In this document: in pieces, positions 1-64,000 of the stretch
Layout of the letters: the number at the start of each line of letters is the position of its first letter
Numbering within the stretch: the stretch's first letter is position 1
NCBI GenBank assembly: GCA_026018925.1
Contig: JAKSZU010000012.1
Span: 27,579,814-27,643,813, forward strand
Source of the DNA: Tupaia tana
Taxonomy: Eukaryota > Chordata > Mammalia > Scandentia > Tupaiidae
Direction: 5' to 3'
DNA length: 64,000 nt
The notes under the pieces: generated by a model
Seen by the model: only the letters and a program-made list of their open reading frames with translations
The model's database searches: none
Told to the model about the DNA's origin: nothing
Position numbers and translations under genes: made by a program

Positions 1-417
1 CTGTATTTATTCAATAGATACTTCCCATTCTGTGTGATAATCCCTTTATGCTGTCAATCAAACAATTGGAGTTCATTTCTAACAGTGTAATTAGAGATTA
101 GCAGAACCTTAAGTTCGTCAAAATTTAAGAAAGTTCTGTTGGTAATGATGGTGATAATGTGAGAAGGTATAAAGGCAAAATCTTAGTATAATACAGGTGA
201 TAAAGCTATGGATAACTCACCAAAAGAGATGATAAAAAAGTTGAAATTACTTAAACAACATTTTATTTCAATTTACTATGTATATCTTCTTCCAGGGACT
301 TATCTTTGAGATGTCACTTATCTGAGGTGTTTCATACTCAGAGTTTTTCAAATTGATAGCATGACCTGCAGAAGTGCACACATAAAAATGTCTAGTGCTC
401 TTTCATATTATATCTAG
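1..417. other. upstream flank of first receptor gene
   Basis: A/T-rich sequence with no recognisable coding region. It ends in a pyrimidine-rich stretch followed by AG at 416-417. The same kind of site (CTTTAG) lies at the matching place upstream of the paralogue at 44.7-45.7 kb. I infer that this is the acceptor of the coding exon, because olfactory receptor genes usually have upstream non-coding exons. Confidence 0.45.
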
Positions 418-482
418 GTCTCTAAAGCTGCAGAAAACTTTCTGGTGACCTGTAGATCAGCAACCATACACTTATAAGTACC

Positions 483-524
483 ATGGACTTCTGCATGCCC
501 AAGCAGGATGTTCCTTTCCAATGA
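483..524 (+). other. short upstream ORF overlapping receptor start
   Basis: An ATG 25 bases before the receptor ATG opens a 13-codon frame that ends in TGA inside the receptor coding region, in a different frame. The inverted paralogue has the same uATG at the same offset and a similar overlapping short frame. Such a frame would lower translation of the receptor if the mRNA includes it. The function is inferred. Confidence 0.4.
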
Positions 525-1461
525 AACCCAGGTTCATCCTTCTTCCTTCTTACTGCTGGGGATTCCAGGACTAGAAACACTTCACATCTGGATTGGCTTC
601 CCCTTCTGTGCTGTATACTTGATTGCACTCACAGGGAACCTCACCATTCTGTTTGTGATAAAGACTGAGAGCAGCCTACACCAGCCCATGTTCTACTTCC
701 TGGCCATGTTGGCCGCCATTGACCTGGGCCTCTCAACAGCTACCATCCCTAAGATGCTTGGAATATTCTGGATTCATCTTAGAGAGATCTTCTTTGAAGC
801 CTGCCTCACTCAGATGTTTTTCATCCACAAGTTCACCCTTATGGAGTCAGCAGTCCTCTTGGCAATGGCTTATGACCGCTACGTGGCCATCTGCAACCCG
901 CTCCGATACAGCACTATCCTCACAAACAAGGTCGTTTCTGTGATTGGTCTTGGAGTTTCAGTGAGGGCATTTATTTTTGTCCTCCCATTTATATTTCTCA
1001 TTTTGCGATTGCCCTTCTGTGGGAATCATGTCATTCCTCACACCTATTGTGAGCACATGGGTCTTGCTCGTCTATCTTGTGCCAGTATCAAGGTCAATAT
1101 TATTTATGGCCTATGTGCTATTGGTAACCTAGTGTTCGACATCATAGCCATTGCACTTTCTTATGTTCAGATCCTCCGTGCTGTTTTCCGCCTTCCTTCC
1201 CGTGAAGCCCGACTTAAGTCCCTCAGCACCTGCGGTTCCCATGTTTTTGTAATCCTTGCTTTCTACACACCAGCTCTCTTTTCCTTTATGACACATCGGT
1301 TTGGCCGAAATGTTCCCCGTTATATCCACATACTGCTGGCCAATCTTTATGTTGTAGTGCCACCAATGCTCAATCCTGTCATATATGGAGTCAGAACCAA
1401 GCAGATCTATGATTGTGTGAAAAAAATACTATTGCAAAAACACGGAATGGAAAAAGAATAA
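508..1461 (+). CDS. class I olfactory receptor, OR52E-like, intact
   Basis: Complete 317-residue, single-exon, seven-transmembrane G-protein-coupled receptor, the usual length for the family. It would act as an odorant receptor in olfactory neuron cilia through the olfactory G protein and cAMP. Visible features are an N-terminal glycosylation site (NET, residues 5-7), GIPG at 18-21, the TM1 GN at 43-44, LHQPMF at 58-63, the TM3 cysteine at 99 and [10 protein letters not shown] at 120-129. The YCEHM motif at 180-184 and the class I TM7 motif [14 protein letters not shown] at 285-298 follow. The ATG has A at -3 and fits the family's usual distance to GIPG. A near-identical inverted copy lies at 44746-45681. 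OR52 family assignment is fairly safe; the E subfamily is from memory of family motifs and is less sure. Confidence 0.93.
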
Positions 1462-2029
1462 CACTAACACATATGAAGTTCCATATGCAATTTTATTTAA
1501 GTCAAAAAATGCTTTGTAATAAAAATTAAGTTCTGATACATTGGTTGTGCTCTGTAATTATTTAAATATAGTAAATTTCCACCTGTTTTTCATATCACTT
1601 CATCTCATTACCATTTTCTTTCTCTTCAGTTCTTTCATACAACTTTATTTTATCAGGCTATTTCATTTTTCTCTATTTTTTCTATATACGACTGATATTT
1701 TTATATCATATCCAAACGCATTCATTGTTTCTAAAATAGCTGATATTCCATGAAGCTTATTTCTTCTTCTTTTTAATACATTATATTCATTTTCAGATTA
1801 TCTATTTTCATAATTTTGGATGCTGGGGATAAAATGGTGACTATGCCATTTCAACTTAGAAACATCAATGTTTTTCTTTCAATCCTTTTATATCATTATA
1901 ATTTTAGTTTGTGTTACCTTTAAGTACCATAACATTTCCTTTTAAAGAAATTTGACAATTTCAGTATGTTGAATACTCTACTACATTCATTCACGTTTAA
2001 GATATTGTTCTTTTGTTTGTTTTGGAATT

Positions 2030-2224
2030 TTATTTATTCATTCATTTATTTTAACTTGACCAAAGGGAAACACACACACCCACACACAGACAGAGAGGAA
2101 AGGAGAGAGAGAGAGAGAGAGAAAAAAAAAATTGAGAAAGCAAGTCACCAGGTCCAGGACTTGAACCATGTTGGCCTTGTGGGAGTGTCCAGTGCCTTAA
2201 CCACCACACTACCTGATGGCCCCG
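2030..2224 (-). repeat. SINE, short CT-rich family (SINE-B)
   Basis: Reads on the minus strand as a tRNA-like head (GGCCATCAGGTAGTGTGGTGG..) and a degenerate box B, then a (CT)n stretch and an A/T-rich tail. It is a diverged copy. Confidence 0.7.
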
Positions 2225-2368
2225 GTATTGTTATTTTTTATTTACTCAGTATACTACATTGTATATATTGTCTTTTAATTCAACCTGAGATATGGTTCTT
2301 TTACAACCATAATTTTCTTCTTTTGGATTATTTTGTTATTACTGCTCTTTCCATTTGCTTTTAGATGG

Positions 2369-2373
<5 letters not shown>

Positions 2374-2414
<41 letters not shown>
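2374..2414. repeat. (TA)n microsatellite
   Basis: Uninterrupted TA dinucleotides. Confidence 0.95.
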
Positions 2415-2418
<4 letters not shown>

Positions 2419-2903
2419 ACTACATTAGCAACTGCCCTATAAATATCCAAGAAATTTGTAAGAATCTAATAGAAATTAAATCTTACCTCTCTGTGCTAAT
2501 GAAAGATCTTAGAAGAATGTTAGTCAATTTATTCACTGTCTGACATATGCTACTGTTGGTATATTTTACCTCTTTTTACACACTTATACTTTGCACACAC
2601 AGTTGTTTTACACAGGCAATATTCATTTACATGTTTCCAAATATTTCTATGTCTTTTGCTGTTAATTCTCTCCTGCATCACAAAATTTCTGTAATAATTT
2701 TCCTCATGTCCACAGAATAGCTTACTTTCTTTGGTGTGATTTTGCTGGTGGTAAGTTTTACCAGTTTTGTTACCTAAAATAACTTGATTTTATTATTTTT
2801 TGAGGCTATACCATTCTAAGTTAGCTGTTTGTTTGTTTAGTTTGTTTATTTTATTTTATTTTATTTTATTTTATTTGACTTTTGAAAAGGTTATTTTATT
2901 GCA

Positions 2904-3178
2904 GGGACCAGCAGTTGGCATAATGGCTATGTCACTGGACTCCCACATAGTGGAAAGCGGTTCGCATCCCGGACCTGGTGGCTTAAAACTCACGCCGGGC
3001 GCATGTGCGTACGTGCCCAAGATCCCGAGAGGAGAATAGAGAAGAAGGGATTGCGGCGTGGCCATCCCCCCGGGGGGTGATTTCTCGCTTTCTGTCTCTC
3101 TTTCTCTCTGTATCTCTCTGTCTGTCTGGCAAGTGCACGCACCCTATGGCAAAAAAAAAAAAAAAAAACAAAAAAAAA
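2904..3178 (+). repeat. SINE, long family (SINE-A)
   Basis: Near-consensus tRNA-derived SINE with head GGGACCAGCAGTTGG, box-B-like GGTTCGCATCCC, a CT-rich middle, CCCTATGGC and a poly(A) tail. Confidence 0.85.
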
Positions 3179-3180
3179 AA

Positions 3181-3352
3181 CCTCACACCGGGTGTGGGTG
3201 CGCGCATGCCCAAGATCCCCAGAGGAGAATGGAGGAGAAAGGATTGCAGCGTGGCCATCCCCCCTGGGGGGTGATTTCTCACTTTCTGTCTCTGTCTCTC
3301 TGTCTGTCTGGTGAGCGCACGCGCCCTACAGCAAAAACCTCTCCAAAAAATA
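3181..3352 (+). repeat. 5'-truncated SINE-A
   Basis: Starts inside the family consensus (CACACCGGGTGTGGG) and runs to CTCTCCAAAAAA. It sits directly on the tail of the preceding copy, so it was inserted nearby or arose by local rearrangement. Confidence 0.8.
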
Positions 3353-3504
3353 TATATATTTTATTGCATTCTGGCTGAGATGTCAACTTTAACTCTAATT
3401 GTTGCTGATTCAAAGGGAATATAACTTTTCCTTTTATTTGCATTATAATTTTCACTTTGCAATGCCTTTATTTTTAGGGTTTTGTTTTTGTTTTGTGTTA
3501 GTAT

Positions 3505-3735
3505 TTTTACCATAATACACATGCGCTCGCTGGAGAGAGACAGAGAAAGAGAGAAACCAACCCCTCCCCCAGGAAACGTCCTCTTAAATCCCTTCTCTGT
3601 TCTTTTTTGAGACTTTAAACACCCCTCTACTCATACACCCAGTGTAATTTCAGGCTGCTGGGTCTGGGACTCAAATGTGAAGCCAACCATGTAGGATCCA
3701 GACATCTTAACCCCCACACCATCTGCTGACCCACT
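3505..3735 (-). repeat. diverged SINE-A
   Basis: Minus-strand copy recognised by the GAGAGAGACAGAGAAAG region and the head complement CCATCTGCTGACCC. Confidence 0.65.
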
Positions 3736-4264
3736 TTAATTGTTATTGCTTATTCAATCTTTAACTGGATTTTGATCAGTCAGTGTTTTGCAATCTATTT
3801 AGTCATTCTCTCATCAAACATTTGGCTTTCTTTGTTCTTTATGTTCTTTCCTATTTAACCTATTTAATGTGTTAATATTTTCACTCTTCTATTCTTCAGA
3901 TTATTTTTCAATTTCTATCTTTCTTTTCTCTCTACTACTCTAGAATTTTTTATTTTATTATTCATATTCTATCTTACTGATTCTTTTTTATTTGTTTCTA
4001 ATCCATGTTAAATCTGTTTTTATATTTGATCCTTTTAATCTTAAATTCTAATATCCCTTTTACTTCATTTTATGTGCCCAGACATCTGCTAATAATTTCA
4101 GTCATTTATGTTCTTGGATTCTAGCCTTTAAAAAATCTATTTCTGTGCATTCTGTTATTTGCATGACCTGTGGGTATTATTATATTATCTATTTCTTCTA
4201 TTTATCTACTCTTGTAATGATCATCATTATATTTCATCTCCATGTTTAGCTAGTTTTTTATTTC

Positions 4265-4452
4265 TCTTTTTAAAAAAGTCATTTAATTTTATTTATTTTT
4301 ATTATCATTATATTTTAATTTGCTATGGGTCTCATATGCTCACCAGAAAGAGAAGTTCAGAGAAAGTAACAAAGTAAGCCACCAGTTCTGGGACTCAAAC
4401 CACCATCTGCCATGTTGGAGTCCAAGTTCCTTAACCACCTGCTTACCCTGCT
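4265..4452 (-). repeat. diverged SINE
   Basis: Minus-strand copy with the complement of box B (GGGACTCAAACC) and a terminal ACCACCTGCTTACCC. Confidence 0.6.
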
Positions 4453-4894
4453 AGTTATATTTGACAGAATTCTGGACATTGCATATTGAAGGCATAGACC
4501 AAATTTTACCATAGAAGGACGTTATGTTCCTTCAGAAAATCTTTCATGTTGACTTTGTCATGGAAGATGGGAGAACTCACCTTCCTAATCACTTCAGTAA
4601 CTATAGGGCCTAGTTCATCCTTACTCCTATTGTTTACCTCTTCAGAGTTCACGGTGAACCCTTGATTATTTTCCAGAGTTGTTTTCGTCAGTAGATTCCA
4701 ATTTACAGTTTTAATCCTTTTTGCCTAATAAACATGTACAAAGTTTTACTTCTCCTTTTATTCTCTTACCTTCTCTTTTATAACTGGTAGTTTCTCCTAA
4801 AGAAGAATGATCCTATGTTCTATACTAATCTTTCGTTTAATCAATAACTTGATTGCAATTATTTTATTTTTTTTAATTCTAAATAAATGCTTTT

Positions 4895-5140
4895 CATTTT
4901 CCAAAGGGAGCATTCACCTACTAGAGAGAGAGATAGAGAGGAAGAAAAAGCACACTAAAAGAGGACATAGTCATGTCACAACCCTTTCTCCCATATTTCC
5001 CCATCCTCTAGGCGTTTGGGGAACATAAGAACATGTACTCAGCATATTTTTCAAGGCATTGGAGCCATGATTTAAACTATGTGGTCAGCCGTATGAGATC
5101 CAGCTCCATTAACATCTAGGCTATGGTGCTTGCCTGACCT
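4895..5140 (-). repeat. diverged SINE-A
   Basis: Minus-strand order is kept: GAGAGAGATAGAGAGG, then a CCC-rich segment, then CCATTAACATCTAGGCTATGG. It is old. Confidence 0.55.
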
Positions 5141-5321
5141 TGAAATTTTTTGTTTGTTTCTTTGTCTTTTTCTGCATAATAATTTTTATTTGTTTTTCTA
5201 CCTTTTTTGCATAAAAATGGATTCTAATTTTTTATTACCACTTCTAAATCAAACCTCTTTATAGAATCAGCATCATGACTGTATATATACAGTTTAGAGA
5301 TGTAACTTGCCATGTGTTTCT

Positions 5322-5590
5322 TTCTTTTTTTTTTTTTTTGGAGAGGTTTTTGCTATAGGGCGCGTGCACTCGCCAGACAGACAGAGAGAGATAGAGAGAC
5401 AGAAAGCGAGAAATCACCCCCCAGGGGGTATGGCCACGCCACAATCCCTTCTTCTCCATTCTCCTCTCGGGATCTTGGGCATGCACGCACACATGCCTAG
5501 CGTGAGTTTAAGCCACCGGGTCCAGGACTCGAACCGCACTCGACTACATGGGAGTCCAGCGACATAGCTATTACGCTAACTGCTGGCCCC
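5322..5590 (-). repeat. SINE-A with 13-bp target-site duplication
   Basis: Near-consensus copy on the minus strand. It is flanked by GCCATGTGTTTCT at 5309-5321 and 5591-5603, as expected for LINE-driven retroposition. Confidence 0.9.
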
Positions 5591-6474
5591 GCCATGTGTT
5601 TCTGAAACTGAAGCATGGATTCCTATAGCAACATGATATTTTTCTCTTTTAGTTTTACTCATCATTCTGTGGTAGTAAAATCATTAAGTATTATAATAGG
5701 ATTAGTTGGTTTTCCTTCTCATCTTCTATAGGATTGCAGTATTATACTTAAATATAGGCATAATAGGTTTCAATTATTAAAATTAACATAGAAAGAGGAA
5801 TGAAACACTTGAAATAAAAAGAGAATGTATTCATACACAAGTATACTGGGATTCAGAACTGGTGAGCTGCTTATACTGATTATGCTAAACAAGTAATTTT
5901 GTTCATTCTGAAAAATTCTATTTTTTAATCAAAATTCATTTTCATAAAATGTATAGTTATGGGATATAGTGTGATATTTTGTTGGATTGTCTGGGAAGTT
6001 ATGACATACTTTTGCATAGAGAAATACATCACGACTTTCCCAATGACCTAATGATACATATATACATATATACATTGAATAATGATCAAGTTATGCTAAT
6101 TAGAATAGCCATCAACATAAGCATTTATCATACCTGTGTTCTCAGAATATTCAAAACATTCTCTTCCATCTATCTGAAATATACATGTATATTGTTATCA
6201 TTATTCTTCCTACTGTGTATTAGAACTCCAGGACTTATTCTTCCTAACATTATGGCCATTGATCAAATTGACTGGATTTTTTAACAGAAGAAACTATTTA
6301 AAATCCGTATAAGAACCATAATTAAAATGACAATATAGAAAGATGTGTCATTAATGAAGAGGGCAGGAATGATCTTAGACAAGATTTTGTTCTATTAGTT
6401 TATTTTGAAGAAAATTAGCCATGTAATATATTATTTCCCAAACCATATAACAAAAACCATATAGGGTAAGATTT

Positions 6475-6511
6475 TTTTAAGAATAATTTATTATTAATAT
6501 TTCTTAATTTA

Positions 6512-6547
<36 letters not shown>

Positions 6548-6638
6548 GTGAGAAAGCAAGTTGCCAGGTCCAGAACTCAAACTGCAGTTAATCATGTGAG
6601 ACTGCAAGCCATAGCCATCATACCACCTGCTGGCCCCA
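6475..6638 (-). repeat. SINE-B with (GA)n
   Basis: Minus-strand copy with a (GA)n run at about 6517-6542, GCAAGTTGCCAGGTCC and the terminal CCACCTGCTGGCCCC. Confidence 0.75.
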
Positions 6639-6680
6639 AGAGTAAGAGATTTTTGTTGTATACTTGTTTTTATTTTCTTT

Positions 6681-6937
6681 TAGAGAGATTTTTGCTATAG
6701 GGGAACCATGCTCTCAGAGAGACAGAGAGAAACAGAGAGAAATCACTCCCCCCACCCCCCACCCGGGAGAGGGCCATGCCACAATCCCTTCTCCTCTATT
6801 CTCCTCTCAGGATCTTGGGCATGTAGGCACATGTGCCTAGCATGAGTTTTATTTTTTAAGTCGTGGGGTCTGGGACTCAAACCGTGGTCAACTACGTGGG
6901 AGTCCAGCAAAGTAACCATTATTTCATCTGCTGTTCC
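6681..6937 (-). repeat. SINE-A
   Basis: Minus-strand copy running from GAGAGATTTTTGCTATAGGG to CATCTGCTGTTCCC. Confidence 0.8.
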
Positions 6938-7336
6938 CTGTCTACTTATTCTGGCAATTGTTTTAGGAATAAATAAATAAACAGAGTAATTGGTACTGAA
7001 ATTGGAAATCTTATGTATTCTTTTATATTTTAAATTTTTGCCTAATGAAATCTGAAAAATAATTTTATTGTGATTGTTTTAAATGTACAAACACATAGTA
7101 GCATAAACTAAAAAACAGAAGACAATACTAGTGTGTATGTATCTGTATTTCAAAAGCAGTCTAATAAATACTAAAAGCATGTGTAGCAGTGGAGAGAATA
7201 GGATATTTCACTGAGATGCTTCAGAATATTAGCTTTCTCAATATTTATGATAAATTAATAAAACCAGTTATTTAGTCCTTATCATGTAAGATACACTACA
7301 GAATAAGTTTTGCAATAGTTTTGCAATTACTATTAT

Positions 7337-7474
7337 TTTTTGGAGAGGCTTTTGTCTATAGGGCATGTGTGCTTGCCAGAAAGACAGAGAGAGACAGAGA
7401 GACAGGAAGTGAAAAATCACCCCCCAAGGAGATGGCCACGCTGCAATCCCTTCTCCTCCATTCTCTTATTGGAA

Positions 7475-7513
<39 letters not shown>

Positions 7514-7888
7514 TAGAGGTTTTTACTATAGGGTGCGTGCGCTTGCCAGACAGAGAGAGACAGAGAGACAGAAAGTGAGAAATTATCCCCCAGAGGGGTT
7601 GGCCACGCCACAATCCTTTCTCCTCCATTTTCCTCTTGGGATCTTGAGCACGAATGCACACGTGCCCGGCGTGAGTTTAAGCCACCGGGTCCAGGACTGG
7701 AACCGTGGTCAGCTACATGGTAGTCCAGCGACATAGCCATTACGCTAACTGCTGGTCCCCCATTGGAATCTTGGGCATGCCCGCACATGTGCCCAGCATG
7801 AGTTTAAGCTACTGAGTCTGGAACTCAAACCACTGTCAGCTACATGGGAGTCCAGCAATATAGCCATTACACTATCTGTTGGTCCCAA
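7337..7888 (-). repeat. SINE-A interrupted by a younger SINE-A
   Basis: Outer minus-strand copy. Its 3' half is 7337-7476 and its tRNA-like head is 7762-7888. It is split by the copy at 7477-7761. Confidence 0.85.
7477..7761 (-). repeat. nested SINE-A
   Basis: Full copy with a long T run (its poly-A tail). It sits inside the outer SINE, with ATTGGAATC repeated at 7468-7476 and 7762-7770. Confidence 0.88.
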
Positions 7889-7964
7889 GTTTTGCAATTA
7901 TCATAATTTTTAAAAACTTATCCAGTAGCTCTAATTGTTACTACTTTTTTTTTTTCTTTATAAC

Positions 7965-8090
7965 ACTTTACATGGGGATGTTTCTGATTTGTGTCCAAAG
8001 ACCTCTCTGAGTATACCTGGCAGGTCTGTGCCCATTATCAGCACAAGTTGAAGCTAGGATTGGATCATAGCATAAGGATCTCATCTCTCT
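7965..8090 (+). repeat. possible third SINE family (SINE-C) fragment
   Basis: Shares CCTCTCTGAGTAT.CC.GGCA, GCCCAT.AT and GTTGAAG with the better copy at 45842-46062. Confidence 0.4.
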
Positions 8091-8321
8091 CTCTCTCCTC
8101 CCCCTACACCTTTGTCTCTCACTCATGAGGGAAAGTGAGAAATCACTCCCCAAGGCGAAGGGTCACACTACAATCCCTTCTCCTCCAGTCTCCTCTTAGA
8201 ATTTTGGTCTGATACACACACAAACCTAGAGTGAATTTCAAGTCACTGTTCTGGGACTGAAACTACACAGCCATTCATGTGTGATCCAGCACCTTAACCT
8301 TCAAGCCATCTGCTGCCCGAG
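8091..8321 (-). repeat. diverged SINE-A
   Basis: Minus-strand order is GAAAGTGAGAAATCACTCCCC, CTTCTCCTCCAGTCTCCTC, then CCATCTGCTGCCC. Confidence 0.65.
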
Positions 8322-8499
8322 ACTAAGTATTTTCAGCTCTGTAAATTATTAACAGTCAATCTGATCCAGCCATGATGGGGCACATTGTCACACGCTGCCA
8401 CTGTGTAATAATGGAGCCACATGGAAGGCCTGAGCTCAGATCTATGTGGATCTGAACACACTAGGTGTGCCTGTGCCTGTGCCTGCCAGTGATCCTGAC

Positions 8500-8602
8500 T
8501 GGGAGCCTGGCATGAGTTTCAAGCTACCAGGTCCAAGACTCAAACCATGGTCAGCCATGTGGGAGTCCAGCAATGTAACCATTATGCCATCTGCTGGTCC
8601 CG
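8500..8602 (-). repeat. SINE-A head fragment
   Basis: Minus-strand tRNA-like half from GGCATGAGTTTCAAGC to CATCTGCTGGTCCC. The preceding 130 bases may be a SINE-C fragment. Confidence 0.65.
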
Positions 8603-8669
8603 TTATTTTGCTTTATAAGAACAAACATATTTGTTATATTTTTGCTTTAGATTTTTTTTTAAACAGACT

Positions 8670-9045
8670 ATATACACACACACATATATATGATAATCAT
8701 TTTACCTTACACAGTCTAATATATATAATTATATATACATACATATATTATAATATATACATATATTATGTATACATATTATATTATATGTATATTATAT
8801 ATAATATACAATAACATATATATGTATTTTATATACATATATAATAATATGTATATATAATATTTATATATTATATTATGTAATATAAACAATATAAGCA
8901 TAATATATAATATATACAGCTATATTTATTGAATATATAAATATAATATATAACAGATGTATATATTATATGTTATATAATATATATTCATAAATAGCAT
9001 ATATATTACATTTATATATAATATACTTCATAAACACATACATAG
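8670..9045. repeat. A/T dinucleotide-rich tract
   Basis: About 375 bases almost entirely of TA, TATA and ATAT units with CA interruptions, able to form many hairpins. Confidence 0.9.
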
Positions 9046-9111
9046 AGAGAGAAAGAGACAGAGAAAAAGAACAAACTATCTTTCAAATTTGATGATACAA
9101 AAGATAATGAA

Positions 9112-9293
9112 GGGAGCTGACAGGGAGTATGGTGATTTAGAGGCTGGACTCCCACATGCAGATCATGATTTGATTCCTGGACCTGATAGCTTCCTTTCTT
9201 ATTTCCCCTTTCTCTCTCTCTCTGTCTTTCTCTGATCAAACTAAATAATGATTATAATAAATAAAATTAAATAAATAATAATTTTTAAAAAGG
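9112..9293 (+). repeat. SINE-B
   Basis: Head GGGAGCTGACAGGGAG, ..CTGGACTCCCACATG, then (CT)n and an AAATAAATAA tail. Confidence 0.65.
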
Positions 9294-10710
9294 TAATGGA
9301 GTAGTAGCAAATCAATTGAAAGTCCTCAGGTTCATGTAAAGAGTAACTATCTATAACTTAATCTTGAGCTTCTACACTAAATTTTGTGAGAGAAATAGAT
9401 ATAGACCATGAGCCTTGAATAAGCCTTAAATTGAAGGACAAAAGCACAACATTAACACAATGCTCTCTGCAGGGTAGACCCACATAGGAAGGTTCTGGAT
9501 TAGTGTGGAGAGACCACCCTGAACACATAGGACATGGGTTTGTTCATAATCAGGGCCAGCTGAGGCGGAGGGTAGTTTGCGGTATTAAGAGCCAGTTGGG
9601 GGAGCCAGTCTCCTTATCTTTGTTTCTCTCACTTAGGGAAGAAATAAATTTATAAGCTTTAAAAATTTTTAGAATGAAGTATTTTAGGGTCAAATGCTGA
9701 TTGAGAGAACAAAAGCAGGTAAAACTGCAATCAGAGCTGGACATATAACACGTAAACAGAAATACTATATATAACTAGCTTATGAAACCACACTTGTGCT
9801 ATGGGTATGAATACAAAAAGGAAATCAGTGATAAATTACTGTTGGTATTATTGAGAAATCATTTGAAAATTATATGATTTTTTTGGCTATTTTTGCACTG
9901 AGTCTTGGGGGTTTGGCAAATGATTCCAATTCAGGATGTACATTTGGCAATAATTGTTTTGAACCCATAAACTTAGCTTATAAACATACAATGAAATGTG
10001 AGTTCCATGGAGACAAGCATTTATATTTTGGTTTGTTGACTTATCATCAGCAATTAGAATTATTCAAGAACTATGATTGACAATAAAAATGATGGCAATT
10101 AAATAATCAAATGAATGCATTCATGAAAGAAACAGGAAGAGCAACAGAGAGAAAAATAGACAAGGGTAAGAGAGAGGAAAGGACAGAGGAAGGAAAGAAG
10201 TAAGGAAGGAGAAGGGATGAAAACAGAAAGGGAAAAGAAGCAAAAGGAATGAAGGAGAAGGGCAGGAGAAGTGAAAAATGGAGAGAAGGAAAACACAAAT
10301 GGAAGAAGGAAGAAAGAAATGAAGAAAGGATACATATAGGAATAAATGAAGGAGTTTACAGGGTCAAATTTCCAGGCCCACATATCTATAATCACAGAGC
10401 AAAAAAGTCTCAGTAAGATCAGTTCTCTTCCCCAAAAAAGAAGTGAAGTGGTCTTACACGTTCAAGTACTCTGTATAAACTCTTGGAGGCAGAGACCTTC
10501 CAAGATAGACAATCAATTATTGAACTTTAGATACAAGGAAGTTTGCAGAAGTCTTAAAACGCATTAATCAGAGACAAACCTACCTGTATCACAAGCAAGC
10601 ATCAATAAGTAAAGGACCAGGAATAGTTAAGAGAAGAACAAATGAGGACCAAAATTTGGTCCTCTTTCTATGACGACCAAAATTCTTAGTAAAGAAAGAA
10701 AATAGAAATC

Positions 10711-11141
10711 TTATTTTTTAGCAAACAAATAGAGCACTCGCTCTCTTATCTGTTTGGTCCTCACACCATAAATGATGGGGTTGAGTGAAGGTGGGATAAC
10801 CAAATAGAGGTTGGCAACAAGGATGTGAACATAGCGTGGTATGTTGTGTCCAAATCTGTGAGTAAGGAAAGAGAAAACAGAAGGGATATAGAAAACACAG
10901 ATGACACCAACGTGGGAACCACATGTGCTTAGAGCTTTGAGTCGAGCATCCTGTGACGGAAGGTGGAAGACAGCACGGAGAATGTAAACATATGAGATGC
11001 CAATGAGGACCAGATTCAGAACAAAGAAACAAACTACAAAAAGTCCATAGATACCATTAACACGAATGTTTCCACAGGACAATTTTGCAATGGCCATGTG
11101 CTCACAGTAGGAATGGTCTATTACATGAGCCTGACAAAAAG
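10711..11141 (-). CDS. class I olfactory receptor, OR52-like, partial at assembly gap
   Basis: The 3' part of a receptor reading leftwards, from inside TM4-5 to the stop. The open frame starts at the gap edge with [15 protein letters not shown] and runs through [15 protein letters not shown], the TM6 [10 protein letters not shown] and the TM7 [16 protein letters not shown], ending FAKK. About 142 residues are visible of the roughly 310 expected. The missing TM1-TM4 part is not found beyond the gap (11242 onward does not read as receptor). The gene is therefore cut by missing assembly sequence or truncated; its integrity cannot be judged. The visible half has no stop or frameshift. Confidence 0.85.
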
Positions 11142-11241
11142 NNNNNNNNNNNNNNNNNNNNNNNNNNNNNNNNNNNNNNNNNNNNNNNNNNNNNNNNNNN
11201 NNNNNNNNNNNNNNNNNNNNNNNNNNNNNNNNNNNNNNNNN
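11142..11241. other. assembly gap (100 N)
   Basis: Exactly 100 N, the usual placeholder for a gap of unknown length. The real distance, and the order of sequence around it, may differ. Confidence 0.98.
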
Positions 11242-11461
11242 TCTGACTATGCAGACACCTGGCCATGGCAGACGTTATGATGTCTCCTTATAGAAGAATT
11301 TTAGTGTATCTATTCATCTTCCCATTTCCTGCAGGTTACCTCATCCATATACATTCTGTTCTGTATCACAGCATTGCCTCAGTATCCTCACCTGTAAAAA
11401 TGAGGTGCTAAATAGTAATTATTTCTTAGTTTATTGTATTAACACTTAAAAGATTATGAAA

Positions 11462-11544
11462 GGGGCCAGGCAGATGCCATGATGTTTAGAGCACTGGACT
11501 TTCACGTGGCTTGCTGCACTTCAAGGCTTAGACCTGGTGTTTTG

Positions 11545-11578
<34 letters not shown>

Positions 11579-11690
11579 CTCTCTTTCTCTCTCTGGTGAG
11601 TGTGTGTACCCTATAGCAAACTTAACAATAATGATAAATATAAATAAGTAACATAAAATAAATAATTATTAAAAAGAAAAGAAACTTATA
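11462..11690 (+). repeat. SINE with (CT)n
   Basis: Head GGGGCCAGGCAGATGCC, ..GCACTGGACTTTCACGTGG, a long (CT)n, CCCTATAGCAAA and an A/T-rich tail. Confidence 0.7.
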
Positions 11691-11696
11691 AAAACT

Positions 11697-11899
11697 TAAC
11701 CAGCAGGTGGTAAGGTAGTTAAGGCCTGGATCTTATTTACCTGGTGGCTGAAAAAACACACTGGACACATATGTGTGCATGCCAAAAATCCCAAGAGGAG
11801 AAGGGAGAATGGAAGAGAAGGAATTGCAGCATGACCATTACCCCTGTGAAGTGATTTTTCACTTTGTCCTCATTCCCTGTCTCTCTCTCTCTCTCGCTC

Positions 11900-11932
<33 letters not shown>

Positions 11933-12240
11933 TTTTTTTTGAGAGTCTTTTTTGCTATAGGGCACGTGCACTCACCAGAAAGACAGAGAGAGAGACAGAG
12001 ACATAGAAAGGGAGAAATCACCCCCCAGGGGGAATGGCCACACCACAATCCCTTCTTCTCCATTCTCCTCTAAGGATCTTGGGCACGCACACACATGCAC
12101 CCGGAGGGAGTTTAAGCCACAAGGTCCGGGACTCGAAACACTGTTGGCTACATGGGAGTTCAGCAACATAGCCATTATGCTAACTGCTGGTTCCACTCCC
12201 TGTCTCTTTATAGGGAGTGCACTGTGCTCTAAGACTATAT
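11697..12240 (+). repeat. diverged SINE-A split by a nested copy
   Basis: Plus-strand copy beginning ACCAGCAGGTGGTAAGG. Its TCCCTGTCTCT occurs on both sides of the minus-strand copy at 11932-12195, so the second SINE landed in this one. A (CT)n run fills about 11880-11931. Confidence 0.7.
11932..12195 (-). repeat. nested SINE-A
   Basis: Minus-strand, near-consensus copy ending AACTGCTGGTTCC, flanked by TCCCTGTCTCT. Confidence 0.85.
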
Positions 12241-12557
12241 CTAAAAACAAAACCAAAAATGGTTATGAAAGCTATCTTGCTTATAATATGTATTCTACCA
12301 ACACTTGCTATTATTCCTATGGTAGACACTATTATCAACTTCATGTGATTTTTCATGTAAATGCAAGTTTATTTATTCTATACTATTGACATTTGTAATA
12401 TGTTTTCATTATTTTTTATTATTTTTTCTGAATAATAATAATCTAAAAACTATAACATGATATCCACCTTCCTCAGATATAATGTTATAATTTTAAAAGA
12501 AAAAATATGTTTTATATTTTTCTATCAAGCTTCTAAACCTCTAAAGTTCATTCTTCA

Positions 12558-13486
12558 TCATTTATTTCTTAAAACACTAGTTACCCTCTCTCTGATCTGC
12601 TTAGTTCTGACCCCATAAATGACAGGGTTGAGAGCAGGTGGAATTACAACATAAAAGTTAGCCAGAAGAATATGGATGTAACGAGGAACATTATGGCCAA
12701 ACCTGTGGGTCATGAAGGAAAAGAAGGCTGGTGTATAAAGGGACAATATAACACAGACATGGGAGCCACAGGTGCTGAGTGCCTTCAGTCGGGGCATCCC
12801 TGGAAGGTAGGCGGAAGACAGCACGGAGGATCTGAACATAGGAGAGGATAATGGCTATGACGTCCAACACTAGGATAGAGATGGCACACAAGCCATAGAT
12901 GATGTTGATTTTGATGCTGGCACAGGAGAGTTGAGCAATGCCCATGTGCTCACAGTAAGTGTGAGGAATAATTCGGTGTCCACAAAAGGGCAGTCGTAGG
13001 ATGAGCACAACAAATGGGGTTGCAAAGACTAAGGGTCTCACAAGGATGATCAGTGCTATAACTGACACCACCTTGTTTGTCAGCACCAGTGTGTAGTGAA
13101 GGGGGTTACAGATGGGCCACATAGCGATCATAAGCCATGGCCAAAAGCACAGTTGACTCCATGCCAGTGCATAGATGGATGAAGAACATCTGGATGAGAC
13201 AACCCTCAAAGGAGATCTCTCTCAGGTTGAACCAGAAAATGCCAAGCATCTTGGGAACGGTGGATGTAGACAGGCCCAGGTCAATGGACGATAGAATGGC
13301 CAGGAAGTAGAACATGGGCTGATGAAGACTGGGTTCAGTCTGAATCATAAAAATAATTGTAGCATTTCCTAGTAGGGCAGTCAAATATACAACACAAAAC
13401 GGAAAACCAATCCATAAATGCACATATTCTAGGCCTGGAATTCCCAGAAGGAGGAAAACAATATGGATGGGAGAATTGTGTGTCAT
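12558..13486 (-). pseudogene. class I olfactory receptor, OR52E-like, two +1 frameshifts
   Basis: One receptor gene spread over three frames on the minus strand. The first frame (13486 to about 13115) carries GIPGLE, LHQPMF and MAYDRYVA. The second (about 13115 to 12795) carries [20 protein letters not shown] and [17 protein letters not shown]. The third (about 12794 to 12558) carries [19 protein letters not shown] and [16 protein letters not shown]. Both breaks look like one extra base in a short G/C run: GGCCCAT where the family has GGCCAT (near 13114-13116), and GCCCCGA where it has GCCCGA (12791-12794). No stop codon interrupts the pieces. It is either a young pseudogene or an intact gene with assembly errors. 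The N-terminus ([10 protein letters not shown]) lacks the usual N-x-S/T site. Confidence 0.85.
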
Positions 13487-13884
13487 TAAGAAGAGCCATG
13501 CTTCTGTGGCCCATTTATGGCTGCATAATACACAGACTAGATGTATCCTTCATGAGAGGCTTCCACTCTTCTTATCCACTGCTATTGATTTCCTACAAAT
13601 TATACAAAAAATATGTTTTATCTTTTCTAATAACCAAGCCAACTGTGAAATAACTGAATGACGTTTACAAAATTTAAGTGCATGCTTTTTTTTATTTTAA
13701 TTAAGCTAATACCATTTATTAAATCTATTTTAATTTACATTTACAAAATAGTAAAATAAACTTTAACCAAAAGTCAGTAAATTATCAGGCAAATGATTAA
13801 GTATCTGTTCACAGAAATACAACATATATTGCTTCTCCTCTTAAGGAAATTCTTTAAAATTTAGAATATATCTTCCTGGTTTTT

Positions 13885-14125
13885 TTCTTAATTACCAGAG
13901 GGTGTGTACACTCACCAGAAATAGAGAGGAAAAAAAAAGGAGAAAGTACCTCCCCATGGTGATTTCCCACACTGCATCTCCTTCTCTATTTTTCAATCCT
14001 CCTGGGTTTTAGGCATGCATACCTACATACCTTATGTGTTTTTTAAATCACCAGGAGTAGAATTTGAACTGTAACTGGTCATGTGGGATGAAGCTCCCTT
14101 AACCACTAGGCTATGGAGTGGCCTA
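13885..14125 (-). repeat. diverged SINE-A
   Basis: Minus-strand copy with TACACTCACCAGAAATAGAGAG, a CTCCTGGG segment and terminal CCACTAGGCTATGGAGTGGCC. Confidence 0.6.
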
Positions 14126-14156
14126 GTCAAAAAAAAATTAATAAATGTATGTGTAT

Positions 14157-14157
14157 G

Positions 14158-14241
<84 letters not shown>
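14157..14241. repeat. (GATA)n microsatellite
   Basis: About 20 GATA units with one interruption (GATTAGATA). Confidence 0.95.
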
Positions 14242-14243
<2 letters not shown>

Positions 14244-14545
14244 TTTCAACATATATGTTTTCTTTTTTATCCTAGGCAACAAATATTTTGCACTAAATTG
14301 TTATAGCCTATGAAGACACAATCTGCACAAAATAATTTTAAGTATTCTAAACCTATTGGGAGAGCCACTAAGTCAGCGTTTGTACCTTTTTTTTTTTTTT
14401 TTTTTTTTAATCAGAAACATCATTTCAATTAGGGTAGAGTGTATTAAAGCCAGGAATAAATATTCATGATAGATATAATTGATATAATTGAGATGCCTTC
14501 ACCATTATATTTTTTTCATTGATTGTGAAAAGTAGCAGAGGAGAG

Positions 14546-14840
14546 GGACCAGCAGATGGAATAATGGTTACATTGCTAGATGTTGCTGAACTTTCACATA
14601 GTTGAAGGCAGTTCGAGTCCTTGACCCAACAGTTTAAAACTCATGACTGGCGTGTATGTGTGTGTGCCCAGGATTCCAAGAGGAGATGGAACAGAAGGGT
14701 TTGTAGTGTTGACAGTCCACTTGGGGCAGGGGGGGGTGGTGGTTTTAGGGGTGGTTTCTCACTTTCTGCCTCTCTATCTCTGTCTCTCTGGCAAATGCAC
14801 TAGCCCTATAGCGAAAATCTCTCTTAAGAAAAAAAATAAC
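14546..14840 (+). repeat. SINE-A
   Basis: Head AGGGACCAGCAGATGGAATAATGG, G-rich middle and tail CCCTATAGCGAAAATCTCTC. Confidence 0.75.
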
Positions 14841-14964
14841 AGTGAAGATAAAATAAAATTGTAAGAATTTAGTTTATAGCAACAGTCATGGTAGCAATCT
14901 CAGGTTGATTATGGGTTGTTAAATAAAGATCTTAATTTAATCCTTTTTGTTTTATGTTTTTTAG

Positions 14965-15215
14965 TTTTTGTTTTTTGCGGTAGGAGGTGCATTTTCCAGA
15001 AAGAAAGAGAGAGAGAAAGTGAAAAGAATCCCCATGGGGATATGGGCCATTTCACAGTCTCTTTACTTTCATTCTCCTCTCAGGATTTTGGGCATATATG
15101 TGCCCATACTCCCAGCTTGTATTTCAAGCAGCCAGGTCTGCCAGGTCTAGGATTAGAACTGCACAGTTGGCTATGTGGAATTCAGTCCCTTTAACCACCA
15201 CCTCACCTGCTGGCC
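14965..15215 (-). repeat. SINE-A, diverged
   Basis: Minus-strand copy from GGTAGGAGGTGCATTTTCC to CACCTGCTGGCCC. Confidence 0.7.
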
Positions 15216-15244
15216 CATATGTAATCATTATATGCACTGTTTTT

Positions 15245-15507
15245 GTTTGTTTGTTTTTTAGAGGTTTTTGCTACAGAGCACGTGCATTCGCCAGACAGAG
15301 AGAGACATAGAGACAGAAAGCGAGAAAATCACCCCCCAGTGGGGGATGGTCATGCCGTAATCCCTTCTCCTCCATTCTCCTCTCGGGATCTTGGGCACAC
15401 ACGCACATGCGCCCGGCGTGAGTTTAAGCCACCAGGTCCGGGACTCGAACCATGGTGGACTACATGGGAGTCCAGTGGCATAGCCATTATGCTAACTGCT
15501 GGTCCCC
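15245..15507 (-). repeat. SINE-A with target-site duplication
   Basis: Near-consensus minus-strand copy, flanked by TATGCACTGTTTTT at 15231-15244 and 15513-15526. Confidence 0.88.
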
Positions 15508-15539
15508 AAATTTATGCACTGTTTTTATTACAAAGATGT

Positions 15540-17310
15540 GATGGAAGATGTTAATGCTGGCAAGAAAGATTCAAAATAAAGATAAGAGCAATAAAGATGT
15601 TTTGCTGAGAAGTCACCCTGGAAAAGCATAAAGGGCAGGCCAGAAGATAACTGAGTCCTCCATGAGATCTGAGATCTAGGGCTTTCATGGAGAAGAGCAA
15701 CGGAGATGTTCTGCTGAGAAGTCACCCTGGTAGAGCCCCCCCATCCCCATCTTTTTCTCTATGTCTCTCTCTGTCTCTGTCTGTCTTTTCTCTCTTTTTC
15801 TTTTCCTTTTCTTAATTTTTAAAGTATTTTCTTGGCTCTGAAATACTCCTTTACCTAGGTAATAATCTCTTCCCCTTTCCCCTTCCCATTTAGGAAAAGA
15901 ATAAAGGTTGGCAAAAGAGAAATGTCAAGTTACCTACAAAGGATATCTCATCAGGTTTAACAAAGGACCTCTCATCAGAAACAATGTGAGCAAGGAAAGA
16001 ATGGGAAAATATATTCAAAGTGTGAGTGAAAAACAATTTCAACCAAGAATACTATATCTGGCAAGATTATCCTTTATATGGAAAAAGAAGGCAAGAACAT
16101 TCTCAGATTAACAAAACCTGAAAGAATTTACCAACATCAGTCCAGCTCTCCAAGAAGTTCTGAAGGGAGTGCTATCCCAGGAAAACTAAAGTCAGACACA
16201 CAGAAATAAGAGTTCTAAAACAACTAAGAAAATGGCCAACTTAATGGTAGGGAAAAGTCCAGAGTTGAACGTTATCTTACAGAATTTAAACGGAAAGATT
16301 AGACCACAACAGCAGATAAAGTACACAAATTTGAACTGGCAAAATAGAATTTTATGACTTTGGGACCAGCATTTAGCGTAATGGCTATGTCGCTGGACTC
16401 CCATGTAGTCGACCGCGGTTCGCGTCCCGGACCTGGTAGCTTAAAACTCACGCCGGGCGCATGTGCGTGCGTGCCCAAGATCCTGAGAAGAGAATGAAGG
16501 AGAAGGGATTGCGGCGTGCCATCCACCCTGGGGGGTGATTTCTCACTTTCTGTCTCTCTGTCTCTCTCTGCACGTCTGGCGAGTGCACGCGCCCTGTAGC
16601 AAAAATCTCTCCAAAAAAAAACAAAAAGAATTTTATGACTTTTGACTAAAACATTGCTGATCTAGGCTTTGTTTATCAGAGTTAAGAAGTTTTTGTCTTC
16701 TTTTGAGTTGTGGACAGGTCCGCATACCTGCTATTCTAACAGAATCCTGACCTATTTCCTGGCTTTAAGTATCAGGCAAAATTCTCTTAACATATTTTTT
16801 ATTTTGATTTATTAAAGCTAAAACTGCCTTTCTTGAAATTAAAAAAAATAATTGAAAAATACATATTTAATGACCACAGTAAGCTATATAGTCTCAGCTA
16901 GGTGCCACTTTATAGTATATTGATTCTACCCACAGAGTTTCATGCCTAGTCAACTTTTGTTCACAGATAGGTATATATCAGCTGAACTTACTATTGAAAG
17001 TATTTAGATTAGTAAATATTTTGTAAATCAATGAAATATGGGAAAGAATAAAGGAATGGAAAGCAACTGCAGATACCAGAGACAGGGTGGGAGGAAGATG
17101 GGAAATGGCAGAGGGTGAGAAATGGGGGGGGGGGGGGGGGTGATATATACATACAAGAAACAAGAAATGGAAAATTATTTGTTGATGATAATGTGTATGA
17201 TTAAGCCACTTTGCAATGTATTCTGGCTGGAAAATCACATTTTGTATGCTGTGGTGATGTTCAGTGAAAGAATATAAAATAAGTAAAATAAATAAATAAA
17301 TAAAAATACC
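15540..17310 (+). repeat. LINE-1-like element pieces, left arm of an inverted pair
   Basis: Holds monomer-like units (GCTGAGAAGTCACCCTGG occurs twice, about 120 bp apart), then a LINE-like block at 15925-16200 (..GGAAAGAATGGGAAAATAT..). A plus-strand LINE-1 3' end with a poly-G tract (17127-17141) and an A-rich tail near 17280-17305 follows. The first 670 bases reappear inverted at 17311-18260. Naming it LINE-1 rests on the 3'-end pattern and remembered family sequence. Confidence 0.55.
16362..16626 (+). repeat. SINE-A with 16-bp target-site duplication
   Basis: Consensus-like copy (box B GGTTCGCGTCCC). AGAATTTTATGACTTT flanks it at 16346-16361 and 16627-16642. Confidence 0.9.
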
Positions 17311-18260
17311 ATAATAGGTTGGTAAATTCATTCAGGTTTTGTTTATCTGAGAATGTTCTTGTCTTCTCTTCCCATATTTTTGTTTTTTGGGGGAGAGGTT
17401 TTTTGCTATAGGGCGCATGCGCTCGCCAGACAGAGAGAGACATAGAGACAGAAAGCTAGAAAACACCCCCCAGGGGGGATGGTCACGCCGCAATCCCTTC
17501 TCCTCCATTCTCCTCTCGGGATCTTGGGCACGCACACGTGCCCGGTGTGAGTTTTAAGCTACCAGGTCCGGGACGCGAACCGCGGTTGACTACATGGGAG
17601 TCCAGCGACATAGCCATTACGCTAACTGCTGGTTCCCTTCTCTTCCCCATATTAAGAATAATCTTGCTGAGTATAGTATTCTTGGTTGAAATCATTTTTC
17701 ACTTAATGGTTTGAATATATTTTCCCATTCTTTCCTTGCTTACACTGTTTCCGATGAGAGGTCTGCTGTTAGCCTAATGGGATATCCCTTGCAAGTAACC
17801 TGATGTTGCTCTCTTGCCAGAAACAGAGAGACAGAAAGAGAAATAGAGAGACAAAGAGAAGGATATAGGGGGCTCTACCACTTGAGGATATGGTCTGGAG
17901 AGTGAATTTTCAGCAGAAAATCTTCATTTCTCTTATTCTCTGAAAGCACTAGTTTTCAGCTCCCATGGAGGAGTCGGTCTTCTTTTGCCCTTTTGCTTCT
18001 CCTAAGTGAGAGGGGGAAAAGGGGATTATTAGCAAGATAAAGGAGAATCTGAGAGCCAAGAAAACACTTTATCTTAAAAAATTTTTTTTAAAAGAAAATT
18101 TTAAAAAAATGAAGAGACAGGACAGAGACAGAGACAGAGGGAAGGATACAGGGGAATCTACCACTTGAGGATGGGGTCTGGAGAGTGAATTCTCAGCAGA
18201 AAATCTTCATTTCTCTTATTTCCCAAAAGCACCAGTTCTCAGCTCCAAATAGTGTCAATC
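17311..18260 (-). repeat. LINE-1-like pieces, right arm of an inverted pair
   Basis: The reverse complement matches the left arm, including the GGAAAGAATGGGAAAATAT block. It then has two direct units of about 125 bp (17850-17975 and 18110-18250, each with TCTACCACTTGAGGAT and TCAGCAGAAAATCTTCATTT). A SINE lies inside at 17381-17636. Confidence 0.55.
17381..17636 (-). repeat. SINE-A
   Basis: Near-consensus minus-strand copy in the right LINE arm. TCTCTTCCCATATT-like sequence lies on both sides. Confidence 0.88.
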
Positions 18261-19203
18261 TACATAAAAATAAAGTAACTCTAGTATCTATACATATTCG
18301 GAGTCATTTAAATTTCACATCCTATGGCAAAAAGATTTGCCCTTAAATTTCACATTGGCTTCAACTCCTATTCATGACTACTCATTGGCTATTCTCCCAC
18401 AGATTTTACCTTAAACAGTGTATATGGCTGCCACGGCTCTGCATTACTACACTCCAAGTCTCTAGCACACAAAAGCTCTTTTTATCCCAGCCCACTGAAG
18501 GCATTTTCTTATAATATGTTTTGTCAGGTCATATGGAATTCTGTAGCTACTGGTTCATTATTTTTTGTTCAAGATTATTCATTTCCTAACAGCTTCACTT
18601 CTTCAGCCATACAAGCTGAATTTCCTCTAGATGCTATAGGTACATAACTAAAAAAAAATAAAAAATAAAAAAAAGGCAAGCAAGCATTATTTTCTAGATC
18701 TCACTGAAAAATGGTGGCTTTTCACTGTTTTGCTGATTGTTTTCCCTGTTTTCATACCCACACTCCACATCACCACCCTTCAAAAATGCCTATTATATTA
18801 AATTAAACTATAATATTGTTCTTTTGTTCATATTTTCTAAAAATGCTTCCTTAGCCCTGTAGTTAGTACTGGGGATCAAAAACTGGAGAAGAGACTTCAC
18901 AGCTTTATTGAACATATAATGTTTGGCTAGCACTCTTTCTGCTAGGCAGTTAAAAGTACAGCTGATAAACTATCTTCCAAGGCTACCACAAACTTACATA
19001 GTCAGGAAGTGAACAGAGTTTCTATAAACAATCGCTGAAAGGAGTTTCACAGCACTGGGTATCTAATTTTGACTTTACATAATAGCAAATGGAATGTTAA
19101 ATAAAAATAGACTCTGAGTCCTGACTCTAGAGACTCCAAAAAATTAGGTATAAACCAGCACCTCACAATTCCTATAAAACTCCCCATGTTAAATATATCT
19201 TAC

Positions 19204-19283
19204 AGGGCCCAGCAGGGTGGTGGGGTGGTTTAAGGGCACTGGGCTTCCACATGGCCGACCATGATTAGAGTCCCAGACCTGAG

Positions 19284-19327
<44 letters not shown>

Positions 19328-19410
19328 CTCTATCCCTCTCTAGTCCAATTAAAAATAAAATAAGTAAATGGATAAATAAAGTTAAATTAAATAAAAATAA
19401 ATAAAATATA
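19204..19410 (+). repeat. SINE-B
   Basis: Head GGGCCCAGCAGGGTGGTGG, ..CATGGCCGACCATG, (CT)n, and TCCAATTAAAAATAAAATAA tail. Confidence 0.75.
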
Positions 19411-19689
19411 TCCTATAAGTTACATGAATTTGAAACTATGTGATAAGAAAATGTACATAAGCAAATTATTAGTTGAACTGTATTAAACAATGCAAATGTT
19501 AATTTAATAAAAGGAAGTGTAATTCTATATTTCATAATTCAGACATAAATGCTTTCTTCTTCTTTGTACCCCAAAAATAAAATTATGCGCACTAATTTCA
19601 CCCTATACTAAGATACTCTCTAGTTTTTCAATACTTTATTTTCCCTTAACTGAATTTACTTGGAAAAAATGTTAGCTTCACTTTAAAAA

Positions 19690-20245
19690 CAATTTGTAAA
19701 CATTTTAAAAATGGTCCCAAACCAAATGTTCCCAAACAGATGAATGGATTGAAACAGTGTGGGACATATACACAAAGAAACACTACTCACTCTTAAAAAA
19801 AAAATAAAAATAAAAATAAAAGCCATGGCACTTGATAGAATGCAGATGAATATAGAAGATATACTGCTAGGTGAAGCAAGGCAGACTATGAAAGAGAGGC
19901 ATTGTATGTCTCCATTCAATATATACTGAATATCTGCACTCTATAGCAGAAACTGAAAGATTGGAAGATATAAGGACATGGGGAGCAACTGTGGATACTA
20001 CAGAGAGTGTGGGAGGAGAGAGAAATAAGGGGGGGGGGGGGTGGGAGGAAGGGAATCAAAGGAAAAAATAACATTTTAGAGACACAAAAATGCAAAATTA
20101 TCTGTTGATGATAATATGTATGATAATATCTTTGAACCAGAACACAGTATATTCACGATGGAAAATTCATTTGGTATGCTAAAATAATTCACTGATTGAA
20201 TGTAAAAAGAAAAAATACATAAATAGAAAAAAGGAAGAAAGTTTT
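19690..20245 (+). repeat. LINE-1 3' end
   Basis: Plus-strand LINE-1 pattern: ACAGATGAATGGATTGAAAC, GGGACATATACACA, then a 3'UTR with a poly-G run (20030-20041) and an A-rich end. The 3'UTR matches 16970-17300 and, inverted, 61340-61640. Confidence 0.75.
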
Positions 20246-20264
20246 TTAAAAAAGTCCATATTGC

Positions 20265-20486
20265 ACTAGCCTTTGTTGTGATGGTTAAAGTGGCTAGGTC
20301 ATGCATGACAGTCTGCACAGTACACGTCTCAGATCGCAGCTTGATAAACACACCAGGGACATGGGCATATGTGCCCAAAATTTCAAAAGGAGGGAGAAAT
20401 GAAGTAAAAGGGATTGAGCTATTATCATTTATCATAGGGGCTGCTTTCTCAATTTATCTCTCTCTCTTGCCTCTCTCTCTCTCTCT

Positions 20487-20555
<69 letters not shown>

Positions 20556-20620
20556 CTCTCTCTCTCATGAGCACATGTACCCTATGGAAAAATTTAAAAG
20601 AAAAATATTACATATCAGTA
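20265..20620 (+). repeat. diverged SINE-A with expanded (CT)n
   Basis: Degenerate head and CATGTGCCC.AAATTTC region, then about 110 bases of CT repeats (20459-20566), then GAGCACATGTACCCTATGG. Confidence 0.65.
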
Positions 20621-23009
20621 GCTCTCAAAATAAATACATTAAGGTAGAATGACCGGTGTGTAGTAAATACCAATATAAAAATAATGATAATAGCTTAGAA
20701 ATACTTACCTCAGGATTTTTATGTATTTATGCTTCCCTGTCAGAGTGAAAAGAAGGAAAAAAAGAGTGTTGACCTAAGCAAGTCATATTCTCTCTTCTAG
20801 AGACTATTAATTCAGAAGTCTAAGAATCCTAGCTACTTTCCAGATCTCATGCTGAAAATGTGTATGAACTTCACAACTGGTGTGCAAACTACTAGTTGAC
20901 CTGGAAAGGAATAGTTTATCTATTGGCCCTACTTATTATAGGAACAATAAATTAAGTAGCCAAACACTTCATTTGACTAGACTGTGGTAATATGGGGGTC
21001 AAGAAAAAATAATTTACATAGAAGAGAAGATTAATAATAGTCATGGTATGCACACAAGCACAATAATTTGGAGCCAAAAATATATAAAGGGCTTTCTGGG
21101 ACTTTACTTAGGCTGCAGTAAACAAAACTAGCTTTGTAATATGTGGTAATAGATGAAGTTTGGGCTTTTGGGACTAGAACTCATGTTACTTAAATGACAA
21201 TTCTGTTTCTTTCATACTGTCAGTATTCTATAGACCTTATTTCTTCAAAACCATATTCTTTACATGTAATATTAAAATACTAAAATATATAAGTTATAAG
21301 TTTAACTCAGGAATTATCAACAAATATTGATATATTAGTAAACTAGGAAATCACAATGATGTAAGTGTTGTATTAGTAGTTATTGGAAAAGTCATAATGC
21401 ATTTTTGCATAGAAAAGTATGTCATGACAATCCCAACAACCTAATATTTTAATTTCTCAGTGTTTTGGTCTTATATTGTTATCACCATATTTGTGTTAAT
21501 TTTTCATTAGGAAATGATGGAAAGCAGTTTAAATAAATGATACGTACATTGAATAAAGCTGCAATATCCTAGATGTATACAATTTAAGAAATGTTTGAGA
21601 GTTTTTTTAATTCATCTGTATATATTACTCAAGCCTTTTTTTCCAATAGTTTGGGGATTTAAGAATTCTTTTTTATATATAAAATATTTGTACTATTATC
21701 ATTACTATTATTATTTAATATCCCAGCATATTACATTAAGACCTGAGTTATGAAATACTCATCTTGAGAGTGAATTAGAATATACAAGTTAGATGATGGT
21801 CTATAAAATTAGATATAGAATGGAAACAGCTAAAAGAAGGCAAAGGAGACAGGGTTGAGCATTAAAATACAACTATAATAGAAAAGGAGCAAAGCAAATT
21901 GACGGACAGTACAATGTTAGAAAGCTTATGATTAGATACACACACACGCATACACACAACACACACACACATAACTTAGGCAGATATCGAAGAATACACT
22001 TCAATGATGTCTTTGTTAGAGATTATACCTAAGTCTATGAAAACTGTTACCTTTTTGTACTCTGGGATCACTGATGCCATCCATGTTCAGTCAGCTCTAC
22101 TTTTATTTTTGTTTTCTCCTTCACTGTCATCTATTTTAATCTCACTTAAATATCAATTTATTGGCCACAAAAAAATAGTTTCTATCTGACTGACACTTTG
22201 CTGATACCAAAACTAGATGGGCCAGTAAAGTTTTCTAGATGAGCTAGTTCACCTGCCCATAAATATTTCTATTTTCACCCATTCTGACTGAAGTGGGAGA
22301 TGTATAAGATAACTACAGCCCTTAAAGTAGGACATACAAACACAGTTACTCTCTGGGGAACACAGATGCCTAGAGGCACTTAGCTAGCTGTTTCAAAATT
22401 AAGAAGCATAACATCATTGCTGATAAAGGTAAATGTCTGAATTCTGGGCGCAGATTACAAAACTCGGGATGAATGACAATGAACATAGAAAGTTATAAAG
22501 ATATTTGTCTATGATCATACAGACTTTAACTTATCTCTAGCCAACACAGGCCATAAGAAGGGCCTTGCCATACACTTTCTCTTAAAGATCCCTCCTGTTC
22601 TACATCCCCTTGCATTATCCACAAGTACAAGTCGAGGTCACAAAAAATAGAGTGATTTTACAGAGGGATTAGGCAAGTCATCCTAGTTTTCATTCGTTCT
22701 TTGTTTTTTCTTTTATTTTTATTCCCGGTTTATTTTCTTGGCCATTACAATGGTTGTTTACCTTAATCTATTCTGGTCAAATTCTGAAAAATGTAGTTAC
22801 TTGTTATCTCCCATTCTAGTTCCAAATCATGTTCAAGCTTAATGCAATCACATAAAGCTGAAGTCCAACTAACATCCCTCGTTTGATGAAGTGAACTATT
22901 CACAAGAAACACCTTGTTGAAAGAGATAACATATTAGAATAAAACCACTTGCTTTAAACATAAATCCTCACTTCTTTCTGGTTCTCATTAATAGTAATAT
23001 GAAGATTTT

Positions 23010-23263
23010 TATTTAGAGAGGTTTTTGCTATAGGGTGCATGCTTGCGCCAGAAAGACAGAGACATAGAAAGATAGAAAGCGAGAAAACACCCCCCAGTGA
23101 GGATGGCCACGTCACAATCCCTTCTCCTCCATTCTCCTCAGGGATCTTGGGCATGCACGCATACGTGCCCCGCGTGAGTTTAAGCCACCAGGTCCGGGAC
23201 TCAAACCGTGACCAATTACATGGAAGTCCAGCAACAGAGCTATTATGTCAACTTCTTGTCCCT
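23010..23263 (-). repeat. SINE-A
   Basis: Minus-strand copy from TAGAGAGGTTTTTGCTATAG to the head region ACTTCTTGTCCC. Confidence 0.82.
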
Positions 23264-24074
23264 TTGAAGCTTTTTAATTATTATGAAAGTGAGGTCTAGA
23301 TAAAAGTATGCGATACAGGAATTTGCCTAAAGTAATGACCTGAGAGGCTGCATGAGTTTAAATCTCACACCTATTTCTAAATCTCTCATTTAATGGATAT
23401 ATGAGTTTAGTGAAGTTATGTTCCACCTCCTTGAGGATGGAGTATCTTTATAAATCATTTGAATTTTTCTTCTGAGAGATTTGTTTATTTTCTCAATTTT
23501 TAATTTAATTTATTATTTGTTTATGTAACATGGGCTCATAGATATTTATTATATATTTTAGAATAAAACCAATACTACTTTATCAAAATACCCAGATTTG
23601 GCTACTGGGAGGTCTTTCAGTTGGCCCCTGTGTCCCCTTGGTTTATCCCCTTAATCATGAGTTTTAGTGTTTAGGAGGTGTGGAGTATAACCTTCTTACT
23701 TTCTGGACCATTGGTTCCAGGTTTATCTCATTTTTCACTCCCAGTCTTAAAATAAAATATGTCTCCAAGGATGTTTAGTTCCTTTCTTTGGTAACAGTGT
23801 TAGAAACAAAGTTCTGGGTGATGGTATAATCATTGCTATTGGAGTGTCATTGATTCTAGGTCTTCTCAGCTGACACTACAAGGAAATATGCCAATGTATA
23901 TACTTGTATGTATATAAACCCAGACTGATAAATATTATATACCTACATCTATACTGATTTATCTACCTATCAACACCTCCATCATAATCTCTCTAAAGCT
24001 AAGTATAGTTATTCCTCTAATTGTTGAATACAAAGATTATTTTGTTGTTGTATTTTTTATGTTTATTATTTGTT

Positions 24075-24301
24075 TGTTTTTTAAGGTGCATGCACTCACC
24101 GGAGATAGAGAGAGAGAAAGTGAGGAATCACACTCCTTGGGGGTTGACCAGTCCCTTCTTCTCCATTCTCCTCTTGGGGTTTTATTAATGCATATGTACA
24201 TGCCCTGCATGATTTTCAGTCATCTGGGTCTAGGACTTGAACCACACATTTAGCCATATGGGATTCAGCTGCCTTAATTTCCATGTCCCTTGCTGGCCCC
24301 C
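24075..24301 (-). repeat. diverged SINE-A
   Basis: Minus-strand copy from TTAAGGTGCATGCACTCACC to CCTTGCTGGCCCC. Confidence 0.7.
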
Positions 24302-24534
24302 ATATAGATTTTTCTAGTATCATTCCGTGCTTTTCTGTAAATTCACATTTCAGCCACAAGTAATGTAAGCACTACTTTCTGCCATTCATTTCCTTAATCC
24401 AATAGTGAGAGGTCTGCACATGTAACTGTAAAAATGGTTAACCACTAGCCCCATCAGAAAAATTTCTAATCAGAAATAGTGTCACAATTTATGGCCAGTT
24501 TACTTTTTATTTATTTATTTATTATTTATTACCA

Positions 24535-25140
24535 AAGTGACAAGAATACACAATGGAAAAAGATAGTCTAGTAAATGGCATGGTGGTTAAAGACTCTAGA
24601 TTCCCACATGGACGACAGCAGTTCGAGTCCCAGATCTGGCGGCTTGCTTTCACCCTTTCTCTCTCTGTCTCTTTCTGATCAAATTAAAAAATAATTAAAA
24701 AAAAGAAAAAGATAGTCTATTCTATGAATGATGTTGGCAAATTTATATACCTACATGCAGAATGAAATGGGCACTGATCTTATTCCTTATTCAAGATTCA
24801 ACTCCATTTGGAGTCTTAAACACTTATGATCTAAAACTCTATAACTACTAGAAGAAAGTATTGGGGAAAAACTCCATGGTGTTGATCTGGGAGGTGATTC
24901 TTAGATATGGTCCCAACATCACAGTTATCAAAAGCAAAAATAGAAAAATAAGAATTCCTCAGTCTCGAAAAGCAACTGTATAGTGAAGAAAATAATTAGT
25001 AGAGTGAATAGACAACCCACCAATTGAAAAAAAAAACTTTGCAAATTGTGCTCAGATAAAGGTCTAATGTCCAAAATATACAAGAAATACAAACTACTCA
25101 ATATGGAGGAAAAAAAAAAAACCCTATTTGAAAGTGAACA
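24535..25140 (+). repeat. LINE-1 ORF2 fragment
   Basis: Decayed plus-strand LINE-1 ORF2: CTATAACTACTAGAAGAAAG, GGGGAAAAACTCCATG and GTCTAATGTCCAAAATATAC. A SINE-B (about 24566-24712) interrupts it. No open frame remains. Confidence 0.75.
24566..24712 (+). repeat. SINE-B in LINE-1
   Basis: Head ..AAATGGCATGGTGGTTAAAG, box B AGTTCGAGTCCC, CT-rich region and an A-rich tail. It is flanked by AAAAGATAGTCTA-type sequence. Confidence 0.8.
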
Positions 25141-25395
25141 AAGGGCCAACCTACAGTGTAGTGCTGAAGGTGGTCAGATCCCACATGGCTCACTGTGTGG
25201 TTTAAGTTCCAGACCCAGTGGTTTGAAAAATACATCAGGTACATTTGTGTCCATGCCCAAAATACTGTGAAGAGAATGGAGGAAAAGGGAATGTGGCATG
25301 GCCATATTTTGTTGGGGTGATTTCTCACTGTATCTGTCTCTCTGTGTCTCTGTCATGAGTACACATGTCCAATAACAAAATTAAAATTTCTATAT
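25141..25395 (+). repeat. diverged SINE-A
   Basis: Begins GGGCCAACCTACAGTGTAG and ends GTACACATGTCCAATAACAAAA. Confidence 0.65.
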
Positions 25396-25469
25396 ATATT
25401 CATGTAATAAGCCCTGTACAGTTTTTCTTTCTTTCTATGTAGCATTTTATTTATTTATTTATTTACTTA

Positions 25470-25715
25470 CTTATTTATTTTGGTTTTCGTTATAGGGAAC
25501 ATGCACTTGCCGGAGAGAAACAGAGACAGGGAAAGTAAGAAATCACTCCTCAGAGGGATGATCATGCCACAATCACTTCTTCATTCTCCTGGGATATGAG
25601 GTATGAACACACACACACCTGGTGTGAATTTCAAGCCAACAGATCTGGGATTCAAACTGTGGTCAGCTATGTGAGAATCCAGTGCCTTAACCACCATGCC
25701 ACTTCCTGGGCCCAT
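25470..25715 (-). repeat. diverged SINE-A
   Basis: Minus-strand copy from GTTTTCGTTATAGGGAACATG to the terminal TTCCTGGGCCC. Confidence 0.72.
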
Positions 25716-26292
25716 CTTCTATTCTTATTACATTAAACAGTACAAAGTAGTAATGAATGAATAGCAACAGGAATTCCTGGCTTATTTCTGATTTTAAAGA
25801 AAATACTTTGAGACTTTCAGTATTATGACTTTGCATATTAAAGCTTATTTATAATTATATTTGATTGACTAATCCAGTTTTCCTCCATTTTTACTCCTGA
25901 GTGAATGATTGAATTAAGAACTGAGCCCACAACTGTGGTAGAGAAGTTTAAGAACCAAGAAGGCCACACTTCTGAAATTCATAATCACAGTATATACTTT
26001 TGAATGAATCTTAATTAGAAGAACAGACTGTATTCCCACTACCACATCCAGTATCAAGCAGAAAGGATTATAAAAACAAGGAATAGGAGAATACTGTTAA
26101 GAAAGAAATTATCATTTTCCTCCATATGTTACTATTAGAAATAAATGTTTATCTCTCAACTAATCCCTCAGAAATGGATAATCAAGAAGCAGGAACTATA
26201 TATATTCCCTGGTATGTTATTTACTAAATCTATGAAAGTGGGAGAAAGTCTGTGTGTCACCACCACAAATTATATTTTAAAAACTAATTATT

Positions 26293-26556
26293 GGGACCAG
26301 CAAGTAGCATAATGGCTATGTCGCTGGACTCCCATGTAGTCGACCGCGGTTTGAGTCCAGGACCCGGTGGCTTAAACTCACGCCGGGCGTGTGTGCGTGC
26401 GTGCCCAAGATCCCGAGAGGAGAATGGAGGAGAAGGGATTGCAGTGTGGCCATCCCCCCTGGGGGGTGATTTCTCGCTTTCTATCCCTCTGTCTCTCTCT
26501 CTGTCTATCTGGTGAGTGCACGCACCCTATAGCAAAAACCTCTCCAAAAAAAAAAT
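26293..26556 (+). repeat. SINE-A with target-site duplication
   Basis: Near-consensus plus-strand copy, flanked by CTAATTATT at 26284-26292 and 26557-26565. Confidence 0.9.
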
Positions 26557-27206
26557 CTAATTATTTGTGCATTAACTTCTGTATTTTTCAATACAGAAAA
26601 TTATAACTCTAATTATATGTGTATCACGATTATTTCAGTGAAAGATTTTAGTCTTATTTTAGGCTTCTAAAGAAAAAATGATATCTTGATATATTAGTTT
26701 CTTAGCTTAATAAGCACTTTTTAGACAGAAACATGTTTTTAAAATGAATAGACAAATTGCAGTCTCAGAATGTACATTTTGTATTTTCCTCTTCTATTAA
26801 GTCTATACAGTGTTTATCAACTGCTCCCACCCATTTCTATTGCTGTTGTCTTTATATCATCATTCAGTTATTTTTTTTCTCTACTTCCCCTTCATATTTG
26901 GTCTAAAAATGCATGCTATTCACTAACCTAATTTTTGGCTCTTCACCAATACCCAACTTTATTTTTTCAAAATGCTTGTTGTGTTTTACATTCACATAGC
27001 AATGTCTAAAGAATTTATTTTTTTCATTACACCCTTTTACATCACTTGTTATAATTTTGACGATTCTAGTAGATGTACAACAACTTTGAGGTTTTGAATT
27101 GTCTTTCCCTGATTATTAAAGATGTTAAGAACATTTTTATGTACTTATTGAACATTTATGTATCTCTCTTAGGGAAAAGACTATTAAAATCCTTTGCCCA
27201 TTTTTT

Positions 27207-27460
27207 GGGGGGGAGACATTTTTGCTATAGGGCACATGCGCTCTCCAGAAAAACAGAGAGAGACAGAGAGACAGAAAGCGAGAATCACCCTCTGGGGGCA
27301 TGGCCACACCACAACCCCTTCTCCTCCATCTCCTCTCAGTGTCTTGGGAAAGCACACACACAAGCCCAGTGTGAGTTTAAGCCACCAGGTCTGGGACTCA
27401 AATCACAGTCAACTACATGGGAGTCCAGTGATGTAGCCATTATGCCATCTGCTGGTCCCC
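27207..27460 (-). repeat. SINE-A with 14-bp target-site duplication
   Basis: Inserted in the LINE-1. TTTGCCCATTTTTT occurs at 27193-27206 and 27461-27474. Confidence 0.9.
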
Positions 27461-27904
27461 TTTGCCCATTTTTTATTGGGATAGCTGACTTTTTACTATT
27501 TAGTTATAGGAGTTCTTTATATTTTCTACAATAGATACAATTGCCATATTAGATATTTTGATTTATAAATATATTATCCCATTCTTTTAGTTATACTTTC
27601 ATTACTCAATCATTTACAAAGATTTTAAATTTTAATATAGTCCATTTTATGTATTTGTTTTATCATCATTTGTGCTCTGAATCATATCTAAGAATGACTG
27701 CCTAATGCAAAGCCATGTAGATTTACTCCTATGTTTTCCATTGTAAGTTTTGTAATTTTACCTTTTACATATATGTCTATATTCCATTTAAGTTAGATTG
27801 TCTTATATTGTTTATTTATTTATGTATTTATCTATCTTTTGTAGAGTTACAATTTTATTCTTTGTACGTAAATATTCTGGTGGCATAACACTGGTTTTAT
27901 TTTT

Positions 27905-28101
27905 TTAAAGAATTATTTTATTTAACTTTATTTATTTTATTTTGACCAGAGAGGGATAGAGTAAGACAGAGAGAGAAAGAGAGAAAGTGAGAGAGAGAGA
28001 AAGTGAGAAAGTGAGAAAGCAAGCTGTCAGGTCTGGGACTCGAATCACAGCTGCCATGTGAGAGTCCAGCGCCCTAACCACCACACCACCTGCCGGCCAC
28101 T
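27905..28101 (-). repeat. SINE-B in LINE-1
   Basis: Minus-strand copy with (GA)n, GTCTGGGACTCGAATC and terminal ACCACCTGCCGGCC. Confidence 0.8.
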
Positions 28102-28444
28102 TGACACCAGTTGTTGAAAAACTACTCTTTTCCAACCTCATTTTGTTGATTTTTTTAGCACTCTTGACCCTTTAGGCTCTTGAATATTTCCCATTAATCT
28201 ATATGTCTGTCCTAATTCCAGTACCACGCTGTCTTCATAATGTAATATGTTTTAAAGTCAGATAATGTTTGTACTTATGCTGTTCTCTTCTTTTTCCAGA
28301 TATTTTGGTTATTCTGAGGTCTTTGCATTTTGTTATAAATATTAATATCAGCTTCAATATTTTTGTAAAATGCAACATTAAAATTTTGATAAGAATTGTA
28401 TAGAATCTATAAATCAATTTGGAAAATATTATCTCTTATTTTCG

Positions 28445-28655
28445 AAGTTCATTAATTTCTTCCACCAGGAAGAGTCAGAGATAGAGGAAACCCCACCAGG
28501 GTCCTTATGCCATGATCCACCCTAGTCTCAGCCAACCTGTAGCAAAAACATAGATGCACACTTGGCATGCTCAGGTAGGTCTTGGGACATGAACTCAGGA
28601 CCTGTTCCTTGTGGATCCAGTGGGATCAGCACTATTAAATCACTTGGCCCCACTA
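28445..28655 (-). repeat. old SINE-like fragment
   Basis: Weak match to the SINE pattern, ending TTAAATCACTTGGCCCC. Confidence 0.35.
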
Positions 28656-28825
28656 TTGTCATCTAAACAGTATTACTTATTTTATGTTATTATGTATGTT
28701 TTACATTTATTTATATCTTCCTTAATGTATATTTAAGTATGTTAAATTTTTATTGCAATTTAAATGATTCATTAAACAGTTTTAAGGTAAGGGATTTAAA
28801 TTTTATTGTTAGATTTAGACATTAT

Positions 28826-28826
28826 A

Positions 28827-28891
<65 letters not shown>
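28826..28891. repeat. (TG)n(TA)n microsatellite
   Basis: TG run directly followed by a TA run. Confidence 0.95.
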
Positions 28892-28893
<2 letters not shown>

Positions 28894-29428
28894 CCTTTTT
28901 ATGAGAGAGAGATTTTCACTATAGGGCATATGCACTCACTGGAGAGATAGAGAGAGAGACAGAAAGTGAGAAATCACCCCCCAGAGAGGATGGGCATGCT
29001 GTAATCTTTCTCTTTCATTCTCCTCTCAGGATTTTGGGCATACACACACAAGGTCTGGTGTGTTTCAAGCCACTGGATCTGAGACTCGAATGCAGTCAGT
29101 CACATGGGAGTCCAATTTCTTTTCTTTTCTTTCTTTTTTTCTTTTTTAGAGGTTTTTGCTATAGGGCACGTGCGCCCGCCAGACAGACAGAGAGAGACAG
29201 AAAGTGAGAAATCACCCCTAGGGGGGATGGCCACGCTGCAGTCCCTTCTCCTCCATTCTCCTCTCGGGATTCAGGGCATGCACGCACATGCGCCTGGCAT
29301 GAGTTTTAAGCCACCCGGTCCGGGACATGAACCACAGTTGACCACATAGGAGTCCAGCAACATAGCCATTATGCTAAATGCTGGTCCCGGGAGTTCAATT
29401 TCTTAACCACTACATCACCTGCTGGCCT
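28892..29428 (-). repeat. SINE-A split by a nested SINE-A
   Basis: The outer minus-strand copy starts with GAGAGAGATTTTCACTATAGG and resumes after the nested copy with TTAACCACTACATCACCTGCTGGCC. Confidence 0.82.
29122..29390 (-). repeat. nested SINE-A
   Basis: Flanked by GAGTCCAATTTCTT (29108-29121) and GAGTTCAATTTCTT (29391-29404), a duplication with one mismatch. Confidence 0.88.
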
Positions 29429-29617
29429 CTCTCTCTCTCTCTCCAGATAGAGAGAGAGAAAGAAGGAGAATGCATTTTCATTTGGGTGTGGTCACACCAG
29501 TCATTTCTCCTCCATTTCTCCATCTGCTGGGATTTGAGGTGCACATGCACATGTACCCCATGTGCATGGCAGCAGCATTTACCAAGGTTACACCTCAGTG
29601 TGTGTCAACAAATGAAT

Positions 29618-29621
29618 GAAG

Positions 29622-29653
<32 letters not shown>
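29618..29653. repeat. (GT)n microsatellite
   Basis: GT dinucleotides following a SINE-like CT/GA segment (29428-29600). Confidence 0.9.
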
Positions 29654-29658
<5 letters not shown>

Positions 29659-29723
29659 CTGCATAATGACATATTCAATAGTATTTATTTATGTATGTAT
29701 TTATTTATTTATTTATAAGAAGG

Positions 29724-29815
29724 AAGGCTAGCTAGGTGACATAATGGTTAAGGCACTGGATCCCACACCAACTCTATGGCTCAACTCCTGGACCCAGTGT
29801 CTTGAAAAACACACT

Positions 29816-29856
<41 letters not shown>

Positions 29857-29940
29857 CCCTAAATCCAAAAAACAGAATTCAGAGAAGGGTTTGTGGCATG
29901 GCCATCGCCTCTGTGCATAGTTTAAAGCTTAAAGCAGGCC
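29724..29940 (+). repeat. diverged SINE-A with expanded (GT)n
   Basis: Head GGCTAGCTAGGTGACATAATGG. The CATGTGCGTGTGCC region has expanded to (TG)n at 29818-29853. Confidence 0.65.
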
Positions 29941-30426
29941 CACAAAGAAGCTCCCTTCTCTTTTCTCCAAATTCTATACTTAGATTATTTCATTTTCCTA
30001 GTATACTAACTCTGCTTCTGCTTATCATGATTCTGTCAATCTTTCCACAGAGCTTAACTATGATTTCTTCCATAAACTCATTCCTGCTCAACTTAATATA
30101 AAATGATCTCTTTCATGTTTATAAATCCATCATATAAGATTGTAACTTTCATTAACCTGTCTTGAATTACTTCTAAAATTGTTGCAATCTTTTCAAAATT
30201 TTGTAATACAGGGATTTTACAATGACAACATTTTTGAAAAGTTCATTTTATTTTCACATTCTGTAAGACAAATTTAAATCTGGCAACTCAGCAAATTTGA
30301 CCAGTATTTAGCTGCCACTATTCTTTCACATTCTCTGAATTCTCCATTGGTACTAGCAATGATTATAGCATCTACAGAAATCTGATATCAGCTCTAAAAT
30401 ATCAGCCAGTATGCTGAATGTTGGCA

Positions 30427-30427
<1 letters not shown>

Positions 30428-30488
<61 letters not shown>

Positions 30489-30490
30489 AT
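30428..30490. repeat. (TA)n(TG)n microsatellite
   Basis: TA run passing into a TG run. Confidence 0.95.
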
Positions 30491-31187
30491 GTAAATTGAT
30501 ATAATTTATTGAAATAATTATTTTTGTCATCATACTAAACACAATGACATACATTTCTGTTCAGAGACCCCAAAATATCATAGTACTGGAAAACTGTGGC
30601 TATGAATATAGCCATTTACATATCTTAACATTTGGAATAAGTTCTTAGAAAACAACATTAAAATGTATGAATTTACCTTTAACGATAGTACTAATAATAC
30701 TTACACAATGTTATCAGGTTTTTGCAAAATTGATAACACAATGTCATCTAACCCAATAATGTAACACATTAGTAATAGTAACACACATTTCAAAAGATTA
30801 CAAAAGATTATAAACTGAATTTTCAAATAAATTTGCCTCTGGTCATACTGCTCATTACTTGTAGACTTAGACATCTAGATTAGTTTTTCTTTCTCCATAA
30901 CCAAGACATTTTATTTTACATATAAGGAATGACAATAGCTTTGAGTAGTCTCATAGAATTGTAACTTCAAAACTTAGAAGATACCTAAAAAAAACCAGTT
31001 ATTAGAAGATGATTAACATTTTTAGAACATATTTGGGCACAAAAATAATTCTATAGCTTCACTGACTGACAATGTATAGTTTTATGTTATGATATGTGTA
31101 TGTTATCTTTCGTTTTCCTTAAAGCCTTACATAATGTCACTGCAGGTTGCTATGATATCTAACCAAATTTCTTTAATTGTGTTTGCT

Positions 31188-31558
31188 CAGAGACAACAGG
31201 TGGTGTAATGGTTATGGTACTGTACTCCCACAAGGCCAAGTACGGTTCAAGTCTTGGACCTGGAGGCTTGAAAATTATTCTGAGGGCAAGGCCAGCCATC
31301 AGTATAATCATTGACATTGAAACAGTTATGTCACTAGACTCTTGCATAGTTTACTGCAGTTTGAGTCCCAGACCCAGAGGCTTAAAACTCACACCAGATG
31401 CCTGTGCGTACGTATCCAAGATCCCAAGAGGAGAGTGGAGGAGAAGGAACTGCAGCATGGCCATCACCCCTGGGGGAGATTTCTTGCTTTCTGTCTCTCT
31501 GTCTATCTCTGTCTCTCTGGTGAGTGCATGCACCCTACAGCAAAATCTTTATCTCTGA
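31188..31558 (+). repeat. two overlapping SINE-A copies
   Basis: A first head (ACAACAGGTGGTGTAATGG..GGTTCAAGTCTTGG) is followed by a second copy starting about 31292 (GCCAGCCATCAGTATAATC..), which runs to CCTACAGCAAAATC. Confidence 0.7.
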
Positions 31559-31783
31559 AAAAAAAAAAAAAGAAGAGAAAGAAATAAAGAAAGAGAAAGA
31601 AAAAGAAAAAGAAAAAGAAAGAAAGGAAGAAAGAAGGAAAGAAGAAATAAAGGAAGGAAGAAAGAAAAACAGAAAGAGAAGAAAGAGAGAAAAAAGAAAG
31701 GAGGAGGAAAGACAAAAGAAAGAGAAAGAAAGAAAGAAAAGAAAGAAAAGAAAGAAAGAAAGAAAGGAAAGAAAGGAAAGAAA

Positions 31784-31845
<62 letters not shown>

Positions 31846-31886
31846 GGGAGGGAGGGAGAGAGGGAGGAATAGAGAGAGAGAGAGAG

Positions 31887-31929
<43 letters not shown>

Positions 31930-32075
31930 AAAGAAAGAAAGAAAGAAAAAAAAAGACAAGACAAGACAAGACAAGACAAGACAAGGAAAAGAAAAGAAAA
32001 GAAAAGAAAAGAAAAGAAAAGAAAAGAAAAGAAAAGAAAAGAAAAGAAAAGAAAAGAAAAGAAAAGAAAAAGAAA
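31559..32075. repeat. long polypurine tract, (GAAA)n/(GACAA)n/(GAAAA)n
   Basis: About 517 bases almost free of pyrimidines on the plus strand. It moves from mixed GAAA/GGAA to pure GAAA (31795-31850), GGGAGGGA, GAAA again, GACAA (7 units near 31955-31985) and then a run of GAAAA units to 32070. It grew from the A-rich tail of the preceding SINE. Long Lys/Arg/Glu or Phe/Leu/Ser frames here are artefacts. Confidence 0.95.
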
Positions 32076-32240
32076 ATCATGCTAGGTATGTGTGCATGCA
32101 TGCCCAAAATCCCTGGAGGAGAATGGAGGAGAGGGATTGCAGCATGGCCATCCACTCTGGCGGGCTTATTTCTCACTTTCCCTTTCACTGGCTCTCTCTG
32201 GTGAGAGACACGCCCTATGGCAAAAAACAAAACAAAACAA
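32076..32240 (+). repeat. 5'-truncated SINE-A
   Basis: Starts in the middle of the consensus (CATGCTAGGTATGTGTGC) and ends GCCCTATGGCAAAAAAC. Confidence 0.8.
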
Positions 32241-32417
32241 AAAATCAATTTTGTTTATTCTGAGATGCCCTATTAGATACCTACCTCATGCCTTGTACAA
32301 ACAAGAACAGATACAAATTTATTATACTGCAGCAAACATTTTATTTAAGAAAATCATTTCACTCATGTGAATTTTGCTGTTTTATTTTTCTAGTTATAAA
32401 ATATATATTTATATAGT

Positions 32418-32420
<3 letters not shown>

Positions 32421-32453
<33 letters not shown>
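32421..32453. repeat. (TA)n microsatellite
   Basis: TA dinucleotides. Confidence 0.92.
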
Positions 32454-32457
<4 letters not shown>

Positions 32458-33107
32458 TTATCTTACATTTGTCCTTCAAAACTCATCTACATTTTTATTA
32501 TGAGAACTGTACATTTCCTGCTGTCGACTTTGTGTAGGCTAAATAGCTAAAAGGAAACTGGACCTGAAAAGAGATTTTTGAAGAATATAATAGTCTGTAT
32601 ATGACATTATTAAAACATGAAAACAAGGCTGTCAGCATTTTAACAGAGAATGTCATTACTTATAGATTAACCCACATAAGGCTTGTCTGACTAACTAGAA
32701 ATATAAGTAAACTTTCACTCTAGACAGGACAATGTGAATTAAATTTCTCTGAGGAATGCTGTTGGTAATGGTGTAATACTGGAGGCGGAAGAGGGGGCCA
32801 CATAGTAGATGAAGGATTAAAACCAATATAATACAATTAAGTAATTTATCAATGTGAAAATTTAATTTTCATTTTATGTGCTTTATTCTTAAAAATATAA
32901 TTAAACTTTAGGGGCATTTAAAATGAGACATAACATCCAAGTTAAGAAAAACACTAAAAGACATATACTTTTGAAGAAAAAGTTCCTGAAAATTAACTAT
33001 GTTCATCTTGCTTTTAAGAGAAATGATCACTTCCATAAGAATATAGAAGTAAGTTCTTTAGATAACCATATTTAGATATTCTCTGTGTTACATTCCATTA
33101 ATTCCTT

Positions 33108-33111
33108 CCAC
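33108..33111. repeat. target-site duplication, left copy
   Basis: CCAC directly before the LTR; the partner is at 41492-41495. Confidence 0.9.
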
Positions 33112-33563
33112 TGTTAGGGCGCCGGCCGCCTGGCTTGGCGCGCTTTCCGTCCAGAGGGTACGCGACCCCCAATCAACCACAAGAGTCGGTTCTTGATGCA
33201 AAATGCAAGAGGTTTTATTTTTCCAGCCGGCTGGGGTCTAAGCAAACACCTGACGCAGCAGGCCTGAGCGAGGACCCCGTTTTTAGGGTTATAGGTCTTT
33301 TTATAAGCAGGAGAAGGTATGCGGAAGTTTAACGGGTAGTTCATTTCTAGGGGGAAGGGTGGCAGTCTTGTGACACACGTGCATGGGTTGTCTTTCTAGT
33401 TCCATGTCCACATTCCTTTTGCTCCATTCCTGGAGGTTTGCATAATTAAGTCTGTCGGGGCAGTTTATCACAAGGGCAGTTTATCACAAGGGCATCCGGC
33501 AAAGGCAAAGGTTAAATTTTATCTCTACAGAGCAGAAAGACATAATTTAAAGTTATTTTTACA
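33112..33563 (-). repeat. 3' LTR of gammaretroviral provirus
   Basis: 452 bp, beginning TGTAAAAATAAC and ending CGCCCTAACA in sense orientation. It has a TATA box (TATAAAAAG, 33297-33305 reversed) and AATAAA (33214-33219 reversed). Two tandem 16-bp units (33458-33489) lie in U3 and contain GATAA. This copy supplies the poly(A) site. Confidence 0.96.
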
Positions 33564-33575
33564 TTCCCCCATTTT
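33564..33575 (-). promoter_or_regulatory. polypurine tract
   Basis: In sense it reads AAAATGGGGGAA and abuts the U3 TG. This is the plus-strand DNA primer site typical of gammaretroviruses. Confidence 0.9.
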
Positions 33576-33607
33576 GCGTTTTTTGGAAGAAGTTTTAATC
33601 ATAAAAC

Positions 33608-35575
33608 TTATGGACCCACAAGAGCATCAGAATAATTTTCTGACTGTTGGAGAGTCTGATATTGTTGTCGGAGCATGAGTACTTGAACTGCGCTTACCCG
33701 CTCACGGACGAAAGTGACTAGGCGGTTTAAAATGCAAGGCCCGAAGGTTAAGATGAGAAGGAGTATAATTAGGGGACCGAGCAAACTAGAGACAAGGGTG
33801 GTGAGCCAGGGGGAACGGCTATACCAACTTTCGAACCATCCCTGCTGGGCTTCTCGGTCTTGACGCCTTTTGTCTAGCCGTTCTCGAAGTTTAGTCATGG
33901 AGTCTTTAACGACTCCTGAATGGTCTGCATAGAAACAGCATTGTTTATTCAAAGCAGCACATAGTCCCCCTTCTTTAAGGAATAGGAGGTCAAGTCCTCG
34001 CCTGTTTTGTAATACTACTTCAGACAAGGAGGTTAGGGACTCTTGAAGTTTAGTTATAGAGTTTTCTACGGCCCGTAGATCTTCGTCTATGGCTGCACGC
34101 AGGCTTTCTGCATATTGGGGGGCCTGTATAAGTGCAGTTGTCCCGGTTCCAATGCCCGCGGCCACTCCGAGGCTTAATAATACTGCCAGGGTGGTCAGTG
34201 AGACTGGGTCTCTCTTTTGTCTAAAATGTTTTAGGCCAAATTGGTTTTCAAAGGTGTCAGAAGCATAATAGATGACTCTGGGGAGTACCTGTACTAGAAC
34301 ACAGTAGTCAGAGTTGGGGTTAAACACCGAGGAAGAGACGCAAGGGGTCAGCCCAGTAGTACAAGCCCACCAACTCCCAGGAGGGGGCACTAAGTATGTA
34401 TTAGTGGAGTGGATGGTTGAAATAGTCTTATTACACAGATGTTGGCGGTCAGAGGGCACTTTGCCGAGGCAGGTGCCCTGTCCTGAGACCATTGCGAGGG
34501 TGAGCGTAGAGTTCCAACTGCAGGAGTGGGGGGAGGGAGTGGTGTTATAGGTTCCTGGGAAAGCTATGCCCTCATAGTAGGGGGGGCTCGAGGCTAAGCA
34601 CAGCCAACAGGACTCGGTAAGGCTGGGACTAGAGGAATTGAGGGCAGAGAAGGCTCCCTGTACTAAATTGAGAAGTCTCTGCCCAGTACCGGGGGGGTTC
34701 GGAGTACTTGGGGTGAGGGTGGACTGAACTGTGGGGCTGGGTACTGGGGGTTTCTGAGGGATAGGAATGGCGGATGTTTGAGGGACCTGGGGAACTTTGG
34801 GTGGTGATTCTTGTTCAATCAGGACAGAATTGGGCCCCACAGGTGCAGTAGGAGGGTCTTGTACGCGCAGCCTGATGGAAAAGGCGATGCCGGGATCCGC
34901 CCCCGTGGCATATAGTCTAAGGCCCCACATTTTCCCGATGAGCCAATTTTGGGTTCTTCGCTTACCCTCAGCAGTAAAGGTGACCTGAACGGGGTTGTAT
35001 CTAGTGAGGGTACCTTTGCAAGCGTCCCAGGTGTTAGGGCCTCGCCATGGCCCTCTAGTAACAGTTATCAGAGGATCTGGGTGTGGCGGAGTCCAAGAAA
35101 TGTAGCCGGTGGACACACAATCCCAATCATAACAGAAGAAATGTGCGGTGCCCCCACATTTGTAAGAGTTGCTACCAGGGCAGACATAAAAGTAATGATC
35201 GTAGGTGCCTGATTTAGTGCCCGGACCCGCACATCCATACTGCAGCCTGAAGGGATCTTGGATGGACTTAGTCCACAAGTCACCCACGAGGTCACAGAGA
35301 TCAAATTCTAGGGTGGGAAACCAAGTCCCCAATGGGGCCGTGCGAGTGGTGATGTTAACAACGTGGTTATCACCCACACGGGAGATTACCCAAGAAAGGG
35401 ACAGGGGCTTATGGGGGTTGGCACTACTTATTGCAGGCAGAGGCATCAGGAGGAGCAAGACTGCCGCGGCGAATGCGGAGCTTGAGTGGGTGATCTAGTT
35501 TTTCCACCTTCCAAGTGGGGTCTGGCGGAGGCGCTGGTTTAGCATGGGAGGCGTGGATTTAAGAAGCGATGCCAT
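33608..35575 (-). pseudogene. env: gammaretroviral env with one amber codon in the leader
   Basis: Envelope glycoprotein gene. Its first ATG (35575) overlaps the end of pol by 17 bases, as in gammaretroviruses. Codon 27 (35497-35495) is TAG, ahead of the hydrophobic signal core, so no normal signal-bearing protein starts from this ATG. The next in-frame ATG is codon 44 (35446), after most of that core. Downstream the frame is open to the stop. SU has a cysteine-rich receptor-binding region, a proline-rich hinge and the CWLC motif. A furin-type RQKR site (codons 452-455) precedes a 200-residue TM with a hydrophobic fusion segment, LQNRRGLDLLFLKEGG, C-x6-CC (CAALNKQCC), a membrane anchor and a cytoplasmic tail. 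Near the mature N-terminus the sequence reads PHK. An assembly error at the amber cannot be excluded. Confidence 0.9.
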
Positions 35576-38500
35576 TAACCTTTATTGCTGTTGGAGTGGT
35601 CAGCAGCACCAGGTACGGTCCCTTCCACCGAGGTTCGAGGGTGGCCGCTCTATGTCGTCGGATGAACACTGAATCTCCAACCTGGAACTGGTGAGGCACC
35701 TGGGAGTCTCCTGGCTTGTAGGCCTCTGCAAGTTGAGCCCAAGTTTCTTTTTGGACAAATTCAAGGGCTTTTAGTCTAGCATAAAGAGATTGAGAAGCTT
35801 GGGAGTGGGAACAAGAGAGGTATACATTAGTCAAAGGCGGCGGTGCCCCATATAGAATCTCGAAAGGGGTTAAGGCGAAGGGGCCAGGTGTATTTCGCGC
35901 GCGGAACAGGGCGAAGGGAAGGAGGACTGTCCAATCTTTTATGCCAGTCTCTAAAGCCAATTTTGTCATGGCCTCTTTTAGGGTTCTATTTATTCTCTCA
36001 ACCTGTCCTGAGCTTTGGGGCCTATAAGCACAATGCAATTTCCAGTCAGACCCCAGGACCCTGGCCAGTCCCTGACTAATCTGGGCAACAAAAGCGGGGC
36101 CGTTGTCGGACCCAATAACCAGTGGCACCCCGAATCTCGGGAAGATTTCTTCTAGGATTATCTTGGCAACTGTCTGAGCAGTCTCTTTTTTAGTGGGGAA
36201 GGCTTCGACCCACCCTGAGAATGTGTCAACCAGCACTAGCAGATACTTGTAGCCATATTTGCCTGGTTTTATTTCAGTAAAGTCCACTTCCCAGTAACTT
36301 CCCGGACGATGTCCACGAAGCCGCTTTCCTTGTGGTGTCTTGTCTGGGTAGGCGTTAACTAATTGGCAGGGTCTGCATCGGTTAACTATTGTTTCGGCGA
36401 GTCTGCGCAGGTTTATGACATGGAACGAGGACTGCCGGACTGAGGTAATTAGATGTTTTGAGCCTAGGTGTGTCAACTTATGAAGCTGATCGAGGAAAGC
36501 AATTGCTTGTTCTCGAGGGAGGATAGTCTTTCCCTCGACAGTCTTACGTACCCCCTCTGGGGTCACGGAGTGAGGTCCCATTTTATTTATTTCTAGTAGG
36601 TCTTGTTCGGAATATGAAAGAGTCTCACCCGAGGGACCTGAGTCGATCGTCTCATGTAGTGGTAGTATATTAAGCCCCTGGGCCGCCCGCTTAGCCGCCT
36701 GATCTGCTCGCCGGTTTCCCTCTGCTACCCGGGATTTTGCCTTTTGATGCCCGGGGCAGTGGATAATAGCGACCTTCTTAGGGAGGTGTATAGCCTCTAG
36801 CAATTCCAAGATTTGTTCTTTATGTTTGATATCTTTACCAGCTGAGGTCAGTAAGCCTCGTTGTCTATAGATAGCCCCATGGACATGGGCGGTAGCGAAG
36901 GCATACCGGCTATCAGTGTAAATATTTATGACCTTTCCCTCTGCCAGACGCAGGGCCTGAGTCAAGGCGATGAGTTCAGCTTTCTGGGCTGATGTTCCCT
37001 CAGGCAAGCTACTCACCCAGACCGTCTGGTCGTCGTCCACTACAGCCGCCCCTGCCACCCTTTTACCTTCTATGATGTAGCTGCTTCCATCAGTGAACCA
37101 GGTCAGCTGGGCATTTGGTAGCGGCTGATCTTGGAGATCCCGTCGGGTTCCGGTTTCTTCCGCCAGGACTTCTTGGCAGGTATGGAAGACAGCCCCCTTG
37201 GCGGAGGTCTCTGGCAGCAGCGTGGCAGGGTTGAGATTGACCGGGGGTCCAAACTGGACCCTGTCCTTGTCTAACAAGAGACTCTGGTAATGAGTCATAC
37301 GAGCATTGGACAGCCATCGGTCGGGGGGCTGCCGGATGATGCTCTCTAAAGCGTGTGGGGCAATGACTAGTAATTTTTGTCCCATAGTCAATTTGTCAGA
37401 ATCTTTTACCAGTGTCGCCACAGCCGCTATCGATCTCAGGCAAGCCGGCCATCCCCCAGCCACTGGATCCAGTTTTTTTGAGAGATAGGCCACCGGTCTT
37501 TTCCAAGGCCCTAAGGGTTGCGTGAGCACCCCTCGGGCCACCCCCTTTTTTTCATCTACATATAGAGTGAAAGGTTTTGTCACATCAGGCAGGGTCAAAG
37601 CCGGGGCTGATAGTAAGGCTTTTTTTATGTCATCAAAAGCCTGTTGTTGGTCAACGCCCCACTCGAAGGGGGTTCCCTCTTTAGTCAGGGGGTAAAGAGG
37701 AGCAGCCATAGCGGCGAACCCCGGTATCCATAGGCGGCAGAATCCCGCCGTCCCCAAGAATTCTCGCACTTGCCTGGGCGTGCGAGGAACGGGGATCTGG
37801 GTTACAGTCCGTTTTCTGGCTTCGGTGAGCCACCTCTTTCCACCCCTTAAAGTATAGCCCAAGTATGTTACCTCTTGTTGACAGATTTGGGCCTTTTTAG
37901 CAGAGGCGCGATACCCCAGGCGGGCCAGTTCTTCTAGCAGCAGTCCAGTGCCCTGCCGACATGTTTCTTCGGTTGCTCCTGCGAGCAACAAGTCGTCTAC
38001 ATACTGTAGGAGGGTCACCTCAGGGTGGCTGGCGCGGAAGTGTGCGAGGTCCTGATGGAGGGCTTCATCAAAAATAGTAGGCGAGTGCCGGAAACCCTGA
38101 GGGAGTCGAGTCCATCTTAATTGTCCCGTGATCCCCGTGTCGGGGTCCCTCCATTCAAAGGCAAATATATTCTGGCTGGAGGGGTGCAGTCGCAGGCAGA
38201 AGAAAGCGTCCTTTAAGTCTAAGACAGTATACCAGTCCCGTTCTGGAGGTAGAGAACTTAGCAGGTTATATGGATTAGGTACTGTGGGATGGATGTCCTG
38301 TACCCGCTTATTGACCTCCCGCAAGTCTTGCACAGGGCGATAGTCACTTGAGCCGGGTTTTTTTACGGGCAGCAAGGGGGTATTCCAAGGAGACTGGCAT
38401 TTTTTAAGAATACCCAGGTGTAGGAGGCGTTGTATGTGAGGCCTGATACCTTCTCGGGCTTCTTTAGTCATAGGGTATTGGCGTAGTGCCACAGGGGTAG

Positions 38501-39017
38501 CTGTAGCTTTTAGTTCTATTAGTATTGGGGGCCTGTTGGTGGCTAATCCCATTCCAGCTGTCTCGGCCCAGGCTTTAGGATATTTTTGCAGCCAAGCATG
38601 AAGGGGGCCAGTGTTACTATCTTGACTTTCAAAAAGCCGGTGTTCATCTTGTAGGCGTACAGTTAGGACTAATGTCTGCACGTCCGGAGTAACCTTTGGA
38701 CCCCGTGGGGTAAAATTAATCTGTGCCCCCATTTTGGTAAGTAAGTCTCTCCCAAGGAGGGGTGCCGGACATTCAGGAATGACCAAGAAGGAGTGGGTCA
38801 CTAGGCCTCTTCCGAGGTCAACTGTTCTATTGGTGGTCCATGGATACTGCTGGTACCCGGTTGCCCCTATGACCCAAGATTTTTTCTTGGAAAGTGGCCC
38901 CGATGGTGCCAGTAACACTGAGTGTTGGGCCCCAGTGTCGACTAAAAAATTAATTGGCTTCCCCTCCACTTTTAGAGTTACCCTAGGCTCGGGGAGGGGC
39001 TCCGAGCCCCGTCCCCC
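35559..39017 (-). CDS. pol: gammaretroviral pro-pol (read-through product of gag)
   Basis: In the same frame as gag, directly after the gag amber codon, and made as Gag-Pol by stop-codon read-through. The first codons after the stop are GGGGGACGG, a G-rich context of the type that supports read-through. It is open for about 1,152 codons. In order: aspartic protease (VDTGAQHS near codons 26-33, LLGRDLL); reverse transcriptase ([17 protein letters not shown]); RNase H (FTDGSS, AELIAL, YTDSRYA); integrase with the zinc-binding HHCC region (CRPCQL) and the D,D-35-E core ([27 protein letters not shown]). It ends TAA at 35559-35561, overlapping the env start. No frameshift or internal stop was seen. 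It supplies maturation, reverse transcription and integration functions. Confidence 0.96.
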
Positions 39018-39020
39018 CTA
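39018..39020 (-). promoter_or_regulatory. gag amber codon, read-through site
   Basis: TAG between gag and an in-frame pol, followed by GGGGGACGGGGCTCGG. In this family a downstream pseudoknot makes ribosomes read the amber as an amino acid part of the time. Confidence 0.85.
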
Positions 39021-40622
39021 GTCTGAGTCCTCGTGCAGGGCAAGTACTTCGGCCGGAAGGGGCGGCTGCACTTTGTTTTTCTTGGCCCTTTTAGGACAGT
39101 CTTTTGCCCAATGTCCTTTTTCTTTACAATAAGCACACTGGTCTTTGTCTAGTGGGATACGACTAGGCTTTAGTCCCTTGTTGGGGCCCCGTTCTTGTCC
39201 CCTTTCCCGCACTACAGTGGCCAGGATCCGAGCTAGGTTTTTTTCTTGTCTTTTTTCCTTTTTACTCTCTCTTTCCTCCCTTTCTTTTTCCCTCCTCTGT
39301 TCTCTTTCTTCTTCTGTTTCTCTTTTATAATATACTTTTTCTGCTTTTTTAACTAAGTCCTGTAAAGAGAGATCCTGCAACCCATCGAGTCTCTGGAGTT
39401 TTTTCTTAATATCTAATGCTGATTGTCCAATGAAGGCCATAGCTACGGAGGCTCTCTGTCCCTCAGAAGCAGGGTCAAAAGGGGTAAACCGCCTGAATGC
39501 CTCCATGAGACGCTCAAGAAACACTGACGGGGGTTCTGTAGCCCCCTGCATAACCTCTCTTACCTTAGCCAAATTAGTGGGGCGCCTGGCAGCCCCACGG
39601 AGGCCAGCCACTAGAGCCTGGCGATAGACTGTCAGTCGCTCCCTACCTTCTGCCGAATTGTAGTCCCAGTTGGGTCGAGAGAGAGGAAAAGCAGCCTCGA
39701 TAAGGTTAGGAAGCTGAGTGGGACGTCCATCTGCCCCCGGGATATTTTTTCTTGCTTCGAGTAAGATCCTCTCTCTCTCTTCGGTGGTGAAGAGAGTCTG
39801 CAGGAGCTGCTGGCAATCGTCCCATGTTGGCTGATGAGAGAACATTAGGGACTCTACCAGGCTGGTTAGGCGCTGGGGGTCCTCGGAGAAAGGGGGGTGG
39901 TTAGTTTTCCAGTTGTAAAGGTCAGAGGAAGAAAAGGGCCAATATTGGAGAGGCTGTAGGGGAGGTAGCCCCTCGTCAGTAGGCGGAGGTGGGGGCCCAT
40001 AGGCCCGTAAGGGCAGTGCCACAGTGGTATCAGGAGACGGGAGTGCGCGACGTTGACTCCTAGTGCCCTGAGCAGGCCCTAGAAGGGCACCCTCAGAGGG
40101 GGCGGAAGGACCAAGTCTAACGTTAGGTGGCACTCCGGGGTCTCTGCGCCTTTCTTCATTTAGCAGAAGGGATGGGGGGTATGGGGGAGGGGTGTCTAGG
40201 AGAAAGAGGTCTTGGGTCTCTGGATAGATTCGCTTAGGACGTTTGGTAAGGTCTGAACCCTCTGGAGGCTTGGGGGACTGGGCCACCAGGACCTGAGGGG
40301 GGTTTGGACGGGGCCTGGGCAACCATGGTCGAACCCACGAAGGTGGGTTTTGGATCAGATCTTGCCAAACGATGATGTACGCTTGCTGGTCCGGATGACT
40401 TCCTGGTCCCTTCTGAAAGACAATGTCTTTGATGGAAAGGATAGCGTTAAGGTCAAACGTGCCTTCGGGTGGCCACCCAACACCAAAGGTGGGCCACTCA
40501 GAGGCACAAAACGTCTGCCAGAGTCCCTTTTTAATTTCTACAGACAGGTCGCGACCTCTTCCCTTCACTTCAGTCCAGTGTCTGAGAGTCAAATTTAAAG
40601 GAGTCACCACAGTCTGCCCCAT
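39018..40622 (-). CDS. gag: gammaretroviral gag polyprotein
   Basis: 534 residues of core polyprotein, the usual gammaretroviral length. I start at the third codon of the longer frame because MGQTVVTPL gives the N-terminal glycine needed for myristoylation. Matrix is followed by a p12-like proline-rich part with a PPPY late motif (145-148), which recruits ubiquitin ligases for budding. Capsid begins near PLRAYG (about 204), with [16 protein letters not shown] and the major homology region. A charged Glu/Arg/Lys helix follows, then nucleocapsid with one zinc knuckle [14 protein letters not shown] (496-509). It ends in TAG at 39018-39020, in frame with pol. No damage is visible. Confidence 0.97.
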
Positions 40623-41018
40623 CGTCAATGGTTAGGTTAAGAGTACAAACAACAGAACAAAGAACAGGACAAGACAAACAGAAAGTAACTACCGATTTTT
40701 GTTTTCCACAATCTTAGGACAGATTCAGACGGGCGCAGGCCAAAATATGTACCCGACCTGCACCCTTACCGTAGGAGACGATCAGGCGTCCCTAATCCTC
40801 CTCCGCCCTTAGGGCGTCCCCCAGGGCTGCAGCCTGTGGTTCTCCGGGCACGTCTACCAACCACAGTTCGGCTATTTTACAATAGGCCGAACGGCTGCGA
40901 AACCTGAAACAGACTATTGGGTACCACACTGAAACAAACAAGAAAGTCGACAAACAATCAGGGGTTTTTTTTAGGCTTACCTCCAAGGCCGACGTTGTAG
41001 ATGATGGGTAGCCGCGAT
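40623..41018 (-). promoter_or_regulatory. proviral leader and probable packaging region
   Basis: About 400 bases between the primer site and gag. A strong splice donor, GGAG/GTAAGCC (exon end 40981, GT at 40980-40979), lies 38 bases past the primer site and would serve the spliced env mRNA. The rest is where gammaretroviruses carry the packaging signal; that role is inferred from position. Confidence 0.7.
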
Positions 41019-41036
41019 ATCCCGGACGAGCCCCCA
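41019..41036 (-). promoter_or_regulatory. primer binding site, tRNA-Pro
   Basis: In sense it reads TGGGGGCTCGTCCGGGAT, the 18-base complement of the proline tRNA 3' end used by most gammaretroviruses. It starts three bases inside the 5' LTR end. Confidence 0.96.
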
Positions 41037-41039
41037 AAA

Positions 41040-41491
41040 TGTTAGGGCGCCGGCCGCCTGGCTTGGCGCGCTTTCCGTCCAGAGGGTACGCGACCCCCAA
41101 TCAACCACAAGAGTCGGTTCTTGATGCAAAATGCAAGAGGTTTTATTTTTCCAGCCGGCTGGGGTCTAAGCAAACACCTGACGCAGCAGGCCTGAGCGAG
41201 GACCCCGTTTTTAGGGTTATAGGTCTTTTTATAAGCAGGAGAAGGTATGCGGAAGTTTAACGGGTAGTTCATTTCTAGGGGGAAGGGTGGCAGTCTTGTG
41301 ACACACGTGCATGGGTTGTCTTTCTAGTTCCATGTCCACATTCCTTTTGCTCCATTCCTGGAGGTTTGCATAATTAAGTCTGTCGGGGCAGTTTATCACA
41401 AGGGCAGTTTATCACAAGGGCATCCGGCAAAGGCAAAGGTTAAATTTTATCTCTACAGAGCAGAAAGACATAATTTAAAGTTATTTTTACA
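41040..41491 (-). repeat. 5' LTR of gammaretroviral provirus
   Basis: 452 bp, identical by eye to the 3' LTR. TATA box 41225-41233, AATAAA 41142-41147 (both reversed), tandem 16-bp units 41386-41417. It would be the promoter of the provirus, firing leftwards. Confidence 0.96.
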
Positions 41492-41495
41492 CCAC
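41492..41495. repeat. target-site duplication, right copy
   Basis: CCAC directly after the LTR, matching 33108-33111. Confidence 0.9.
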
Positions 41496-41582
41496 AAGTG
41501 TGCACTAAAACCTCTAGTCCATAATCCTCGCTGAAAAGATAACTAATCCTCTGTATTACTGAGCCCTGAAAATTCCTTTTTT

Positions 41583-41706
41583 TGAGAAAGAGAGAGTTTT
41601 ACTAGGGCATGTGTGCATGCCAGAGTGACAGAGATAGAAAGCAAGAAATCATTCTCTGGGGGGATGGCCGTGCCACCTTCCCTTCTCCTCCAATCTCCTC
41701 TCAGCA
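41583..41706 (-). repeat. truncated SINE-A
   Basis: Minus-strand tail half only, from GAGAAAGAGAGAGTTTTACTA to CTCCAATCTCCTCTCAG. The tRNA-like head is missing. Confidence 0.7.
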
Positions 41707-42374
41707 AATTCTTTTTAAGGTAGTGGACTTTAAACGTTTTTTCTGTACTTTAAGTTGTCTGGCGTTCATCTACTTTTGCAAACCATCAAGCCATCCAAAA
41801 GGGATGTATATTGCCTTGCACAAATCAAAGGTCTTTAGAGGAAAAAAGTAGCCCACAGAATTAGGTAGGTGATTGTTAAGTACATTAAATAGACACACAC
41901 ACACACAGAGTTTAATTTTCAAAAGGATTGAAATAACTAATTCCTAATGTTAGAATTCTGTGCCTCCTAGCTCCTCTTAAAAACAAAACTTTCACCTTAA
42001 TATGTCTTGTTTTCAGGTACTTTCACTTCATACTTCTCCTAAAACGGAGATAGTGACCTCCTGAGGGCACATGGCGCTTACTGATTTTTATGAAAAATAT
42101 AGAAAAAGGTTCTAAAATGAAATATACTGTACACCTTTATAAACTTTACTTAATATCCCAATGATATGCTCTGAGAAATCAGATGTGGGTTTAGAGATTA
42201 GATTGGTTGATTGGAGAAGATCCATAATCCTTCTCTCTGGCAAGCACATGTACTTTATGAGAAAAAAAAAGGATTAATTAAAAAATGTAAAACATGTATA
42301 GAATACCCTTTAATTACTATTAACTGATCTTTTAATAAGCACGTTAGCAAAAATATTTCTTTAAAGAGAGATAT

Positions 42375-42600
42375 TTGTTATAGGTCTTAGGTCCTCACTG
42401 GAGACACAGAGAGACAGAAAAAGAAAGAAACCCCCCACCACCTCCAAGGGGGATGGCCATGCCAAAATCCCTTCTCTTCCATTCTCCTCTTAGGATTTTG
42501 GGCATGCTTGGTGTAAGATTTAAGCTGCTAGGTCCAGGACTCGAAACGTGGTCGACCATATGGAAGTCCAGTGCCTTAACCACTCTGCCACCTGCTGGCT
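42375..42600 (-). repeat. SINE-A, diverged
   Basis: Minus-strand copy with AGGGGGATGGCCATGCC-like sequence and terminal TGCCACCTGCTGGC. Confidence 0.75.
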
Positions 42601-42635
42601 TTTGAATAAGTAAATACTTTCACTGGTTATAAAAC

Positions 42636-43335
42636 TGTGGGGACACGTTTAAGAGAGAGAATCTGAGGTGTGGGAACATGCTCTGAGCAAACACCACATG
42701 CTCTTTTGGGGTTTGACAGAACCTTGTAACTTGTCTTTCCTTGACCTTGGCTGCAGACAGAGCAAGGGTGGAAATTGCTAGGGGCGTTCCAACAGACACA
42801 TCTGATGGACTTCAAGAAACATCTTGGCCCCAATTAGTAAAATCCAATCCCTGCTCTGCATCTGAAAGGTTCTTTAGCCTACTCTGGGTGTGTGGTGTGA
42901 GATCTTTAGCTCCTTCCCCACACCTTACAGCTAGTTCTTTGCATTAGAAAGGAAGATGAGATTTTTCTCTTGATGGGATTATCACCAAGGGATACACCTG
43001 GCCTGGTGTGACTAAGCCCTCATAGATTTGTTAACTGCTTCTTATTGTCTGTAACCTGGCAACCAATGTATGAAGTGTAGTAAAACATACATATGTAATG
43101 TCTCCTTGTTCTATAAATAAAGACGTCCAGTTCATCTGGGCTGCACAAGTTGCTTGGGCTACCTAGACTCAGGCTGCCTGTGTCCGTTTCTACTCTATCC
43201 CTTTGCCTCATTCTTCCCAATTCCCACGTCCTGGTAAGATGGAGGGCTTTCTCTTTCTCGTCCTCTTTCTCTTCCTCACCAGCAGCCCCCTGATCATGAT
43301 TCAGCCAGACCCAAGCCCTGGGGCGGACGCCAACA
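42636..43335 (+). mobile_element. solo LTR with 6-bp target-site duplication
   Basis: 700 bp starting TGTGGGGACACG and ending GACGCCAACA. It has TATAAATAAAG (43112-43122, holding an AATAAA signal) about 220 bases before the end, and no internal retroviral genes. TAAAAC flanks it exactly at 42630-42635 and 43336-43341. Six bases suit a class II (betaretrovirus-like) integrase; the class is inferred. It is the product of LTR-LTR recombination. Confidence 0.88.
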
Positions 43336-43798
43336 TAAAACAATAATGAAAAATGATCACATTGATAATTTGTACTTAAATGAGTACAAGAATACTGCTT
43401 ACCAAAGTTTTTGTTAATATAGTGAATAAGCAAATACAATTAAACTGCCATTACACACTAAATGGCTCAATCTAACAGAAGTATTTCTGAGTAAGTAATA
43501 AACAGGGTTGGATGGCAGTGAAACAGTAAAACACAACATTTTTCAAGGCTGAACACCATGAAAAGTTCTGTGCTTGTGTTCAGAGACTTCCCAGGTATGC
43601 TGGGCAGCATGTGCCTATGACCATAGGGGCTGGCTAAAGCTGGGGCGGACCAAAACATTAAGAAACTGTTAGGGGTTATTTCGAATTGTTGTAATATTAT
43701 ACCAACTACAAGTAAGAGAAGTAAGGATAAGTGTACAATAAACAAAGAAAAGTAAGTATACCTCTGCTTTCAGGGGTGTGATGAAATATAGAAATACT

Positions 43799-44235
43799 GG
43801 GACAGGCAGGTGGCTTGGTGGTTAAGGGCACTGGAACTCCCACATGGCCAAGCATGGTTTGAATCCCAGACCAGGCAGCTTTCTTTTTTTCTTTCTTTTT
43901 GGAGAGGTTTTTTTGTTATAGGGCGCGTGCACTCGCCATACAGACAGAGAGAGACAGAGAGATAGAAAGTGAGAAATCACCCCCCAGGAGGGGTGGTCAC
44001 ACTGCAATCCCTCTCCTCCATTCTCCTCTCGGGATCTTGGGCACGCACACACACGCGCCCAGCGTGAGTTTAAGCCACCGGGTCCGGGACTCGAACCACA
44101 GTCGATTACGTGGGAGTCCAGAGACATAGCCGATACACTAACTGCTGGTCCCCAAGGCAGCTTTCTTTCTCACTTTCTCTCTCTTTCTCCCTGGCCCCAG
44201 TCAAATTTAAATAAATAAATAAATAATAAATAAAT
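43799..44235 (+). repeat. SINE-B split by a SINE-A
   Basis: Head GGGACAGGCAGGTGGCTTGG, resuming at 44155 with a CT-rich region and an AAATAAATAA tail. Confidence 0.82.
43887..44154 (-). repeat. nested SINE-A with 14-bp target-site duplication
   Basis: Near-consensus. AGGCAGCTTTCTTT stands at 43873-43886 and 44155-44168. Confidence 0.9.
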
Positions 44236-44745
44236 AAATAAAATAATTCTTAAAGATAGAAAAGAAATGCATTTAGAAATACATACATCTGAACCAATAT
44301 TTTTCTTTATCAGAAAAAAAAATTCAAATAACAGAGTTAAAAAACAAGGAAGGAAACACAGGCAATGGACACAGAGTAAGAAGACACAGGGGGTTTAGGA
44401 GTAAATATGGAGAGTGTAACTGAAAACACCCACATAAATGATATAGGGTAGATAGAGCACAAAAAATACGGCAGATTTTCTAAGATCCTACTTAAAATCT
44501 ACCGACTGACATCAGTAATCAGAAATCAGACCTAAGAACTCTGATAGGCTATTATTTATTATGTAGATAGATTGGATATGAAAGCTTAGATGTTTATTTT
44601 CTGAATTAAACAGCATGTTGACAGGAACTAGCAAAAATAAATAAGCTTTTATGTTAAATGTATTTAAATTCATTCAATATGACAAGGCGTTTATCTACTC
44701 AAAAGGCCATCTCATATGTATTAGATGCTATTCCCATTCAAGTCA

Positions 44746-45681
44746 TTACTTTTGCAATAGTATTTTCTTCACACGGTCATAGATCTGCTTGGTTCTGACT
44801 CCATATATGACAGGATTGAGCATTGGTGGCACTACAACATACAGATTGGCCAGAAGTATATGGATATAGCGGGGAACATTTCGGCCAAACCGATGTGTCA
44901 TAAAGGAGAAGAGAGCTGGTGTGTAGAAAGCAAGGATTACAAAAACATGGGAACTGCATGTGCTGAGGGACTTAAGTCGGGCTTCACGGGAAGGAAGGCG
45001 GAAAACAGCACGGAGGATCTGAACATAAGAAAGTGCAATGGCTATGATGTCGAACACTAAGGTTGAAATAGCACATAGGCCGTAAATAATATTGACCTTG
45101 ATACTGGCACAAGATAGACGAGCAAGACCCATGTGCTCACAATAGGTGTGAGGAATGACATGATTCCCACAGAAGGGCAATCGCAAAATGAGAAATACAA
45201 ATGGAATAACAGAAATAAATGACCTCATTAACACGGCAAGACCAATCACACAAACAGCCTTGTTTGTGAGGATAGTGCTATACCGGAGTGGGTTGCAGAT
45301 GGCCACGTAGCGGTCATAAGCCATTGCCAAGAGGACTGCTGACTCCATGCCAGTGAAATTGTGGATGAAAAACATCTGTGTGAGGCAGGCTTCAAAGATG
45401 ATCTCTTTGAGATTGATCCAGAAGATTCCGAGCATCTTAGGGATGGTAGCTGTTGAGAGGCCCAGGTCAATGGCGGCCAACATGGCCAGGAAGTAGAACA
45501 TGGGCTGGTGTAGGCTGCTCTCAGTCTTTATCACAAACAGAATGGTGAGGTTCCCTGTGAGTGCAATCAAGTATACAGCACAGAAGGGGAAGCCAATCCA
45601 GATGTGAAGTGTTTCTAGTCCAGGGATCCCCAACAGTAAGAAGGAAGAGGGGTGAACCTGGGTTTCATTAGAAAGGAACAT
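44746..45681 (-). CDS. class I olfactory receptor, OR52E-like, intact (inverted paralogue)
   Basis: 311-residue intact receptor, differing from the gene at 508-1461 at only a few tens of positions. It has the same first 89 residues, including the NET glycosylation site, LHQPMF and PKMLGIFWI. Changes cluster in TM3-TM5 (IINL.. region 90-112, TM4 140-165, TM5 205-210), where family members contact ligand. It has [18 protein letters not shown] and [16 protein letters not shown]. One change, STCSSHV for the usual STCGSHV in TM6, is unusual. It stops at LLQK, six residues earlier than its partner. The 5' flank is also shared, including the acceptor-like CTTTAG (exon start 45761) and the short upstream frame. 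The pair arose by an inverted duplication, or a tandem one later inverted. Confidence 0.93.
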
Positions 45682-45706
45682 ACTGCTTGGGCATGCAGAA
45701 GTCCAT
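45668..45706 (-). other. short upstream ORF overlapping receptor start
   Basis: An ATG 25 bases before the receptor ATG, in another frame, ends TAA inside the receptor. It matches the one at 483-524. Confidence 0.4.
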
Positions 45707-45841
45707 GGTACTTACAAATGTCCAATTTACAGGGCACCAGGTAAAACTCTCAGTTAGAAACCTAAAGAAAAATAGGAACATCACACAATTGTATACATTA
45801 CATTTTCAGTTAATTTACACAACTAGAAATATACTTTGGAG

Positions 45842-46062
45842 GTCAGATTGTGATGTGGTGGTAAAATCTGACGCTCTTTGAGGTAATGCCACATGAGAGT
45901 GTTCCTCCTCTGGTTCAAGTCCAGAGACCCCCTCTGAGTATGCCAGGCACATATTGGCCCATGATGGGGGCTAGTTGAAGGCTGGGGAATGATTGCAGTG
46001 GGACCCTGTTGGGGTTGCTGTTTCACTCTTTCTCTCCCTCATAAGTAGAAATAAATAACCTT
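45842..46062 (+). repeat. SINE-like repeat, third family (SINE-C)
   Basis: tRNA-like head (GATTGTGATGTGGTGGTAAAA..GGTTCAAGTCC), then CCAGGCACATATTGGCCCATGA, CACTCTTTCTCTCCCTCATAA and AAATAAATAACC. A second copy is at 56478-56705. Confidence 0.6.
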
Positions 46063-46639
46063 GAAAGAAAGATTCATACTACATCAAAATCAGTATGAAG
46101 TGGATTCTCAGTAAGAAGGCTTCTTCAAAGAAGTTATGTTAGGTATTGTAACAAAAATTGTCTTTATGTTAATAGGTGTTGATGCCCTTTTTTCCTATTA
46201 ATTTACAGTGGTCTCATTCAGAATATCTTGCTAAGATTTTATCTTGATACCCACTTCAGTATTTACCTTCTCAAATCTCCATCAACATAATTTACTTTTG
46301 ATTTTGACATACGCAGTGCTCTGCCAGGCCCCATAAATAGTGATTTCTATTGGTTCCATTTGGCTAGATGATAATGCATAAATGCGAATACACAAAATGG
46401 GCAAAAAGTTGTCAGTGAATACACAGCTTAATTGAAATATCTAAAAGATTAAAAGTAATTTAAAATGGTTAAAGGTGGCCAATTTTTAAAAATATTTATC
46501 TTTAGTACTAGGAAGTAATACTGAAGTAAGTGTAGTCAAAAAACACCATCAACAACCTTTGAGGTACTGCCTACTACTTGCAATGTTCTTTTGAAACCTG
46601 CACAGATATCATATACAATCTTTATAAACATATATAAGA

Positions 46640-46880
46640 AGGTCCAGCAGAAGGAGTAATAATTATATTGTTGGTCTACCATGTAGTTGACCACAGTTCA
46701 AGTACTGAACCCAGCAACTTGAAAATCATGCAAGGCATGTGTGCATGTGTACCCAAAACCCTGAGAGGAAAATGGATTGTGTTGTGGCCACCCCCAGGCA
46801 GTGATTTCTTGCTTTCTGTCTCTCTGTCCTTCTGGTGAGTGCACAAACCTTATAAGAAAAAAACTCTCTAAAAGAAAAGA
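46640..46880 (+). repeat. diverged SINE-A
   Basis: Head AGGTCCAGCAGAAGGAGTAAT, ..CACAGTTCAAGTACTG, tail CTCTCTAAAAGAAAA. Confidence 0.7.
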
Positions 46881-47149
46881 AGAAGAAACACATAAGAGAA
46901 TACATTTGACCGGATTTTACAAAAATACTTTATTTTTAAAAAATCAACTTGTTTTCAAATAGTTTAAAACACTCATCAAATGCTTGAAATGTTATAAAAA
47001 ACTGAAAAGAAAGTTCAGAGGAAAGTAGTAAATTAGATTTTTCTTCTAATGTAATGTAAATAAGAAAAAATATTTTTATATAACCTGTGTATACAAAACT
47101 GTGTCATATTTAAAAAGCTCCCTTATCCATTTCCAACATTTTTTTTATT

Positions 47150-47328
47150 ATTTTATTTTTTATTTATTCATTCATTTATTTTTTTTTTTTAATTTGACCA
47201 GAGAGAGATAGAGGGTGAGAGAGAGAGAAGGAAGTGAGAAAGCAAGCCACCAGATTCAGGACTTGAATCCCGGTCGGTCATGTGGGAGTGTCCAGCGCCT
47301 TAACCACCACACCACCTGCTGGTCCCCG
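47150..47328 (-). repeat. SINE-B
   Basis: Minus-strand copy with AATTTGACCAGAGAGAGATAG, TTGAATCCCGGTCGG and ACCACCTGCTGGTCCCC. Confidence 0.8.
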
Positions 47329-47362
47329 CCATTTCCAACATTTTCACAAAACTAATCTCTTG

Positions 47363-47640
47363 GGACCAGCAGTTAGTGTATGGCTATGATGCTGAACTCC
47401 CATGTAGTTGACTGCAGTTCAATTCCTGGACCCGGCAGCTTAAACTCATGCCGGGTGCATGTGAGTGCATGTCCAAGATCCCGAGGAGAGGAGAATGGAA
47501 GAGAAGGGATTGTAGCATGGCCATCTACCCTGGGGGGTGATTTCTCCCTTTCTGTCTCTCTGTCTTTCTCTGTCTTTCTGGTGAGTGCAAGTGTCCCATA
47601 GCAAAAACCTCTCCAAAAAGAAAAACAAACAAACAAACAA
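47363..47640 (+). repeat. SINE-A
   Basis: Head GGGACCAGCAGTTAGTGTA and tail CCTCTCCAAAAAGAAAAAC. Confidence 0.85.
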
Positions 47641-48161
47641 ACCAAAAAACCAATGAATCTCCTTTCTTCTCATACCTATATAAATGAGAGATAGCGTCAT
47701 CTTTTTCAAAATAAAACTAATTTACAGATAAAATTGTATGTATTTATCATGTACAAATAATATTTTGCATATATACACATTTTGGAATGGCTAAATAGCA
47801 AGTTAATAAATATAATCTTCAAAAAGTTCATGAAAAGTGTATATGTTAGACAAAATGTGCAACGATTTCAGAATTTTTGCACCAAAATAAACTCACACTT
47901 TAATTTCATTTTTCCACGAACTTTTTATCTTACCTTATACATGTGTAAGTTACTATATATGGTTATAGTTTTGTGATAAGAACACTTAATATTTACTTTC
48001 TTTGCATCTTCAAGAATACGTGTTTATTAACCATTGTCACCTTGACGTACCATTGAACTTTTGTAGTTATTCCTCCTATCTAAGTGAAATTTTGTATGCT
48101 TTGAGCAGCACATATCCTCTCTTTCTTATCTGAAGCAGGAAATTTAGGATGCATGGCAAAG

Positions 48162-48415
48162 GGCCAGCAGATGGTGGAGCAGAAGCATCGCTGGACTCAC
48201 GCATGGCCCATAGTGGTTCAATTCCCAGACCCAGCAGCTTGAAAATCAAGCCTGGCACATGTATGTGTATGCCTGAAATCCTAGGAGGAGGAATTGTGAC
48301 ATGGACATACCCCTGGGGGTGTGATTTTTCACTTTCCCTCTCACTGTCTCTGTCTTTCTCTCTCCAGGTAGTACACATGCCCTAAGACAAAAACTTCTTA
48401 AAAAAAAAAAAAAGA
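48162..48415 (+). repeat. SINE-A, diverged
   Basis: Head GGGCCAGCAGATGGTGGAG and tail GCCCTAAGACAAAAACTTC. Confidence 0.75.
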
Positions 48416-48958
48416 TGCATGGCAAACATATCAAATAAAAGATTCAATAGAAATAAATACTCTGAGCATAAATTATTAGGAGCCAATAAAATCTATTATT
48501 TTCAAAGTTAATTAACTGTTGTCATGTATTTTCAAGTGCCTTACTTATGGGATTCATTAGGGGGATATTTCAAAGCATTCAATCAGTCATTATATGTAAA
48601 TGTTTTATACCAATGTTTCTTTTGATTATTTTACTTCCCTAGAGGATTCCAGAGTAGAAATACTAATTATGAACACAGTTTTAGGAAGACAACTATAATA
48701 ATATAAATATAATATAAAGATACAAGTATAATAAATATAATAATCTAAGCACTGATATGAGGAAAGCAAAGCCAAGAAGAGGGTAATAATAAATGGGTGA
48801 TGGTAGGAGCAGTACAATACAGGTAGGAAAAAGGAGGAATGGTAAATATTTGAAAGAAAGTGAAGGTAAGCAAAGGAGATAGTTGCAGGGCAGATGCCGA
48901 GGAGCGTCTATAAGAACAGTTTTCTTCTGTAATGTGCTGATCTTATAATAGAACAGTG

Positions 48959-49250
48959 GGGACCAGCAGTTGGCATAATGGCTATGTCACTGGACTCCCA
49001 TGTAGTTGACTACAGTTTGAGTCCCGGACCTGGTAGCTTAAACTCACTCTGGGTGTGTGTATTTGTGTGTGCGTGCCCAAGATCCTGAAAGGAGGAGAAG
49101 GGATTGCAGTGCGGTCATCGCTCCTGGGGAGGGGGGGGGTGATTTCTCGCTTTCTGTCTCTCTGTTTCTGTCTTTCTGACAAGCCCAAGTGCCCTATAGC
49201 AAACATCTCTCTCTCAAAAAAACAAACAAACAAACAAACAAACAAAAAAA
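48959..49250 (+). repeat. SINE-A
   Basis: Head GGGGACCAGCAGTTGGCATAA and tail with an (AAAC)n run. Confidence 0.85.
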
Positions 49251-50672
49251 ACAATAATATAACAGTAAATACTGTAAGAAGGTGAGACATGGGCAGCACA
49301 AGGAGTGAAGGTAGGAGTCAATCAGATGAGCAAATGTTTCTGTAATTTATTATCATATATGTCAACTGTTGCTTTTTTTATTAAGTAAAACTTTCTGTAT
49401 TTCTAAGTAACATCTCTGAAAAATAGGAATACAGGTAATAGTTTTAGTGAAGATACTTTTATGGTTTTGTCAGCTGGCCTACGGAGAGATGTTCACATGT
49501 TGAAATACTCAGTGTGTAAGCTATATAATGTGATTGAATGCAAAAGAGAAAATGAAATAAAAAAGAAAATTATAAAAACAATATTTTTACTTTATCAACA
49601 AAACTATATGCAATAGAATCTGAGTAATTAAGAAAATCTTTTAGCTATTACTTGAAGAGATGGTCACTAAAAGAAAATCATTAAGCAATATTTGTATTTG
49701 AAAGAGGGAGAAATGGCATTATATTCTGTAGTTACAAATAAAATAATGAGGAAATTATCTCTCAACTCAGATAATTATACCTGCAGTACAGTAGTGTCTG
49801 AGTATTTAGTTAAGCAGATACAGTGATATAAATACTAAATAGAAATATTAAGTTGTCATAAAACTCATGACTTTTTGATGCAAAAATGTGTAGGGACTTT
49901 TCTAATAACCCAATAATTTGAAGACATACTCAGAATAATAATATTGTATAGTTGCCTATCTCTGTCATTATCACTCACTCAGTGAATTAAGTGATTAGAT
50001 TAGGAATCTGAACAGCATTCTCTTTGCTCCAAACACTATAATACAAACAAACAAACAAAAACCTATTGACTTCACTTTTCTGTATCTTGAAAACCAGTAC
50101 ATTTGTCTTCATCCTCATAGGATAAGTTTAAATCATTATCATGCCATTTGATTCCTGCATGGTATTTTACAGTATTGAAAAGCATGAATTCTGCACTCAG
50201 ACTAATTGTATTGAAATCCAGCTTCATGGTTCATTCACTCTATAGTCAGAAGTAAATAAATCTTACTTACTTACTGTGTGACTTTTCACACACACACTTA
50301 AACATATCTATAACTCATTTTATTGATTTATAAATAGATATGCTGCAGGCAAATGCCTCTTAAATATGTTATTAGTTTTATAACAGATAATACTTTTGAA
50401 ACACATCAAACCATTCTCCAAAGATATGTAATTCGTCACTCTTTAGATAACACGTAGACTAATTTTTCTAAAAGGCACACCAGAGAGATTCAATTTAAAA
50501 TCCAAATGCTTTTATTAGTAATGAATGTCCTCTATTAACCAGAATCCTATTTTTCCCCAAGATTCACACTTAGTCCTTGTTTTCCCAAAATATGGACCTT
50601 ATCTTCTGTCTTCCTTTTCTAATCTCTCCTTTTCCTTTGTGCATCACTGAACTCTAAGGTTGCAACTGGGAG

Positions 50673-50915
50673 ATGGGAGACTGGGATACTCACCACGCTG
50701 AACCCAGGATGGCGTCCTGGCTCTGTTTCTTCTCAGCCCTCCTTCTCTTTAAAGGCATTGCTCACTCCTGGGAGGACTTTCCAACCAGAGCAAGTGCCAG
50801 AGAGGACCCAAGGTCTCTGAAGATCCTGCTTTCTAATCTGACCCTGACTGATCAAATGAGAGCCATTGGGGATTATGGGATTTTAAGGAAACAAAGGCAA
50901 AAAAATGAGGTCTAG
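50673..50915 (+). CDS. unrecognised 80-codon ORF with signal-like segment
   Basis: The local base composition is richer in G/C than around it. The protein would start MGDWDTHH. A second ATG (codon 13) begins MASWLCFFSALLLFKGIAHS, which looks like a signal peptide, followed by a charged part with one N-glycosylation site (NLT). I do not recognise it, and no partner exon or conserved domain is visible. A chance frame in an unrecognised old repeat is as likely. Confidence 0.2.
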   Translation: MGDWDTHHAEPRMASWLCFFSALLLFKGIAHSWEDFPTRASAREDPRSLKILLSNLTLTDQMRAIGDYGILRKQRQKNEV

Positions 50916-51099
50916 GTCGGCAAGATGATATAATAGAAGTTCTATCTTTCCTCCTCCCATTTAAATGCTGATTTAATAGTCTTCTGTGGGCAAAAATACC
51001 TTTATGAGAGCTCTAGGGTGTACATGAGAGGTTACAACACTTGGTGGAGCATGGCATGAGAAAAGACATAGAAGGGGTAAAAGGTAGAGTTTCACTTAC

Positions 51100-51151
51100 C
51101 TGACAGGACTTCCCCGCAAACATGGCACAACGCATTGTCCAGACTCTTGGC
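51100..51151 (-). other. exon-like 52-base segment
   Basis: On the minus strand TATTTCCTGCAG precedes and GTAAGTG follows 52 bases that read AKSLDNALCHVCGEVLS in one frame, with a C-x2-C pair. Both splice sites are near consensus. No neighbouring exon was found, so this may be chance or a relic. Confidence 0.2.
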
Positions 51152-51239
51152 CTGCAGGAAATAGGGAGCAAAGAAAATATGGTTAGATGATCTAGATAGG
51201 CAATATCGATAGATATAGACACAGATACATACAGACAGG

Positions 51240-51800
51240 TATAGATATGCAACAGAATCCTATTAAGACTTTAAAATGAGGGACCAGCAGATGGCGGAAT
51301 GGCTACTTTGCTGTACTACCATGTAGTAGTCTGCAGTTTGAGTCCCGGACCCGGTGGCTTAAACTCATGCTGGGCCTACGTGCCCGAGATCCCAAGAGAA
51401 GAATGGAGAAAAAGGGATCGTGGTGTGGCCATCCCCCCAGGGGGGTAATTTACTGCTTTCTGTCTCCCTGTCTTTCTGGTGAGCACACATATGCTATAGC
51501 AAAAACCTCTCAAAAAAAAAAAAAAAAAAAAAAAAAGACTTTAAAATGAAAGAAACTCTGTCATTTGTGAAAACATGGATGAACATGAAAGATATCATGT
51601 TAAGGGCAATGACACAGGCATAGAAAGACAAATAGCACATGAATTCACTTGTACATGGAATCTAAAAAAATTGAACTTACAGAAACAGAGACCAAACTGG
51701 TAGTTACAAGAGGCTCAAGGTGCAGGGGTTAGGGACATTCAGGTAAAGACACAATACTTCAGTTATACATTATTATAACTATATATAATTTTTGTTTGTC
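51240..51800 (+). repeat. LINE-1 3' end with SINE insert
   Basis: Plus-strand LINE-1: AACATGGATGAACATGAAAG, GGCATAGAAAGACAAATA and CATGGAATCTAAAAAAATTG. A SINE-A interrupts it at 51280-51536, with GACTTTAAAATGA duplicated around the insert. Confidence 0.78.
51280..51536 (+). repeat. SINE-A in LINE-1
   Basis: Head GGGACCAGCAGATGGCGGAATGG, box B GTTTGAGTCCCGG, long poly(A). Confidence 0.88.
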
Positions 51801-52120
51801 AGTTCAAAAATAATTAAATAAGAATGAGTGAGCCTGCCCAAAGACATACACATATATGCAAACTATCAATTTTTATTATTCTCAGGAGTTATTTATATTC
51901 TATAATGTTGCTGTAAACAATGATGTACCAATGGGAAACCGCATCACTTCTAGAGGAAATAAGGACTTAAATTCCTACCAACCTCCAGTCACATCATTTT
52001 CATTTGCGAGTGTTTCTGTTTAAAGACATTTTATTTATTAAAAGTAAGTCGTTCTCAGAAAGAATTCATTGCACAGTCTCTAAATGACTTAAAACCAGAG
52101 GCTTTGAGAGCCATTTGCAT

Positions 52121-52130
52121 TATATGTATA

Positions 52131-52167
<37 letters not shown>

Positions 52168-52168
52168 T
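52121..52168. repeat. (TA)n microsatellite
   Basis: TA dinucleotides with one CA interruption. Confidence 0.9.
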
Positions 52169-53389
52169 CCTTTACCAAAGTCTTAGCATAATTAACCAAT
52201 GGAATTAGCATTAAAAACCTGCTCTTCCGCATAATTTTCTTCCTATAAAACACTTAGTAGGCTTTCCAAAAATTTTTCTACAGCATTCTGATAATAGAAC
52301 CTGCTTCAGTTGCAAGTTTAACATTATTCATACCTTACTGTTACTTGTAATGTTCAACCCAACTAGCACTAGCTAAGAAAAATGTGACATTCTCCTCACC
52401 ATGGTTAACTTAAATGTCAATTTTTCTGGTTTTCGCCTTCACAGAAATGTTGTCCACTAGACTTCTTTTTACTAGTTGATATCTCATGAAGCTATAAATT
52501 TGCCCTCTTTTTCATCTGTCTAAAAAGCAAAATTTCAACAAAGTTAGTTTGAAGATCTAAGTGGCTATTAGTAGTGATTCATGAATGTGCCAGTATCTTA
52601 TCAAAACACAGAACGAACTTCATTGGGCAGGCAGGACAGTTGGATCTTATAAAGTAGATTGAAGAGAAAACAGAGTAATACAAAATACAACAGAAAAAGG
52701 TAGATTCTTAATACCAGATAACTTCAGGTTACAGGCCTTGTAAAGATTACAGCAAAGAAACCTTCTTATCATTCAGGTTCAGGTAGACTGGACCCCTTTT
52801 GATTGGCTGCTGAGAGTCTCCTACTTAGAGCAAAAAATGTTCTGTTTGGGGATTTTCCTGTTTCCTCAGAGTTTTAGTTTGATTATGTAGCACATAGCAC
52901 AAGTGACTCCATTTGGTTTGGTCTGTGGGAGCTCAGTTCAGAACAACAGCCTCCCATAAATTTTACCTAAGATGTATTTCCCATACCTTTATTAGATAGT
53001 ATAGATGTCACATTAGTTCTCAGAGTGGCCTCACCTACAGATAGGCAAACTCACTCTTCTTTACTTCTAGGGGATATATTTGTTGATTCATTGACTTTGA
53101 ATTTACAACCAACACCACCATTTCTCATTTCTGGACAAAGGCTATCTACAAAGATAATTTCTCCACAAAGCATATGACATCCTTCTTACAACTGAACACT
53201 TGAGAGCACTACAGGATTATATTGGGTGCTATCTAAAACAGCAATATCATCAACAAAAATGAGAAAAGCGTGACATTAAACAGACTCCCAAAAGGACTCT
53301 ACATTACGAGAGATGAAATCACATGTCAGAGCCTTACCTTGTCTAACCTCAGCTGAGAACATGCCTATCAAAAAGTTTCCAGGTTCTTG

Positions 53390-53671
53390 GGACCAGCAGT
53401 TAGCGTAATGGCTATGTCGCTGGACTCCCACGTAGTCGACCGCGGTTCGAGTCCCGGACCCGGCGGCTTAAACTCACGCCGGGCGCGTGTGCGTGCGTGC
53501 CCAAGATCCCGAGAGGAGAATGGAGGAGAAGGGATTGCGGCGTGGCCATCCCCCCTGGGGGGTGATTTCCTGCTTTCTATCTCTCTGTCTCTCTCTGTCT
53601 GTCTGGCGAGCGCACGCGCCCTATAGCAAAAACCTCTCCAAAAAAAGAAAAGAAAAAAAAAAAAAAAAAAA
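53390..53671 (+). repeat. very young SINE-A, perfect 19-bp target-site duplication
   Basis: The closest copy to consensus in the window: TAGCGTAATGGC (box A-like), GGTTCGAGTCCC (box B), intact CpG-rich middle and a long poly(A). AAAAGTTTCCAGGTTCTTG occurs at 53371-53389 and 53672-53690. Confidence 0.95.
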
Positions 53672-53930
53672 AAAAGTTTCCAGGTTCTTGCGATGTCTGC
53701 AAATGACTGTGAAATTACCAACAGTATTAATATGGGGTTAAAAATATATTTCAGGCAATGTAATACACTGTAAAGTTATATGTAATCCAATGTAATATAA
53801 AGATTATGATGATAAAAAAAAAGAGAGTGCTGTAGAAGACTACTATTGGCCAAGTGTGGTAGCTATGTTCAAATAAAACATTCTTTATAGACACACACAC
53901 ACAAAAAAAGCTGATTAAAAATATAAGTAT

Positions 53931-53933
53931 AAA

Positions 53934-53982
<49 letters not shown>
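53931..53982. repeat. A-run plus (TA)n microsatellite
   Basis: A homopolymer passing into TA repeats. Confidence 0.93.
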
Positions 53983-53984
<2 letters not shown>

Positions 53985-56477
53985 GGAGGAGAAAAATTTG
54001 CAATTTGTAATCCCTAAAAAATAAGACTCGACTTGTAGTTTGTACATATATTTGTTTATAAAATACATATATATAATATAAGATACATACTTAAGATATA
54101 TATATATATAGAATATAATTAAATATAAATTGTAAAAGTATAAATTTTAAAGTTTTATAATTAGGAAAATTGGTGAACTAGACCAAAAATGTATTTCATA
54201 AAAATTGTTTACTCCTCTAAAAGGAATTTGAAATACATGTAAAATCAAACTAAATTCATACAGATCTGAAAGGACTACAGAGTCACATTTTCCACATAAA
54301 TGTTTAGATACATTTAAATTTCCATCAAAATACTTTTTAGATTTATTTTATATAATTCAGTAATTCTATACAGAATTTACTCTGGTAGATTATAAATGAA
54401 CAAAGTATATATTACTACACAAAACATGGATAATTATATAAAATTATGACGTCGAATATAAATTAAATATTCAAAATCATTATGAGATAAAATTAAACTT
54501 AACATCAAAGTGATATGTTAGCGTTTTCTATATACTTTTCTACATGGAAAATAAAAAGTGATTATTTAAACAAAAGGTTCTAACACCACCTTTCTTTCAT
54601 GATAAATATATATTTATTTTTAAAGACCAACAATTCTGAAACTCAAGCAATTGTGCTGAGGCAGCCTCCAGAGACAGTAGAGAATAATTTGTCATCTCCC
54701 CATCCTCCTTGGTTGTTCTCTTATTAAGATGTTAGATTTAAAGTCATTGAAAGCATGATCTGAACTCAACCCTCTAACTCCCAAAGTCTTAATTCTCTAA
54801 CCCCCATGGGGAATCCATCTACATTGCATGCCTATGGGAGCCTTATGCACCTGGAAACCATCTATAACTGAGTTGATTCAGAGAAGCTGTTAGTTATGAA
54901 AGATCTGAAAACTCCCTTAGGCTAAGCAGGCACTCATTCTGGATCTGCAGAGAACCCCTAGTGAGATAAGGCACTGCACAGTTGCTCTCCTGATGTCATG
55001 AGTAGGGCGGGCAATAATCAGCAGAAAGGTTTCAAAGCTTGTTTGAGCAGAGATGCTCTGAAAAACAGTCTTCTGAAAGATTTCTTAGGTCTACTAATCC
55101 CGTTTATTTTTGGGCATCTCAAGAGGTTGCATCTACCCTATACTCAATGGTATCTCTACTCTGTTGTTGATGGGGACTAGGTTACAACTTTCCTTAAGAA
55201 CATATTTGTGCAGAGGCTTTTCTGTTTACATAAGTGTATCATAAGAAAACTGACGAAGGAGAGAATGGAAATATGGATGTTTTAGCTCTACATTTTGAGC
55301 AAACTTTAGAAATCTATGATGTTAGAGCAATGTTGTTTTACAGTTACAAAACTCTCTGAGGTATACATATTCTAATGTTTAATGTAAATATTACAAACTT
55401 TGTAATTGTATGTGGGGTCAAATTCCTGCAGTAGAATAGGACAAACTAATGAATATTCTTACCTTGTTTTCTAGTCTGTGAAGTAAGTATCATTACTTAC
55501 CCTAAAACTTCTTTAAATATTAAATGGGATGATACTGACAATAAAATGAACATAATATCTAATACATGCTCAATTCATGTCCATTTATATTATTTCATAA
55601 GGAGATTGCCAGGTGTGTAGAATTCACCCAGATAACATTATAAACTTTTTATTTTATTAATCCCCCAAGGCATATGTGCAATTCTTTACCCTTCATTTCA
55701 TTTTCTTCATTGTATACTCAGACAAGAAAAAAAAAATGCTGATAGGATTCAATTTTGTTGAAGACTAATCTTTGGGTATGTCTTGAAATTTAATATAATA
55801 AAAAAACTGTTAATCATATCTGGGGATTAGTATAGCCTATAATAGATTTTTACTGGTGAAATTATAGTGACTTAAGACTGGTTATATTAAATTTATGTTC
55901 AAATTATTTTACCCAAAAATAATAATATTCCCTTACATCTTCTTTCCTAGTTTTATCCATGCATTCATTGGAACAACAAGCAAAAACATGAAAAAATATT
56001 GCTTCCGCCAATAAGAATTTGTGGTATAGAAAAAGAGATGAAAAGACAAGCAGACATGTAAACCACGATATTATACAGGTAAGTATGAATATCATTGGGA
56101 TACCAAAGAAAGGTATCAAAGGTGGTCTGAGGGGTTTAGAGTAATAATCTCAGAGGAGTTGATATGTGAGTAGTGTCTTCAATCTTAGCCAGAAGTTATT
56201 GACAGTTTTATGCATTAAAAACTATCATGAGAAACTAAGATGCAAGGTCACCACATTTATAAATTGAATAATCGAGCAGTTCTCTATGTAAAGAGATATG
56301 GTAAAAAGTGATCCAAGTGTTTAGAGAAAATGCTTAGTATTTTCCAGGACATGGAAGGTCACAGCCTATTATGGCATTCGCTTTGTATTTCCTTTCTTCT
56401 AATTAATAAAATTCAACTGTGCATTGTTTATTTACTTATTTTAAATTCTACATTGAATGCATTGTAACTATCAAAGT

Positions 56478-56705
56478 CAAACACAGTGATGCAGCACAGT
56501 GGTGCAGAAATGATGCAATGTTCTACAATGCAGGAAGTGATATGGAGGAACAGAATTTGGTTCTTGGGTCAATTTGTTCACTCCAGCCAGGAACGTGCAT
56601 GCCCATGATCCTGGCTGGTCGAAATCATCCAGATCATAATGTGAGACCCTGTTGAGGGTGTTCTCTCACTCTGTTTTATGAATGAAGTAAATAACAATTT
56701 AAAAA
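56478..56705 (+). repeat. SINE-like repeat, third family (SINE-C)
   Basis: Shares head, middle (CATGCCCATGATCCTGGCTGG) and end (CTCTCACTCTGTTTTATGAATG) with 45842-46062, at low identity. Confidence 0.5.
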
Positions 56706-57224
56706 TGTTAAAATACGTCAAACCACATAAGACTAATTTATATTTTAGTCTCATTTCTCTCCATCACTCATTTTAATTCTAATTATGGGATATACACTAT
56801 AGATGGTTTCTATGTTTATAAAATTCTCAGTATAAATATGCTTACATTATATAAATACACATATTTAATTTTTGTGAGTGCATTTCCCTACTAGTGGAAA
56901 AATCAAATTCGTCTCTAATTTGAACTTATTTTTTAATAGTTTATATAAATGCAGATGGCTCTCACATTATAATGGTTGGAACAATGATTTTTCAACTTAT
57001 TGATGGTGTGAAAATGATATGTACTTAATGGAACCAGTTATGGTGTACCATTACAACTATTTGCTTTAAACTTTTATTACAGTATTCAATGAGTTAGATG
57101 GGATATTCAATGCTTTATTAGAAAGTGGGATTTTTGTTAGATATTTTTGCATAACTATAAGATAATGTAACTGTGTTGAGCATATAAACTAGACTAAGCT
57201 ATAATGCTTGGTAAGTTAGGTACA

Positions 57225-57465
57225 GTTTTTTTTTTTTTTTAATTGCCAAATGATACATTCCCAAGACAGAGAGAGAAAGAGTACCCCCCTGTGAATCACC
57301 ATCATGCTGCAGTCCTTTTTCCTCCACAGTCTTTGTCATCCGAATTTTGTGCTTGCAAGTGTGTACTCCTGGTGGGTTTTTCAAGCTGCTGTGGCTGAGA
57401 TTCAAACCATGGACATAAGGGATACAGTTCCACTAACCACTGAGCAAAACAGTAGGCCCAGCTAT
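57225..57465 (-). repeat. old SINE-A
   Basis: Minus-strand order kept: poly-T, CAAGACAGAGAGAGAAAGAG, CTTTTTCCTCCA, then CCACTAACCACTGAGCAAAACAG..GGCCC. Confidence 0.55.
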
Positions 57466-57769
57466 ATTCTCCCTTTAGCAATATTTTCAATCTGTAATAG
57501 GTTTACCATGACATAACTACAACACAAGTAAAGGGACAACCTATTCACTTTCAGTGCTGCTGAGTAAAGCATAATATAAACTGCCGCAGATGTTGTTTTC
57601 AATTTAATTATTACTTTATTGATGGCCCTTTTAAATGTTCATTTTTTGTCCTCTTACAGGAGTTTTACAAGAGAATCACTGTGTATGCTTCCCTGAGTGT
57701 GTGTAAAAATTATTCCCTAGGATGGCAATGAGTTACATTGTTCTGCTAAAATAGTACTATTTTTAAAAT

Positions 57770-58010
57770 ATTTTCTTTTATTCATGATAACACGTGCACA
57801 CACGTACATGAGAATGAGAAACAGAGAAAGGGAGCTAGAGAGATAAGCACCTACCCCAGGGTCTGCTCATGCTGTGATCTTCCTCCTGTCCTCCTGCACC
57901 CAGACCTGGGCACTCATGCATATGCCTGGCATGTTTCAGGTCAGGGACTAGAACCATGGTTGTCATGTAGGTTCCAGTTTCTCTTGAGAAGTTCACTACC
58001 ACTTGTAAAA
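57770..58010 (-). repeat. old SINE-A
   Basis: Minus-strand pattern GAGAAACAGAGAAAGGGAG, CTTCCTCCTGTCCTCCTG, ending in a degenerate head. Confidence 0.5.
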
Positions 58011-58167
58011 GAGCTAAAATATTATTTTTAATAAGCTATTGCACATTTTTTCCTATATGTATCACATCATACTCCTACCAAACATGCCTAAGAGTTGTGC
58101 TTTCACTCAAATCTCACTAACAGTTGTCATTAGAATTAATGTTTTATTGGTTAAAACTATAATATGT

Positions 58168-58435
58168 AGGGCCAGATAGTAGTGTAGTGGTTCAGCAGCT
58201 GAATCCCACATGGTTGACCACATGGTTTTAGTACCAGACTTGGCAGTTTGAGTAACGTACCAGGTGCATGTGTGTGGGTATCCAAAATTCTGAAAGGAGA
58301 GAGAGAGGGGGGAGAATCAGCTCTTGACTGTGACATGAGAATACTGCATTAGCACTGTTTTTTCTCCTCTCCCTCTCTCTCTGTCTTTCTATATATGCCT
58401 TGTGAGCACACATACCCCCTAACAAAACTAAAATC
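58168..58435 (+). repeat. SINE-A, diverged
   Basis: Head AGGGCCAGATAGTAGTGTAGTGG, CT-rich middle, tail CCCCCTAACAAAACTAAAA. Confidence 0.68.
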
Positions 58436-59315
58436 AGTCAGACAAAAAATAATGCAATACAAGTACAATGATTTGTTTATTTCCTGACACAATGTCATCA
58501 CCCCAACCTTGTCATCATCCTGAATAATTCCCACAAAGTAATGAATAAACCTCCTTCTCATTTCACAATAGACACACTATCAAATGTTGGTTTTCCTATC
58601 TCAGAATCACACCATATAACCTGCCTGACCCAAAACTACTGTGGTTAAAATCAGAAAATAAAAAATAAAACAAGAACCTCTTTTCAATTCAGAACTTAAT
58701 ATCATCCTTCCTGCTTCACCCTATTTAACTTACACTGCACTGTTTCTTACTAAGTTTTCCTAACCCATAACTTACATGATCTTCAATTTTCAATTGGCAC
58801 TAATTTTTTCTCAATGAAATAGTTAAGTCTGGATATTTAATACCTAAATATTTGTCCTCACTTAGCTCCTAAATATTAGTCTTATTGCAATGTAAAAAAT
58901 GTTTATAAATGAAAATTTATCAATAGCAATATATTGGTAGAAATTTGTAAAACTGCTCTGTTCAGGGCAAGGATATTCCTAGAGTTCAGTGAATGTCAAT
59001 AAAGACAAAAAAATACTCTGCAGTTCTTACTCCATATACTCTATAAATTAACATACAGAGATACATCTCTCTATATATAAATTTGGGTGGTGCCTTTTTT
59101 GAGGTAAAATAACACTGTAATAATATCTGATTTATCATCAGATAATGAATTAATTTCTATGAAAACCCTCTCAAGCATTGTAATTATTCCACATCCATAA
59201 TTTTCTAGATTTTCTTTTATGCTTTCTTAACTTATCAGAGGATTCAAAGATTATAAATTATTATTTTGTTTACTTTAGAGAAAAGTGCATGAAGAGAAAA
59301 CATATGACCCTTGTT

Positions 59316-60266
59316 ATGGCAGTGTACAATAAGACCAACATCCATCCGTCAACCTTCATCCTCATTGGTATCCCTGGGATGGAGGCTGCTCACTGCTGGA
59401 TCTCCATACCCTTTTGTGCAGCATACCTTTTGGCCCTCCTGGGGAACTGCTGTCTTCTGTTTGTCATCAAGACGGACTCAAGCCTCCATGAGCCAATGTA
59501 CCTCTTCCTCTGCATGCTGGCTGTGGCTGACCTAGTGGTGTGTACTACAGCTGTGCCCAAACTTCTCAGCCTTTTCTGGTTCCGTGATCGAGAGATTCGC
59601 TTTGAAGCCTGCCTCACTCAAGTGTTCCTCATTCACTCTTGCTCTACCATGGAGTCTGGTTTCTTCCTGGCCATGGCTTTTGACCGTTATGTAGCCATTT
59701 GTCATCCATTAAGACATTCAGCTATTCTGTCACACACTGTCATTGGGAGACTGGGCGTAGCTATTGTACTCAGGGGCGTGGCACTCCTCAGTCCTCACCC
59801 CTTCCTACTTCGTTGGCTTCCCTACTGCAGAACCAATATTATTTCTCACACCTACTGTGAGTTTATGGCCCTCATCAAGATTGCTTGTGCTGAGACAAGA
59901 ATCCGCAGAGCCTACAGCCTCATTGTTGCCTTCCTAACTGGTGGGGTGGACCTCATACTGATCATCTGTTCTTATGTCCTTATTCTCAACACTGTCTTTC
60001 ATCTCCCAACCAAAGATGCTCGACTCAAGGCTTTGGGGACCTGTGGCTCTCATGTCTGTGTCATCTTAGTGTCCTATACTTCGGCTTTCTTTTCATTTCT
60101 CACCCACAGGTTTGGTCACCATGTGGCTCCCCATTTTCACATTTTTGTGGCCAATGTCTACCTCCTTCTCCCATCCATGGTGAATCCCATTATCTATGGG
60201 GTAAGAACTAAGAGGATACGGGACAGATTTATTACATTGTTCAGTTTTTCAAAGCCCCTGAATTGA
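59316..60266 (+). CDS. class I olfactory receptor, OR52-like, intact
   Basis: A 316-residue intact receptor if translation starts at 59316. Earlier in-frame ATGs exist at 59289 and 59304. I prefer 59316 because it has G at -3 and G at +4, and it puts GIPG 18 residues in, as in the other receptors here. Seen: NKT glycosylation site, GIPGME, LHEPMYLFL, MAFDRYVAIC (tyrosine to phenylalanine in the family MAYDRY), SHTYCEFM, CSYVLIL, KALGTCGSHV and [16 protein letters not shown]. It is clearly separate in sequence from the OR52E-like group in this window. Subfamily not assigned. Confidence 0.92.
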   Translation: MAVYNKTNIHPSTFILIGIPGMEAAHCWISIPFCAAYLLALLGNCCLLFVIKTDSSLHEPMYLFLCMLAVADLVVCTTAVPKLLSLFWFRDREIRFEACLTQVFLIHSCSTMESGFFLAMAFDRYVAICHPLRHSAILSHTVIGRLGVAIVLRGVALLSPHPFLLRWLPYCRTNIISHTYCEFMALIKIACAETRIRRAYSLIVAFLTGGVDLILIICSYVLILNTVFHLPTKDARLKALGTCGSHVCVILVSYTSAFFSFLTHRFGHHVAPHFHIFVANVYLLLPSMVNPIIYGVRTKRIRDRFITLFSFSKPLN

Positions 60267-60639
60267 ATTATTTCTGTTGGTGTGTAATAGATGAAAAATG
60301 ATGTTATTCCATCTTATCTTAGAATGCGTGTTTTATTCAGAAAGTTCTGTTTTTAAGGTTCAGATAGCTAAGGTTTTTCTGTGGAATCCAACTTGTCTGA
60401 AGATAATTGTATAGTTAAAAATCTTTCAAATTTTGCCATTATATATACATTAATCTGAACATAATTGGAGATTAAGCTATGAGAAAATCTTACTTCAAAT
60501 TATATTTTCCTGGGGCATTTGAATGGCACAAGGGAGTTCCTTCTCAAATTATATGATTGCTTTTTCCCGTTTATGTCCATATTATTACCCATTTCTTTTT
60601 GAAGGAATCTTATTTTACTATCCACAGTTTTCTGACTTA

Positions 60640-62075
60640 TGAAGTTGAAACCAATTAAATTTGCCTCATTTATCTTTCATTTGTCAAGGAAATTTACTTA
60701 CATTTTTAAAAAACTAATTGTTAAAGGATCTCTCTCATTCTCTAAAAACTTTTTATTTTATTTTAAAAAGAAAAATTTATTTTTTAATTATTTTTTTACT
60801 TTAAAATTTACTTACATTTAATCACATATCTTTACAGTATACATTTTTTCCAACACAAATACCATGCATGTCAGTCAAGACAAAGATATTACTATATACA
60901 TTATCATCAGCAATTAGCTTCTCATTTTTTGTCAATTAAGCATCCTTTTGCCAGTTTTTTCTCCCCCTTTTCCCTCTCTTCCATACTAAACTTTTTTGCA
61001 TTTTATTGATTCTCAAAAGGTCTTTTTTTATAACTTTATTTTTTTTCTTTTTTCACTTTAAAAAATGTTTATTTTCAATTTTAAATTCAATGACTACATG
61101 TACAATTGCCCACAATTGGTTAGAAAATTTGAACAAGATTGTGCAAGTTTACATGAGGCAAATTAATGACCAAACCATTCTCATTCTTTGCTTATAGCCA
61201 ATATCAAAATCAGAGTGCTTTTTTTTATTGTAAATAGACTTTTAACCAGCATAATATATACCTCAGTTCAGCCCACTTGAGAATACTATACACTTCCTCA
61301 TTAACAAATAATAAGATATGGTTTATTATTGGTTTATAACTTTATTTTAAATTTATTTACATTCATTCACTTTTCATCCTTACACTACACTATACAAAAT
61401 GAGATTTTCCATCCAGAATACATTGTATATTGGCACAATCAAGGATATTTCCATACATGTTAACATTGACAAACAATTTTCCATTTCTTGTTTCTTATAG
61501 ATTTTGTTTCTCTTCCCCCCGCCCTCTTTGACTCCCTGTCTCTCACCTCTGCCATTTCCCACCCTTAGATATCTCTGGTATCCGCACTTGCTTTCAATGC
61601 CTAACTTTTTTCACATTTTCTTAATTCATTAAGCCTAAATACATTCGATAGCAAGTGCAGCTGATATATTCATATCCATGAACACGTGTCTGATTTTAGG
61701 CATAAACTTCAGTGAGTAAAATAAACATACTATAAAGTATACCTAATTGGGGATATATAGCTTACTGCAGTCATTAAATAGCTATTTTTTTTAACTTTTT
61801 TCTTCCTCAAACATTTTTTTAAATTAATTATTTAATTTACATTCATTCCCTGAGCATCGTCACAACATACAAAATGTGATTTCCCATCAGGAATATACTG
61901 CATAGTGGCTTAATCATAAATGTTATTGTTGATAATTTTCCATTTATAGTTTCATATATATATATATATTTTTTTAACCCCTATTTCTCACCCTCTGCCA
62001 TTTCCCACTCTTTTCCTACACTACCTCATCTATATTCATCTATATTCATCCACTTTCTATCGTATGCCAAGGTTT
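60640..62075 (-). repeat. LINE-1 3'UTR, minus strand
   Basis: The reverse complement of the 3'UTR seen at 16970-17300. The plus strand reads CCCCCCGCCCTC, CTCTGCCATTTCCCACCC and TCTCTGGTATCCGCAC at 61518-61585, with further related blocks before and after. More than one copy appears to be stacked here. Confidence 0.68.
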
Positions 62076-62822
62076 TGTTGTCTTTTGTCCTGACCCACAG
62101 GACAGCCGAAAAGTAACCTGGGGGAGGGAGTAAGGAAAGGGACAGACATACACAGACACACAGAGTGGAAACAAGATGAGGTGCCGATTAAGTCTTTATT
62201 GAGGAAGAATGGCGAGATTATATACAGGCTGATGGGCATTAATTGGCTGCCCGAAATGCAAATGAGATATCGCAGATGGACCAATCATTGGTGTCCCGGA
62301 AATTGCCCTAAATGCAAATGAGGGATTCTGGTTCAACCAATCGGCAAGCATCCCACATGGTGAACAATCAGCATGAGCTCAACGGGAGCCGATCAGGATT
62401 CTGATATGACTTTCTGGTCGGGTTAGAACCTTCACTGTTGTTGTTTGCTCAACGGAGAAGTGAAACCCAAAGGTTTCTTTCTTTTTTTTTGGAGAGTATT
62501 TTTCGCTATAGGGCAAGTGCACTCACCAGACAGAGAGAGAGAGACAGAGAGACAGGAAGCAAGAAATCACCCCCAGGGGGGATGGTCACACTGCAATCCC
62601 TTCTCCTCCATTCTCCTCTTGGGATCTTGGGCACACATGCACACACGCCCGGCGTGAGTTTTAAGCCACCAGGTCTGGTACATGAACCGCGGTTGACTAC
62701 ATGGGAGTCCAGCGACATAGCCATTATGCTAACTGCTGGTTCACAACCCAAAGGTTTCTTAAGATGGCGGATAGCTCTTAAGCTGGCTCCCGTGTCGCTC
62801 ATGTAATGCAGCGCCCTCCACA
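62076..62822 (-). mobile_element. solo LTR with SINE insert, inside LINE-1
   Basis: In sense (minus) it begins TGTGGAGGGCGCTG and ends GACAAAAGACAACA. It has a TATA-like TATATAA (62218-62224 reversed) and AATAAA (62195-62200 reversed), and no internal genes. Without the SINE it is about 465 bp. Two ATGCAAAT octamers (62256-62263 and 62312-62319) lie in the U3 part. I could not see a clean target-site duplication, so the exact ends may be off by a few bases. Confidence 0.72.
62480..62744 (-). repeat. SINE-A inside the solo LTR, 16-bp duplication
   Basis: AACCCAAAGGTTTCTT at 62464-62479 and 62745-62760 flanks a near-consensus copy, which is therefore younger than the LTR. Confidence 0.9.
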
Positions 62823-63240
62823 ATCTTTAATGGCTCAATAGTATTCTATGGAGTATATGTGTCACATTTTTTCAATCTATTCATCTGTCTGTGGTCATTT
62901 GGGTTGGTTCCATGTCTTAGTAATCTTGAATAGTGTCACAATCAGTATAGATGTGAAAGCACTCTTCCAATTGAATATTCCCCTGTCCTTTGTGTAGATA
63001 CCTCAGAGTGGAATTGCTGGATCATATGGTGTTCTATTTGTAGGTCTTTGAGGAACCTATATATTGTTTTCCACAGTGGCTGGACCAATTTACATTCCTA
63101 CCAACAGTATAGGAGAGTTCCCCTTTCACCACAATCTGGCCAACACTTACCATTTCTTGTATTTTTAATCTTTTCCATTATGACAGAGGTTAGGTAGTAT
63201 CTCAATGTGGTTTTCATATGTCTTTCTTTTTTAGATTTTT
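62823..63240 (-). repeat. LINE-1 ORF2 3' end, minus strand
   Basis: Antisense of a classic LINE-1 stretch. The plus strand reads CAATAGTATTCTATGGAGTA, TTGCTGGATCATATGGTGTT and TTTTCCACAGTGGCTGGACC. Confidence 0.85.
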
Positions 63241-63305
63241 TAACTTCTTAATTATTATCATAATGTTGTTTATATTATATTGACTATTGACTCACATATA
63301 TCTTT

Positions 63306-63574
63306 TTTTTTTTTTTTCCGGAGAGGTTTTTGCTATAGGGCGCTTGTGCTCACCAGACAGACAGAGAGACAGAGAGACAGAAAGCAAGAAATCACCCCCC
63401 CAGGGGAAATGGCCATGCCGCAATCCCTTCTCCTCCACTCTCCTCTCGGAATCCTGGGCACACATGCACACGTGCCCGGCATGAGTTTTAAGCCACCAGT
63501 TCTGGGACTCGAACTGCGTTAGACTACATGGGAGTCCAGCGACATAGCCATTACACTAACTGCTGGTCCCTGAA
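63306..63574 (-). repeat. SINE-A with 14-bp target-site duplication
   Basis: Near-consensus. TCACATATATCTTT is at 63292-63305 and 63575-63588. Confidence 0.9.
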
Positions 63575-63589
63575 TCACATATATCTTTA

Positions 63590-63838
63590 AGCTGTATTAC
63601 TTTTGTTTTTCCAGAAGGAGTACCTTGCATATCAGTCAAGACATATATATTACTATCCACATCTCCATCATCAAATAGCTTTTTATTATTTTTTCCAGAT
63701 TATTATTATTGTCATTATTTTTAAAAATATTTAATCACTATATATCATTTTACTTACAAAAAGAATCTACCCAACATGAAATACTTCTCAGACCAGTCTA
63801 CTTGAGAATACTACACATGTTATCATCAACAGGTAATA
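63590..63838 (-). repeat. LINE-1 3'UTR fragment
   Basis: Resembles 60850-61330 (CAGTCAAGACA.A.ATATTACTAT and CTTGAGAATACTA). Confidence 0.55.
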
Positions 63839-63841
63839 AAC

Positions 63842-64000
63842 CTTTTTTTTTTTTTTTTTTTGAGAGGTTTTCGCTATAGGATGCATGCGCTCACCAGAAA
63901 GAGAAAGACAGAGAGACAGAAAGCGAGAAATCACCCCCCGGGGGGATGGCCATGCCACAATCTCTTCTCCTCCATTCTCTTCTTGGGATCTTGGGCACGC
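63842..64000 (-). repeat. SINE-A, cut by window end
   Basis: Minus-strand copy starting with a T run and GAGAGGTTTTCGCTATAGG. The head lies beyond the window. Confidence 0.85.

What the first reader, a model, noticed from the sequence alone, without database searches (positions are those of the whole stretch)
33108..41495. Very recent, nearly intact gammaretroviral provirus
Seen: two 452-bp LTRs with no difference by eye, a perfect 4-bp flanking repeat, open gag and pol, every cis element in place and no later repeat insertion. LTRs are identical at integration and diverge with time, so zero differences in 452 aligned positions implies a young insertion, perhaps still unfixed in the species. 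Complete gammaretroviruses of this quality are rare in most mammalian genomes.
Basis: partly seen in the sequence, partly recalled or inferred. Interest (0 to 1): 0.9.

Follow-up and report, generated by a model that had tools for sequence, protein, structure and literature searches.

The report
Young gammaretroviral provirus with active family
A recently inserted, almost complete mouse-leukaemia-type retrovirus sits in a cluster of smell-receptor genes of an unnamed placental mammal; it is not a lone jewel but one of many young copies, and about half of its relatives are crippled forms that seem to have spread by borrowing proteins from better copies.

Summary
A complete provirus lies on the minus strand (33112-41491): two 452-bp LTRs with 0 differences, CCAC on both sides, tRNA-Pro-type primer site, polypurine tract, open gag, TAG read-through element, pol and env. 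"Nearly intact" needs two corrections: pol ends 44 codons before the next in-frame stop, losing the integrase tail, and the env leader holds an in-frame stop. Neither stop is in the 4 other full-length copies compared. "Rare" is wrong for this genome: it has 66 exact LTR/primer-site junctions, and 7 of 9 LTR pairs compared are identical. The surprise is the family: 35 of the 66 carry one env deletion of about 1.22 kb. The three read inside are also broken in gag and pol, yet copies on two contigs are 99.6-100% identical, and six LTRs at four sites are identical. Such copies cannot encode their own spread; trans-mobilisation by coding relatives is the best explanation. Zero LTR differences mean at most about 0.7-1.5 million years; fixation cannot be judged. 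Host: a placental mammal, unnamed, apparently not Cynocephalus volans.

The parts
33108..33111 (.). target-site duplication CCAC (one copy)
   Evidence: sequence; equals 41492-41495
33112..33563 (-). 3' LTR, 452 bp
   Evidence: identical to 41040-41491
33564..33584 (-). polypurine tract
   Evidence: motif next to the 3' LTR
33608..35494 (-). env frame downstream of the leader stop, 628 codons; RQKR 34211-34222, CWLC 34598-34609, CX6CC 33935-33961, NRRGLDLL 33983-34006
   Evidence: (TLV_coat, 537 bits)
35495..35497 (-). in-frame stop in the env leader, not in the 4 other copies compared
35559..39017 (-). pol frame (protease, RT, RNase H, integrase), 1152 codons; ends at a stop (35559-35561) before the integrase tail, a stop not in the 4 other copies compared
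38959..39020 (-). gag TAG and read-through pseudoknot (Rfam RF01073)
39018..40622 (-). gag, 534 codons: MGQT start, PPPY 40179-40190, one CCHC knuckle 39096-39137
40976..40981 (-). possible splice donor GGTAAG (a second such motif at 40765-40770)
   Evidence: motif only
41019..41036 (-). primer binding site, tRNA-Pro type (name recalled)
   Evidence: 18-nt motif
41040..41491 (-). 5' LTR, 452 bp: TATA 41227-41233, AATAAA 41142-41147
41492..41495 (.). target-site duplication CCAC (other copy)

Best explanation
A young endogenous gammaretrovirus of a placental mammal, inserted by retroviral integrase with a 4-bp target duplication less than about 0.7-1.5 My ago, in an olfactory-receptor cluster. 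It belongs to a family that was moving very recently. Shown: an env-bearing line with near-identical copies, and a line that lost env by one shared deletion, carries shared gag and pol lesions in the copies read, and makes up just over half of the proviruses counted. Inferred: these defective RNAs were packaged, reverse transcribed and integrated by proteins supplied in trans by coding members of the family, of which the window copy is a close relative and, with open gag, protease and RT, a possible donor; its own integrase tail and env leader are damaged, so it is unlikely to be fully infectious itself.
For: LTR identity and duplications. 66 exact 5' LTR/primer-site junctions, reversed-pattern control 0. 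Env-deletion joint at 46 places, control 0; 35 of the 66 5' junctions have it 4.5-6.3 kb downstream, 20 of them at 5723-5749, 10 at 6004-6065, 5 elsewhere. The joint is the same in 3 of 3 copies read (window-equivalent about 35011 to 33792, 1.22 kb); those 3 also lack about 193 nt of the protease region and have stops in gag and pol pieces. Copies on C486 and C531 are 99.6, 100 and 99.8% identical in three pieces; six LTRs at four sites are identical in 15 of 15 comparisons. Three copies on three contigs with different duplications (two full-length, one lacking much of gag-pol) have identical 1300-nt env pieces with one shared 1-nt gap against the window.
Against: No RNA, particle or population data. 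Only 3 short-form copies were read inside; the other 43 were counted by one 30-letter joint. The third copy read, on C975, is only 97.9-98.7% identical to the other two. Assembly collapse of near-identical repeats could inflate identity. Not every copy is young: of six further X-linked 5' LTRs, four differ from the window LTR by 13-20 mismatches. A helper need not be this copy or this lineage: one search shows another env group with 697-aa frames in the same genome.
Confidence: 0.85

Rival explanations
1. The LTR identity is due to gene conversion between LTRs or to assembly homogenisation, and the provirus is older.
For: The window has an assembly gap; PMC11928578 itself warns of conversion (section 10).
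Against: In the 9 pairs compared, duplications match within and differ between pairs, LTRs differ between pairs (except that the two short-form pairs on C531 and C486 share one LTR sequence), and two pairs retain 1 and 5 mismatches; the env piece is 98.9-99.6% identical in the six nearest other copies.
Confidence: 0.08
2. The two stops in the window copy are sequencing or assembly errors and the copy is fully coding.
For: Both lie within about 65 bp of each other, and neither is in the 4 other full-length copies compared.
Against: Both reading frames run on past the stops, and against one of the four copies the piece aligns with no gap at all, so they are not length errors relative to it; stops are common in family copies. 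Not decided without reads.
Confidence: 0.15
3. The env-deleted form spread by its own proteins before it acquired gag-pol lesions, with no trans help.
For: A longer deleted class (10 of 35, spacing 6004-6065) may predate the protease deletion (inference).
Against: The lesions are shared by near-identical copies at different sites, so they were in the template that moved.
Confidence: 0.1

Closest known systems
Gag-pol of ERVs in Cnephaeus nilssonii (bat) and Nycticebus coucang (loris)
   Same: Pol 74-78% identical by BLASTP (up to 80% in the tree columns), one clade of 6 rows (SH-aLRT 95); gag 82% over 319 aa to P0121
   Different: Distinct branch; the bat env P0008, whose locus number adjoins gag-pol P0122, falls in another env clade than the window's
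CynVolERV-A/B/C of Cynocephalus volans (PMC11928578; read abstract, first of three parts of Results, section 10)
   Same: Very young gammaretroviral family with near-zero LTR divergence and a large env-deleted subgroup, mostly pol-deleted too (B1, 183 proviruses)
   Different: GALV-like; the Cynocephalus-labelled env P0047 finds nothing above 65% here (top row 53%; 68 of 2003 candidates scored); deletions differ (1487 nt env and 133 nt RNase H there; about 1.22 kb env and 193 nt protease here)
MLERV1/FcERV_gamma6/MPERV1 (PMC4643047; abstract only)
   Same: Gammaretrovirus that turned from infection to retrotransposition in one lineage
   Different: Endogenised 13-25 My ago there; not shown to be the same lineage here
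Cervid CrERV (PMC8662619; abstract) and canine CfERV-Fc1(a) (PMC10727363; abstract)
   Same: Young gammaretroviral ERVs with unfixed or polymorphic loci
   Different: Polymorphism shown there, untested here; different hosts
MusD/ETn and IAP deletion forms of mouse (recalled)
   Same: Defective LTR elements moved in trans by coding relatives
   Different: Betaretrovirus-like, env-less helpers

Membership tests
Gammaretrovirus (class I ERV) | gag and pol in one frame with TAG read-through pseudoknot | tested here: met
   (RF01073)
Gammaretrovirus (class I ERV) | Gag_MA, Gag_p30, single CCHC knuckle | tested here: met
Gammaretrovirus (class I ERV) | MLV-type pol and integrase C-terminal domain | tested here: met
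   the MLVIN_C match stops at position 44 of 56
Gammaretrovirus (class I ERV) | gamma-type TM with CX6CC and immunosuppressive-type segment | tested here: met
   (segment name recalled)
Gammaretrovirus (class I ERV) | 4-bp target duplication | tested here: met
   9 of 9 pairs compared
CynVolERV | GALV/KoRV-type env, host Cynocephalus volans | tested here: not met
   window env falls outside the clade of GALV, KoRV and P0047
MLERV1/FcERV_gamma6 | same lineage in a tree | tested here: inconclusive
   no sequence labelled as such was in the trees
Trans-mobilised defective ERV (short form) | shared coding lesions in near-identical copies at separate sites | tested here: met
   (3 copies read; two near-identical, the third 98%)
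Trans-mobilised defective ERV (short form) | mobilisation by a helper demonstrated | not testable with these tools
   needs RNA or cell assays
Insertionally polymorphic ERV | empty site in other individuals | not tested
   no other individual held; flank search in the own genome did not complete

The most novel reading that the evidence does not exclude
The host is now, or was until very recently, being colonised by an undescribed gammaretrovirus lineage whose envelope carries a receptor-binding domain unlike those of the env proteins compared here (best-scoring match 43% identical), and whose coding copies drive a burst of an env- and protease-deleted parasite of the retrovirus that is already the commonest form counted.
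Probability: 0.4. Interest if true: 0.6.

Novelty: new member of a known kind. Interest (0 to 1): 0.42.

Why it matters
Most endogenous retroviruses are fossils. Here env-bearing copies with open frames, copies with shared lesions, and a defective form that is just over half of those counted coexist in one genome at very low age, so the passage from virus to genomic parasite could be followed step by step: env loss, protease loss, burst. It would allow direct tests (read mapping of empty sites, expression) of how far coding copies support a defective swarm.

Tried and rejected
Colugo as host: suspected from recall of a SINE and from a weak grouping of the OR neighbour with New World monkeys (90/77). 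A Galeopterus OR protein finds at best 88%, with a TGA, and the Cynocephalus-labelled env P0047 at most 65%; dropped as unshown. A lentiviral gag test (PF00540) did not complete. Text search for a SINE string: 0 papers. IMG/VR scan for pol: no relative. Recombinant env: suggested, not proved. The receptor-binding part scores best with P0027 (Marmota, 42.6%), the rest with the squirrel env P0001 (59% and 77%), among the 120 listed of 389 hits; but one tree pairs the whole window env with Suricata (SH-aLRT 96) above weak forks (54). No structure job was run.

Full report
OBSERVATION. The two LTRs (33112-33563, 41040-41491) are identical in 452 of 452 positions and flanked by CCAC on both sides. 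The element reads on the minus strand. gag (534 codons) has the MGQT start, PPPY and one CCHC knuckle; it ends in TAG, followed in frame by pol, with an Rfam hit to the gag/pol read-through element (77.5 bits, gathering score 67.7). Pol has protease, RT with YVDD, RNase H and integrase with its zinc and catalytic motifs; env matches TLV_coat over profile positions 12-560 of 560. TATA, AATAAA, tRNA-Pro-type primer site (name recalled), possible splice donors and polypurine tract are present as motifs. The best sequence matches among solved structures are an RT/RNase H p80 (4hkq), an MLV-related Env (4jgs) and a putative Gag (6hwx).

TWO DEFECTS. Pol stops at 35561-35559, 44 codons before the next stop of its frame. 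The 15 relatives whose ends were printed (of 120 listed) all run on through the tail; MLVIN_C is matched to position 44 of 56. In MLV this tail binds BET proteins and steers integration; virus without it still infected mice, under strong selection for full-length integrase (PMC6974304, abstract). The env frame has an in-frame stop at 35497-35495, preceded by 26 codons that begin with an ATG; 628 codons follow it. Neither stop occurs in the 4 other full-length copies compared. My inference: Gag, protease and RT may be made; integrase lacks its tail; Env lacks a normal leader. The copy is unlikely to be infectious alone.

AGE. Zero differences in 452 bp gives a 95% upper bound of 1.5 My at 2.2e-9 and 0.74 My at 4.5e-9 per site per year (the second rate is recalled). 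Nothing here tells whether the site is fixed.

FAMILY IN THE HOST GENOME. G000 has 2.95 Gb in 1198 contigs. The LTR search scored 40 of 870 candidates, 94-100% identical; the env search scored 40 of 200, 92-100%; both lists are capped. Of nine LTR pairs compared, 7 are identical, one has 1 mismatch, one has 5 mismatches and a gap column; 9 of 9 have matching 4-bp duplications. Of the 30 LTR loci read, 7 are solo LTRs with matching 4-bp repeats; an eighth single LTR (L032) has none. Exact 5' LTR/primer-site junctions: 66, reversed control 0. So a provirus of this kind is not rare here. Not all are young: of six further X-linked 5' LTRs, four have 13-20 mismatches to the window LTR, one has 7, and one aligned over only 107 nt. 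Of 30 env copies examined, 5 (the window copy is one by construction, since its frame was the query) give a single alignment without stop over at least 550 of 628 residues; 25 do not. The six nearest copies differ from the window env piece by 5-14 mismatches in about 1300. Three of them, on C1086, C420 and C342, have identical env pieces with one shared 1-nt gap although their duplications differ (GTTT, ATGG, AACC) and the C342 copy lacks window-equivalent 39646-35801: they spread after this env change.

THE SHORT FORM. Copies with LTR spacing near 6.4 kb lack window-equivalent 35011 to about 33792 (1.22 kb of env, 2-nt overlap at the joint), with the same joint in 3 of 3 copies. The joint occurs at 46 places, control 0, and lies 4.5-6.3 kb downstream of 35 of the 66 5' junctions; 9 of 66 are followed by a scored env piece, 22 by neither. 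The three copies read also lack about 193 nt of the protease region (38844 to about 38652), have 25 gap columns in a gag piece and have stops in gag and pol pieces. Nevertheless the copies on C486 and C531, with duplications AGTG and CCGT, are 99.6, 100 and 99.8% identical in three pieces; the C975 copy is 97.9-98.7% identical to them. Six LTRs at four sites are identical. Lesions shared by near-identical copies at separate sites must have been in the moving template; the proteins therefore came from elsewhere. That is the evidence for trans-mobilisation; the helper is inferred.

RELATIONS. Pol groups with ERVs of the bat Cnephaeus nilssonii and the loris Nycticebus (34 relatives chosen out of 120 listed of 529). 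Env is 56% identical over its whole length to the best listed hit, from Sciurus; two partial hits reach 59% over 74% and 61% over 67%. By parts, the receptor-binding segment's best-scoring match among the 120 listed env proteins is 42.6% identical, while the C-domain and TM are 59% and 77% to Sciurus. This fits recombination or fast change in the receptor-binding part; the trees (quick method) do not settle it. The window env is outside the GALV/KoRV clade, and P0047, a Cynocephalus-labelled env in that clade, has no close match in G000, so this is not CynVolERV and the host is very probably not that species.

HOST AND PLACE. The window is an olfactory receptor cluster: frames at 478-1461, 44746-45711 and 59289-60263, the last OR52D1-like, all three matching an OR52K2-like protein. 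Xist exon 1 is found once, on C1197 (82 bits; 55 of 348217 candidates scored); I take the host to be a placental mammal and C1197 its X chromosome. The family is over-represented there: 16 of 66 5' junctions (binomial p 4.9e-7), 15 of 40 scored env pieces (1.6e-9), 9 of 46 deletion joints (8.5e-4), against 5.6% of the genome. Independence of copies is assumed; duplications would weaken it.

VERDICT. A new member of a known kind; the family with its defective form is the more interesting object. No paper on this family was seen in the listings, which show only part of the matching papers where many matched and are limited by the unknown host.

Noticed in passing
G000:C1197 (taken as X by Xist): Family copies are enriched there: 16 of 66 5' junctions and 15 of 40 scored env pieces against 5.6% of the genome; those 15 env pieces lie between 72 and 127 Mb.
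   Followed up: partly
window 468-1476 and 44712-45721: Inverted pair of OR52-type genes 93.5% identical, on either side of the provirus at a distance.
   Followed up: no
window 11142-11241: Run of 100 N inside an OR-like frame.
   Followed up: no
window, e.g. 53384-53650, 26288-26555, 16360-16619: Dense tRNA-like SINE of about 270 bp, mostly 80-92% alike between copies, not identified; by their flanks two family solo LTRs (L029, L030) sit in such SINEs.
   Followed up: partly
window 31500-32250: Long GAAA-type simple repeat about 1 kb from the provirus (translations).
   Followed up: no
G000:C442:5777608, C177:580073, C1029:4871, C420:133409259: A second gammaretroviral env group with 697-aa frames, 58% to P0047 in its 3' part.
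   Followed up: no
G000:C408:20466160-20467119: Two family LTRs in opposite orientation 40 bp apart.
   Followed up: no
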